This document shows, one piece after another, positions 1 to 41,453 of a stretch of DNA of 41,453 nucleotides. The stretch's first letter is position 1. Each line of letters begins with the position of its first letter. The notes under the pieces are model-generated. The model ran no database searches and was not told where the DNA came from. It saw only the letters and a program-made list of their open reading frames with translations. Position numbers and translations under genes: made by a program. This stretch comes from Candidatus Uhrbacteria bacterium (GTDB lineage Bacteria > Patescibacteriota > Patescibacteriia > 2-12-FULL-60-25). Where the stretch lies: positions 1 to 41,453 of the forward strand of contig JAUSEV010000009.1 in NCBI GenBank assembly GCA_030649995.1, written 5' to 3'.

Positions 1-46
1 GTCCGCCGAAAAATCCGTCCGTCCGAAAGTTTTGGGGGCGAAGCCC

Positions 47-103
47 AAGCAGGCGGGCAAAAAGGAAGGGGGTTGGGGGGAAGGAATTTTTGCCCGCCTG
101 CTT
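47..103. repeat. Perfect 17-bp inverted repeat with G-rich loop
   Basis: Arms at 47-63 and 87-103 are exact reverse complements. The 23-nt loop (64-86) is almost pure purine with runs of five and six G. No T-run follows on either strand, so it does not look like an ordinary terminator. It is the first of three large hairpins in the geneless stretch 1-494. Confidence 0.85.
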
Positions 104-121
104 CCGTTCCCGTCCCGTCCC

Positions 122-174
122 CGCAAGAACACGGCGGAAGGGGGGTTTGGGGGGAATTCCGCCGTGTTCTTGCG
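122..174. repeat. Perfect 18-bp inverted repeat with G6-TTT-G6 loop
   Basis: Arms at 122-139 and 157-174 pair perfectly. The loop 140-156 has two runs of six G separated by TTT. The loop resembles that of the hairpin at 47-103, while the stems are unrelated in sequence. Confidence 0.85.
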
Positions 175-183
175 AAAGATAGA

Positions 184-337
184 GGCCAGACCCGCCACCT
201 TGCAATTCATTGCAAGACACCACAGAAAAATACTCTTTTCATTAAGAGAAAAAGAAATCGGGCGCGCGCAAAATGAAAAGAGCAAAGAGTATTTTTCTGT
301 GGTGTGGCGAGCTTGTCGAGCGGTGGCGGGGCTGGCT
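184..337. repeat. Nested cruciform-like inverted repeats
   Basis: Outer arms 184-199 and 322-337 pair with one mismatch and one wobble-type difference. Inside them 217-237 pairs perfectly with 285-305 (21 bp), and 233-243 can pair with 272-282. A small hairpin (200-215) sits between the outer and inner left arms. Together they could fold as a branched cruciform or RNA. The reading frames that cross this region are judged spurious. From 338 to 494 nothing recognisable is seen. Confidence 0.75.
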
Positions 338-494
338 TCCTTAGTGGGGGTTTTGCTCAAAGAAAGTTCGAACATCAATCAAAAAACACCGCCAATTTGT
401 ACTTTCAGAAAAATCGTAAGAATTTTATCAGCGTATCACTCAACTCATGCACAATGGATGTTTAACTGCAGCAGTAAAAAATAGAACATATTTT

Positions 495-875
495 ATGTCT
501 CTTAAATACTTTTTCCTTTTATTTGCTTCCACTATACTCATTACAAGACTTTTGCTTTGGCTGATGCCAAAACATGGCCCTACAATAGCAGGCTTGCAAT
601 TACATCATTATATGTACGGGTTGGTTTTAATCTTTATTTATATTTTGACTAAAAAACATCTTCTTTTAGCCATTGGTAGTGCTTTGGTCGTAGATGAGAT
701 CCCCTTATTTTTTATATTTGGTACACGGTATTGGCCATATGATCATTGGAAGCAGTACCATTCCTGGCAATCTATCATAGGCATCCTCATCATTTCTACC
801 TTGCTGTATTCATTTTTTCGTTTTCTGTGGCTGCCTTCGACTATTACTCCAATGAAGACAGAATCAAAACTATGA
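495..875 (+). CDS. Small integral membrane protein, unknown function
   Basis: A 126-residue protein with about three to four hydrophobic segments: residues 4-22, about 45-62, about 70-85 with the polar VVDEIP stretch, and about 98-115. A conserved-looking LQLHHYMYG motif lies between the first two segments, and a WPYDHW stretch precedes the last. The start at 495 is chosen because the hydrophobic N-terminus begins there; an upstream ATG at 447 would add 16 polar residues from the hairpin region. No family is recognised. It precedes another membrane protein on the same strand about 100 bp downstream. The histidines could bind metal, but that is only a guess. Confidence 0.6.
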   Translation: MSLKYFFLLFASTILITRLLLWLMPKHGPTIAGLQLHHYMYGLVLIFIYILTKKHLLLAIGSALVVDEIPLFFIFGTRYWPYDHWKQYHSWQSIIGILIISTLLYSFFRFLWLPSTITPMKTESKL

Positions 876-973
876 AAAAAATCACATCGCATCTATGGCC
901 GATCATTGCGCAAGATTTTTTTCTATTTTGCTATACTAACGACAGGTAGTTATCTAGTAGAGCCAATCATTTT

Positions 974-1537
974 ATGGAAAATCCAAAAAATAACCTGACA
1001 AAAGATATTGGCATAATCGTTTTAAGCGTTATCGTTGCGATTGTTTTGATAAAAACAGGGGCTATCGAAGAAATGTTAAAGCAAACGCAGGATTTGTGGT
1101 TTCTGGACAGCTTTATTGCCGGGATGTTTTTTACTTCTGTTTTTACCACTGTTCCCGCAATGGTTGCGCTTGGGGAAACAGCTCAATTATCCCAATCCGT
1201 GCTTCTTGTGGCGATTTTTGGCGGTCTTGGCGCTCTCTGCGGAGATTTGATTATTTTTCGATTTATGCGAGATAGATTTGGGGAAGACATTTTACGTTTA
1301 ATCAGAAATTCAGGAAACGGCAAGCTTCGATCCGTCATTCGACTAAAATCTTTTAGGTGGCTGACTTTCTTTTTGGGCGCATTGATCATTGCCTCGCCTT
1401 TGCCCGACGAACTGGGGCTCACCATGATGGGTTTCTCAAAAACCAAAACCTCCCTTTTTATTCCCGTCTCATTTATTTTTAATTTTTTAGGGATTTTAGT
1501 TATCGGCCTTGTTGCAAAAAATTTGCTCGGCCATTAA
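974..1537 (+). CDS. Polytopic membrane protein, possibly VTT/DedA-like
   Basis: A 187-residue protein with about five hydrophobic segments (residues 11-26, 46-62, 74-95, 128-145, 157-183). The segment FGGLGALCGDLIIFRFMRD and the later SPLPDELGLTMMGFS recall the glycine-rich re-entrant and proline-containing parts of VTT (SNARE-associated/DedA) membrane proteins. The match is by eye and weak. DedA-like proteins are linked to lipid flipping and membrane homeostasis, but no such role can be claimed here. A TATACT box at 931-936 is a possible -10 element with a leader of about 35 nt. No Shine-Dalgarno is seen before the ATG. Confidence 0.6.
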   Translation: MENPKNNLTKDIGIIVLSVIVAIVLIKTGAIEEMLKQTQDLWFLDSFIAGMFFTSVFTTVPAMVALGETAQLSQSVLLVAIFGGLGALCGDLIIFRFMRDRFGEDILRLIRNSGNGKLRSVIRLKSFRWLTFFLGALIIASPLPDELGLTMMGFSKTKTSLFIPVSFIFNFLGILVIGLVAKNLLGH

Positions 1538-1570
1538 ATGAGGATTGATCAATAATAAAAAAGAGCATTC

Positions 1571-1894
1571 ATGAAAAAATCAAAACTCAAATCGGATAAA
1601 TACAGAAAAGTACGAGGTGGGTATTCGCGCTTGTTGCAGGTGTCCTGCGCGAGCTGTGACGCTCCTCTTCTTTCCTATCAAAAAGATGGGCCGGGAGCGC
1701 TCAAACGGTTGTATCTTGATCGTATTTCGGAATCCAAAGATGAAACAACTGTAGGGGCGGGTTTTAAACCCACCCTTGTTTGCGGTGGCTGTAAAATGAT
1801 TTTGGGAACGTATTATCTTTATCCAAAAGAACACAGACCGGCTTTTCGTTTGTATCAGGGCGCGGTCACGAAAAAAATCATGAAGAATAAATGA
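1571..1894 (+). CDS. Small zinc-ribbon-type protein with an in-frame repeat
   Basis: A 107-residue protein with two CxxC pairs, CASC near residues 26-29 and CGGC near residues 72-75, which fits a four-cysteine zinc ribbon. The N-terminus is lysine-rich. Between the two knuckles residues 61-69 (VGAGFKPTL) are encoded by a decayed copy of a GTAGGGGCGGG palindrome (1751-1777). A better-preserved copy of the same palindrome lies inside the femX-like gene at 17720-17750 and encodes nearly the same peptide. The insertion lengthens the loop between the putative zinc knuckles without breaking the frame. No specific family or function is recognised. Confidence 0.6.
   Translation: MKKSKLKSDKYRKVRGGYSRLLQVSCASCDAPLLSYQKDGPGALKRLYLDRISESKDETTVGAGFKPTLVCGGCKMILGTYYLYPKEHRPAFRLYQGAVTKKIMKNK
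1751..1777. repeat. In-frame dispersed palindrome (decayed copy)
   Basis: A palindrome centred on GGGTTTTAAACCC, with the left arm beginning GTAGGGGCGGG and the right arm diverged (CACCCTT). It is read in frame within the zinc-ribbon gene. Confidence 0.7.
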
Positions 1895-1909
1895 ACTGCC
1901 ATCGAGGGA

Positions 1910-1999
1910 ACCACCTCCCTCATTCCCTCCTTCGTAAGGAGGGAGGTCAGACCGCTCAGAACCCTCTCCTTACGAAGGAGAGGGCAGGGTGAGGTGGTA
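1910..1999. repeat. Pair of dispersed palindromes (CCTTCGTAAGG family)
   Basis: Two hairpins lie between genes. One is at 1924-1944, centred on TTCGTAA. The other is at 1962-1984, with 10-bp arms and loop ACG. Flanking CCACCTC and GAGGTGG can also pair. The second unit with its flank, read on the minus strand, matches the element inside xseA at 37574-37609. The remaining bases up to 2102 show no gene. Confidence 0.8.
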
Positions 2000-2102
2000 G
2001 CGACGGGTGCTGCAGGTGGTTGGGAACCTTCAACCTTTCTGACAAATTTGCTATCATACAGAGAAAGGTCGAGGTTTTATTCATAACTAGAATATTTTTT
2101 GT

Positions 2103-2345
2103 ATGTTGAAAGAAAAAGCGTTAGGCCTTACCGTAGGCATCTTTTGTGGTGTGTGGTGGTTGGTTCTCATGATGTATTCTTTGAGCAGTGGCTATGGCAA
2201 GGAGCTCATCATGTTGGTTGGGCCAATGCATCCGGGCTTCTCATATAGTGCCGGTGGAGCTATTTGGATGGCCATCCTGCACTTCATCGTCGGTTATATT
2301 TTGGGTCATCTTTTTGCTTGGGTTTACAACCGATTCGCGAAGTAA
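2103..2345 (+). CDS. Small two-helix membrane protein (holin-like by resemblance)
   Basis: An 80-residue protein with two hydrophobic helices (residues 7-28 and about 53-75) separated by a glycine-rich stretch containing MHPGFSYSAGG, and ending in the short basic tail YNRFAK. The layout resembles small proteins annotated as phage-holin-like in many bacterial genomes, where the second helix ends in a W/Y-Y-N motif. That label is a resemblance, not evidence of lysis activity. The gene stands alone and is followed immediately by an intrinsic terminator at 2365-2397. No Shine-Dalgarno precedes the ATG. Confidence 0.6.
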   Translation: MLKEKALGLTVGIFCGVWWLVLMMYSLSSGYGKELIMLVGPMHPGFSYSAGGAIWMAILHFIVGYILGHLFAWVYNRFAK

Positions 2346-2364
2346 CACCCTTTTGAGGATCAAA

Positions 2365-2397
2365 GAAAAACAGTCATCGTAATGGGCTGTTTTTCTG
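2365..2397 (+). terminator. Intrinsic terminator
   Basis: GAAAAACAG (2365-2373) pairs with CTGTTTTTC (2387-2395), so the U-tract lies in the 3' arm. It closes the small membrane-protein gene upstream. Confidence 0.75.
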
Positions 2398-2719
2398 TCT
2401 ATTTTCCATCGATTTTCCATGATTTGACAGGAACCGTCAGTCTTGATAGACTCCCCCTACTAAACGTGAGGTTGACGGGGCGATGCAGCTAAGTTCCCGT
2501 CAATTTGAGCCAATTTGAATGGCTAAAATAGAGTTATAAACAAATAATCCACAGCCTTCACATTCTGAAGGTCGTTTGGTTTTTTGGCTCGAAACACGTT
2601 TTTCTAAAATTCAACCCCTGTTTTTTCTTGATCATCCGGTCACTATCCATCCCCGGCTGGGTTTTCAACCCATGGACGGTCTCGGACAAGAAAAACATTG
2701 GGTCTTTATCTCCATCACC
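2398..2719 (+). other. Geneless leader region upstream of rpoB
   Basis: No credible gene. A perfect 8-bp hairpin is formed by TTGACGGG (2472-2479) and CCCGTCAA (2496-2503), and AGTCT/AGACT form a smaller one just upstream. A well-spaced promoter could not be assigned. It may be the untranslated leader of rpoB. Confidence 0.45.
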
Positions 2720-5700
2720 ATGCCAGTGATGCAATTTCGTCGGCAGCCTCTGAAGGAAGCGGAGCGTCGGTATTTTACGGCCGCGCGAGACGCGATGGCT
2801 CTTCCGGATCTGATCGAGATTCAGAAGTCTTCTTATCGTTGGTTCATCGAGGAAGGGATTCGAGAGTTGTTCAAAGAGATTTCGCCGATTAAAGATTTTA
2901 TCGGACGCGATCTTGAGTTGTATGTTGTGGATTATGTTTTTGACGAACCGAAGTTTGATGAAAAAACGTCTAAAGCTAAAAACGTCAATTATGAAGCGCC
3001 TTTGCGCGTAAAAACGCGCCTCATCAACAAGCGTACCAATATTGAGCGTGAGCAAGAGGTGTATTTGGGTGATCTGCCGCTTATGACGGATCGCGGAACC
3101 TTTATCGTGAACGGGATTGAGCGCGTGATTGTGACGCAGCTCGTGCGATCAGCCGGAGCGTTTTTTACCGCCGAACTCATGCATGGCCGCCGTCATTACG
3201 GAGCCAAAATTATTCCCAATCGCGGGGCTTGGCTGGAATTTGAAACTGACGGGAACAACGTAATTTGGGTTAAGATTGATCGAAAACGCAAGGTGGCAGC
3301 CACATCGCTCGTGCGCGCGTTTGGCGTGGGTGATGATGAGGACATCAAACAATTATTCGCGGGTGTGGATGTTCATCCGCTCAATCATTATATCGAAGCG
3401 ACGTTAGCCAAAGACGCCGCCAAAAATGAGGAGGACGGAAATATCGAAGTCTATAAACGCATTCGACCGGGGGATTTGGCGACAGCCGATAATGCCAGAT
3501 CACTCATTCATTCGATGTTTTTTAATTTTGATCGGTATGATTTGGGACCGGTCGGTCGCTATAAGTTTAACCAACGTTTTGGGTTGCAGGCGGAACGAGA
3601 ATATGTGGCCAAGGAAGAGAATCGCATTCTCACCAAAGAGGATTTGATCGCGATTTTACGTGAAATTATTCGTTTGAACATCAGTCAGGAAGAGGCGGAC
3701 GACGTGGATCACTTGGGAAATCGTCGCGTGCGGGCGGTCGGAGAGCTTGTGCAAAACCGTTTTCGTATCGGACTGGCTCGTATGGAGCGCATCGTCAAAG
3801 ATCGTATGTCCACATTGGACATCACGACCATCACGCCGGCGAAATTGATCAATGCTCGACCGGTGATCGGCGCGGTGCGGGAATTTTTCATGAGTTCCCA
3901 GCTGTCGCAATTCATGGATCAAACCAATCCATTGTCAGAGCTCGAACACAAGCGTCGTTTATCGGCCATGGGTCCGGGAGGCCTTACGCGCGAACGCGCC
4001 GGATTTGATGTACGCGACGTGCATCGCACCCACTACGGTCGTATCTGTCCGATTGCCTCTCCGGAAGGCCCAAACATCGGGCTCGTCGGTCACCTCGCGT
4101 GTTATGCCCGTATTAATGACTATGGGTTTATTGAGACTCCGTATCGCGTGGTAAAAAGTTGGGCGAAGAATGATGGAAAAGATGCCATCGATGAAACGTT
4201 GCGCGTGGATGTTCGAGACGGAGAGGGAAAACTTGTTGTCGAAGCCAAAACCAAAATCACAAAAGCGTTGGCCGAAAAACTCAAAAATCTTTCCATTGAA
4301 ACCATTCCGGTGATCCCACATGTGACCGGCACCATTGTGTATCTGAACGCTTTTATCGAAGAGCGAGGAACCTCGACTCCGGCCACAACTCCGATTGATG
4401 AAAATGGATATTTCGTAACCGAACGCGTGAGTGCTCGTAAAAACGGGGAGCCGACGGTGGTTGATGTGCATGAAGTGGACTACATGGACGTTTCTTCCAA
4501 GGAAATTTTATCGATCGGCACGTCTCTTATTCCTTTCGTGGAACATGATGACGGTCACCGCGCGCTCATGGGTACAAACATGCAGCGGCAAGCCGTTCCC
4601 TGCATCAAGCCGGATGCGCCGCTCGTGGGTACGGGCGTTGAGCGTCGCGCGGCGATTGACTCGGGTCACACCATGATAGCATCCGAGGATGGCACGGTCG
4701 TTTCCGTTTCCGCCAAACATATTGAATTCCAAAACGCTCACGGCGAAATGCGCCGGTATGATCTCTTAAAATTTCAACGTTCCAACAGTTCCACCTGCAT
4801 TAACCAGCGACCGGTCGTGAATAAAGGACAAAAAGTTCGTGCCGGAGAGGTTTTGATTGATGGAACATCTTGCGAACGCGGGGAAATGGCTTTGGGTCAA
4901 AATTTGTTGTGCGCGTTTTTGAGCTGGGACGGATACAATTATGAAGACGCGATTATTTTGAGCGAGCGTTTGGTGCACACCGATCGCTTTACCTCGATCC
5001 ACATCGAGCATCACACTTTGGACGTGCGTGACACGAAGTTGGGACCGGAAGTCATTACATCCGACATTCCTAACGTGTCGGAAGAGAAATTTCGTAATTT
5101 GGATGAACATGGCATCGTGCGTATCGGCGCGGAAGTAAAATCCGGTGATATTTTGGTCGGAAAAATTACGCCCAAGGGCGAAACCGACCTTTCCGCCGAG
5201 GAAAAATTGTTGCGTGCGATCTTCGGGGAAAAAGCGCGAGACGTGCGCGACTCCTCTTTGTATTTGGAGCATGGGGAAAAAGGTAAGGTGGTGGATGTGA
5301 AAATATTTTCCCGCGAGGCCGGAGATAAATTGCAGCCGGGAGTGCTGCGTCAGATCGTCGTTTCCGTAGCCGATCTTCGCAAGATTCAAGCCGGCGATAA
5401 GTTGGCGGGACGCCACGGAAACAAAGGAGTGATTTCTAAAATCGTGCCGGTTGAGGATATGCCGTTTTTGGAGGATGGCACGTCGATCGACGTTATTTTG
5501 TCCCCGTTGGGCGTGGTTTCGCGTATGAATTTGGGACAAATTTTGGAAACCCATTTGGGATTGGCGGCCAATGCTCTCGGGTATCGCGTGGCCACCCCCG
5601 TGTTCGACGGGGTGCCGGAAAAAATCATTCGTGAACAGTTGGTCGCCGCCGGTTTTCCCAATGATGGGAAGATTGCGCTGTATGACGGTCGCACCGGCCA

Positions 5701-6181
5701 AGCCTATGATCATCATCCGACCGTGGGATACATTTATATCTTAAAACTCCATCACATGGTGGAAGATAAAATTCACCAGCGATCCATCGGGCCGTATTCT
5801 CTGATTACGCAACAGCCGTTGGGCGGAAAAGCGCAATTCGGCGGTCAGCGCTTTGGAGAAATGGAAGTATGGGCGCTCGAAGCGTACGGAGCGGCGCACA
5901 CCTTGCAAGAAATTTTGACCATCAAGTCGGATGACGTGCCCGGACGATCAAAAGCGTATGAATCCATCATCAAGGGTGAACCGATTCGGAAAGTGAACGT
6001 TCCGGAATCCTTTCATGTGTTGGTGCGAGAGCTAAAGGGGTTGTGTTTGGACGTGGAACTGATGAAGCACGGGAAGCGCATAGAGGAAAACACCCCTCGC
6101 GCAGAATCCTTGCGCATGAAGCCGCCGCTCATCAACTCTTCGGAAGAATCCTGGGGCCCGTCATCCGGGAGTAACTTCTAA
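2720..6181 (+). CDS. rpoB: DNA-directed RNA polymerase subunit beta
   Basis: The beta subunit of RNA polymerase, 1153 residues from the chosen start. Family blocks are clear: the N-terminal region followed by LIEIQKSSYRWFIEEG, the rifampicin-pocket region (SQLSQFMDQTNPLSELEHKR, then GGLTRERAGFDVRDVH and SPEGPNIGL), the GDKLAGRHGNKG active-site loop near residue 890, and the C-terminal GGKAQFGGQRFGEMEVWALE clamp/beta-prime contact. The start at 2720 is preferred over in-frame codons back to 2576 because beta-subunit homology begins right after it. The last codons and the stop come from a 7-bp repeat array (6173-6207). It lies 32 bp upstream of rpoC and is presumably co-transcribed with it. Confidence 0.97.
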   Translation: MPVMQFRRQPLKEAERRYFTAARDAMALPDLIEIQKSSYRWFIEEGIRELFKEISPIKDFIGRDLELYVVDYVFDEPKFDEKTSKAKNVNYEAPLRVKTRLINKRTNIEREQEVYLGDLPLMTDRGTFIVNGIERVIVTQLVRSAGAFFTAELMHGRRHYGAKIIPNRGAWLEFETDGNNVIWVKIDRKRKVAATSLVRAFGVGDDEDIKQLFAGVDVHPLNHYIEATLAKDAAKNEEDGNIEVYKRIRPGDLATADNARSLIHSMFFNFDRYDLGPVGRYKFNQRFGLQAEREYVAKEENRILTKEDLIAILREIIRLNISQEEADDVDHLGNRRVRAVGELVQNRFRIGLARMERIVKDRMSTLDITTITPAKLINARPVIGAVREFFMSSQLSQFMDQTNPLSELEHKRRLSAMGPGGLTRERAGFDVRDVHRTHYGRICPIASPEGPNIGLVGHLACYARINDYGFIETPYRVVKSWAKNDGKDAIDETLRVDVRDGEGKLVVEAKTKITKALAEKLKNLSIETIPVIPHVTGTIVYLNAFIEERGTSTPATTPIDENGYFVTERVSARKNGEPTVVDVHEVDYMDVSSKEILSIGTSLIPFVEHDDGHRALMGTNMQRQAVPCIKPDAPLVGTGVERRAAIDSGHTMIASEDGTVVSVSAKHIEFQNAHGEMRRYDLLKFQRSNSSTCINQRPVVNKGQKVRAGEVLIDGTSCERGEMALGQNLLCAFLSWDGYNYEDAIILSERLVHTDRFTSIHIEHHTLDVRDTKLGPEVITSDIPNVSEEKFRNLDEHGIVRIGAEVKSGDILVGKITPKGETDLSAEEKLLRAIFGEKARDVRDSSLYLEHGEKGKVVDVKIFSREAGDKLQPGVLRQIVVSVADLRKIQAGDKLAGRHGNKGVISKIVPVEDMPFLEDGTSIDVILSPLGVVSRMNLGQILETHLGLAANALGYRVATPVFDGVPEKIIREQLVAAGFPNDGKIALYDGRTGQAYDHHPTVGYIYILKLHHMVEDKIHQRSIGPYSLITQQPLGGKAQFGGQRFGEMEVWALEAYGAAHTLQEILTIKSDDVPGRSKAYESIIKGEPIRKVNVPESFHVLVRELKGLCLDVELMKHGKRIEENTPRAESLRMKPPLINSSEESWGPSSGSNF

Positions 6182-6207
6182 CTTCTAAATTCCAACTTCT
6201 AAATTCT
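6173..6207 (+). repeat. Heptad array between rpoB and rpoC
   Basis: Five consecutive 7-bp units: AACTTCT twice, AAATTCC, AACTTCT, AAATTCT. The array begins inside the last codons of rpoB, supplies its stop, and ends a few bases before the rpoC start codon. Confidence 0.85.
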
Positions 6208-6213
6208 TTTTTT

Positions 6214-9200
6214 ATGGCTTTCTTCCACACGGAAAATATCAAAACCACCGACTTTGACGCCATTCGTTTGAAGTTGGCGTCGCCGGAAGTCATTCGCGCC
6301 TGGTCCTATGGAGAGGTAACAAAACCGGAAACCATCAACTATCGAACGCAGAAACCGGAAAAAGGCGGTTTGTTTGCCGAGGAAATTTTCGGACCGTCAA
6401 AAGATTGGGAATGTTATTGCGGGAAGTATAAAAAAATTCGTTACAAGGGAATCATTTGTGACAAGTGCGGCGTGGAAGTTACGCACTCGCTCGTCCGTCG
6501 GGAACGCATGGGACACATTGAACTGTGCGCTCCGGTCGCGCATATCTGGTTTTTGCGCAGCGTACCTTCCAAGATCGGCACGGTGCTTGATCTCACCCTT
6601 CAATCGTTGGAAAAGGTGGTGTACTTCAGCGCCTTTGTGGTAACGGACGTGCATCAAGCCTTGCGCGATCAGATGTTGGAGCAGGTGCGCGCCGAGTATA
6701 AAGGCAAACGAAAATCGATTGACGCGGAATATGATCGTGAGGCGGAACGCGTGCAAAAAATAACGACGGAGAAAAAATCAAGCCAGGACGCCTTGGGGAA
6801 AGAATTGGACAAAATGACTGGCAATAAGGAACGGAAACTTAAGGAATTGGAACTGGATTTTTCGACTTCTGAAAAAGAACTCAAGGATTTGCGACCGCTC
6901 AAAATTTTATCCGAAGCGGACTATCACGAGCTGTCTCTAAAATACGGACACGTTTTTGAGGCCAAGATCGGCGCGGAAGCGGTGGATGAATTACTGCACA
7001 AGATTGATCTCGCGGCCACGATCAAAAGACTTCAAGGAGAATTGGAGGGCGCTTCCGACGCTAAGAGCGATCGTTTGATCCGCCGCCTCAAACTTCTCAA
7101 ATCTTTGCATCTGAATGCGGTGGATGCTCACTGGATGATTTTGAAAGCGCTGCCTATTATCCCTCCGGATTTGCGTCCGATGGTCGCGCTCGACGGAGGA
7201 CGGTTTGCGACTTCGGATTTAAATGATCTGTATCGTCGCGTCATCAATCGCAACAATCGTTTAAAGCGTCTTATCGAACTCAACGCTCCGGAAGTTATCG
7301 TGCGCAACGAAAAGCGCATGTTGCAAGAAGCGGTGGATTCGTTGATTGACAACAGCGCGCGTCATTCGAAAACCGTGATCGCCGCGACCGGAAAAAAACG
7401 TCAGCTCAAATCCCTCGCGGATATTTTGAAAGGGAAGCAGGGACGTTTTCGTCAAAACTTATTGGGCAAGCGCATCGACTATTCCGGTCGTTCCGAGATC
7501 GTGGTCGGTCCGACGCTCGAATTGCACCAGTGCGGTTTGCCTAAAACCATGGCATTGGAACTGTTTAAGCCGTTTATCATCTCGCAGCTCATCAAACGTG
7601 AATTGGTGCACAACATTCGTTCGGCCAATCGTTACATTGAAGCGGATCATCCGGAGGTGTGGGATATTTTGGAAACGATTGCCGTCAATTCCGTGGTGCT
7701 TTTGAACCGCGCGCCGACGTTGCACCGCCTCGGTATTCAAGGATTTCAACCAAAATTGATAGAAGGCAAAGCCATTCAAATTCACCCCATGGTGTGTCCG
7801 GCGTTTAACGCGGACTTTGATGGAGACCAGATGGCCGTGCATATTCCGCTCACCGAAGAAGCGCGAGAAGAAGCGCGCAACATCATGTTGTCGACGAAAA
7901 ATTTGTTAAAGCCGGCAACCGGCCAGCCGGTCGCTCGTCCGGACAAAGATATTGCCTGGGGCTGCTATTATATGACCACACTGGTTGAACCGGCGGAGGG
8001 CAGCAAGGTTAAGATTTTCGGGAAACCCGAAGAGGCGGTGTATGTTTTTCAAATGGGCGGGCTCAACATCCGCGAAAAAATCAAGGTGCGGCTCAAGATC
8101 GGAGAACCGGTCATAGAAACGAACGTGGGACGCATCATGTTAAACCGTTTGTTTCCAAAGGAAATCGGTTTTCGCAATGAACTGATCGGCACCAAACAAT
8201 TGGGAGAAATCGTGCGTACCACCATCGAGTTGCGCGGCTTTGAACGCACGGCCCGTTTCTTGGATGAGGTCAAGGATTTTGGTTTCTATTATATTACCAA
8301 GTCCGGTTTCAGTTATGGCATCGGAGATCTCCCGGATATCGACAAACAGGCCATGATCGAACGGGGGAATGCGCGAGCGCTCGAGATTGAGGAACAGTAC
8401 AAAGAAGGATTGTTGACCAAAAAAGAGCGGTATTCGCAAATCATTAAAGTGTGGTCAGACGTGAAGGACGACATTCAACATCTCGCGAAAGATTCGCTCG
8501 AAAAAACAGGCACCATTTTTTCCATGATTGATTCCGGTGCTCGAGGATCGCCGGGACAACTCACGCGCGTGGTCGGTATGGTTGGACTGGTGAGCAACCC
8601 GGCCGGGGAAATTATCGAGCTGCCCATCAAATCTTCTTTTCGCGAAGGGTTGGACGTGCTGGAATACTTTATCGCCTCTCACGGAACCAGAAAGGGATTA
8701 ACGGACACGGCTCTTAAAACCGCCAACGCCGGATATTTGACGCGCCGATTGGTTGATGTGGCTCAAGATGTGATTGTGATGCAAGAGGATTGCGGAGATA
8801 CGGAAGGGGTAACGCTCGTTGCCGCCGAATGTGAAGAAATCGGTGAGCCGATCATGACGCGTTTGTTGGGAAGAGTGCTTCTCAAAGATTTGAAAGACGC
8901 GGAAACAAAAGCGGTTTTGGTAAAGAAGGGGACGCTGCTTACGGAAAATCACATCCGCATGCTCATGAAGCATCAGGTTATTTCTGCGGTGGTGCGTTCC
9001 GTATTGACCTGCAAACTCAAGCGCGGGTTGTGTCAAAAGTGTTATGGGTATGATCTGGCGTACAACGCGTTTGTAAAGATCGGAACCGCCGTTGGCATTA
9101 TTGCCGCGCAATCGATCGGAGAACCCGGAACGCAGCTCACCATGCGTACTTTTCATCACGGAGGAGCCGCGGCTTTTGACATCACCCAAGGTTTGCCTCG

Positions 9201-10152
9201 CGTGGAAGAACTGTTTGAAGCGCGAACTCCGAAATATCGCGCGGTGATCGCGGAGATGGCGGGGAAAGTCAAAATCGTCGAGGGGGAAAAGCGCGTGTTG
9301 CAAACCACGACCGGTCAAAAAGTGATTGACACGACTTCTGGGGAAAAATCCGTGCACATCAGCTACATCTCCGTACAGGACGAAACATTCACGTTTCTGA
9401 AAAGAGATTTGGTCAAGGTAAAAGACGGCGCAAAAGCGCGCGAGGGAGACGCGCTCATCGTTCGTTCAAACGGTGAGGAGGTTTTGGCGAGCCACAAAGG
9501 CAGCGTCAAGATTGAAAAAAATAAATTAACCCTGGTGTTTGAAGCTCAAACCGCCACGGAACACCCGATCCCAACCGGGTATCACGTGATCGTGAAAGAC
9601 GGGCAAGAGGTGGCGGCCGGCGACATGTTGACCGAGGGGCAATTGGATCTGCAAGACCTGTTCCGCTTAAAAGGATATGAAGCGGTCATGCGCTACTTGC
9701 TCAAAGAAGTGCTCTCGATCTACGCGTCTCAAGGACAAAAGTTGAACGCCAAACACATCGAAATCATCGTGCGCCAAATGTTTTCGCGCGCGTACGTCAC
9801 CGGTGCCGGAGATACGGAACTCTTGCCCGGTCAGGTGGTGGAAAAATGTCGGGCCGAGGAAGAAAACGATCGCGTGGTAAAAGCCAAGGGTGAACCGTCC
9901 AATCTGCAACAGCTTTTCATGGGCATCACAAAAGTCGCCTTATCCACCGAATCATTCTTGTCTGCCGCGTCGTTCCAAGAAACCGCGCGCGTACTCATCA
10001 ACGCGGCCGTCACAGGCAAGATTGATCGCCTTGAAGGATTAAAAGAAAACGTGATCATCGGTCGTTTGACTCCCGCCGGCACCGGCTTCGGCGTCATCCA
10101 CTCCTCTCAACCGGAACCGGTAAGAGACGAACCAACGCTGACGCAGGCGTAA
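6214..10152 (+). CDS. rpoC: DNA-directed RNA polymerase subunit beta'
   Basis: The beta-prime subunit, 1312 residues. The N-terminal zinc site is C67, C69, C82, C85 (CYCG...CDKC). The catalytic magnesium loop NADFDGDQM starts at about residue 532. The second zinc site is C860, C933, C940, C943. The bridge-helix/trigger-loop segment is present, including [20 protein letters not shown]. A lysine/glutamate-rich, probably coiled-coil stretch follows at residues 150-235. The start ATG follows a T-run with no Shine-Dalgarno. A hairpin terminator follows the stop. In most bacteria rpoBC lies directly after rplJL; here rplJL is 30 kb away. Confidence 0.98.
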   Translation: [1312 protein letters not shown]

Positions 10153-10173
10153 ACGTGGAAAGAGAAGAAAGAA

Positions 10174-10203
10174 AAAACCATCCGCACGGGCGGGTGGTTT
10201 TGG
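10174..10203 (+). terminator. Intrinsic terminator after rpoC
   Basis: AAAACCATCCGC (10174-10185) pairs with GCGGGTGGTTTT (10190-10201), with one G-U pair and a short loop. It separates rpoBC from the regulatory module downstream. Confidence 0.75.
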
Positions 10204-10213
10204 TATATAATGA

Positions 10214-10261
10214 GTAGATTGCTATATTTTTGGGTAGATTTAGTCACTACTTGTGTAGATT
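10214..10261 (+). promoter_or_regulatory. Three direct repeats (GTAGATT) at 20-bp spacing
   Basis: GTAGATT occurs at 10214-10220, 10234-10240 and 10254-10260, exactly 20 bp apart, so the copies face nearly the same side of the helix. They lie just upstream of the HTH-GHKL gene, where the -35 box should be. An operator bound by that gene's own MerR-type domain is an inference. Confidence 0.6.
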
Positions 10262-10263
10262 TA

Positions 10264-10278
10264 TATGGTATGATACCA
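10264..10278 (+). promoter_or_regulatory. Likely -10 region inside a small palindrome
   Basis: TATGAT at 10269-10274 is a good -10 box and lies in the palindrome ATGGTA-TGA-TACCAT. No good -35 is seen at the normal spacing. The ATG is 11 nt downstream, so the mRNA leader would be very short. Confidence 0.45.
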
Positions 10279-10285
10279 TTTCTAT

Positions 10286-11005
10286 ATGGAAGAAAAGCTG
10301 CTCACAATCAGCCAAGCCGCTGAATATCTCGGTGTTTCTTTGAATACGCTTCGTCGTTGGGATGAAAGCGGAAAATTAGTTGCGATCAAAAAAGATGGCG
10401 GCACTCATCGATATTACCGTGAAAAAGATTTAGAAATTTTTACTAGTGATTTAATGAGGTTTGCCTCGGAGTGGATCCAAGATGGCATTGAGTTTCCGGG
10501 TACGTTTTATTGTCCGACGAGCTCAATTTTTAATGCAAGGCTTACAAAAATGGAGTCCGCGCTGATGCAGAAGCCAGGGTTTGAAAAATTGTATTCTTTA
10601 ATTGTTTTAATTGCCGGGGAGATCGGGGATAATTCATTTGCCCACAATTTGGGAAAGTGGCCGGATACAGCAGGAATTTTTTTCGGCTACGACCTTGCTA
10701 AAGGCATCATCGTACTTGCCGATCGAGGGTTGGGGATTTTAGAAACGTTGCGTCAAGTCCGTCCGGAACTTCCGAGTCATGTTGTGGCCGTTGAAGTTGC
10801 TTTTACCGAATTCATCTCCGGTCGTGCGCCGGAAAAGCGGGGGAACGGGCTTAAGCTTGTTCGCGAGGTCATCACGAATCAGCCATTTGATCTATTCTAT
10901 ATCAGCGGCGATGCCGAAGTGCGTATGAAAGGCTCGGATAAAGTTTTTCGTGTTACCCGTGGTCAACGTATCGTGCGAGGATGTTTAGCGAAAATAGAGT
11001 TTTAA
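10286..11005 (+). CDS. MerR-type HTH fused to GHKL ATPase
   Basis: A 239-residue two-domain protein. Residues 6-45 (LTISQAAEYLGVSLNTLRRW...GGTHRYY) are a MerR/excisionase-type winged helix-turn-helix. Residues about 72-200 carry the GHKL (histidine kinase/anti-sigma kinase) ATP-binding motifs: N box E112-x3-N116 with H120 N121, G1 box D146-R-G-L-G150, and G2 box R185-G-N-G-L189. It has no transmembrane or phosphoacceptor domain. By analogy with SpoIIAB/RsbW the ATPase may phosphorylate or bind the STAS-like protein encoded 16 bp downstream, here controlling DNA binding directly. That mechanism is inference. A paralogue without the HTH lies at 30524. The start follows an iteron-bearing promoter with no Shine-Dalgarno. 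Confidence 0.85.
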   Translation: MEEKLLTISQAAEYLGVSLNTLRRWDESGKLVAIKKDGGTHRYYREKDLEIFTSDLMRFASEWIQDGIEFPGTFYCPTSSIFNARLTKMESALMQKPGFEKLYSLIVLIAGEIGDNSFAHNLGKWPDTAGIFFGYDLAKGIIVLADRGLGILETLRQVRPELPSHVVAVEVAFTEFISGRAPEKRGNGLKLVREVITNQPFDLFYISGDAEVRMKGSDKVFRVTRGQRIVRGCLAKIEF

Positions 11006-11021
11006 AATCCTTCACAAGTAT

Positions 11022-11315
11022 ATGAAATTACAACTAGAAAAATTTGGCAAAACATTAATATCGCGGGAATTAGGGAGTGAGGCTTTTAAGGCATTTCAGC
11101 CAACGTTGCGCGAGCTTCCGAAGAATGAAGGGTTGGAAATAGATTTTTCCGGTGTATTCACGTTATCGCCGTCATGGGCGGATGAATTTTTAAGTCCGCT
11201 GTTAAATCAGCTGGATGAGCGTTTGGTGCTTTTACCGAGTGATAATCTTTCCGTGCATGCGACCATCAGGATTCTTGAAGAGGCGAATAAGCAATCGTTT
11301 AAGATGCAACCATAA
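11022..11315 (+). CDS. STAS-like protein (DUF4325 type), partner of the GHKL ATPase
   Basis: A 97-residue protein. The core DFSGVFTLSPSWADEF (residues 41-56) matches the STAS-like DUF4325 pattern and resembles the loop of anti-sigma antagonists in which a serine is phosphorylated. Here S49 or S51 would be the candidate. FGKTLISR at residues 8-15, SPSWADEF and DNLSV at 74-78 are shared with the paralogue at 31184. It is encoded 16 bp after the HTH-GHKL gene on the same strand and is almost certainly its functional partner. Serine phosphorylation is an inference from SpoIIAA/RsbV biology. Confidence 0.8.
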   Translation: MKLQLEKFGKTLISRELGSEAFKAFQPTLRELPKNEGLEIDFSGVFTLSPSWADEFLSPLLNQLDERLVLLPSDNLSVHATIRILEEANKQSFKMQP

Positions 11316-11376
11316 TTTGGAGCGCACCCCCTTAAACTAGGCATAAATGATCATTTGGCTGATACACAATATATTT

Positions 11377-11712
11377 ATGATCCATATTGACGATAAAAGC
11401 GTAGATGACGTCCCACCCATTTCTTGGTGGAGCCGTTTGCTCATCAAAATTTCTCCGCGTCTCGGTTTGCAGGCGGTGATGCGTGATTTGGGACAGGAGT
11501 CCAAGCATGTGCGGCGCGCGCACGATTTGTTTTCCGCGGTCGCATCGGTGGATGTTCGCCCGACCTCATCTCAAAACGGTCGCGGCTTTATGCTCACGCT
11601 CGATAGAAATACCACGCTCTATTTTTACCAAGACGGCGATCATTTTGCGTATGACGGATGCGAGGTGGGGGAATATGAAAAAGGTGATGTCCGAATTTTT
11701 GATCGGAAATAA
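11377..11712 (+). CDS. Hypothetical protein
   Basis: About 111 residues from the ATG at 11377; an upstream ATG at 11347 would add ten hydrophobic residues. The middle (WWSRLLIKISPRLGLQAVMRDLGQESKHVRRAHDLFSAV) looks helical and amphipathic. The end (GFMLTLDRNTTLYFYQDGDHFAYDGCEVGEYEKGDVRIFD) looks like a small beta-rich unit. No family is recognised. It lies between the STAS-like gene and ruvC on the same strand and could be co-transcribed with either, but the context does not suggest a role. Confidence 0.55.
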   Translation: MIHIDDKSVDDVPPISWWSRLLIKISPRLGLQAVMRDLGQESKHVRRAHDLFSAVASVDVRPTSSQNGRGFMLTLDRNTTLYFYQDGDHFAYDGCEVGEYEKGDVRIFDRK

Positions 11713-11757
11713 TCCTATGTCCCGTCATTCCAAGTGGTCAAAGGACGTTATTCTATT

Positions 11758-12255
11758 ATGAGCACTACTCGTCTTCGAGTTCTCGGTATTGATCCCGGTT
11801 TTGATCGGATGGGTTTGGGCGTGATCGATCAGAGGGGTAGTCATCTCACGTGGGTGTTTCATGGATGTAAAAAGACAAGTACAAAAGATGATTTTTCAAC
11901 ACGTTTACAAAACATTCGGGATGAGTTGACGCTGGTCATCAAAAAATACAAACCGGATGTCGCGGCCGTGGAACAGCTTTTTTTTCAAACGAATGCCAAG
12001 ACCGCGATGAAAGTCGGGATGGCGCGCGGAGTGATTTTACTTGCATTGGCTGACGCGAGCCTTCCTCTCGTCGAGATGACACCTCAACAATTAAAGCAGG
12101 GAATGACCGGCTGGGGTGCGGCTAGTAAAAAACAAATTCAAGAAATGGTGAAGCGCATGTTAAATCTCAAACAGATTCCCCAACCGGATGATGCCGCAGA
12201 CGCGCTCGGCATCGCCATTGTTGGAGCGACGATGTATAGAAATACCAGACGATAA
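11758..12255 (+). CDS. ruvC: Holliday junction resolvase RuvC
   Basis: A 165-residue crossover junction endodeoxyribonuclease that cuts Holliday junctions together with RuvAB. The four acidic catalytic residues are visible: D12 (GIDPG), E72 (AVEQLFF), D145 and D148 (DDAADAL). The TNAKTAMKVGMARGVILL and TPQQLKQGMTGWG blocks are typical. The start at 11758 is chosen because the family begins a few residues before GIDPG; an ATG at 11734 would add eight residues. The partner ruvA is at 17021, separated by four genes. No ruvB is in the window. Confidence 0.95.
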   Translation: MSTTRLRVLGIDPGFDRMGLGVIDQRGSHLTWVFHGCKKTSTKDDFSTRLQNIRDELTLVIKKYKPDVAAVEQLFFQTNAKTAMKVGMARGVILLALADASLPLVEMTPQQLKQGMTGWGAASKKQIQEMVKRMLNLKQIPQPDDAADALGIAIVGATMYRNTRR

Positions 12256-12270
12256 AGTCTTGCCAAAGTC

Positions 12271-12299
12271 TTGTTGTTTGGTTTGGGAATTGGTACAAT
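12271..12299 (+). promoter_or_regulatory. Probable promoter of the MBL-fold gene
   Basis: TTGTTG (12271-12276), 17-bp spacer, TACAAT (12294-12299). It would give a leader of about 30 nt before the ATG at 12336. Confidence 0.5.
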
Positions 12300-12335
12300 T
12301 TTGTCTGTCATTATTGATGATTATAAGGCTTTATT

Positions 12336-12977
12336 ATGCAGATATTTTGGCATGGGTTTTCTTGCGTCAGGATTGAGGCGAATCAGGGCGATCAGGCGGC
12401 GACGCTTGTGACGGATCCCTACGGTTCGGATTTGGGTTTGCGTTTTCCTCGCACGCTTGCGCCGGACGTTGTTGCTCTGTCTCATCAGGATCAAAAAAAG
12501 TTTTCCCTCGACGGTTTTACCAATAAACCCTTTTACCTTTCCGATCCGGGAGAGTATGAGGTCAAGGGTATTTTTGCTTATGGGATTTCATTAAAGGATG
12601 AGGGCACTTCTCCCCATACGCTCATGTATCGGTTTGAGATTGAGGGTATGTCCATCGGATTTTTGGGCGGATTGCATCGAACGCTCACAGACGAAGAAGC
12701 GGGAAAGTTGGAAAATATCGATGTGCTGTTTTTGCCGGTTGGCGGGAGCGGCGCGTTTACCGTTAAGCAGGCGATTGAAACGATTAACGAGATCGAACCG
12801 CGCGTGGTGATTCCATTGGGCTATCATGTGGAAGGAATAAAAGAGAAGCTGGGGACGGCAGACGCGTTTTGTAAACAGTTGGGCGTATGCAAGCGTCAGG
12901 ATGTGAACAAGTTGAAGCTCGCGAAAAAAGATCTGCCGGCCGAAGATTTGTTCGTGTACGTTTTGGAAAGAGCATAA
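12336..12977 (+). CDS. Metallo-beta-lactamase-fold protein with altered metal motif
   Basis: A 213-residue protein of the UlaG-like MBL-fold group: WHGFSCVRIE, LVTDPYG, APDVVALSHQD, YEVKGIFAYGI, IGFLGGLHRTLTDEEAGKL, IDVLFLPVGG, IEPRVVIPLGYH. The canonical HxHxDH motif reads H50-Q-D-Q-K-K, so the second histidine, the aspartate and the last histidine are replaced. H6 and the histidine in PLGYH remain. Catalysis by a normal two-metal site is therefore doubtful, and a structural or ligand-binding role is possible. The substrate is unknown. It is followed closely by a small membrane-anchored protein and gyrA on the same strand. Confidence 0.8.
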   Translation: MQIFWHGFSCVRIEANQGDQAATLVTDPYGSDLGLRFPRTLAPDVVALSHQDQKKFSLDGFTNKPFYLSDPGEYEVKGIFAYGISLKDEGTSPHTLMYRFEIEGMSIGFLGGLHRTLTDEEAGKLENIDVLFLPVGGSGAFTVKQAIETINEIEPRVVIPLGYHVEGIKEKLGTADAFCKQLGVCKRQDVNKLKLAKKDLPAEDLFVYVLERA

Positions 12978-13018
12978 GACATTTACGAAAGCACGAAATC
13001 ATTCGAAAATACGAAAAT

Positions 13019-13441
13019 ATGTCAGTCCATCGTTCTCATCCGCCAAAGCGCCACAGGTCAAAAGAAGACCAAACACCGCGCATGCTTTCTTCGGAAGAAA
13101 AACGCGAGTTGATTTTGGCGCATGCCGAGGCGCGCACTCCGCAATCATCATGGGGTTTTGGATATGTGGTCGGCATTGCCGCCTCGTGTCTCGTTGTCGT
13201 GAGCGGCTGGTGGTGGACGCTCGGAACGAATTTGAGAAGCGATATTTTTTCTTCTTCTAACAATTCCAAGACGCAGGAATGGCAAACGACGCTCGAAAAG
13301 TGGAAGACCATCACCGCAAGTTCAACTTCTGGCGAAGCGATCGGTCAAGCGGATGTGAACGCGCGAATGGATGCGTTAAAAAATCGTTTTCACGAAGCAT
13401 GGTTAAAAGCTAAAGCATCTTCTACAAGTTCCAAACCATAA
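13019..13441 (+). CDS. Single-pass membrane protein, unknown function
   Basis: A 140-residue protein. A basic, histidine-rich N-terminal tail (residues 1-50) precedes one hydrophobic helix (about 48-68, [21 protein letters not shown]). A serine/threonine-rich, probably extracytoplasmic tail ends in a short helical segment. The topology is likely N-in. Start 13019 is preferred because the long in-frame extension back to 12887 overlaps the MBL gene and shows no protein-like pattern. It ends 4 bp before gyrA, suggesting one transcript. No family is recognised. Confidence 0.6.
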
Positions 13442-13445
13442 AAGT

Positions 13446-15914
13446 ATGCCAGAAGAAAAATCTCTCGTGTCTCACACGATCGGAAAAATTGAACCTGCGC
13501 CGTTGGTGGAAGAAATTCAAACCGCGTTTCTTGATTATGCCATGTCCGTGATCGTGGATCGGGCGTTGCCGGACGTACGTGACGGATTAAAGCCGGTGCA
13601 TCGCCGCATTTTGTATGCCATGTGGAGCACTGGTTTAAGGGCTACTGCCAAATTTCGCAAGTCCGCCACGGTGGTTGGAGAGGTTTTGGGCAAATATCAC
13701 CCACACGGAGACCAAGCCGTTTATGCATCGATGGTGCGTATGGCGCAAGATTTTAACATGCGCTATCCGTTGGTAAACGGACAAGGAAATTTTGGGTCCA
13801 TGGATGGCGATGCCGCCGCCGCGCACCGTTACACGGAAGCCAAACTGACGGCGATCGCGGAAGAAATGTTGTTTGATATAGAAAAAGACACGGTTGATCT
13901 TAGACCAAACTATGACGGTTCGCATCAGGAACCAAAAGTTCTACCTTCAAAGTTGCCAAATCTCCTTTTGAACGGAACGCTGGGAATCGCCGTTGGTATG
14001 GCAACAAACATTCCGCCGCACAATCTTTCGGAATTATGCGACGGTATTTCCGCCCTCATTGAAAACGCGGACATCACCATTGACGAACTCATGGATCATG
14101 TGAAGGGGCCGGATTTTCCCACGGGCGGGATTATTTATGACAAAAACGATATCAAACAGGCCTACGCGACCGGTCGCGGAGGGATTGTGATGCGCGCCAA
14201 AACGGAGATTGTGGAAGAAAAAGCCGGATCGTTTCGCATTTTAGTCACTGAGCTGCCTTATCAGGTCAATAAATCCCAGCTTTTGGAAAAAATGGCCGAG
14301 CTTGTGACGGAAAAAAAGATTGAGGGCATTCGAGATTTGCGCGATGAGTCAAACAAGGACGGTGTGCGCGTGGTTATAGAACTCAAAAAAGACGCCTATC
14401 CAAAAAAAGTGTTGAATCAACTATTTAAGATGACCCAGTTGCAAGACGCGTTTCATGTGAATTCTCTGTGTTTGGTGGATGGCATTCAGCCGCGCATTTT
14501 GAATTTAAAGGGTTTGCTCGAGGAGTATGTTGCGCATCGAAAAGTCGTGATTCGCCGCCGTACGCAATACGACTTGGATCGGGCCAAAGATCGGTTGCAC
14601 ATTTTGGAAGGGTTGCGCATCGCCCTCCTCAAAATTGACGAGGTTATTACCACCATTAAAAAATCCAAGGACAAAGACGACGCCAAAAAGAATTTGATGA
14701 CGAAGTTTAAATTGTCGGATTTGCAGTCCACAGCGATTTTGGAAATGCGTCTGCAGCAGCTCGCCAATCTTGAGCGCTTGAAAGTCGAACAAGAGTATGA
14801 CGAGAAAAAGAAATTGATCGCGGAACTGGAAAGCATTTTGAATTCGGCCAAGAAGATTCTCTCCATGATTAAACAGGAGGTGGCAGAGCTCAAAGAGCGC
14901 TATGGAGATGAGCGCCGAACGGTGATTATCCCGCATCCGGTCGGAGAGTTTTCCATGGAAGATTTGGTGCCGGAAGAAGAGACGATCGTGATGCTGACCG
15001 AAGACGGCTACATCAAGCGTTTGCCGCCGGATACTTTCCGTACGCAAGCGCGCGGCGGTAAGGGGGTGGTGGGTCTCTCGACAAAGGAAGAGGACATGGT
15101 CAAACAGATTTTTACCACCAACACGCATGCCGAAATCTTGTTTTTTACCACGCGCGGTCGCGCGTTCCGGCTTAAAGCGTATGACATTCCCGTGGGTTCG
15201 CGTACGGCCAAGGGTCAGGCTATTGTCAACTTTTTGCAGCTTGCTCCCGGAGAATCAGTGTCCGCGACCTTGGGATCGGATGAGCTCGAAGGCACGAAAT
15301 ATTTGATCATGGCGACTCGGCAAGGCACGCTCAAAAAATCTGCCTTGGATGAATTTACGAACGTGCGTCGCAGCGGTCTCATCGCCATCAAGTTACAAGA
15401 AAATGATGAGCTGGTATGGGTCAAACCGTCCGCCGGCGATGACGAGATTTCGCTCGTCACGCGCGCAGGTCAAGCCATTCGATTTAAAGAAAAAGACGTG
15501 CGATCCATGGGACGCAACGCCTCCGGGGTACGCGGGATCAGGCTCAAGAAAAATGACGCGCTGGTCGGTATGGATGTGATCAATCCATCCATTGCCAAAA
15601 AAGGAATGCTGGAACTGTTCACCATTACGGAAAACGGCATGGGCAAGCGCACCAACTTAAAAGAATATAAAGTGCAGCGGCGCGGCGGGTCAGGCATTCG
15701 GACAACGCGCGTTACGGGGAAAACCGGTGGAGTGGTGGGAGCGTTTATTTCGAGCTCCGACGACGAACGCGATCTGGTGATTATTTCTAAAAAAGGAATT
15801 GTGATCCGCACGCCGTTTAAGTCCGTGTCATCGCTTGGTCGCGATACGCAAGGCGTACGATTGATGAGATTTAAAGAAGAAGGCGATCTCGTAAGCACCG
15901 TCACATTCGTGTAA
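13446..15914 (+). CDS. gyrA: DNA gyrase subunit A
   Basis: An 822-residue type IIA topoisomerase breakage-reunion subunit. Catalytic tyrosine Y129 lies in [11 protein letters not shown]. The segment [18 protein letters not shown] is the quinolone-determining region, in which Q90 and A94 occupy the positions of E. coli Ser83 and Asp87. A coiled coil follows in the middle, and the C-terminal beta-pinwheel begins after residue 500. QARGGKG near residue 533 is a GyrA-box-like motif, which favours gyrA over parC. A second related QRRGGSG lies near residue 740. The ATG has no Shine-Dalgarno. gyrB is not in the window. Confidence 0.93.
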
Positions 15915-15940
15915 GAAAAAAAGCGAGTTGAGGCTCGCTT
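15914..15940 (-). terminator. Intrinsic terminator, minus strand
   Basis: AAGCGAG (15921-15927) pairs with CTCGCTT (15934-15940), and the plus-strand A-run 15915-15920 is the U-tract on the minus strand. It overlaps the stop codon of the minus-strand gene 15939-16898. It may also stop gyrA transcripts, though without a U-run on that strand. Confidence 0.7.
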
Positions 15941-16898
15941 ATGTTAGAGTCACTTCGGTTGCAAGCGTCGGATGTCTGGGGAGTTCGACAAGGCGAAACT
16001 GCACTTTGAGAGGCTGCGATTTGCGCGTGAGTGCCGGCGAATGCATGAGCTGGGTGAGTAGCCCTGGACTCACGTCGCGGAAGTGAGCGAGATAACGTTT
16101 TCCATCATCGGTCTCAATGAAGTAGGTGTCGTTCCGCACTTCGACGAGCAGACCTTCTTGCTGCGGCAGATCTGCCACGGTAACGTCCGCGGCGATGTAG
16201 TGGATAACAGGATCCACAAATCGCAAGGGGGTAAAGCGGACGGAAAGACGTTGTCCCGGATACATCCAAGATGTATCCCGAGGTCTTGCCAAGAGCGTTC
16301 GCAATCGCTCTTTCAGCTCTGGAGAGGTATCCCCCCAAGGGAGCTTGAGTTGAAGCGAAGGTACGAAGACATCGGAAATGAGGAAATCCGGCTTTATGGC
16401 GAAGAGCCAGCCAAGAGAGCGACTCGGATTCGTTTCTTCATTCAGTGCCAGACGAAGCTCCTCGAGATGGATCCTGATGTTTTTCAAACCTTCCCACCGA
16501 TGCGATTCTCCATTACCGCGAATTTTGACCCAGAAGTAGGGCTCCTCCAGAAGGAGAGCGTCTCGATACGCCTCAAAGAGAATACGCCGAACCAGATTGG
16601 TGAGCCTGACCGAATCCAAGTTTGGCATCTCGATATAAACAGAGATGTCTTCTCCCCTGCGTTCGGCAAGAGAGAAGAATTCCCTTGCCTTGCTCATCGC
16701 GTCATGCCTGAATGTCACTTGCACTTGGATGCTTGGTTCGAGATACAGTTCTCCGATTTGGCGGACCGTAAAATCTATTTTTTCCGTTCGATCAAGTTCC
16801 TCGTTCCTCTCAATCCAACAACCCAAATCTCGGAGGTGACGGATCAAGTCCAGTTCCCGTGAGAAACCACTGGACAGTCTTTTTCTTCTCGGTCTCAT
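15939..16898 (-). CDS. Uncharacterised protein with cold-shock-like C-terminal domain
   Basis: A 319-residue protein of no recognised family. The N-terminus (residues 1-70) has RELDLIRHLRDLGCWIERNEE followed by KIDFTVRQIG and SIQVQVTF, a helix plus D...QxQ strand pattern that recalls degenerate PD-(D/E)xK folds. The C-terminal part (about 248-310) reads GLLVEVRNDTYFIETDDGKR, then YLAHFRDV, then PLKVQFRLVE, which follows the cold-shock/OB pattern (FIxxxxGxxxxxHxxDV, then VxFxxxE). It may therefore bind nucleic acid. A strong Shine-Dalgarno (AAAGGAG) precedes the ATG. It has its own promoter (16943-16972) and terminator, and is divergent from ruvA. It belongs to the Shine-Dalgarno cassette group. 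Confidence 0.7.
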   Translation of the reverse strand: MRPRRKRLSSGFSRELDLIRHLRDLGCWIERNEELDRTEKIDFTVRQIGELYLEPSIQVQVTFRHDAMSKAREFFSLAERRGEDISVYIEMPNLDSVRLTNLVRRILFEAYRDALLLEEPYFWVKIRGNGESHRWEGLKNIRIHLEELRLALNEETNPSRSLGWLFAIKPDFLISDVFVPSLQLKLPWGDTSPELKERLRTLLARPRDTSWMYPGQRLSVRFTPLRFVDPVIHYIAADVTVADLPQQEGLLVEVRNDTYFIETDDGKRYLAHFRDVSPGLLTQLMHSPALTRKSQPLKVQFRLVELPRHPTLATEVTLT

Positions 16899-16942
16899 GG
16901 CTCTCCTTTCTTCGGGACGAATGTCCCATGGGGGAGCATCTG

Positions 16943-16972
16943 ATTCTATTCCGAAAAGTGTTTTTTTGTCAA
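16943..16972 (-). promoter_or_regulatory. Promoter of the minus-strand gene ending at 16898
   Basis: On the minus strand: TTGACA (16967-16972), 18-bp spacer, TAGAAT (16943-16948). It gives a leader of about 40 nt containing the Shine-Dalgarno. Confidence 0.7.
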
Positions 16973-16982
16973 ATGGAGCAGG

Positions 16983-17011
16983 TTGACGATTGATGCGTCA
17001 TGCCGCATGCT
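16983..17011 (+). promoter_or_regulatory. Promoter of ruvA, near-leaderless
   Basis: TTGACG (16983-16988), 17-bp spacer, CATGCT (17006-17011), only 9 nt before the ruvA ATG. It lies back to back with the divergent promoter at 16943-16972. Confidence 0.6.
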
Positions 17012-17020
17012 TGATCCCAT

Positions 17021-17581
17021 ATGATCGGTTCGCTCCGCGGTCAAATAAACGCCATGACAGGCGCAGCTTTGTTGTTAGACGTGCGCGGGGTTGGGTATCG
17101 GGTGATCGTAAGCCCTTCTGTATTGACGATGCTCAAAATCGGAGGAGAGGCGTTTTTTTACATTCACGACCATGTTCGTGAAGATGCCCGCGATTTGTAC
17201 GGATTTCTCTCTCTCGAAGATCTCCATTTGTTTGAACAACTGATCGGCATTTCCGGTGTGGGACCAAAATTGGGTTTAACGATTTTATCGGTTGGATCCG
17301 TCGAGACCGTGCGTGGCGCGATCATGTCCGGCGATCTCGCTACGTTAACGTCCGTGCCCGGCATCGGGAAAAAGACCGCGCAAAAAATCATTTTGGAACT
17401 CAAAGGTCAGCTCGTAGACGCGAGTCAGGAATCGAGCGGCGATCGGGAAGTGGTGGAGGCATTACAGTCATTGGGCTACTCCTCGCATCAGGCGCGTGAA
17501 GCTCTGAAGAGAGTTTCATCGGAGATAAAAGATGTTTCGGAACGCGTGCGCGAGGCGTTGCGTTTACTCTCACGTTCTTGA
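17021..17581 (+). CDS. ruvA: Holliday junction DNA helicase subunit RuvA
   Basis: A 186-residue protein. The N-terminal OB fold (MIGSLRGQINAM...DVRGVGYRVIVS) is followed by two helix-hairpin-helix motifs (LIGISGVGPKLGLTILS and LTSVPGIGKKTAQKIILEL) and a C-terminal helical domain (VVEALQSLGYSSHQAREAL) that contacts RuvB. RuvA tetramers hold the four-way junction for RuvB-driven branch migration. The ATG has no Shine-Dalgarno and lies 9 nt after a good -10 box, suggesting a leaderless mRNA. The stop is 1 bp before the next gene, so the two are probably co-transcribed. Confidence 0.96.
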   Translation: MIGSLRGQINAMTGAALLLDVRGVGYRVIVSPSVLTMLKIGGEAFFYIHDHVREDARDLYGFLSLEDLHLFEQLIGISGVGPKLGLTILSVGSVETVRGAIMSGDLATLTSVPGIGKKTAQKIILELKGQLVDASQESSGDREVVEALQSLGYSSHQAREALKRVSSEIKDVSERVREALRLLSRS

Positions 17582-17582
17582 T

Positions 17583-18608
17583 ATGAAGTTGGTGGAAATT
17601 AATGATCAGTCCGCGTGGGATGGGTTCGTCGCCGCACAGTCATGGTCGCCATTCACCCAGTCGTGGGCGTGGGGAGAATTTCAAAAATCGCAAGGACATC
17701 CGGTCAAAAGATTTTTTTTGGTAGGGGCGGGTTTCAAACCCGCCCCTACCATGGTCTGTCAATTTATTTTTTATAAAAAATTTTTTTCCGGATATTGGTT
17801 TGCCCCAAGAGGACCGGTGTTTGGTTCTGTTTCTGACAAAAGAAAAATATTTTTTTCATTTCTCAAACTTTTGTCCGTAGGGGCAATTCATGAATTGCCC
17901 CTACTCGCGGGTCCATCGTTATTTGATCGTTTTGAACCGTTCATCGAGGAAGATCAGGTGTTGATTCAGGAGATGATGCGGACGGGATTGCGACATCGTC
18001 ACGCGATCAATCCGTCTACAACTTTTCTTGTTGATTTGATGAAAACCGAAAATGAATTATTGGCGCAGATGCATCCAAAAACTCGTTACAACATTCGCGT
18101 GGCCGATAAACATGGGGTGACGGTGCGTGAGGCGCGTGGCAAAGAAGATATTGAGATATTTTTACGCCTTCTGCAAGAAACCGCGGAGCGGGATCAATTT
18201 ATGTCCCAACCGGCAGAATATCTGCGCGCGTTATGGAAAGTCCTCTCGCCGAGCGGCATGATCCGTTTGCATTTTGCGGAACGAAACGGCGAGGTGTTGG
18301 CCGCACACATGAACGTGGTTTATGGCGATACGATGACCTATTTGCACGGTGCTTCTTCATCAACTCATCGCGAAATGATGGCGCCGTATGCTCTACACTG
18401 GGCGGTCATGAGTGAAGCGAAACGGGAAGGGTATGGCTATTATGATTTTTGGGGTTGTAACCCGTCGGATAAAAATCATTTTGATTATAAAACGACATGG
18501 GAAGGGATGACGCGGTTTAAAGAAGGGTGGGGCGGACAAAAGATCAGTCTCGTTGGAACCTGGGATTTGCCAAGGCATTCGTTTTTATACAAAATGGTTA
18601 TTCGATAA
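17583..18608 (+). CDS. FemAB/FemX-type aminoacyltransferase-like protein
   Basis: A 341-residue GNAT-fold protein of the FemAB family, which adds amino acids from tRNA to peptidoglycan stem peptides in Firmicutes. Supporting blocks: PFTQSWAWGEFQKSQG (residues 22-37), KTRYNIRVADKHGVTVRE, LLQETAERDQF, LHFAERNGEVLAAHMNVVYG, YLHGASSSTHREMMAPYALHWAVM and YYDFWGC...GMTRFKEGWGG. Two dispersed palindromes are inserted in frame in the N-terminal domain and encode VGAGFKPAPT (about residues 47-56) and VGAIHELPLL (about 99-108). Both seem tolerated in loops. It starts 1 bp after ruvA. The actual acceptor and amino acid are unknown. Confidence 0.87.
   Translation: MKLVEINDQSAWDGFVAAQSWSPFTQSWAWGEFQKSQGHPVKRFFLVGAGFKPAPTMVCQFIFYKKFFSGYWFAPRGPVFGSVSDKRKIFFSFLKLLSVGAIHELPLLAGPSLFDRFEPFIEEDQVLIQEMMRTGLRHRHAINPSTTFLVDLMKTENELLAQMHPKTRYNIRVADKHGVTVREARGKEDIEIFLRLLQETAERDQFMSQPAEYLRALWKVLSPSGMIRLHFAERNGEVLAAHMNVVYGDTMTYLHGASSSTHREMMAPYALHWAVMSEAKREGYGYYDFWGCNPSDKNHFDYKTTWEGMTRFKEGWGGQKISLVGTWDLPRHSFLYKMVIR
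17720..17750. repeat. In-frame dispersed palindrome, perfect 15-bp arms
   Basis: Fifteen-base arms around a single central C; the left arm starts GGTAGGGGCGGGTTT. It encodes VGAGFKPAPT inside the FemAB-like gene. A decayed copy is at 1751-1777. Confidence 0.9.
17877..17904. repeat. In-frame dispersed palindrome, perfect 28 bp
   Basis: A perfect palindrome with half-site GTAGGGGCAATTCA. It encodes VGAIHELPLL in the FemAB-like gene. It shares the GTAGGGGC ends with the copy at 17720 but has a different centre. Confidence 0.9.
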
Positions 18609-18623
18609 AATTTTGTCGTTTTG

Positions 18624-19175
18624 TCAAGTTATCGATGTGTTGTGAACACTCTTTTTAGATCGCTGAACCCATGCTAAACCTCCAATATAAAGTAAGAGCG
18701 TGAGCATGAAGTATACGTGTACAACCGCCTTTGGGATTTCTGTCATGATGTGATTTACATCACCAGAGCCTATAAAACTATCAGCATATTTATAGGCTGA
18801 ATTTATGAAGGGGAGAATGAGTCCAATGATAAAAAGGTTTACCCAAATCCAGTGATGTTTGATCTTTATTTTTGTGCAGATGAAAAAGAAAAGGACAAAG
18901 GTTAGCAGATCCACTAAATAAGGAGCTGCAAACGTGAGCCAGCTCATTTTTTCTCTCAATACGACATACCCCCAGTAAAAACCGTGTGTTGTGGTTGGCC
19001 AAAATACGAATTTTTCGATGTGGGAGCCTTCTAGCCATGCGGCGATTGCGTGACTGCCTTCATGGCGGAGTGTTCCTAAAATTTGATACAAAGGATAAGC
19101 CAGCAACCATAACCAATCCCGTGTTCTCATTTTATGAGAGGGATGGTCTTTATGGAAAAATTGGTATAGATTCAT
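18624..19175 (-). CDS. Putative M50-like membrane zinc metalloprotease
   Basis: A 183-residue integral membrane protein with about four hydrophobic segments. Residues 38-42 are H-E-G-S-H within LRHEGSHAIAAWLEG, an HExxH zinc-protease motif at the start of a membrane helix, as in M50 site-2 proteases. The second-metal aspartate motif (NPDG-like) is not obvious; SAYKYADSFIGSGD could be a substitute region. The short length suggests a minimal or divergent member. Intramembrane cleavage of regulators is the family role, but no substrate is evident. It is convergent with the FemAB-like gene. No terminator was seen between them. Confidence 0.65.
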   Translation of the reverse strand: MNLYQFFHKDHPSHKMRTRDWLWLLAYPLYQILGTLRHEGSHAIAAWLEGSHIEKFVFWPTTTHGFYWGYVVLREKMSWLTFAAPYLVDLLTFVLFFFICTKIKIKHHWIWVNLFIIGLILPFINSAYKYADSFIGSGDVNHIMTEIPKAVVHVYFMLTLLLYIGGLAWVQRSKKSVHNTSIT

Positions 19176-19218
19176 GTTTCTTGTTTATGAGTGTATCGGC
19201 AAGTTCGATATTTTTCAA

Positions 19219-19250
19219 TAAAAAAGCTCACATTTCTGTGGGCTTTTTTA
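19219..19250 (-). terminator. Intrinsic terminator downstream of tRNA-Ala
   Basis: AAAAAGCTCACA pairs with TGTGGGCTTTTT around a TTTC loop. It has U-tracts on both strands. It lies just beyond the 3' end of the minus-strand tRNA. Confidence 0.8.
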
Positions 19251-19252
19251 TT

Positions 19253-19325
19253 TGGACCCTGCCGGGCTCGAACCGGCCACCCCCGCCTTGCAAAGGCGGT
19301 GCTCTACCAAATGAGCTAAGGGCCC
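19253..19325 (-). tRNA. tRNA-Ala (anticodon TGC)
   Basis: A 73-nt cloverleaf on the minus strand. The acceptor is GGGCCCT/AGGGTCC, with the G3:U70 wobble that marks alanine tRNA. The anticodon loop is TTTGCAA, the T-arm contains GGTTCGAGCC and the discriminator is A. The 3' CCA is not encoded. Confidence 0.97.
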
Positions 19326-19334
19326 GAGGGGGAT

Positions 19335-19369
19335 GAAGTAGGAATCATGAAGCAGGAAGTAGGAATAGT
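19335..19369. repeat. Heptad array upstream of tRNA-Ala
   Basis: Five 7-bp units: GAAGTAG, GAATCAT, GAAGCAG, GAAGTAG, GAATAGT. It overlaps a possible minus-strand promoter for the tRNA (TTGACT at 19367-19372, CATGAT at 19344-19349, 17-bp spacer). Confidence 0.8.
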
Positions 19370-19372
19370 CAA
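19344..19372 (-). promoter_or_regulatory. Possible tRNA-Ala promoter
   Basis: On the minus strand: TTGACT, 17-bp spacer, CATGAT. It falls inside the heptad array. Confidence 0.4.
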
Positions 19373-19373
19373 G

Positions 19374-19406
19374 CCGGAGATTGCTTCGTTCCTCGCAATG
19401 ACAATC
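19374..19406. repeat. Dispersed repeat of the CATTGCGAGGAACGAAGCAA type
   Basis: The sequence between the tRNA-Ala promoter and the dehydrogenase stop, read on the minus strand, matches the widespread ATTGCGAGGAACGAAGCAAT motif found scattered in many bacterial genomes. Confidence 0.6.
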
Positions 19407-19411
19407 GAAAA

Positions 19412-20395
19412 TTACTTTGCCGGTGTAAGCGGCGGCTTTCCTGACAGGACCGCGATAATATTGTCAGCCGCGAGTTTGCTCATGGCTTGGCGGGCTTCGA
19501 TGGTGGCGCTCGCGGTGTGGGGAGTCAGGATGACGCTCCATGCGTGTTGGAGATAGGTTGAGTCTTGCCGTCGAAGCGCAAAGGCCGGTTCGCCTTCAAA
19601 CACATCCAGTGCCGCTCCGGCAATGCGTTTGGTTTTTAGAGCTTGCACTAGCGCATGAGAATCCACGATCGATCCGCGCGAAGTATTAATCAGGTACGCC
19701 GTTTTCTTCATCAAGCGAAATTGTTTTGTACTGATCAGGTGATGGGTGGATGGAAGGAGTGGTGCATGAATGGAGACGAAATCGGATCGCATGAGAAGTT
19801 CGTTGAGGGTGACAAATTTTGCGTTGGAGATTTTTTCCAGTTCTTTATTTCGTTTGACATCGGAATACAAAGTGCGAATGCCAAACCCTTCGTTCAGGCG
19901 TCGGACCAGATTCATGCCGATGCGTCCGGTGCCGATGACCCCCAGTGTTTTGCCGGTCACGTCCGTGCCTAAGAGAAGATTCGGATTCCAACCGTGATAC
20001 TTGCCTTGACGCGTGAGGTGGTCTGATTCGACGATGCGATGCGCAAGGGCGAAGAGAAGGGCCATCGCATGTTCCGCGACCGTCTCGCTGACTTCCGGCG
20101 CGGGAGTATTGGTGACGGTCACCCCGTATTTTTTTGCCGCTGCCAAATCAACATTATCAAATCCAACCGCATAATTCGCGATGATCTTTAATTTTGGACC
20201 GGCCGCTTTTAACACTTCCTCGTCAATCTTATCAGTCAACAAAGATAAAAGCGCATCGCATCCCTTCACGCGCTTCAAAAGTTCTTTTCGCGCAATCACA
20301 TCATCTTTTTGATAAATATCAACTTGATAACCTTTTTCTTTCAGGGCTTTTGGACCGGCATCGGGAATATGGCGGGTGATAAAGATTTTATACAT
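19412..20395 (-). CDS. D-2-hydroxyacid dehydrogenase (glyoxylate/hydroxypyruvate reductase-like)
   Basis: A 327-residue NAD(P)-dependent dehydrogenase that reduces 2-oxo acids. The substrate-domain block is NYAVGFDNVDLAAAKKYGV. The nucleotide-binding GVIGTGRIGMNLVRRL follows the VTGKTLG strand. Catalytic residues are the Arg in INTSRGSIVD, the Glu in DVFEGEP and the His in LTPHTASAT. NTPAPEVSETVAEHAMAL is typical of the glyoxylate/hydroxypyruvate reductase branch, but phosphoglycerate or lactate dehydrogenase activity cannot be excluded. The start at 20395 (MYKIFITRHIP) is preferred to an ATG 27 bases upstream. It stands alone downstream of the rnpB terminator. Confidence 0.9.
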   Translation of the reverse strand: MYKIFITRHIPDAGPKALKEKGYQVDIYQKDDVIARKELLKRVKGCDALLSLLTDKIDEEVLKAAGPKLKIIANYAVGFDNVDLAAAKKYGVTVTNTPAPEVSETVAEHAMALLFALAHRIVESDHLTRQGKYHGWNPNLLLGTDVTGKTLGVIGTGRIGMNLVRRLNEGFGIRTLYSDVKRNKELEKISNAKFVTLNELLMRSDFVSIHAPLLPSTHHLISTKQFRLMKKTAYLINTSRGSIVDSHALVQALKTKRIAGAALDVFEGEPAFALRRQDSTYLQHAWSVILTPHTASATIEARQAMSKLAADNIIAVLSGKPPLTPAK

Positions 20396-20444
20396 AGAGA
20401 AGGTATTTTTGAGCATGGGCATTGTACATCACATCCTGCATAAC

Positions 20445-20475
20445 AAAAACACCCGCCTTTTGGGTGAGTGTTTTT
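20445..20475 (-). terminator. Intrinsic terminator of rnpB
   Basis: AAAAACACCCGCC pairs imperfectly with GGGTGAGTGTTTTT around a short loop. The minus-strand U-tract lies just beyond the RNA 3' end. Confidence 0.8.
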
Positions 20476-20588
20476 GATTCGGGCGAGACGGTAAGCCGAG
20501 TTTTGTTCGCCCCGCTACCTGATGGTGCGGAGTCTGATGACCATCTCTCTGGGATCTGCTTCGCAGCGAACCTCAAGCGAGCGACCTG

Positions 20589-20614
20589 TCCCCCGAAGCT
20601 TTATGCGAAGGGGA
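20589..20614. repeat. AAGCTT-core hairpin inside rnpB (copy 1)
   Basis: TCCCC(C) and GGGGA arms flank an AAGCTTTATGCG core. It is in a peripheral arm near the 3' part of the RNA. Confidence 0.75.
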
Positions 20615-20902
20615 ACCTTGCTCTTGCACCGGAGAGGGTTTACCACGGGCCCGTGATCTCGAAGAGATTTTACGGGTCACGCCCCGTTGTTGCCAACGGG
20701 GGAGTGCAGTAGCAGCCCGACTTTCGTCGAACAACACCCACACACTTTTCACCTTTCGCCTACCAAGGCGACCCTGAGTTTATCGAAGGGTTTATCCTTC
20801 GACGCGCCTTCGTTTTCACTTCGGCTTGCTCAGGATAGTCTGCTTGGCAGACTAGTATTGTCTCTGTGGCCACCCTTCATCTCGTTTCCGAGATTTCGAG
20901 TG

Positions 20903-20928
20903 GTCCCCGAAGCTTTCGCAAAGGGGAC
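20903..20928. repeat. AAGCTT-core hairpin inside rnpB (copy 2)
   Basis: GTCCCC and GGGGAC arms flank GAAGCTTTCGCAAA. It has the same architecture as copy 1. Confidence 0.75.
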
Positions 20929-21017
20929 ACTTTCCCTAGGTTTATGAAAAAACGTTAGCCACGTGAGCGTTCGTTTCCTCACTATATCCTGGCGGTCGTT
21001 AGCCGCTCTCGCTTTCT

Positions 21018-21083
21018 CCCCCAAAGCTTTACGCGACGGGGGATCGGTGCTCGGACTTTCCTCCCCCCAAAGCTTTACGCGAC
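21018..21083. repeat. Two AAGCTT-core copies inside rnpB sharing an exact 20-mer
   Basis: The same 20 bases (CCCCC, AAAGCTTT, ACGCGAC) occur at 21018-21037 and 21064-21083. Each is the tip of a separate arm, on either side of the conserved GGAGGAAAGTC block. Confidence 0.85.
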
Positions 21084-21117
21084 GAGGAGCGGTCATCTGT
21101 CTTGCCCGAGTAGGGAG

Positions 21118-21146
21118 AAGATACCAAAAACAAACGTTTTCGTCAA
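21118..21146 (-). promoter_or_regulatory. Promoter of rnpB overlapping the trpS stop
   Basis: On the minus strand: TTGACG (21141-21146), 17-bp spacer, TATCTT (21118-21123), about 8 nt before the RNA 5' end. The TGA inside TTGACG is the stop codon of trpS. Confidence 0.85.
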
Positions 21147-22138
21147 CCCCGACCCAACCCCACACGATCTCGCACCAGCTTCATTTTTTCTCGTGCCGCG
21201 TGATGAGCGGCATCGCGTCCGTGATCAAGAATGTTTTGCAATTCTTGCGGATGTTCGCGATATTCTTTTAATTTTTTGGTGATGGGCGCGAGATGTTCTA
21301 TTACCACTTCCGCCAAACCGGTTTTAAAATCTCCATAACCTTTTCCGGCATAGAGCGTTTCGATTTCCTTCATGGTTTTTCCGGTCATGTGATGATAAAT
21401 CGTCATCAGGTTGGCGACCGCCGGTTTTTTCTCCAGGTCATACACAACCCCGCTTCCGGAATCCGTCACAGCACGAGAAATTTTGTGATGGATCGTATCC
21501 GCTTCATCATCCAGCATAATGACTCCGCTTTTTGACTCGTCGCTCTTGCTCATTTTTTTGGCAGGATCGGTCAGACTCATAATGCGAGCGCCATGTTTTT
21601 GCAATAAAATTTCGGGAAGCGTAAACGTCGAACCGAATTTATCGTTAAAACGTTTAGCCAAGAGCCGCGTCAGTTCTATGTGTTGTGTTTGGTCGTCACC
21701 CACAGGCACGATGGTTGTATCATAAAGGAGAATATCCGCAGCCATGAGAGCTGGGTAACTGAACAGTCCCAAACCCGAACGCTCGCGCCCGCCTTTCTGC
21801 GACTTGTCTTTAAATTGCGTCATGCGTTCCATTTCTCCCATCTTCGCAACGCAGCCGAGGATCCACGCGAGTTCCGCGTGTTCCGGCACTTCGCTTTGAA
21901 TAAAAAGCGTGCAGCGCTTGGGATCCAAGCCAACAGCCAAATACGTGGCGGCAATATCCAGCGTATCTTTACGGAGTTGAGCCGGATCTTGTGGGACGGT
22001 GATGGCATGCAGATCAACAATACAAAAATAACATTGATAAAGATGTTGAATTTCCGTCCATTTTTTGAGCGCCCCGATGTAGTTGCCAAGATGGAGGGTC
22101 CCGGTCGGCTTTACGCCGGAAAAAAGAAGGTCTTGCAT
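21143..22138 (-). CDS. trpS: Tryptophanyl-tRNA synthetase
   Basis: A 331-residue class Ic aminoacyl-tRNA synthetase that charges tRNA-Trp. The HIGH-type motif is GTLHLGNYIGAL near residues 13-24 and the KMSKS loop is KKMSKSDESK. The family blocks SGVKPTG, CIVDLHA, FIQSEVPEHAELAWIL, GLFSYPALMAADILLY and VPVGDDQTQHIELTR are all present. The start at 22138 (MQDLLFSGVKPTG) fits family N-termini; in-frame ATGs at 22147 and 22168 lie in the upstream heptad array. The stop codon is embedded in the -35 box of rnpB, so the two genes are physically joined. Confidence 0.96.
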   Translation of the reverse strand: MQDLLFSGVKPTGTLHLGNYIGALKKWTEIQHLYQCYFCIVDLHAITVPQDPAQLRKDTLDIAATYLAVGLDPKRCTLFIQSEVPEHAELAWILGCVAKMGEMERMTQFKDKSQKGGRERSGLGLFSYPALMAADILLYDTTIVPVGDDQTQHIELTRLLAKRFNDKFGSTFTLPEILLQKHGARIMSLTDPAKKMSKSDESKSGVIMLDDEADTIHHKISRAVTDSGSGVVYDLEKKPAVANLMTIYHHMTGKTMKEIETLYAGKGYGDFKTGLAEVVIEHLAPITKKLKEYREHPQELQNILDHGRDAAHHAAREKMKLVRDRVGLGRG

Positions 22139-22143
22139 AACAA

Positions 22144-22171
22144 TCATGAAGCATGGAGCATGGAGCATGAA
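22144..22171. repeat. Heptad array between the ABC exporter and trpS
   Basis: Four 7-bp units: TCATGAA, GCATGGA, GCATGGA, GCATGAA. It lies just upstream of the trpS start. Confidence 0.75.
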
Positions 22172-22191
22172 TCGTCAAACGGGGATATGAA

Positions 22192-23976
22192 TCACGGCAA
22201 AAATCCTCCGGCCTGGATTTCCCATAATTTTTGATAGAGCCCGCCTTTTTTGAGGAGTGTGTCGTGTGTGCCGGTGTCAATCACGCGGCCGTTTTCCATG
22301 ACCACGATGCGATCCATCTCCATGATGGTGGAAAGGCGATGGGCGATCACGATCACCGTTTTATTTTTCATGAGTTCATGCAGCGCGTCTTGGATCAACG
22401 ATTCAGATTCCGAATCCAAACTTGACGTGGCTTCGTCCAAGACAAGAATCGGCGCATTTTTTAAGATCGCCCGCGCGATGGCAATGCGTTGGCGCTCGCC
22501 TCCGGAAAGTTTGATGCCGCGTTCGCCGACATAGGTTTCATATCCTTGAGGAGAGGACTCGATAAATTCATGACAACGCGCTTTTTTTGCCGCCTCGATC
22601 ACTTCTTCATCACCGGCATCGCGCTTCCCATAGCGAATGTTGTCCATAAGCGTGCGGTGAAATAGCAACGGTTCTTGGGGGACGAGCGCAAAGCACTCGT
22701 GCAGACTATCCTGCGTGATGCGAGCGACGGTTTGACCGTCAATCAAAATTTTTCCGCGATCCAGATCATAAAACCGCAAAAGAATTTTTACGACCGTCGA
22801 TTTTCCCGCGCCGGACGGCCCCACAAGCGCCACTTTTTCCCGCGGTTTGATTTTTAAAGTAAAATCACGAAGAACGGTTCGCGTTTGATGATAAGAAAAC
22901 GTGACGTGTTCAAATTCAATGGCACCTTTGGTCACCGTGAGATGTTTGGCGTTTTTGGCATCCTGAATTTCGTGAGGCATGTTTAGGATTTCCACCATTT
23001 CCGTCGCGTCTGCCAGAGATTCATACAAATGACGAATGATGCGGCGAAAATCTCCAAGCTTACCGAACAAAAAGATCAAATAACTTTGCAGCAACGCAAA
23101 ATCGCCGATGGTTAAAAGTCCGCGCTGCCAAAAATGAATCGCCGCGTACATGACGGCAAATTCAATGCCGATCATCATGATCATCTGAAAACTGTTGCTG
23201 CCTTCTCCAAGCGACCATCCGAAGACGCGCAATCGTCGGAGTTCACCCGTGACTTTTGCAAACAGACCGTCTTCAAAGGCATGACCGTTAAAGAGGTTGA
23301 TGTTGACGCTGTTAGTGAGAGCATCCGAGAGAAGGCCGGTGGATTCCGAATCCTTGGCCGCTCGCGCGAGATCGTATTTTAATTTCCATCTGGCAAAGGA
23401 ATAGTTGATGATGATGAAGAACAATGTCCAGCCAAAGATAATTCCCGCGATAACAGGGCTTCGTTGATACACCACAATAATCATTCCGATCACGGTAATA
23501 AAAATAGCCAAAAAACTTTCTTTCAAAATATCGAAAATTTCTTCAAACGCGCGAGACAGTCGGTGAATTCTGCGCACCAGAGAACCGGCAAAATTATCGG
23601 TAAAAAATTGATAGGAGTGACGCAACAGATGGTGAAACGAGGTGCGTTCCAGATCCACCATAACGCGTGGCTCCAAATACACGTTGATATAGGCGGACAC
23701 GCGTGAACACGCCCAGTTGATGAGCGTGATCGTTAGAATGGAAACAAGAATACCGATCAAAATCGTGACTCGGCTGTCATTCGGCGCAAGAGATGACTGG
23801 GCCAAGACATCAAAAAAACGCTTGTAAAAAATCGGCGTGACCAAATCAAGAATATTCGCGGCCACGGTCGCGATAAATAGAACCGTGACCATGGTTCGAT
23901 ACCGCATCACATGTTGCCACAGTACCTTAAAAATCTCGCGTGTTTTTATCGTTTGTATTTTGTTGTTAAGAGTCAT
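22192..23976 (-). CDS. ABC exporter, fused permease and ATPase
   Basis: A 594-residue half-transporter. Residues 1-320 form the six-helix transmembrane domain (for example TVLFIATVAANILDLVTPIF and VIAGIIFGWTLFFIII). The nucleotide-binding domain follows, with Walker A GPSGAGKST near residue 385, signature LSGGERQRIAIARAIL, Walker B ILVLDEATSSLD and the switch histidine in VIAHRLST. It belongs to the MsbA/multidrug/lipid exporter class. The substrate cannot be inferred. The start at 23976 (MTLNNKIQTIK) is chosen because the upstream in-frame extension runs through a dispersed palindrome. No neighbouring gene hints at cargo. Confidence 0.93.
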   Translation of the reverse strand: MTLNNKIQTIKTREIFKVLWQHVMRYRTMVTVLFIATVAANILDLVTPIFYKRFFDVLAQSSLAPNDSRVTILIGILVSILTITLINWACSRVSAYINVYLEPRVMVDLERTSFHHLLRHSYQFFTDNFAGSLVRRIHRLSRAFEEIFDILKESFLAIFITVIGMIIVVYQRSPVIAGIIFGWTLFFIIINYSFARWKLKYDLARAAKDSESTGLLSDALTNSVNINLFNGHAFEDGLFAKVTGELRRLRVFGWSLGEGSNSFQMIMMIGIEFAVMYAAIHFWQRGLLTIGDFALLQSYLIFLFGKLGDFRRIIRHLYESLADATEMVEILNMPHEIQDAKNAKHLTVTKGAIEFEHVTFSYHQTRTVLRDFTLKIKPREKVALVGPSGAGKSTVVKILLRFYDLDRGKILIDGQTVARITQDSLHECFALVPQEPLLFHRTLMDNIRYGKRDAGDEEVIEAAKKARCHEFIESSPQGYETYVGERGIKLSGGERQRIAIARAILKNAPILVLDEATSSLDSESESLIQDALHELMKNKTVIVIAHRLSTIMEMDRIVVMENGRVIDTGTHDTLLKKGGLYQKLWEIQAGGFLP

Positions 23977-24025
23977 GGTCGTTGTATGATACGCGAAAAA
24001 AGAGAGAGGGGAAACCCACCCCAAC

Positions 24026-24072
24026 CCTCCCTTATCAGGGAGGGAGTTCGAACTCTCCCCTGATAAGGGGAG
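24026..24072. repeat. Dispersed palindrome (CTTATCAGGGAG family)
   Basis: A long imperfect palindrome centred on AGTTCGAACT, with arms containing CCCTTATCAGGGAGGG and CTCCCCTGATAAGGGG. It lies between RNase J and the ABC exporter and could also act as a transcript-end hairpin. Confidence 0.8.
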
Positions 24073-24118
24073 CCGGAGGGGTTGCAGCCAGATGGAATCA
24101 GCCCACAGCGGATGTTTT

Positions 24119-26125
24119 TTACACCTCAATAATCACGGGAATTACCATGGGGCGTTGTTCGGTTTTGATAAACAAGAATTCACCCAACTCATCGCGTAAT
24201 TTGTCTTTCAAATAGGGCACGTTCGCGGCGGAACGCGGGTCTTTGTCTTTTAAGATCGTGGCGCATTTGTGGCGCGCTTGAGAAATCAATTCTTGATGTT
24301 CTTTCATGTACACGAATCCACGCGAGATGATGTCCGGCGTGGCTTGGAGCGCGCCGGTGCGAGCATCCACCACGGCGACCACAATCACCATGCCCTCTTC
24401 GGAAAGCTGCTGGCGATCGCGCAGCACGATTTGATTGGTATTGCCGACGCCGAGTCCGTCGATGAAGACGTAATCGGTAATCACTTTTTTGTTGGTGAGC
24501 TGACCGTTTCCTTGCTTATCAAACTCCATGATCTGTCCGTTATCGGCGATGAAGATGTGTTTTGGATTAAATCCGGCAGCTACATCCGCCTTGGCATGAT
24601 CGCACAAGAACGAATAATGTCCTTCGATCGGAATCAGATATTTGGGTTTTATCATCTCCTGCATTTCGATCAAATCCTCTTGTTGGGCATGCCCTCCCGC
24701 GTGTACGTCCATCATTTTATAGTGGATCACTTCGGCGCCTTCTCGATACAACGTGTCTTTGACGCGTTGAACCGAGCGTTCGTTTCCGGGAATAACGGAA
24801 GAAGAAAAGACCACCGTATCACCCGGTTCGATCTGCACGATCGGATGTTCGCGGTTGGCGATGCGCATGAGCGCCGCGCGTTCCTCGCCTTGCGCGCCGG
24901 TACAGATGATGGCGACTTTTTCTCGCGGATAGTTGTGAATATGTTTGGTTTCAATCAACGTGCCTTTTTCGATTTTTACATACCCCAACTGCTGCGAGAT
25001 CAGGATGTTTGAGCGCATGGAAAATCCCTCGATCGCCACTTTGCGTCCCTGCCTTTCGCACGCGAGAATAATCTGCTGAATACGCGAGATCATGGAAGCA
25101 AACGTGCCGATGATGATTTTGCCTTTGGCATTTTTTATGATCTCGTCAATGTTGTGTTGAATGTCAATTTCCGGTAGCTGTCTCCCAGGTTTTGAAGCAT
25201 TGGTTGAGTCAATCATGAGCGCCAACACATGGCGATCTGCCAAGGCTTTTATTTTGTCCGTTTCTTGAATGGACTGCGCGCCGGGTTGCGAGTCAAGCTT
25301 AAAATCTCCGGTGTGCACGATAATACCGCAGGGCGTTGTCACGATGACCCCCATGGAAGATGGAACCGAGTGCGCCACGCCGAAAAATTCCACTTTGAAA
25401 GCACCCAACTGCAACACATCATCCGATTTTACGGAAAACAAATTGAGCGGCGGCGCGTCCCGATGGTCTTCCTGGCGTTTTTGGATAATGCCGCACGTCA
25501 GATCCGTCGCAAAGAGCGGTGGATTTCCAAGACGCGGCATTAAATGCGGAATGCCGCCGATGTGGTCATAGTGCGCGTGAGTGATGATGACCCCGCGAAT
25601 GTTTTTTTCTTTTCCTTTGAGACAGGCGATGTTTGGTATGATGTAATCAACTCCCGGCATGTCCTCATCCGGAAATTGCAAACCCATATCAATCAAAATA
25701 ATGTCATTCCCATATTCCATCATGGTCATGTTGCGACCCACCTCCTCGTTGCCGCCCAATACCGTGACCTTGAGACGTTCGCCTTCTCCGATCAATTTAT
25801 CCGTATCTGATCCAGTTTTAAGAAAGGGTTGATGTTTAAAGGTCGTCATGCGCGGAGCCGCGGCAAAGGCGCCACCCATGGGTCCGCGTTTCCGTTTTTT
25901 TCCGACCTCGTGTTTGTCGCTCGTGCCTCGCCTGTCGGCGGGTGTGCCACGATTTTCTTCTTTGGCAAAACCCTGCTTTAACGGCAGGTTTGGGTTAAAT
26001 GATTTAAATGGCAAGGTGCTGTTGCTCGCCGGAGATTTCCCGAGAGGGCCGCGATGAGGCGGCCTCGAGCTGCGTCGGGATCCAAAAGACGATCCCGCAC
26101 GGAGCGGTTTTTTCATAGCTTCCAT
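24119..26125 (-). CDS. rnj: Ribonuclease J
   Basis: A 668-residue MBL/beta-CASP ribonuclease with both endo- and 5'-exonuclease activity in the family. The metal motif HAHYDHIGG lies near residue 180, followed by HTGDFKLD, the beta-CASP blocks GTFASMISRIQQII and ICTGAQGEERAAL, and the H-x-S/G-H-A equivalent DVHAGGHAQQEDL. About 110 N-terminal residues are basic, proline/serine-rich and probably disordered, and are not part of the usual family core. Part of this tail (GTPADRRGTSDK) derives from a repeat-like CGCCTGTCGGCGGG sequence at about 25925-25950. A good minus-strand promoter lies about 155 bp upstream. An internal ATG at 26116 is an equally possible start. Confidence 0.93.
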   Translation of the reverse strand: MEAMKKPLRAGSSFGSRRSSRPPHRGPLGKSPASNSTLPFKSFNPNLPLKQGFAKEENRGTPADRRGTSDKHEVGKKRKRGPMGGAFAAAPRMTTFKHQPFLKTGSDTDKLIGEGERLKVTVLGGNEEVGRNMTMMEYGNDIILIDMGLQFPDEDMPGVDYIIPNIACLKGKEKNIRGVIITHAHYDHIGGIPHLMPRLGNPPLFATDLTCGIIQKRQEDHRDAPPLNLFSVKSDDVLQLGAFKVEFFGVAHSVPSSMGVIVTTPCGIIVHTGDFKLDSQPGAQSIQETDKIKALADRHVLALMIDSTNASKPGRQLPEIDIQHNIDEIIKNAKGKIIIGTFASMISRIQQIILACERQGRKVAIEGFSMRSNILISQQLGYVKIEKGTLIETKHIHNYPREKVAIICTGAQGEERAALMRIANREHPIVQIEPGDTVVFSSSVIPGNERSVQRVKDTLYREGAEVIHYKMMDVHAGGHAQQEDLIEMQEMIKPKYLIPIEGHYSFLCDHAKADVAAGFNPKHIFIADNGQIMEFDKQGNGQLTNKKVITDYVFIDGLGVGNTNQIVLRDRQQLSEEGMVIVVAVVDARTGALQATPDIISRGFVYMKEHQELISQARHKCATILKDKDPRSAANVPYLKDKLRDELGEFLFIKTEQRPMVIPVIIEV

Positions 26126-26280
26126 AACAAAATAGGTTGTAACTAAACAAAAATAAAAAGATTAAATTAAGAGTTTAAATTTTACGTAGGATACGCGCTT
26201 GGGAGCGCCTGTTCACGACTTTCGAGGAAATCCAACACACATTGGGTCTCTGGCGAAAAGCGTTATTCAGTTACCAATAC

Positions 26281-26309
26281 AGGATAGCACGGCCTTATTT
26301 TCTTGTCAA
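26281..26309 (-). promoter_or_regulatory. Promoter for RNase J with long leader
   Basis: On the minus strand: TTGACA (26304-26309), 17-bp spacer, TATCCT (26281-26286). The implied leader is about 150 nt. It contains two small hairpins (CCAATGTGTGTTGG; GCGCTCCCAAGCGC) and then an A/T-rich stretch before the ATG. Confidence 0.75.
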
Positions 26310-26343
26310 GCGAAAAAATAGCTTGTGGAAATTTTGTTTCATT

Positions 26344-26426
26344 TGCCGCGGGAGGGACTTGAACCCTCATGACCTTGCGGTCGCTAGCTCCTGAAGCTAG
26401 TGCGTCTGCCATTTCGCCACCGCGGC
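26344..26426 (-). tRNA. tRNA-Leu (anticodon CAG)
   Basis: An 83-nt class II tRNA on the minus strand. The acceptor is GCCGCGG/CCGCGGC and the anticodon loop is TTCAGGA. A long variable arm (CGACCGCAAGGTCATG) and T-arm GGTTCAAGTCC are present. CCA is not encoded. Confidence 0.97.
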
Positions 26427-26461
26427 ATTATCTGAAGAGAATCAAAAACGTGTGTTTCCGC

Positions 26462-26490
26462 ATGATGCGGCAGAAAAACGTCCGCGTCAA
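26462..26490 (-). promoter_or_regulatory. Possible tRNA-Leu promoter
   Basis: On the minus strand: TTGACG (26485-26490), 17-bp spacer, CATCAT (26462-26467). It is back to back with a plus-strand TTGACA at 26496-26501 that probably belongs to the sigma-factor gene, for which no clear -10 was found. Confidence 0.45.
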
Positions 26491-26572
26491 CCCTCTTGAC
26501 AAAATTTTCAAAATGCGGTTGACTATCGTCACGTTTTTGTTGTTCAACGCAGGGGACAAATTGGGAGGAGCG

Positions 26573-27256
26573 ATGAACAAAAAGGGAGGAGAAAGAAAGA
26601 GGGTGGATTGGTTCGACCGCGATCCGCCGACGGAAATCGTCCACAGCGCGGTCGCCAGGTTGATCCGACGGTTACCGTCGCGCGTTCGGTACGATGACCT
26701 GTACTCCGTCGGGCTCATGGCGCTCGTGCAGGCGGCGCAGCGATTCGATGCGAGCCGTGGCGTGACCTTTCGCACTTATGCTAAGTGTCGGGTGCAGGGC
26801 GCCATGCTGGACGAATTGCGTCGGTTTGACCCCGCGTCTCGTGAGCAGCGCCTCGCCATCCGTCGGGGTCTCGAGTCGTCGGATGCCGCGCCTCGTGAGG
26901 TCGATATCTCCGCCGCCGCTCTCGTCGAGGATCCTGTCGCCTTGCCGGATGAGCAGATCGAGTACCGTCAAGACCTGCATTCCATGCGCGAGATGGTGCG
27001 GTACCTGCCCGAGCGGCTGCAGATCATCTACGGTCTGCGTTTTCAGGAGGGGTGGCTGCTCGGTGCCATCGCCGACCGTCTGAACATTACCGCCGCGCGC
27101 GTTTGTCAGCTGTGTGGGGAGGTGATGCGTCGACTCTCCGAACTTATGGGAGCTCCGCAGCCCACGAAGGTGGTGATCCGTCGCCCCCGCCGTTCTCGGA
27201 TCCTGCGTCCGACGCTCGAGGAAGCCATTCCTCCGCCGCGCGCGATGTACGCCTGA
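26573..27256 (+). CDS. FliA/WhiG-like alternative sigma factor
   Basis: A 227-residue group-3 sigma-70 family protein. Region 2 (about residues 40-90) reads RYDDLYSVGLMALVQAAQRF then GVTFRTYAKCRVQGAMLDEL, with RRFD after it; the GAMLDELRR signature is typical of FliA/WhiG. Region 4 (about 150-195) contains YLPERLQIIYGLRFQEGWLL and the helix-turn-helix IADRLNITAARVCQLCGEVM. Region 3 is short or degenerate. A strong Shine-Dalgarno (GGGAGGAG) precedes the ATG, and a terminator follows. No flagellar genes are in the window, so its regulon is unknown. In other bacteria this class is often held by GHKL anti-sigma factors. Confidence 0.88.
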   Translation: MNKKGGERKRVDWFDRDPPTEIVHSAVARLIRRLPSRVRYDDLYSVGLMALVQAAQRFDASRGVTFRTYAKCRVQGAMLDELRRFDPASREQRLAIRRGLESSDAAPREVDISAAALVEDPVALPDEQIEYRQDLHSMREMVRYLPERLQIIYGLRFQEGWLLGAIADRLNITAARVCQLCGEVMRRLSELMGAPQPTKVVIRRPRRSRILRPTLEEAIPPPRAMYA

Positions 27257-27273
27257 AATCGTTCCTTCTTCTG

Positions 27274-27305
27274 CCTCGAGATCCAAAGTCTCGGGGTATT
27301 TTTTA
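27274..27305 (+). terminator. Intrinsic terminator after the sigma factor
   Basis: CCTCGAGA (27274-27281) pairs with TCTCGGGG (27289-27296), followed by TATTTTTTA. Confidence 0.8.
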
Positions 27306-27308
27306 TGC

Positions 27309-27337
27309 TTGACTTGTTTAATGATTTTTGGTTAAGT
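27309..27337 (+). promoter_or_regulatory. Probable purB promoter
   Basis: TTGACT (27309-27314), 17-bp spacer, TTAAGT (27332-27337). It lies directly after the sigma-factor terminator and about 35 bp before the TTG start. Confidence 0.5.
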
Positions 27338-27372
27338 TCATCGTGCCAAAAAGGCGGAAAGGAAGGTGGACT

Positions 27373-28827
27373 TTGATAAAGCGATACGAAAAGCCAAGCA
27401 TGGCCCGTCTTTGGACGGATGAGAACAAGTTCGGGATGTGGCTCAAGATAGAGCTCGCGGTACTCAAGGCGCGCGAGATGTTGGAGCAGATTCCGGCAGG
27501 AACGTACGACTTCATCTGTTCCAAGACGTGGATGGACGAATCGGTTGTGCAGGTGATCAACCGGCGCGACGAACGCATCAAGCACGATCTGAATGCCTTC
27601 ATCGAGATCATGCGCCTGCAGATCATGCGTTCGAAGGAGGCTTTTCGGGATTTGTTCGCGCTGCCGGATGATGTGGTCTTTCATGAAGTCGTCAGGCTGG
27701 ATCTGGCCGCCCGTCAGGTAGCTCATAAAGCGAACTTCTTCCACGCGGGGATGACGAGTTACGACACGCAAGAAGGTGCGATGTCGCTCATCATGATCGA
27801 GGCTTGTCAGATGATCTTCGCGGCGCTCATCAACTTGCGGGAAGCCCTTCGGACACGCGCGATGAGACATCGCGGGCAACCCATGCTGTTTCGCACGCAT
27901 GGACAGGACGCCCAGCCCGGAACCTTCGGGCTCCTGTGTCTCACCTGGTTGGATCTGGTGGATCGCGCGATGAAACGGCTGGGGCAGGCGCAGGAAGAGA
28001 TCAGCGTCATCAAGCTTTCCGGTGCGGTCGGTGTCTTTGGTACGCTCGGTCCCGATGTGGAGGATAGAGTGGCAAAAGCCCTCTTTCTCAAACCCGTTAT
28101 CTCGACGCAGATCCTGCCGCTCGATCGCAAGGCGCATCTCATGAACACGCTCGCCGAGGTCGCGGCGGTACTGGGAAAGATCGAAGAGGATCTGTGGTTC
28201 TTGAGCCAGACGGCCGTGGGAGAAATCCGTGAGTCGTTCGGCAAGGATCAGAAAGGCTCCTCGGCCATGCCGCACAAGAAGAATCCGATCGCGGTCGAAA
28301 ACGGTCGCGGGCTGGCAGCTCTCGTGCGCGGCTACGCCGGTGTGATGCTCGAGCAGGCGGCGCGTGATCGGATGCAGCGGGTGATCGACCACTCCTCGGT
28401 CGAGCGCATGATCTTTCCGGATGCGTTCGGCTGTCTCTTGTATGTGATCGAACGCCTGACCGGGGTGATCGAGAACATGGAGGTGTGGTATGGACGCATG
28501 CTTGAGAACATCGAGGCATCCTACGGCACCTTTGCCTCGCAAGAGGTTGCCCAGCTTTTGATCGACAAGGGCATGGCGGCGGAGACGGCGTACCGTGTGG
28601 TGCAGGAAGGTTCGTTTATCGCTCTGGAAAAGCGTGTTCATTTGAAGGATCTCTTTACGCACGACTTCGAGCGGGTTTGGAACCAGGATTATCCGGCGAA
28701 TTGGGAAGATGCCCGGAGGCTCCTTCGCGACGAACCGCGTTTCGCGACCTGCTTCGATCTCACCAACTGGACGCGCCACGAGGTACGCCTCTATAAGCGC
28801 ATGGGTTATCTGATTATCGTCGATTGA
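27373..28827 (+). CDS. purB: Adenylosuccinate lyase
   Basis: A 484-residue member of the fumarase/aspartase superfamily. It cleaves adenylosuccinate to AMP (and SAICAR to AICAR) in purine synthesis and the purine nucleotide cycle. The superfamily signature GSSAMPHKKNPI carries the flexible catalytic serine loop, and FFHAGMTSYDTQEGAM and FRTHGQDAQPGTFG match the substrate regions. The start is a TTG at 27373 giving MIKRYEKPSMARLWTDE, which aligns with PurB N-termini and follows the Shine-Dalgarno AAGGAAGGTGG. An earlier TTG at 27328 is less likely. No other purine genes are nearby, so a salvage or interconversion role is more likely than full de novo synthesis. Confidence 0.93.
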   Translation: MIKRYEKPSMARLWTDENKFGMWLKIELAVLKAREMLEQIPAGTYDFICSKTWMDESVVQVINRRDERIKHDLNAFIEIMRLQIMRSKEAFRDLFALPDDVVFHEVVRLDLAARQVAHKANFFHAGMTSYDTQEGAMSLIMIEACQMIFAALINLREALRTRAMRHRGQPMLFRTHGQDAQPGTFGLLCLTWLDLVDRAMKRLGQAQEEISVIKLSGAVGVFGTLGPDVEDRVAKALFLKPVISTQILPLDRKAHLMNTLAEVAAVLGKIEEDLWFLSQTAVGEIRESFGKDQKGSSAMPHKKNPIAVENGRGLAALVRGYAGVMLEQAARDRMQRVIDHSSVERMIFPDAFGCLLYVIERLTGVIENMEVWYGRMLENIEASYGTFASQEVAQLLIDKGMAAETAYRVVQEGSFIALEKRVHLKDLFTHDFERVWNQDYPANWEDARRLLRDEPRFATCFDLTNWTRHEVRLYKRMGYLIIVD

Positions 28828-28888
28828 TTCTCTCAACGGTTTGTGACCCTCGCGTCACGAATCGTTTTTTATTTTTGAAGATTGAAAT

Positions 28889-28918
28889 TTGACATATTTA
28901 AATACCGTTGTATATACT
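28889..28918 (+). promoter_or_regulatory. Promoter of the RelBE-type operon, near-leaderless
   Basis: TTGACA (28889-28894), 18-bp spacer, TATACT (28913-28918), 8 nt before the antitoxin ATG. Confidence 0.7.
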
Positions 28919-28926
28919 TTGGTTAT

Positions 28927-29202
28927 ATGAAAACGGTTATCAATATTAAGGCCGACGTGGAAGTAAAAAAGAATGCACAAAAACTCGCGGAAGAAATTGG
29001 CCTCTCTTTAAGCGCCGTATTAAATGCTTATCTTAAGCAGTTTATCCGCAATCGAGAAATTAATCTCTCCATAGTCCCTCGGATGTCACAAGAATTAGAA
29101 ACCTTTCTCGGTGAGGTAGAACAGGATATCCGGAAAAAGAAAAATTTTTCTCCGCCATTTTCAACCATGGGAGAGGCCAGATGCTATCTGGATTCTCTAT
29201 GA
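28927..29202 (+). CDS. RelB/DinJ-type antitoxin
   Basis: A 91-residue protein. The N-terminus MKTVINIKADVEVKKNAQKLAEEIGLSLSAVLNAYLKQFIRNREI matches the ribbon-helix-helix DNA-binding domain of RelB/DinJ antitoxins. The C-terminal half, rich in charged and flexible residues, would wrap the toxin. Its TGA stop overlaps the toxin ATG (ATGA). As in the family, it probably represses its own promoter as well as neutralising the toxin. The start at 28927 is chosen for the RHH homology and the -10 box 8 nt upstream. Confidence 0.88.
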   Translation: MKTVINIKADVEVKKNAQKLAEEIGLSLSAVLNAYLKQFIRNREINLSIVPRMSQELETFLGEVEQDIRKKKNFSPPFSTMGEARCYLDSL

Positions 29203-29459
29203 CGGTTCATTTTCATAAGAAATTTCAGAAGAGATATAAAAAATTGCGTTTATCTGAACAAAAACAGCTCTGGCAACGCTTAGATATTTTTACGATCGAC
29301 TGCTTTCATCCGACTCTGAATAATCACGCGCTCCAAGGTAAATATATCGGTTATCGTAGCATCAATGTCACAGGTGATTTACGTGCGATTTATAAATTGA
29401 CGAATCAGAATGTCTATTTATTTCTTACCATCGATACGCATGGTCATCTTTATTCATAA
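29199..29459 (+). CDS. RelE/YafQ-type toxin
   Basis: An 86-residue protein. HKKFQKRYKKL, FHPTLNNHALQGKYIGYRSI and NVTGDLRAIYKL, then YLFLTIDTHGHLYS, follow the RelE/YafQ ribosome-dependent mRNA-interferase pattern: a basic N-terminal helix, L-G-x-Y-R-S-I, D-x-R-x-I-Y, and I-x-T-H-x-x-L-Y at the end, with the histidine probably catalytic as in YafQ. It overlaps the antitoxin by 4 bp, implying translational coupling. It appears intact. Confidence 0.88.
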   Translation: MTVHFHKKFQKRYKKLRLSEQKQLWQRLDIFTIDCFHPTLNNHALQGKYIGYRSINVTGDLRAIYKLTNQNVYLFLTIDTHGHLYS

Positions 29460-29465
29460 AAAAGC

Positions 29466-30110
29466 ATGCCTAAGCCAATTGAACTCGAAATTCGCGGCGA
29501 GATTCGCGCCAAAAATATTCCGGCTATCGGTCAGCGACTTCGAGCATTAGGATTTCGAGAAATCGAAGAAACGCGACGGACATCGGTCATGTCCTTTGGT
29601 GATGTATCTCCATTTGAATCTCTCCATGATCGTACACAAACGCAGGTGGATATTCGCTGCCGCATCACCAACGGCAAGGCCGAGGTGGTGGGAAAAATCG
29701 GCAAAACGCACGCGGCAAATCGATTAGAAATCAGCCAGCCGGTCACCAGAGACGAGCTCTTCGCGTTCGCACGCCTGTTTGGGTCTATGGGATTTTTTAC
29801 CAAAGTTGGATCAAAAGTGACGAAGAATTTTCAAAAAGGATCGGTGATCGCGTCGCTCGTAAAAAGTCCTAGCGGGCTCGCGTATATCGAAATTGAAAAA
29901 ATGACAGATCGAAAACGAGAGAAGCGGGATCTTAAAAAATTACAGGCACTCGCAAAACAGTTGAGCATCAAATTATGGAAAAGCCGAAAAGAATTTTTAG
30001 ATTTCTGCCGCTTACTCACGGAACGCGATGATTGGGAATTTCACGGCACGCCAAAAGATATTGAACGACTAAAAAAAGAAATAAAAAAAGCGGGATCGGG
30101 GAGGAGATAA
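29466..30110 (+). CDS. CYTH-domain protein
   Basis: A 214-residue protein. The N-terminal IELEIRGEI provides the ExE-type metal-binding start of CYTH (CyaB/thiamine triphosphatase) tunnel-fold enzymes, which act on triphosphates. Later strands DIRCRITNGKAEVVGKIG and LAYIEIEKM contribute basic and acidic residues in the expected alternation. The C-terminus (residues 150-214) is lysine-rich and helical. The substrate could be a nucleotide, thiamine triphosphate or inorganic triphosphate, and the sequence does not decide. It starts 6 bp after the toxin gene but is unlikely to be functionally part of that pair. Confidence 0.75.
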   Translation: MPKPIELEIRGEIRAKNIPAIGQRLRALGFREIEETRRTSVMSFGDVSPFESLHDRTQTQVDIRCRITNGKAEVVGKIGKTHAANRLEISQPVTRDELFAFARLFGSMGFFTKVGSKVTKNFQKGSVIASLVKSPSGLAYIEIEKMTDRKREKRDLKKLQALAKQLSIKLWKSRKEFLDFCRLLTERDDWEFHGTPKDIERLKKEIKKAGSGRR

Positions 30111-30120
30111 AAAACTTTTT

Positions 30121-30240
30121 GAACAGTTCCGACCAGTGCCCACAAACAGAAGAATTTTCAATGTTACTATCCTCTGCTATAGCGGCAGATAGTAACATGC
30201 GGTGTGGGATTTCTTTCGATGGATGGTGTGAGGAACTGCG
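30121..30240. other. Nested inverted repeats upstream of tRNA-Arg
   Basis: CAGTTCC (30124-30130) can pair with GGAACTG (30232-30238), and CCCACA (30139-30144) with TGTGGG (30203-30208). ATGTTACTATC (30161-30171) pairs perfectly with GATAGTAACAT (30188-30198). The order is nested, so one branched RNA is possible. It has no coding potential and matches no known RNA class that I recognise. Confidence 0.5.
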
Positions 30241-30247
30241 ATACATA

Positions 30248-30276
30248 TTGTCACGGACAGTCATATATGTTATATC
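30248..30276 (+). promoter_or_regulatory. Probable tRNA-Arg promoter
   Basis: TTGTCA (30248-30253), 17-bp spacer, TATATC (30271-30276), 22 nt before the tRNA. Confidence 0.55.
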
Positions 30277-30298
30277 TGCATGCGTTCGGAAAATTTAT

Positions 30299-30373
30299 GC
30301 GCCCTTAGTTTAACGGATAAAACTGCAGCCTTCGAAGCTGTTGATGGGGGTTCGATTCCCTCAGGGCGCACCA
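30299..30373 (+). tRNA. tRNA-Arg (anticodon TCG)
   Basis: The acceptor is GCGCCCT/AGGGCGC, the anticodon loop CTTCGAA and the T-arm GGTTCGATTCC. The 3' CCA is encoded (30371-30373). A strong terminator follows 3 nt later. Confidence 0.96.
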
Positions 30374-30376
30374 CGT

Positions 30377-30405
30377 AAAAACAGCGGTTTATAGCCGCTG
30401 TTTTT
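30377..30405 (+). terminator. Intrinsic terminator after tRNA-Arg
   Basis: AAAAACAGCGG (30377-30387) pairs perfectly with CCGCTGTTTTT (30395-30405). Confidence 0.9.
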
Positions 30406-30523
30406 ATTTGTTGCTGTTCACGTGGTAAACCGATTCCCATCCTCTGTTCCAGTTTTCTAACCGTTTCTGGTTCTGTGTTTGTATTTGTGATGACCGATCG
30501 TTTCTGATAACGTATGCTCAAAT

Positions 30524-31111
30524 ATGAACGCGCTTCATTGGGCCACATCGTCAACCGGATCGAATCCACCAAACGATTTTTATTGCACCACGCGTGACGT
30601 TGGTCAAGCGAGAGTTGAGAAGCTGGTGGCGGAATTCATCCGTCAGAGTTGGAACAGTAACGAAGCAGGCCTTCTTGCTGCCGTCATCGGCGAGTTGGTT
30701 GGTAATTGTTTCGACCACAACTTGGGGAAATGGCGAGACGTCCCTGGTTGCTGGCTTGAGACGATAGTAGAGCGCGAAGTGTTTCGAGCTATCGTGGCTG
30801 ATCGTGGTCAGGGTGTCCTTGCAACTTTAAGACAGGTACTTCCGGAGCTTCAAGATGATAAACAAGCCCTGCTCGTCGCTTTTACCAAGAACATCACCGG
30901 CCGAGCTCCAGAACAGCGTGGCAATGGATTAAAATTCGTTATTCGTTCACTGGGTCAACTCAACATAGAGGCCTTTCAGTACCAGTCCGGCACAGCAAAT
31001 TTCGCTTTTGCAGGTCAGTTGGACTTAATAGGCATTTCTCGCTATATTGACGATACACAGCCCGAAGTCGGGGGAACGTATTTTGCATTAACCGTAAGAA
31101 AATCATTATGA
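30524..31111 (+). CDS. GHKL ATPase, paralogue without HTH
   Basis: A 195-residue protein. The GHKL motifs are E57-x3-N61 with H65 N66 (GELVGNCFDHNLGKW), D93-R-G-Q-G97 and R132-G-N-G-L136. It shares FYC-T, DHNLGKW, ADRG-G-L-TLRQV-PEL and GRAPE-RGNGLK blocks with the protein at 10286 but lacks its DNA-binding domain and has a longer C-terminus. The likely partner is the STAS-like gene 72 bp downstream. A TATGCT box ends 5 nt before the ATG, implying leaderless transcription. An anti-sigma or kinase role is inferred from the fold only. Confidence 0.83.
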   Translation: MNALHWATSSTGSNPPNDFYCTTRDVGQARVEKLVAEFIRQSWNSNEAGLLAAVIGELVGNCFDHNLGKWRDVPGCWLETIVEREVFRAIVADRGQGVLATLRQVLPELQDDKQALLVAFTKNITGRAPEQRGNGLKFVIRSLGQLNIEAFQYQSGTANFAFAGQLDLIGISRYIDDTQPEVGGTYFALTVRKSL

Positions 31112-31148
31112 CCCATTCGATTATAACTCAGGGTCATAGTAGTGAGCT

Positions 31149-31176
31149 TGGACTTCGGTTGAGCTCAGTCGAAACC
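31149..31176. repeat. Dispersed-repeat fragment between the GHKL and STAS-like genes
   Basis: The sequence GACTTCGGTTGAGCTCAGTC and its flank resemble the common TTCGACTGAGCTCAACCGAA repeat. It occupies most of the 72-bp gap. Confidence 0.5.
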
Positions 31177-31183
31177 TCGAACT

Positions 31184-31456
31184 ATGAGAATTGATGTCAG
31201 CAAATTTGGAAAAACTTTGATTTCGCGTCCGGCCGGTCGTGATGCCTTTTTGAGTGCGCGAGCGTACAACATTCCAAAAGATAGCACAGAAACCATTGAG
31301 TTGGATTTTTCGAATGTTCAAGTTTTGACACCATCATGGGCTGATGAATTTATTCGTGGGTTGAAAGAAGAACTCGGCGCTTCTCGAATCAAAACCATCG
31401 AGGGTGATAACTTGAGTGTAAAAACAACTTTCGAGACATTGCGAGCAGCGGTGTAG
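31184..31456 (+). CDS. STAS-like protein (DUF4325 type), second copy
   Basis: A 90-residue paralogue of the protein at 11022. It shares FGKTLISR (residues 8-15), ELDFSNVQVLTPSWADEF (39-56) and DNLSV (75-79). The candidate phosphoacceptor equivalents are T49 and S51. It follows the HTH-less GHKL ATPase, repeating the gene order of the first module. The gap between the two genes has been invaded by a repeat fragment. It is probably a cytosolic antagonist or ligand of the ATPase. Confidence 0.78.
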   Translation: MRIDVSKFGKTLISRPAGRDAFLSARAYNIPKDSTETIELDFSNVQVLTPSWADEFIRGLKEELGASRIKTIEGDNLSVKTTFETLRAAV

Positions 31457-31476
31457 TTTTTTAACACAAACAGGCC

Positions 31477-31556
31477 ACGTGACCACCGTAGCTTGAGCGA
31501 AGGATGGTGCAGAGCGCTGGTTTTGCCATAACCAGCGTCCGAACATCGTCGACCAG
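31477..31556. repeat. Cluster of hairpin-forming dispersed repeats
   Basis: One arm set reads CCACCGTAGCTTGAGCGAAG, continuing to GGATGGTG; its complement resembles the common CCTTCGCTCAAGCTACGG motif. A second hairpin has GCGCTGGTT/AACCAGCG arms around TTGCCAT. It contains tRNA-like fragments but no closed cloverleaf. Confidence 0.55.
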
Positions 31557-31565
31557 CCCGCACCA

Positions 31566-31598
31566 GCAAAAATACCATATACAGAGTGGTATTTTTGC
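31566..31598 (+). terminator. Strong intrinsic terminator
   Basis: GCAAAAATACCA (31566-31577) pairs with TGGTATTTTTGC (31587-31598). It ends the GHKL/STAS-like transcript. Confidence 0.85.
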
Positions 31599-31658
31599 TA
31601 TCAATATTATGTGCTATTGTTTGGTTTGAATCGTCATTAAAATCATCAACTATATTTT

Positions 31659-32126
31659 ATGAGTGAAAAATCTTACGAAGAGTATGAGGCGGAACGACGA
31701 AAGTATCAGCAAATGATCGTGCATGATGTAGTAGAATTTGAACAATCTTTGCAATTATTGTCGATGGATAAACAGCGACAGAGAATAGACAGTGTTATGA
31801 ATAATTTTTATTGCAAGGTGCCAGGAGGTCTTATGAGAACAAGAATCAGTCTGGATATTTTAAGAATGAGGGACAGTGAATCGCGCGATGATAAACCCAA
31901 AAGAAAAGATTCAAGCGAGCTTCGGGACAGTCAAACGGGTTTGGATTTTTTTGCTGCGATAGATAAAGTGCTTTTAGAATGCGATTTAACGATCGAAGAA
32001 GTTGAACACGACAATAAACTTGCCGGTGAACGTGCGGATGACAGAGCCATACTACACCAGAAACTATTTCCTGTTTATAAAAAATTACGAGAAAAGGGAT
32101 ACACACATCAAGACATTGTCAGTTGA
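31659..32126 (+). CDS. Hypothetical cytosolic protein
   Basis: A 155-residue, highly charged and mostly helical protein with no signal or membrane segment. The N-terminus (YEEYEAERRKYQQMIVHDVVEFEQSLQLL) looks like a coiled coil. The middle (RMRDSESRDDKPKRKDSSELRDSQTG) is polar and probably disordered. The end (LREKGYTHQDIVS) is a short helix pair. No family is recognised. It stands alone between two terminators. The ATG follows an A/T-rich stretch without Shine-Dalgarno. Confidence 0.6.
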   Translation: MSEKSYEEYEAERRKYQQMIVHDVVEFEQSLQLLSMDKQRQRIDSVMNNFYCKVPGGLMRTRISLDILRMRDSESRDDKPKRKDSSELRDSQTGLDFFAAIDKVLLECDLTIEEVEHDNKLAGERADDRAILHQKLFPVYKKLREKGYTHQDIVS

Positions 32127-32257
32127 TGGAATGGCTGTGTATCAAAGACCGAGGAAGAATTTAGACGCCCAACATCTTTACCGCATACCGTAGCCCAATC
32201 AGCTCATCCCAATCCTCCCACACCGCCGTTAAAACTTCGTCTCTTAGGTTGCACCAT

Positions 32258-32290
32258 GAAAAAATCCTCCCATAGCAGGAGGATTTTTTG
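32258..32290. terminator. Bidirectional terminator between convergent transcripts
   Basis: AAAAAATCCTCC (32259-32270) pairs with GGAGGATTTTTT, and U-tracts are present on both strands. It can stop both the plus-strand gene at 31659 and the minus-strand rnc operon. Confidence 0.85.
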
Positions 32291-32306
32291 TATATTGAAA
32301 ATTATT

Positions 32307-33038
32307 TTATTCTTTTTCCTTCCCCCCTTCAATCTTCGTCCTCCATCCCTTCGCATCCAATCCCGCTTCCGCTGCCGCGACTTGGGCTTCTTGTTTTGAG
32401 CTTCCTCGGCCGACGGCCACCATTTCTTTGTCCAAAAAGATGCCAACGGTGAATTCTTTGAGGTGATCCGGTCCTTTTTCTTCCAACACTTTATAGGTTG
32501 GCGTGATGCCTAACATTTCTTGCGCGGTTTCTTGGAATTTACTCTTCGCATCCACGTATAATTCGAGTTCCAAAATCTGTTTCAGTTGTGACAAAATAAA
32601 TTTTTGAATAAATTTTCCCGCGGCCACGGTTCCGCCGTCCAAATAAATCGCGCCGATGATCGCTTCAATGGCGTTGGCCAAAATGTACATGCGCGCTTTA
32701 CTGTCTTTGTCGCGCGCCTCGCCTTTTGAGAGCAGAAGAAATTCTTCAAAATGGATATCCTGCGATATGGCGGCGAGCGTTTTGGCGTTCACGAGCGCGG
32801 CGCGCCAATTTGTGAGGTCTCCTTCCGGGTTCGCGTAGTTTTTGTACAAATATTCGGTGACGATCAATTCCAAAACCGCGTCTCCTAAAAATTCGAGACG
32901 TTCGTTGTGCGCATACGCAAAATCAGGGTGTTCGTTGATGTACGAACGGTGGGTGATGGCCTGCAGGAGGAGCGACTGGTCACGGAAAGTGTGTCCCAAA
33001 CGTTCTTCCAGCGGGGTGAGGTCGGGTAGGTCGAGCAT
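32307..33038 (-). CDS. rnc: Ribonuclease III
   Basis: A 243-residue double-strand-specific endoribonuclease used in rRNA and mRNA processing. The signature NERLEFLGDAVLEL lies near residues 45-58, with the second acidic cluster at ANAIEAIIGAIYLDGG. A C-terminal dsRNA-binding domain follows (KSKFQETAQEMLGITPTYKV then GRGSSKQEAQVAAAEAGLDA). The start at 33038 (MLDLPDLTPLEERLGHTF) fits the family; the upstream extension runs into a heptad array. It is last in the minus-strand order rpmF, nusB, rnc. Confidence 0.96.
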   Translation of the reverse strand: MLDLPDLTPLEERLGHTFRDQSLLLQAITHRSYINEHPDFAYAHNERLEFLGDAVLELIVTEYLYKNYANPEGDLTNWRAALVNAKTLAAISQDIHFEEFLLLSKGEARDKDSKARMYILANAIEAIIGAIYLDGGTVAAGKFIQKFILSQLKQILELELYVDAKSKFQETAQEMLGITPTYKVLEEKGPDHLKEFTVGIFLDKEMVAVGRGSSKQEAQVAAAEAGLDAKGWRTKIEGGKEKE

Positions 33039-33056
33039 AGATGAAGTATAGATGAA

Positions 33057-33124
33057 GTAATGCGTAATGAGTAATGGGTAATGAGCCATTCAGATCGCAT
33101 TATGCATTACACATTACTCATTAC
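33057..33124. repeat. Heptad arrays forming a long hairpin between rnc and nusB
   Basis: The left arm (33057-33083) is built of GTAATGC, GTAATGA and GTAATGG units plus TAATG. The right arm (33098-33124) is the near reverse complement, with 4 mismatches in 27. It overlaps the last six codons of nusB. Confidence 0.85.
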
Positions 33125-33592
33125 TGTTTTCTCTTCTTTTTTCTCTTCCTTTGGTTTATCGCTTTCTTTTGTTACACCTTGGGCGAGTTGGTCGCGATAG
33201 ACGGCGCCTAAGACTCCGTTTACGAATTTTCCGCTTGATTCGCCGCCAAAAGTTTTAGCCAGTTCAATCGCTTCATTGATCGCGACTTTGCTGGGGATGT
33301 CAAAATTGAATAGAAGTTCGTAGGTGCCGATGCGCAACACATTACGATCAACCGTCGTGATTTTTTCGAGCGGCCAGTCCGGGGCAAAACGTCGAATCGA
33401 GTTATCAATAATTTCCTGATGTTCCAAAAATCCTTTGACGATGTTTCTGGTGAAATCTTTTTCTTCCAGTTTGGAGGCGAATTCTTCCAGATTACGTTCA
33501 AGAATCGCGAACACGTCTCTGGTGCCGCCATAAAAATCCCATTCATACAATGACTGGAGAGCGACGGCGCGAGCAAGATGACGATTGGACAT
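33107..33592 (-). CDS. nusB: Transcription antitermination factor NusB
   Basis: A 161-residue all-helical protein that joins NusE/S10 in rRNA antitermination. The typical start [20 protein letters not shown] and the later [50 protein letters not shown] and VNGVLGAV blocks are present. The acidic/lysine-rich tail ([14 protein letters not shown]) ends in TVMSNV, which is encoded by the heptad array, so the stop codon lies within the repeat. It lies between rpmF and rnc on the minus strand. Confidence 0.95.
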
Positions 33593-33608
33593 AAGGAGCG
33601 AGGGGACA

Positions 33609-33636
33609 GGCGCTAGGCTTTAGGCATTAGGCGCTA
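33609..33636. repeat. Heptad array at the rpmF stop
   Basis: Four 7-bp units: GGCGCTA, GGCTTTA, GGCATTA, GGCGCTA. Read on the minus strand it supplies the last codons and TAA of rpmF. The same unit family is found upstream of rplJ. Confidence 0.8.
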
Positions 33637-33866
33637 GCAGGAGGAGAAGACGATTTTGTTTTGGCAAGCATTTTTTTGAGCTTGCGTTCATGGCCTTTGA
33701 CGTGAATGGTGATCCCGCGATACTCGGTGGCTCCCGGGGCGGCATGGTGAGGCCGATGGATGGAACCTGTTTTTTTATCCGTGGCGAGCGTTGGAGCGAC
33801 GAGGGCAAAGTGGGAAGCGCGACGGCGTTTGTGCGAAGATGTTCGGCGATGTCCGGGAAGACCCAT
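33627..33866 (-). CDS. rpmF: 50S ribosomal protein L32, cysteine-free
   Basis: A 79-residue protein. HRRTSSHKRRRASHFALVAPTL and the following THRPHH-like GSIHRPHHAAPGATEYRGI match the L32 pattern of a basic N-terminus followed by a knuckle. The four zinc-binding cysteines of many L32 proteins are absent (T/D/A/A-type replacements), as in C-minus ribosomal protein forms. The basic C-terminal tail ends in SPPASA, partly encoded by a heptad array. It is first in the minus-strand rpmF-nusB-rnc order, and its leader contains another heptad array (33873-33907). Confidence 0.85.
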   Translation of the reverse strand: MGLPGHRRTSSHKRRRASHFALVAPTLATDKKTGSIHRPHHAAPGATEYRGITIHVKGHERKLKKMLAKTKSSSPPASA

Positions 33867-33872
33867 AGGGAG

Positions 33873-33907
33873 GAAGCAAGAATTAAGAATGAGGAATCAA
33901 GCATGAA
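33873..33907. repeat. Heptad array in the rpmF leader
   Basis: Five 7-bp units: GAAGCAA, GAATTAA, GAATGAG, GAATCAA, GCATGAA. It lies between the rpmF -10 box and start codon. Confidence 0.75.
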
Positions 33908-33916
33908 GATAAGAAT

Positions 33917-33945
33917 AATATACCAAATTTTGGATTTTTTGGCAA
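33917..33945 (-). promoter_or_regulatory. Promoter of rpmF-nusB-rnc
   Basis: On the minus strand: TTGCCA (33940-33945), 17-bp spacer, TATATT (33917-33922). Confidence 0.65.
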
Positions 33946-33950
33946 GTGTC

Positions 33951-33979
33951 TTGCCAGGCCTGTGGATTCGTGTTATCCT
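33951..33979 (+). promoter_or_regulatory. Promoter of ndk
   Basis: TTGCCA (33951-33956), 17-bp spacer, TATCCT (33974-33979), 13 nt before the ATG. Its -35 and that of the divergent rpmF promoter form the inverted repeat TGGCAAG-TGT-CTTGCCA. Confidence 0.65.
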
Positions 33980-33992
33980 AATGAGTAATTTT

Positions 33993-34577
33993 ATGGAACA
34001 AACACTTGTTTTGATCAAACCTGACGGCGTTCAACGAGGACTGGTGGGGGAAATTGTCCGGCGTTTTGAACAGGCTGGGCTCAAAATGATCGCTCTCAAA
34101 ATGGTCCACCCATCTCATGAGGATGTGGATCGGCATTATGCGTTGACCGAAGAGTGGATGCAGGGGGTGTTTAACAAGGCCAAAGCCAAATATGATGCTC
34201 GTGGCGAGACTTTTCCTTATGAGGATCATGTGACTTATGGCAAAGAGATCAAGCGCGGTCTCGTCGAATTTTTAAAATCAGCCCCGATTATTGCCATGGT
34301 GTTGGAGGGGGAACAAGCGGTCGCGCTCATTCGTAAATTAGTCGGCGCAACAGAACCTGCCGGCGCGGCTCCGGGAACGATCCGCGGTGATTTGTCACTC
34401 GACACTTATGCCTTGTCCAATGCGCAAAATCGTCCCATTCGAAATTTGATTCACGCCTCGGGCACGGTCGAAGAAGCGCAAAAAGAAATTCCCGTCTGGT
34501 TCACAGACACCGAACTCCACAAATACGAACACGTCAACGACCGCGTGCAATACGATCCGGAGTGGTTTCTCTCGTGA
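33993..34577 (+). CDS. ndk: Nucleoside diphosphate kinase, extended form
   Basis: A 194-residue enzyme that equilibrates NDP and NTP pools by a phospho-histidine intermediate. The core motifs are LVLIKPDGVQRGLVGEIVRRFEQAGLK, GATEPAGAAPGTIRGD and the catalytic H154 in RNLIHAS. The usual length is 140-150 residues. Here about 30 residues (TEEWMQGVFNKAKAKYDARG onward, to YGKEI) are inserted after the HYA position, and the C-terminus is longer. The start at 33993 is favoured by the promoter position; an in-frame ATG at 33981 would lie right at the expected transcription start. A heptad array begins at the stop codon. Confidence 0.93.
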   Translation: MEQTLVLIKPDGVQRGLVGEIVRRFEQAGLKMIALKMVHPSHEDVDRHYALTEEWMQGVFNKAKAKYDARGETFPYEDHVTYGKEIKRGLVEFLKSAPIIAMVLEGEQAVALIRKLVGATEPAGAAPGTIRGDLSLDTYALSNAQNRPIRNLIHASGTVEEAQKEIPVWFTDTELHKYEHVNDRVQYDPEWFLS

Positions 34578-34603
34578 ATCGTGAAACATGAAACATGAAA
34601 CAT
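34576..34603 (+). repeat. Heptad array at the ndk stop
   Basis: Units GAATCGT, then GAAACAT three times, starting within the ndk stop codon. Confidence 0.8.
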
Positions 34604-34969
34604 CTGACGATGATCCGTCCGGCATTGCAACGCATCGAGGATTCTATTTGACCGATTTGATATGGGGAGGCATGATTGAAAGCGAGGTCGGTGTGAGGAT
34701 TCGGGCTAAAATTCGGTTCTAGGAATCCGGATCTAGGACTCCGCCTTGGCGGGGCGACGACGATTCCACGCGGCTAAACATCTTGCTTGCTTGAGAAAAT
34801 CGGATTTCTGATTTGATCGCGCGAGTCTGGATTGGCGCAGTTTATTCTGGCCTAAGCCCACATAATTTGAGCCGAATGCCTCCACCGACCTTTAAGACAA
34901 GAAGAAAAAAAGACAAAGAGTAACTAGTAACTAGTAATGAGTCTCGCGTGGCGGGATTTTTTTTGATGT
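34604..34969 (+). other. Geneless region with a plus-strand terminator
   Basis: No convincing reading frame. It contains GGATTC/GAATCC arms (34699-34731) and a CTCCGCCTTGGCGGGG hairpin near 34740-34756. A heptad array TAACTAG, TAACTAG, TAATGAG follows at 34921-34941. A terminator-like stem TCTCGC/GCGGGA is then followed by eight T (34942-34965). It could be a long ndk 3' region or a small RNA. Confidence 0.4.
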
Positions 34970-35004
34970 AAAAAAGCCCACCGGTGCCATGAGGCGTGGT
35001 GGGC
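34970..35004 (-). terminator. Intrinsic terminator, minus strand
   Basis: GCCCACC (34976-34982) pairs with GGTGGGC (34998-35004). The plus-strand A-run 34970-34975 is the U-tract. It closes the minus-strand gene 35039-35329. Confidence 0.8.
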
Positions 35005-35038
35005 GTGAGGAGGGTTGGGCGGGGTTTGCAGGCCGTTC

Positions 35039-35329
35039 CTACTGGATCTCGTGGAGCTCCTTGTGCAGTTCCATCATGAGCAGGTGGATCTTGTCACCGC
35101 AGCGCAGGACACGGTAAATGATCCTCATCGGTGAGACAAGCTCGATGGGCCCTCTCCCCTGTTCCAACCAGAACCGGAAGTCCTGGCTTCTCATGACGAA
35201 GCCATCCTGCAACCAGATGTGTACTGGCGCGAGAGGATCGAAGAGAGTCGCGAGTAGTGCTGGATCGAATTTCGGAAATCCGTTGATGGCATTCGGTGCG
35301 ATGAAGAGCCACTCATTTTTCGTGAGCAT
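35039..35329 (-). CDS. Hypothetical protein with strong Shine-Dalgarno
   Basis: A 96-residue cytosolic protein without recognised family. The start at 35329 (MLTKNEWLFIAPNAINGFPK) is fixed by the Shine-Dalgarno GAGGGAGGCG upstream; longer in-frame versions up to 35410 run over this site. The C-terminal half contains PIELVSPMRIIYRVLRCGDK and a helical tail IHLLMMELHKELHEIQ. It has its own terminator and belongs to the Shine-Dalgarno cassette group. Nothing in the neighbourhood indicates function. Confidence 0.6.
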   Translation of the reverse strand: MLTKNEWLFIAPNAINGFPKFDPALLATLFDPLAPVHIWLQDGFVMRSQDFRFWLEQGRGPIELVSPMRIIYRVLRCGDKIHLLMMELHKELHEIQ

Positions 35330-35615
35330 TCGATCGCCTCCCTCTTGTGGTTGAACGTGCGTTTTAACCGTCAAGCCCATGATGAGCTCGATGCTAGAAT
35401 CTTGATGCACATTTGGTGATAAGTCAAGAGGTGACGATTGAGCCCGTATTCCAGCATCAATTTTTCATGATGACATGATTCATCCATGAGAAAAAAGGTA
35501 TCAAAAATGTCCGACCGGACAAAATTGAGTCCATCCTGATAAGCCCATCCTTTTCTCACTATCGATCCTCATCTTATGCATGATGATTTTTTTTCGAATA
35601 AAAATTCGCTGGCAA

Positions 35616-35690
35616 TGGTGCCGAGGGTGAGAATTGAACTCACGACGCAAGGATTTTCAGTCCTTCGCTCTACCACTGAGCTACCTCGGC
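35616..35690 (-). tRNA. tRNA-Phe (anticodon GAA)
   Basis: A minus-strand cloverleaf with acceptor GCCGAGG/CCTCGGC, anticodon loop CTGAAAA and T-arm GAGTTCAATTCTC. CCA is encoded. Confidence 0.97.
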
Positions 35691-35720
35691 TTCACCGCAA
35701 GCGGATTTTTTGTTTCCGAG

Positions 35721-35749
35721 AGCGTATCAAAAACAATCAAGATGGGCAA
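35721..35749 (-). promoter_or_regulatory. Probable tRNA-Phe promoter
   Basis: On the minus strand: TTGCCC (35744-35749), 17-bp spacer, TACGCT (35721-35726). Confidence 0.6.
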
Positions 35750-35760
35750 GGATCATCCAT

Positions 35761-35789
35761 AAAAAACATCCCGACCGAGATCGGGATGA
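35761..35789 (-). terminator. Intrinsic terminator, minus strand
   Basis: CATCCCGA (35767-35774) pairs with TCGGGATG (35781-35788). The A-run 35761-35766 gives the minus-strand U-tract. Confidence 0.85.
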
Positions 35790-35800
35790 AAGGCGGATGC

Positions 35801-36241
35801 TCACTGATGAACGTAGATAAGAATGCACCGGATTTTTGGGAGCGGGAGAGATGCGACCTTGCTGTCGGTCGCGAGATTGCAGGCACGGAGGAGTTCCTTC
35901 AGGGGAATGAGCTCTGAATGTTGCAAGGCGCTTTTTACGGTTTGATCCCGATGTTCTTGCTGCCATGTTTGAGCGATCACGTTTTTCCAGCACTCACCAA
36001 TCGTGAGGTAGAGTCTATCGAGCGCTTGGCAACGAATCGCTTTGATCGGGGTTGTCGCAGAAAAACGAGGGAGCCGCTTGACCACGCATGAAGTGAGCGG
36101 AGGGTTGTTGAGTGATCCGCCCAAGGTCTCATGGCGATGGGTCTTTTTCCACCAGAGAGCGCGTGGAGAGGCACACTCCTCGCCGAACGCCGGATGATCA
36201 AACGAGATGATGTACGCGAGCAAAAGAACGATCCTCTTCAT
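35801..36241 (-). CDS. Secreted hypothetical protein
   Basis: A 146-residue protein. Residues 1-20 (MKRIVLLLAYIISFDHPAFG) look like a signal peptide with cleavage near AFGEE. The mature part has cysteines near residues 23, 52, 69, 79, 113 and 136 that could form disulfides, and it contains ALDRLYLTIGECWKNVIAQT. No family is recognised. It has its own promoter (36291-36319), a G-rich ribosome-binding stretch (GAGGG) and a terminator. It is next to another secreted cassette gene of the same style. Confidence 0.65.
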   Translation of the reverse strand: MKRIVLLLAYIISFDHPAFGEECASPRALWWKKTHRHETLGGSLNNPPLTSCVVKRLPRFSATTPIKAIRCQALDRLYLTIGECWKNVIAQTWQQEHRDQTVKSALQHSELIPLKELLRACNLATDSKVASLPLPKIRCILIYVHQ

Positions 36242-36290
36242 GACGCCCTCGGATGGTTGGGAGTTGACGGTCAGAATCGACAGGGAGAAA

Positions 36291-36319
36291 AGCGTAAAAG
36301 ATTTGTGTGAGTTTGTCAA
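36291..36319 (-). promoter_or_regulatory. Promoter of the secreted protein gene
   Basis: On the minus strand: TTGACA (36314-36319), 17-bp spacer, TACGCT (36291-36296). Confidence 0.7.
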
Positions 36320-36333
36320 AAGTGGGGGGTGCA

Positions 36334-36371
36334 TAAAAAAACGCCGATTTCCAGTTTCGGAAATCGGCGTG
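36334..36371 (-). terminator. Strong intrinsic terminator, minus strand
   Basis: ACGCCGATTTCC (36341-36352) pairs perfectly with GGAAATCGGCGT (36359-36370). The A-run 36334-36340 is the U-tract. Confidence 0.9.
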
Positions 36372-36411
36372 TGTTGAGCTTCTGTCAGCGTCTGCGTGGC
36401 GGCGGTGGGGT

Positions 36412-36912
36412 TTAGAGCTCCGCATTGCGCATGCGTCCTCGTTTGACTCGACCGGCTTCCCATTCGGCTTGCGCCTCGATGAGTTTTCGGTGATCCTTGA
36501 CGGTAAGTAATCGTATCTTCGTCTCCATCCGCAGTCCCGTCCGTTTGGAAACGTACGCCGCGTATTTCTGCCATGTCGCCCCTCCATCCCAACGACGGAT
36601 GGCATCTGTGATCGGAAGGTCGGCATAGTGGCTGCCGAGATAGAATCGGCGGCAGGCTTCGACCCCGTCGGACCAGCGGTTGAACTTGATTAAGGTATTG
36701 CCCCGCGCATCTCGATCACCGATCACCGCAGGGATACCTTTTAAGACAGATACCCAGAAGGCGCTCATCGGATTTTTTGAGCTACTTGACCAGTAGCCGT
36801 GGGACAACGCGCAGGGGTTGAGCATCCGGATCAAGAGCGGTTCGGGCCGTCTGCGCGCCTCGGCGATGGGAGCGGTGACGAAGAAAAGGCACAACAGCGT
36901 CCATGTTTTCAT
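36412..36912 (-). CDS. Secreted protein resembling phage-type structural/lysozyme-like domain
   Basis: A 166-residue protein. Residues 1-19 (MKTWTLLCLFFVTAPIAEA) form a signal peptide. The mature sequence has the order NPCALSHGYW...GDRDARGNTLIKFNRWSDGV then EACRRFY, ITDAIRRWDGG, WQKYAAYVSKRTGL and LIEAQAEWEAGR. This recalls the N-P-G-x(n)-F-x(n)-G-x(n)-W-x(n)-Y-x-x-x-V-x(n)-G pattern of phage structural P5/lysozyme-like proteins. The match is by eye, so a cell-wall hydrolase role is only a suggestion. A textbook Shine-Dalgarno (AAAGGAGG) precedes the ATG, with promoter and terminator on either side. Confidence 0.65.
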   Translation of the reverse strand: MKTWTLLCLFFVTAPIAEARRRPEPLLIRMLNPCALSHGYWSSSSKNPMSAFWVSVLKGIPAVIGDRDARGNTLIKFNRWSDGVEACRRFYLGSHYADLPITDAIRRWDGGATWQKYAAYVSKRTGLRMETKIRLLTVKDHRKLIEAQAEWEAGRVKRGRMRNAEL

Positions 36913-36959
36913 GTCTTGTCCTCCTTTGAGGGTTTGAGGTTAAAGGTCCAGAACAGAAA

Positions 36960-36988
36960 AATATATTATAAAACTCGGCTTTTGTCAA
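36960..36988 (-). promoter_or_regulatory. Promoter of the 36912 cassette, overlapping the xseA upstream region
   Basis: On the minus strand: TTGACA (36983-36988), 17-bp spacer, TATATT (36960-36965). Confidence 0.75.
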
Positions 36989-37002
36989 TGGTCGCGAAGT
37001 GT

Positions 37003-37008
37003 TATCTT
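37003..37008 (+). promoter_or_regulatory. -10 box of xseA, leaderless geometry
   Basis: TATCTT ends 6 nt before the ATG. The best -35 (TTGTCA, 36982-36987) has a 15-bp spacer and overlaps the divergent promoter's -35. Confidence 0.5.
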
Positions 37009-37014
37009 TGAGCC

Positions 37015-38154
37015 ATGCAAACCATGACTGTCAGCGCCTTTCTCGCGTATGTGAACGAGACATTTAAGGCTATTTGGGATTCGACGGAAATCGCGATCGA
37101 AGGAGAGGTGAGCGGGTTTAAGATTTCTCAAGGTCAATGGGTAAGTTTTGATTTGAAAGATGCGGATGCGCTTTTGAATGTTTTTCTACCGATCTGGAAA
37201 TTGCAGGTGCCGGTGCAAGATGGTTTGCGCGTACGCGTGTTCGGTCTCCCGCGCGTGTATCCGAAATATGGAAAATTTTCTTTTAGCGCGGAACGCATTG
37301 ATCTCGCGGGCGAAGGGGCGTTGCAAAAAGCGTTGGCGCTTACCCGTCAAAAATTAGAACAAGAAGGTTTATTTGATCCATCGCGTAAAAGATCATTGCC
37401 GCGTTTTCCCGAACGTATCGCCCTCATCGCTTCTCGCGAGAGTGCCGCGTATGGAGATTTTATTCGCATCGTGAATGAACGTTGGAGCGGACTCGAGATC
37501 GATCTGTATCATGTGCTCGTGCAGGGGGAACGCGCGCCGGAGCAAATTGCCAGAGCGATTCAGGTCGCAAATACACCTCACCCTAACCCTCTCCTTCGTA
37601 AGGAGAGGGAACATGACGTCCTCATTCTTACGCGTGGCGGGGGATCGCTGGAAGAATTGATGGCGTTTAATGATGAGCGGGTGGTGCGGGCATTGTATGC
37701 TTCCAAAATTCCGACACTCGTCGGCATTGGCCACGAACGCGATCTGACGCTTGCGGAAGAGGTGGCGGACGTGCGAGGCTCGACGCCGACCGATTGCGCG
37801 CGGCGGCTGGTGCCTGATCGAAACGAAATTTTATATGAGCTTGCGACTTTGCAAGAGCGGATCGCGGATGATTTGCAGGAAAAACTCGATTATTGGTCGC
37901 GGCAGGCGGATGAGACCGTATCCATGGTTGATCGTTGGTTGGAGATGATCGTTTTACGTTCATCGTCGCTCGAGCGTTTATTGCGATCTTTTGATCCGCG
38001 TGCGGTCGTCAAACGCGGCTATGCCATTGTCTCCGACGCCGACGGTCATCCGATCAGTTCGATCAAACTTTTATCGCCAGGAAAAAAGATGGATATTCAA
38101 CTGCGAGACGGGGAGGTAGAAGGAGTGGTAGAATCGGTTGGGAGAAAAAAGTAA
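37015..38154 (+). CDS. xseA: Exodeoxyribonuclease VII large subunit
   Basis: A 379-residue subunit of ExoVII, which degrades single-stranded DNA to oligonucleotides. An N-terminal OB fold (SAFLAYVNETFKAIWDSTEI, then EGEVSGFKISQGQWVSFDLKD) is followed by the catalytic domain (PERIALIASRESAAYGDFI, DVLILTRGGGSLEELMAFND, TLVGIGHERDLTLAEEVADV then RGSTPT) and a helical tail. Residues about 187-201 (NTPHPNPLLRKEREH) come from a dispersed palindrome inserted in frame just before the DVLILTRGGG strand. The catalytic core is otherwise complete. xseB follows 31 bp downstream across a heptad array that begins at the xseA stop. Confidence 0.95.
   Translation: MQTMTVSAFLAYVNETFKAIWDSTEIAIEGEVSGFKISQGQWVSFDLKDADALLNVFLPIWKLQVPVQDGLRVRVFGLPRVYPKYGKFSFSAERIDLAGEGALQKALALTRQKLEQEGLFDPSRKRSLPRFPERIALIASRESAAYGDFIRIVNERWSGLEIDLYHVLVQGERAPEQIARAIQVANTPHPNPLLRKEREHDVLILTRGGGSLEELMAFNDERVVRALYASKIPTLVGIGHERDLTLAEEVADVRGSTPTDCARRLVPDRNEILYELATLQERIADDLQEKLDYWSRQADETVSMVDRWLEMIVLRSSSLERLLRSFDPRAVVKRGYAIVSDADGHPISSIKLLSPGKKMDIQLRDGEVEGVVESVGRKK
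37574..37609. repeat. In-frame dispersed palindrome inside xseA
   Basis: The palindrome 37587-37609 (10-bp arms CCCTCTCCTT/AAGGAGAGGG, loop CGT) is preceded by CACCTCACCCTAA. The same element lies on the other strand at 1962-1997. Confidence 0.9.
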
Positions 38155-38179
38155 CTCGTAACTAGTAATTAGTAACTAG
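38152..38179 (+). repeat. Heptad array between xseA and xseB
   Basis: Four 7-bp units: TAACTCG, TAACTAG, TAATTAG, TAACTAG. The first TAA is the xseA stop. Confidence 0.85.
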
Positions 38180-38185
38180 TCAGGT

Positions 38186-38395
38186 ATGACCAAGAAAAAA
38201 AATGACATGGATTTTGGGAGGGCGTTTGAGGAACTGGAGCAGATTGCCCGGTGGTTTGAGAAAGGGGAGGCGGACCTGGATCAGGGTCTCGTCAAATTCG
38301 AGCGAGCCACGGAATTGGCCAAGCTCCTCAAAGGACGTTTACAGCAGGCGGAAAATAAAATCAAGGAAATAAAAATGAAAGATGAAACAGACTGA
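38186..38395 (+). CDS. xseB: Exodeoxyribonuclease VII small subunit
   Basis: A 69-residue helical protein that coats the XseA helical tail. The family core is clear: DFGRAFEELEQIARWFEKGE, then ADLDQGLVKFERATELAKLL, then QQAENKIKEI. The start codon follows the heptad array and has no Shine-Dalgarno, so translation may be coupled to xseA. It ends 65 bp before a separate antitoxin gene. Confidence 0.94.
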   Translation: MTKKKNDMDFGRAFEELEQIARWFEKGEADLDQGLVKFERATELAKLLKGRLQQAENKIKEIKMKDETD

Positions 38396-38413
38396 AACGA
38401 TTGTCTTTTATAG

Positions 38414-38453
38414 ATAGGTATGATACGAATAGGTATATAAATTTAGCCATACT
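38414..38453 (+). promoter_or_regulatory. Promoter/operator region of the Phd-type gene
   Basis: ATAGGTAT is repeated at 38414-38421 and 38429-38436. CATACT (38448-38453) is a possible -10 box 6 nt before the ATG. The repeat is a plausible autorepression site. Confidence 0.4.
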
Positions 38454-38459
38454 CATTTT

Positions 38460-38720
38460 ATGATGAAAGATCAATGCATTTCGGTTACAGAGCTTCGGAC
38501 CAAAACGAAGAAGTGTCTTGAAGATATCGAGAAAGAACCAAAATATGTTTTTTTAAACAATCATCCGATTGCTGTTATATTGGGGGTTTCGCAATACGAA
38601 GATCGTTTTCTGAACCCCCAACTCGTAGAACTGCGAACAAGTGAAGTCGGAGGTGCTCTTGCCGAGCAAGCCAAGAAAGCGAAAAAGACGAAAAAATCCG
38701 ATTTGGTAAATCGCCGGTAA
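38460..38720 (+). CDS. Phd/YefM-type antitoxin
   Basis: An 86-residue protein. ISVTELRTKTKKCLEDIEKE then PKYVFLNNHPIAVILGVSQYED matches the PhdYefM fold (a helix that contacts DNA, then the x-x-N-x-P-x-A-V-I-L strand). The C-terminal tail is alanine/lysine-rich and ends KSDLVNRR. The cognate toxin should follow, but only a fragment is present (38710-38862). The gene is therefore an orphan antitoxin or a decaying module. The first or second of two adjacent ATG codons could be used. Confidence 0.8.
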   Translation: MMKDQCISVTELRTKTKKCLEDIEKEPKYVFLNNHPIAVILGVSQYEDRFLNPQLVELRTSEVGGALAEQAKKAKKTKKSDLVNRR

Positions 38721-38862
38721 TACTCTTCAAGTAAAGTTTAAAGAACGCAATCCGCAAGGGAGTGGGATCTGGTATTTCCGTATCAACCAGCAATTTCGCG
38801 CCCTAAGCGTTTTTAACCAAGCGGGAGACTTGATCATTTTTAAAATTGACAACCATCAGTGA
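38710..38862 (+). pseudogene. RelE-superfamily toxin remnant
   Basis: The frame reads from LQVKFKERNPQGSGIWYFRI to NQQFRALSVFNQAGDLIIFK and IDNHQ before the TGA. This is the C-terminal half of a RelE/HigB-like toxin (Y-F-R-I-x-x-x-F-R-A ... I-F-x-I-D-N-H). There is no ATG, GTG or TTG start in the preserved part, and a TAA lies just upstream at 38707-38709. About 40 N-terminal residues are missing. It overlaps the antitoxin end by a few bases in another frame. Confidence 0.7.
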
Positions 38863-38874
38863 TAGCGAGGGGGA

Positions 38875-38903
38875 TTGACAATCGTTGCGGGTGGCGTTAG
38901 GGT
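38875..38903 (+). promoter_or_regulatory. Possible promoter of the phosphatase gene
   Basis: TTGACA (38875-38880), 17-bp spacer, TAGGGT (38898-38903). The -10 box is poor. Confidence 0.5.
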
Positions 38904-38931
38904 CTTTTTGTCCTTTTACAGGGAGGTTGTC

Positions 38932-39450
38932 ATGATTGTTCTTGTGGCGCGGCATGGGGAAACGCCTTGGAACGTGGCCGGAGTCATTCAAGGTAAGACG
39001 GACATTCCGATGAACGAACGTGGAAAAGAGCAGATCCGTTCACTCGGAAGAAACATAGAGCGCATTTCAGTCATCATCTGTTCCGATCTCGTACGCTCTG
39101 TTGAGGCGGCTCAACTGGTCGCCGAGACCCATCCGGTTCCGATTCGTTTAGACTCTCGTTTACGCGAATGTGATTACGGCAAACTTGAAGGCATGACCCG
39201 CGCCGGCGCCTCGGCCACATTCGGCATTGACATGTCCGATGACGAACACGTGCACGACTTTCGTCCGTACGGCGGTGAGCTGATCGCAGATGTCGTCGCG
39301 CGTCAGATCGCCATGCTGACCGAACTGCGAGGCGAGGCGCATGCCTACCCTTCGCTCTTGATTGGCCACGGCGGTGCCCTGACCGCGCTTCTCAGGAAAT
39401 TTTACCTCAAGCTTCCGCGTCAAGGTGAATACGTCAGTCTGGCTTTTTAA
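38932..39450 (+). CDS. Histidine phosphatase superfamily protein
   Basis: A 172-residue phosphoglycerate-mutase-like phosphatase. The RHGETPWN motif (residues 8-15) holds the phosphoacceptor histidine. The remaining motif residues are in CSDLVRSVEAAQLVA, LRECDYGKLEGMT and the second histidine block SLLIGHGGALTALL. The substrate is unknown; cobC, gpmB and general small-molecule phosphatases share this plan. A strong Shine-Dalgarno (GGGAGG) fixes the start at 38932 rather than the in-frame TTG-type codon at 38875. It has its own terminator at 39455-39489, so it is a self-contained cassette. Confidence 0.88.
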   Translation: MIVLVARHGETPWNVAGVIQGKTDIPMNERGKEQIRSLGRNIERISVIICSDLVRSVEAAQLVAETHPVPIRLDSRLRECDYGKLEGMTRAGASATFGIDMSDDEHVHDFRPYGGELIADVVARQIAMLTELRGEAHAYPSLLIGHGGALTALLRKFYLKLPRQGEYVSLAF

Positions 39451-39454
39451 AGCT

Positions 39455-39489
39455 CAACCCCACGCAACTCACGTCGGGGTTGTTTTTTC
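39455..39489 (+). terminator. Intrinsic terminator
   Basis: CAACCCC (39455-39461) pairs with GGGGTTG (39476-39482), followed by six T. Confidence 0.85.
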
Positions 39490-39505
39490 TCCCGAGGTGG
39501 TGTCC

Positions 39506-39534
39506 TTGACGGTTTTTCGAGGTTGGTTTATTCT
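39506..39534 (+). promoter_or_regulatory. Promoter of rplJL
   Basis: TTGACG (39506-39511), 17-bp spacer, TATTCT (39529-39534), just upstream of the L10 leader. Confidence 0.8.
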
Positions 39535-39549
39535 TCTCGCAAACCTATA

Positions 39550-39675
39550 GTCCTGAGACAGCAGGGACTTCCAGATTAATTGATCCGACTCGATCGGATC
39601 GCCCTGCCGAGGAGCCAACAAGCATCAGATGTTTTGATGATTGAAAGCCCACAGGACGACTGTGGGTTTTAATAA
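39550..39675 (+). promoter_or_regulatory. Ribosomal protein L10 leader with attenuator hairpin
   Basis: GACAGCAGGGACTT (39557-39570) followed by GCCCTGCCGAGGAG (39601-39614) is the conserved L10-binding kink-turn-type motif seen upstream of rplJ in many bacteria. An internal hairpin GATCCGA...TCGGATC lies between the two parts. A terminator-like stem, CCCACAG/CTGTGGG followed by TTTTA, ends it at 39647-39671. Free L10(L12)4 complex probably represses the operon through this leader. Confidence 0.85.
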
Positions 39676-39695
39676 ACCAAAGGTCGAGAGATTCA

Positions 39696-39768
39696 GGCTC
39701 TAGGTTCTTAGGCTTTAGGCTTTAGCAATATAAGCTAAACCTAGCGCCTAGCGCCTAGCGCCTAGTAC
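39696..39768 (+). repeat. Heptad arrays between the L10 leader and rplJ
   Basis: Units GGCTCTA, GGCTTTA, GGCTTTA on the left, and CTAGCGC three times then CTAGTAC on the right (39741-39768). The left and right parts are roughly complementary and can form a hairpin. The array abuts the rplJ start. Confidence 0.85.
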
Positions 39769-39770
39769 CT

Positions 39771-40271
39771 ATGTCCAAAACTCGTGAACAAAAAACGCAG
39801 GAGATTGAACGGCTGACGCAGGCTTTTAAGCAAGGCAAGTCCGCCGTGTTTACCGATTATCAAGGAGTGACCGTGGCTCAAGTGGCCGGTTTGCGTAAAC
39901 AGTTGCGAACCGCGCAAGTGGATTATGTCGTCGCAAAAAAGACCCTGCTTGCCTTGGCTGCCAAGCAAGCCGGGTATGACATCAATTTTAAGTTGTTTCC
40001 GGGTATGATGGGAGTGGCTTTTGGTTTAGACGATGAAATGGCACCAGCCAAATTTGTGGGGGATGCATCCAAGACTACGCCCATCAAGCTCGTTGGTGGA
40101 ATCTTTGAGGGCAAGCCCGTTGACCAAGCCTATGTGATTACTTTGTCCAAGCTTCCGAGCAAGTCGCAATTGTTGGGTCAATTGTTGAATGTGATGAACG
40201 GCCCGATGAGCGCGTTTGCTCGTTTCTTGAGCGCTTACAAGGATACAAAAATCGAAGCTCCGGCCGCATAA
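39771..40271 (+). CDS. rplJ: 50S ribosomal protein L10
   Basis: A 166-residue stalk-base protein. KTREQKTQEIERLTQAFKQG then KSAVFTDYQGVTVAQVAGLR, VDYVVAKKTLLALAAKQAGY and FARFLSAYKDTKIEAPA fit L10: an N-terminal 23S-binding domain and a C-terminal helix that holds L7/L12 dimers. Its own mRNA leader carries the L10-binding motif. It is separated from rpoBC by about 30 kb. The ATG has no Shine-Dalgarno and directly follows a heptad array. Confidence 0.95.
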   Translation: MSKTREQKTQEIERLTQAFKQGKSAVFTDYQGVTVAQVAGLRKQLRTAQVDYVVAKKTLLALAAKQAGYDINFKLFPGMMGVAFGLDDEMAPAKFVGDASKTTPIKLVGGIFEGKPVDQAYVITLSKLPSKSQLLGQLLNVMNGPMSAFARFLSAYKDTKIEAPAA

Positions 40272-40295
40272 TTTATTTTACGTTATCTTAAATTT

Positions 40296-40691
40296 ATGTC
40301 TGATGAAAAAACGATCGTCGAGATCCCAGAAAAATTCAAGGGACTCGTCGAAACCATCGAGAAAATGTCGGTGATGGAATTGGCTGATTTGGTCAAATTG
40401 CTTGAGCAAAAATTTGGCGTGTCTGCCGCGGCTCCAGTGGCTGCAGCGGCCGCTGGTGGAGCTCCTGCTGCGGAAGAGAAGAGCGTCTTTACGGTTGAAC
40501 TAACAGAAATCGGTGCCAATAAAATCGGCGTCATCAAAGTCGTGCGCGAGGTCACCGGTCTTGGTTTGAAAGAAGCCAAAGACATGGTGGATGCCGCGCC
40601 AAAAGTCATCAAAGAAGGTGTCGCCAAAGCCGAAGCCGAGGAAATGAAAAAGAAAATCGAAGACGCGGGAGGAAAAGCGGTGTTGAAGTAA
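40296..40691 (+). CDS. rplL: 50S ribosomal protein L7/L12
   Basis: A 131-residue stalk protein that recruits translation GTPases. An N-terminal dimerisation helix ([20 protein letters not shown]) is followed by an alanine-rich hinge (about residues 46-62) and the C-terminal domain ([20 protein letters not shown] then [20 protein letters not shown]). It is 24 bp after rplJ and is followed by a terminator, so the operon is just rplJL. Confidence 0.96.
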
Positions 40692-40704
40692 AAATCGCGG
40701 TAAA

Positions 40705-40737
40705 TAAAAAATCCTTCGAGCGATCGAGGGATTTTTG
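40705..40737 (+). terminator. Intrinsic terminator of rplJL
   Basis: AAAAATCCTTCGA pairs with TCGAGGGATTTTT around a short loop, with T-rich ends. Confidence 0.8.
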
Positions 40738-40754
40738 ATTTGTCATCTGCGTGC

Positions 40755-40760
40755 TATTCT
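40755..40760 (+). promoter_or_regulatory. -10 box of the RhuM-like gene, leaderless geometry
   Basis: TATTCT ends 6 nt before the ATG at 40767. No good -35 is seen at 17 bp. Confidence 0.45.
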
Positions 40761-40766
40761 CTGGCC

Positions 40767-41240
40767 ATGAGAAAAAAGCGCATGACGAACAATCAAATCG
40801 CCATCTATCAAACCAAGACAGGTGGAATCGAGGTCAGGAAAGATGTCAGAGCCGGAACGTTGTGGGCCGCTCAGGGCGATATCGTTAAGCTTTATGACAA
40901 GAGCCAACCGGTGATCTCACGCCATATCCAAAGTATTTTTCGGGATGGTGAAGTCGATCGGGAAAGGAATATGCAAAAAATGCATATTCCAAATTCTGAT
41001 AAACCGCTTACGCTTTATAGTCTCGATATCATTCTCGCGGTCGGGTATAGGACAAACTCCAAGCGTGCGATTGAGTTCCGTAAGTGGGCCACGAAGACGC
41101 TCAAACAATACATCGTTGACGGTTACGCGATCAATCGCCATCGCATCGCAGAAAACTACGCCCAGTTTCTGTCAGCCGTAGAAAATCTGAAACAGCATTT
41201 TGAAGACACACATCAAACTTTAGCTATCGTCAAAGTTTGA
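40767..41240 (+). CDS. RhuM-like protein, N-terminal domain only
   Basis: A 157-residue protein. NNQIAIYQTKTGGIEVRKDV, TLWAAQGDIVKLYDKSQPVI then SRHIQSIFRDGEVDRE and YSLDIILAVGYRTNSKRAIE then FRKWATKTLKQYIVDGYAIN match the RhuM/virulence-RhuM family N-terminal (KilA-N/Bro-like, DNA-binding-looking) domain. Full-length relatives are usually about twice as long. Here the frame stops inside the left part of the 3' arm of a perfect 18-bp terminator hairpin. Function in the family is unclear; it is often found in mobile or accessory regions. The start at 40767 is supported by the -10 box 6 nt upstream. Confidence 0.8.
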   Translation: MRKKRMTNNQIAIYQTKTGGIEVRKDVRAGTLWAAQGDIVKLYDKSQPVISRHIQSIFRDGEVDRERNMQKMHIPNSDKPLTLYSLDIILAVGYRTNSKRAIEFRKWATKTLKQYIVDGYAINRHRIAENYAQFLSAVENLKQHFEDTHQTLAIVKV

Positions 41241-41255
41241 TGTGTGTCTTTTTTT
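41204..41255 (+). terminator. Strong terminator overlapping the RhuM-like CDS end
   Basis: Perfect 18-bp arms at 41204-41221 and 41232-41249 surround a 10-nt loop, followed by seven T. The TGA stop of the gene is inside the right arm. Confidence 0.9.
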
Positions 41256-41453
41256 GCGTGTGGCGAAGTTTTAAGCCGTCCATTGAAAAGAAACAAAAAA
41301 TTTTCATAAAAAAGAGCTAATAGACATTTCGTGTTGGTGATTTAGTTGTTTTTCTTGTAGATGTAGCTCCGTTCTGAAATAATTAGGGAATATGATCCCT
41401 AATCGTCACAAAAAAACATTGCCCGACCTGTCACAAGTCGATGAGTAAATGGG
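41256..41453. other. End of window, no gene seen
   Basis: An A/T-rich stretch with one 8-bp hairpin (ATTAGGGA/TCCCTAAT, about 41382-41403). A short frame beginning at 41392 has 18 codons and is not supported. Confidence 0.4.

What the first reader, a model, noticed from the sequence alone, without database searches (positions are those of the whole stretch)
10286..11315. MerR-type HTH fused to a GHKL ATPase, paired with a STAS-like protein
The gene pair combines a DNA-binding domain, an anti-sigma/histidine-kinase-type ATPase with intact N, G1 and G2 boxes, and a DUF4325-type STAS-like partner with a conserved SPSWADEF loop. In known partner switching the GHKL protein holds a sigma factor. 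Here the DNA-binding domain is in the same chain, so ATP state or partner phosphorylation could switch promoter binding directly. I know of no characterised system with this architecture.
Basis: partly seen in the sequence, partly recalled or inferred. Interest (0 to 1): 0.75.

Follow-up and report, generated by a model that had tools for sequence, protein, structure and literature searches.

The report
Self-regulating DNA-binding kinase and STAS partner
A two-gene switch found in roughly one in nine sampled members of a phylum of very small bacteria (Patescibacteria) appears to fuse an ATP-using anti-sigma-type kinase to a DNA-binding domain that recognises a conserved repeat array at its own promoter; it looks like a new arrangement of a kinase/STAS switch whose first relatives were characterised only in 2026.

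Summary
10286-11005 encodes one chain with a BldC/MerR-type HTH and a GHKL ATPase; 11022-11315 encodes a DUF4325 STAS-like partner. ATP-site residues and STAS Ser51 are invariant in 43-44 homologues, under strong purifying selection. An AlphaFold model of a read-through pair appears to dock the partners. The pair occurs, nearly always together, in 32 of 287 sampled Patescibacteria; identities exceed those of RpoC in the same genomes, flanks differ and an empty rpoC-ruvC site exists, so it spreads horizontally.

New here: a conserved operator of 3-4 direct repeats (TTGnnTAGnTTT, 20-21 bp apart), the last on the -35 of an extended -10 promoter whose transcript is probably leaderless. Array searches in nine genomes found convincing copies only at the pair. 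So the HTH-kinase most likely controls its own promoter, with the STAS protein as kinase substrate/antagonist.

There the repressor HTH is on the STAS protein or a toxin is present; here the HTH is on the kinase, with no conserved effector. New variant of a known kind; output and signal unknown.

The parts
10211..10220 (+). Operator box 1 (TGAGTAGATT)
   Evidence: Conserved column block 20 bp upstream of box 2 in 42 loci; box positions listed.
10230..10241 (+). Operator box 2 (TTGGGTAGATTT)
   Evidence: TAG conserved in 98% of 42 loci; mean 1.39 bits per column against 0.07 in the flank upstream.
10251..10262 (+). Operator box 3 (TTGTGTAGATTT), overlapping the -35 hexamer TTGTGT (10251-10256)
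   Evidence: Anchor box in 42 loci (its TTG and TAG are therefore 100% by construction); no other match of the box-promoter composite at up to 1 mismatch in this genome.
10271..10279 (+). Extended -10 (TGATACCAT; hexamer TACCAT 10274-10279), 17 bp from the -35; start codon 6 nt downstream, so probably a leaderless mRNA
   Evidence: Start codon 6-8 nt after the -10 in 38 of 45 loci; TG.TA..AT columns conserved.
10286..11005 (+). HTH-GHKL protein, 239 aa: BldC/MerR-type HTH (aa 5-52), linker helix with invariant W63, GHKL ATPase (aa ~79-239; N box E112..N116, G1 D146-G150, G2 R185-G188)
11022..11315 (+). DUF4325 STAS-like partner, 97 aa, invariant Ser51 in the S-P-S-W loop
10207..11305 (+). Block of DNA conserved between distantly related Patescibacteria (operator to end of the STAS gene); flanks not shared
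   Evidence: blastn of the window against the fetched loci; neighbour clustering.
30524..31111 (+). Paralogous GHKL protein without HTH (195 aa)
   Evidence: Second match of the HTH-GHKL protein in this genome, 39% identity.
31184..31456 (+). DUF4325 partner of the HTH-less paralogue (90 aa, TPSWADEF)
   Evidence: PF14213 36.7 bits, over cut-off; ORF.

Best explanation
The pair is a self-contained, horizontally exchanged kinase/STAS switch in which the kinase is itself the sequence-specific DNA-binding protein. Its BldC-type HTH binds 3-4 direct-repeat boxes 20-21 bp apart. The last box covers the -35 of the pair's own extended -10 promoter, so bound protein most likely represses its own (largely leaderless) transcript. 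The GHKL domain binds the DUF4325 STAS partner and probably phosphorylates its invariant Ser51, as VapK and CapK do to VapS and CapS. Partner occupancy or phosphorylation would then change DNA binding and reset expression. Shown by sequence: the domains, the conserved active-site and Ser residues, the conserved operator, the pairing and horizontal spread. Inferred: HTH binding to the boxes, repression, phosphorylation and the coupling of the two. Unknown: the signal (ssDNA/DNA damage by analogy only) and the physiological output.
For: HTH matches and closest fold BldC, 48% identity over 48 columns at 1.4 A; BldC binds direct repeats head to tail (PMC5859096). GHKL fold; invariant ATP-site residues and STAS S51. 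dN/dS estimates 0.03-0.08 (kinase) and 0.06-0.12 (STAS). Operator: 42 loci, boxes at constant spacing with 1.4 bits per column for boxes 2 and 3 against 0.07 upstream; the same half-site recurs in other geometries in distant homologues, e.g. as palindromes in L008. Array and composite-promoter searches in nine genomes: zero-mismatch matches only at the pair, one-mismatch matches elsewhere scattered. AF2 read-through pair pLDDT 89.2, pTM 0.79 against 0.78 for the kinase alone. Related kinase/substrate pairs shown biochemically; VapS fragment is DUF4325 at 56.5 bits.
Against: No experiment. In CapK, deleting the HTH changed neither phosphorylation nor output, so an HTH next to such a kinase can be dispensable. 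The relation of the GHKL domain to a CapK/VapK-like phage kinase is weak (hhalign E 2.5e-4, probability 43%). In the profile alignment, the VapS Ser taken to be S48 falls on P50, one residue from S51 (the S48 identification is my inference from tag length). Single-box target promoters would not have been found, so a wider regulon is not excluded. Sequence does not separate repression from activation.
Confidence: 0.55

Rival explanations
1. Controller of the adjacent operon, like CapK/CapS: the pair senses damage and tunes whatever gene lies downstream, by read-through or a second operator.
For: Downstream gene is co-directional in 38 of 42 loci; a few loci have restriction-modification genes next door (Eco57I/N6-methylase in 4 of 140 neighbour proteins).
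Against: Co-orientation is near the local background of 76% (Fisher p 0.04 or 0.27 by gene-length cut). No neighbour family recurs in more than 4 of 43 loci, whereas 348 of 443 capKS loci are followed by an immune operon. No second array in the nine genomes searched.
Confidence: 0.15
2. Classical anti-sigma partner switch: the GHKL domain holds an alternative sigma factor, the STAS protein releases it, and the HTH only tethers the complex or autoregulates.
For: GHKL/STAS pairs do this in SpoIIAB/SpoIIAA and RsbW (established knowledge); the genome has six Sigma70_r2 proteins, one in the window at 26369-27256.
Against: No neighbouring gene family, hence no sigma gene, is linked to the pair across loci; the pair moves between distant lineages without one.
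Confidence: 0.12
3. Global regulator: the HTH controls many promoters through single boxes that pattern searches cannot tell from chance.
For: A 7-bp half-site occurs often by chance, so single sites are not testable here; strong purifying selection implies a real function.
Against: Two-box hits in this genome with up to 3 mismatches do not exceed the reversed-pattern control (72 vs 87).
Confidence: 0.13
4. Toxin-antitoxin or addiction module: one of the two proteins is toxic alone and the array autoregulates the pair.
For: Two small genes, autoregulatory operator, horizontal spread without partners; VapKSC is a related TA system.
Against: No toxin domain in either protein, no conserved third gene, and in VapKSC the toxin is VapC, not VapK or VapS.
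Confidence: 0.05

Closest known systems
CapK/CapS (Chambers et al., EMBO J 2026, PMC13373217)
   Same: Adjacent GHKL kinase and STAS partner; the kinase has an N-terminal HTH; autoregulated promoter; invariant Ser in the STAS loop.
   Different: CapK is HTH-STAS-GHKL and its HTH is dispensable; the repressor is CapS (STAS-wHTH) on palindromes; an immune operon usually follows. Here the kinase lacks the middle STAS domain, the STAS protein has no DNA-binding domain, the boxes are direct repeats and no effector is conserved.
VapKSC (same paper; PDB 9z7o VapS)
   Same: GHKL kinase plus a DUF4325 STAS protein (VapS fragment 56.5 bits to PF14213).
   Different: VapK has STAS-GHKL and no HTH; a VapC toxin is in the operon. 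No toxin gene here.
SpoIIAB/SpoIIAA, RsbW/RsbV partner switching
   Same: GHKL fold with E..N, DxGxG and GxG motifs; STAS partner with a loop Ser.
   Different: No DNA-binding domain in those kinases; they act on sigma factors; no linked sigma gene here.
BldC / MerR-like regulators (PMC5859096)
   Same: HTH is closest to BldC by fold; direct-repeat operator; the residue aligned with specificity residue Arg30 is conserved (R24).
   Different: BldC is a 68-aa stand-alone protein with contiguous 9-bp sites; here the HTH is fused to an ATPase and boxes are 20-21 bp apart.
GHKL plus DUF4325 pair in Clostridioides phage ES-S-0173-01 (L131)
   Same: GHKL protein (308 aa) followed 14 nt later by DUF4325; STAS parts align at E 1e-10.
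   Different: No MerR HTH; extra N-terminal region; phage-borne.

Membership tests
CapK/CapS | Kinase with HTH-STAS-GHKL architecture | tested here: not met
   The 239-aa protein has HTH then GHKL; in the model only one helix (55-66) lies between the HTH and the first GHKL helix at 79, no room for a STAS domain.
CapK/CapS | STAS partner carries a C-terminal wHTH repressor domain | tested here: not met
   97 aa, only DUF4325 matched.
CapK/CapS | Immune operon immediately downstream in most loci | tested here: not met
   No recurrent neighbour family; defence-type neighbours in a few of 43 loci.
CapK/CapS | ssDNA-activated phosphorylation of a conserved STAS Ser | not testable with these tools
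   S51 invariant 44/44; the chemistry needs an experiment.
VapKSC | VapC (PIN) toxin in the operon | tested here: not met
   No gene conserved beyond the pair.
DUF4325 (PF14213) | Match to the Pfam model | tested here: met
   Window protein 21.4 bits, just under the 23 cut-off; all 44 homologues match at E <= 0.1, best E 5.7e-10; the paralogue at 31184 is over the cut-off.
GHKL ATPase superfamily | Bergerat fold with N, G1 and G2 motifs | tested here: met
   AF2 model and Foldseek to TopoII/TRAP1/GyrB, best E 1e-4; motifs invariant.
SpoIIAB-type anti-sigma kinase | Binds and inhibits a sigma factor | not testable with these tools
   No linked sigma gene across loci; six sigma factors in the genome.
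BldC/MerR-like HTH | HTH_17/MerR fold | tested here: met
BldC/MerR-like HTH | Binding to direct-repeat DNA sites | tested here: inconclusive
   Conserved direct repeats at the promoter; binding not measured, and spacing differs from BldC's 9 bp.

The most novel reading that the evidence does not exclude
A one-component kinase-repressor: a GHKL serine kinase that is itself the promoter-bound regulator, whose DNA occupancy is set directly by ATP and its STAS substrate. It would travel as a stand-alone two-gene regulatory cassette through Patescibacteria with no dedicated effector.
Probability: 0.35. Interest if true: 0.7.

Novelty: new variant of a known kind. Interest (0 to 1): 0.55.

Why it matters
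It would show that the kinase/STAS module characterised in 2026 has a further layout in which the kinase, not the substrate, reads DNA. It also supplies a defined operator, candidate phosphosite and promoter, so that the switch can be tested outside uncultured hosts. Spread across Patescibacteria, whose regulation is little studied, with no fixed effector, raises the question of what such a cassette does for its host.

Tried and rejected
Distal regulon: operator-array and composite-promoter patterns in nine genomes gave no convincing second site. Phage or plasmid carriage: only HTH-level hits in annotated phages and plasmids; one IMG/VR contig carries the pair. Conserved neighbour or effector: none. 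Neighbour orientation as evidence for adjacent-gene control: not clearly beyond background. MADS defence component mad1 (PADLOC E 2.9e-14): covers the HTH only. IS607 transposase similarity: mainly the HTH. Getting VapK/CapK sequences for direct comparison: a VapS fragment search in plasmids found only a short Leptotrichia DUF4325 gene.

Full report
Observation. Both ORFs exist as described. The first is a BldC/MerR-type HTH (aa 5-50) followed by a GHKL ATPase; the second is a DUF4325 STAS-like protein. Pfam misses the ATPase in the window protein, but its model (pLDDT 86.7) matches topoisomerase II, TRAP1, GyrB, ParE and a histidine kinase by fold. E112, N116, D146, R147, G148, G150, R185, G186 and N187 are invariant in 43 homologues, and S51, W52, D54 and E55 of the STAS protein in 44; S49 is S/T/A. 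dN/dS estimates are about 0.03-0.08 for the kinase and 0.06-0.12 for the STAS gene.

Distribution and transfer. Full-length HTH-GHKL proteins occur in 32 of 287 genomes sampled across the phylum (counted by hand from the match list). A pattern-based scan of 84,980 species gave 45 loci, and the full-length matches with a named lineage are Patescibacteria. The STAS gene follows in essentially all loci not cut by a contig end. Protein identity to the window copy is 91% in G062, 86% in G304, 81% in G147 and 81% in G059, while RpoC in the same genomes is 63%, 51%, 56% and 57% identical; in the same-genus G001 the values are 87% and 86%. Conserved DNA runs from 10207 to about 11305 and no flank is shared. 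In the same-family genome G003 (L153) ruvC starts about 8 nt after the rpoC stop, an empty site; in G001 the pair sits elsewhere. Horizontal transfer is the simplest reading. Synonymous divergence around or above 1 means it is not very recent.

Operator. In 42 non-redundant loci, boxes with the consensus TTGnnTAGnTTT recur at 20-21 bp, with TAG at +5, -16, -36 and weakly -57 relative to the first T of the last box. Information averages 1.4 bits per column in boxes 2 and 3, 0.67 in box 1 and 0.07 upstream. The last box was used as the anchor, so its own conservation is partly by construction; boxes 1 and 2 were not. The last box overlaps a -35 (TTGTGT) 17 bp from an extended -10 (TGnTAnnAT). 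The start codon lies 6-8 nt after the -10 in 38 of 45 loci, so the transcript is probably leaderless. Distant homologues keep the half-site in other geometries; L008 has two palindromes of it. Array and composite-promoter searches of nine genomes gave zero-mismatch hits only at the pair, and looser hits in this genome were at the level of the reversed-pattern control.

Mechanism. The box array at its own promoter, a BldC-like HTH (BldC binds direct repeats, PMC5859096) and a box on the -35 point to autoregulation, most simply repression. The GHKL/STAS half is read by analogy with CapK/CapS and VapKSC, where the kinase phosphorylates a loop Ser of the STAS protein on DNA damage (PMC13373217); VapS belongs to DUF4325. 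For the complex, locus L052, in which the two genes are in frame, was read through its stops and modelled with 75 aligned sequences: pLDDT 89.2, pTM 0.79, linker disordered. With STAS making up over a quarter of the chain, a pTM at the level of the kinase alone (0.78) implies a confident placement; this is an inference from pTM, as no PAE or coordinates were available.

Comparison. CapK's own HTH was dispensable, which is a caution. The window holds a second, HTH-less pair at 30524-31456, so HTH-bearing and HTH-free versions coexist in one genome.

Limits. Rows outside named lineages ('bacterium isolate') were not classified. Pattern searches cannot detect single-box targets. The GHKL link to CapK/VapK rests on fold, partner and weak profile similarity. 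Signal, direction of regulation and output are unknown.

Noticed in passing
window 30524-31456: A second GHKL + DUF4325 pair without HTH lies downstream of tRNA-Arg (30299-30373).
   Followed up: partly
L164 (IMGVR_UViG_3300022555_001665) 414-4714: A contig of the viral collection carries the HTH-GHKL gene and start of the STAS gene beside ORFs that look like a terminase large subunit and a large serine recombinase, with two boxes about 21 bp apart; a possible vehicle for transfer. ORF functions were read by eye, not searched.
   Followed up: partly
L131 2060-3273: Clostridioides phage ES-S-0173-01 encodes a 308-aa GHKL protein followed by a DUF4325 protein, unannotated, resembling VapK/VapS.
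   Followed up: partly
window 10271-10286 and homologous loci: Start codon 6-8 nt after the -10 in 38 of 45 loci: probably leaderless; in at least two loci with a longer leader (L065, L137) a Shine-Dalgarno-like GAGG appears in it.
   Followed up: yes
window 26369-27256: Sigma70 region 2 protein (one of six in the genome), about 3.3 kb upstream of the HTH-less pair.
   Followed up: no
window 41336-41363 and many contig ends of G000: GGTGATTTAGTTGTTTTTCTTGTAGATG recurs near the ends of several contigs (e.g. C9:92, C10:92, C21:92, C34:32), probably a repeat that breaks the assembly.
   Followed up: no
G001:C59:4415-6949: A second RpoC-like match (49%) besides the 86% one in G001; possible contamination of that MAG.
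   Followed up: no
L152, L154 (rpoC-ruvC interval): The rpoC-ruvC gap holds different reverse-strand ORFs in other family members, so it is a variable spot.
   Followed up: partly
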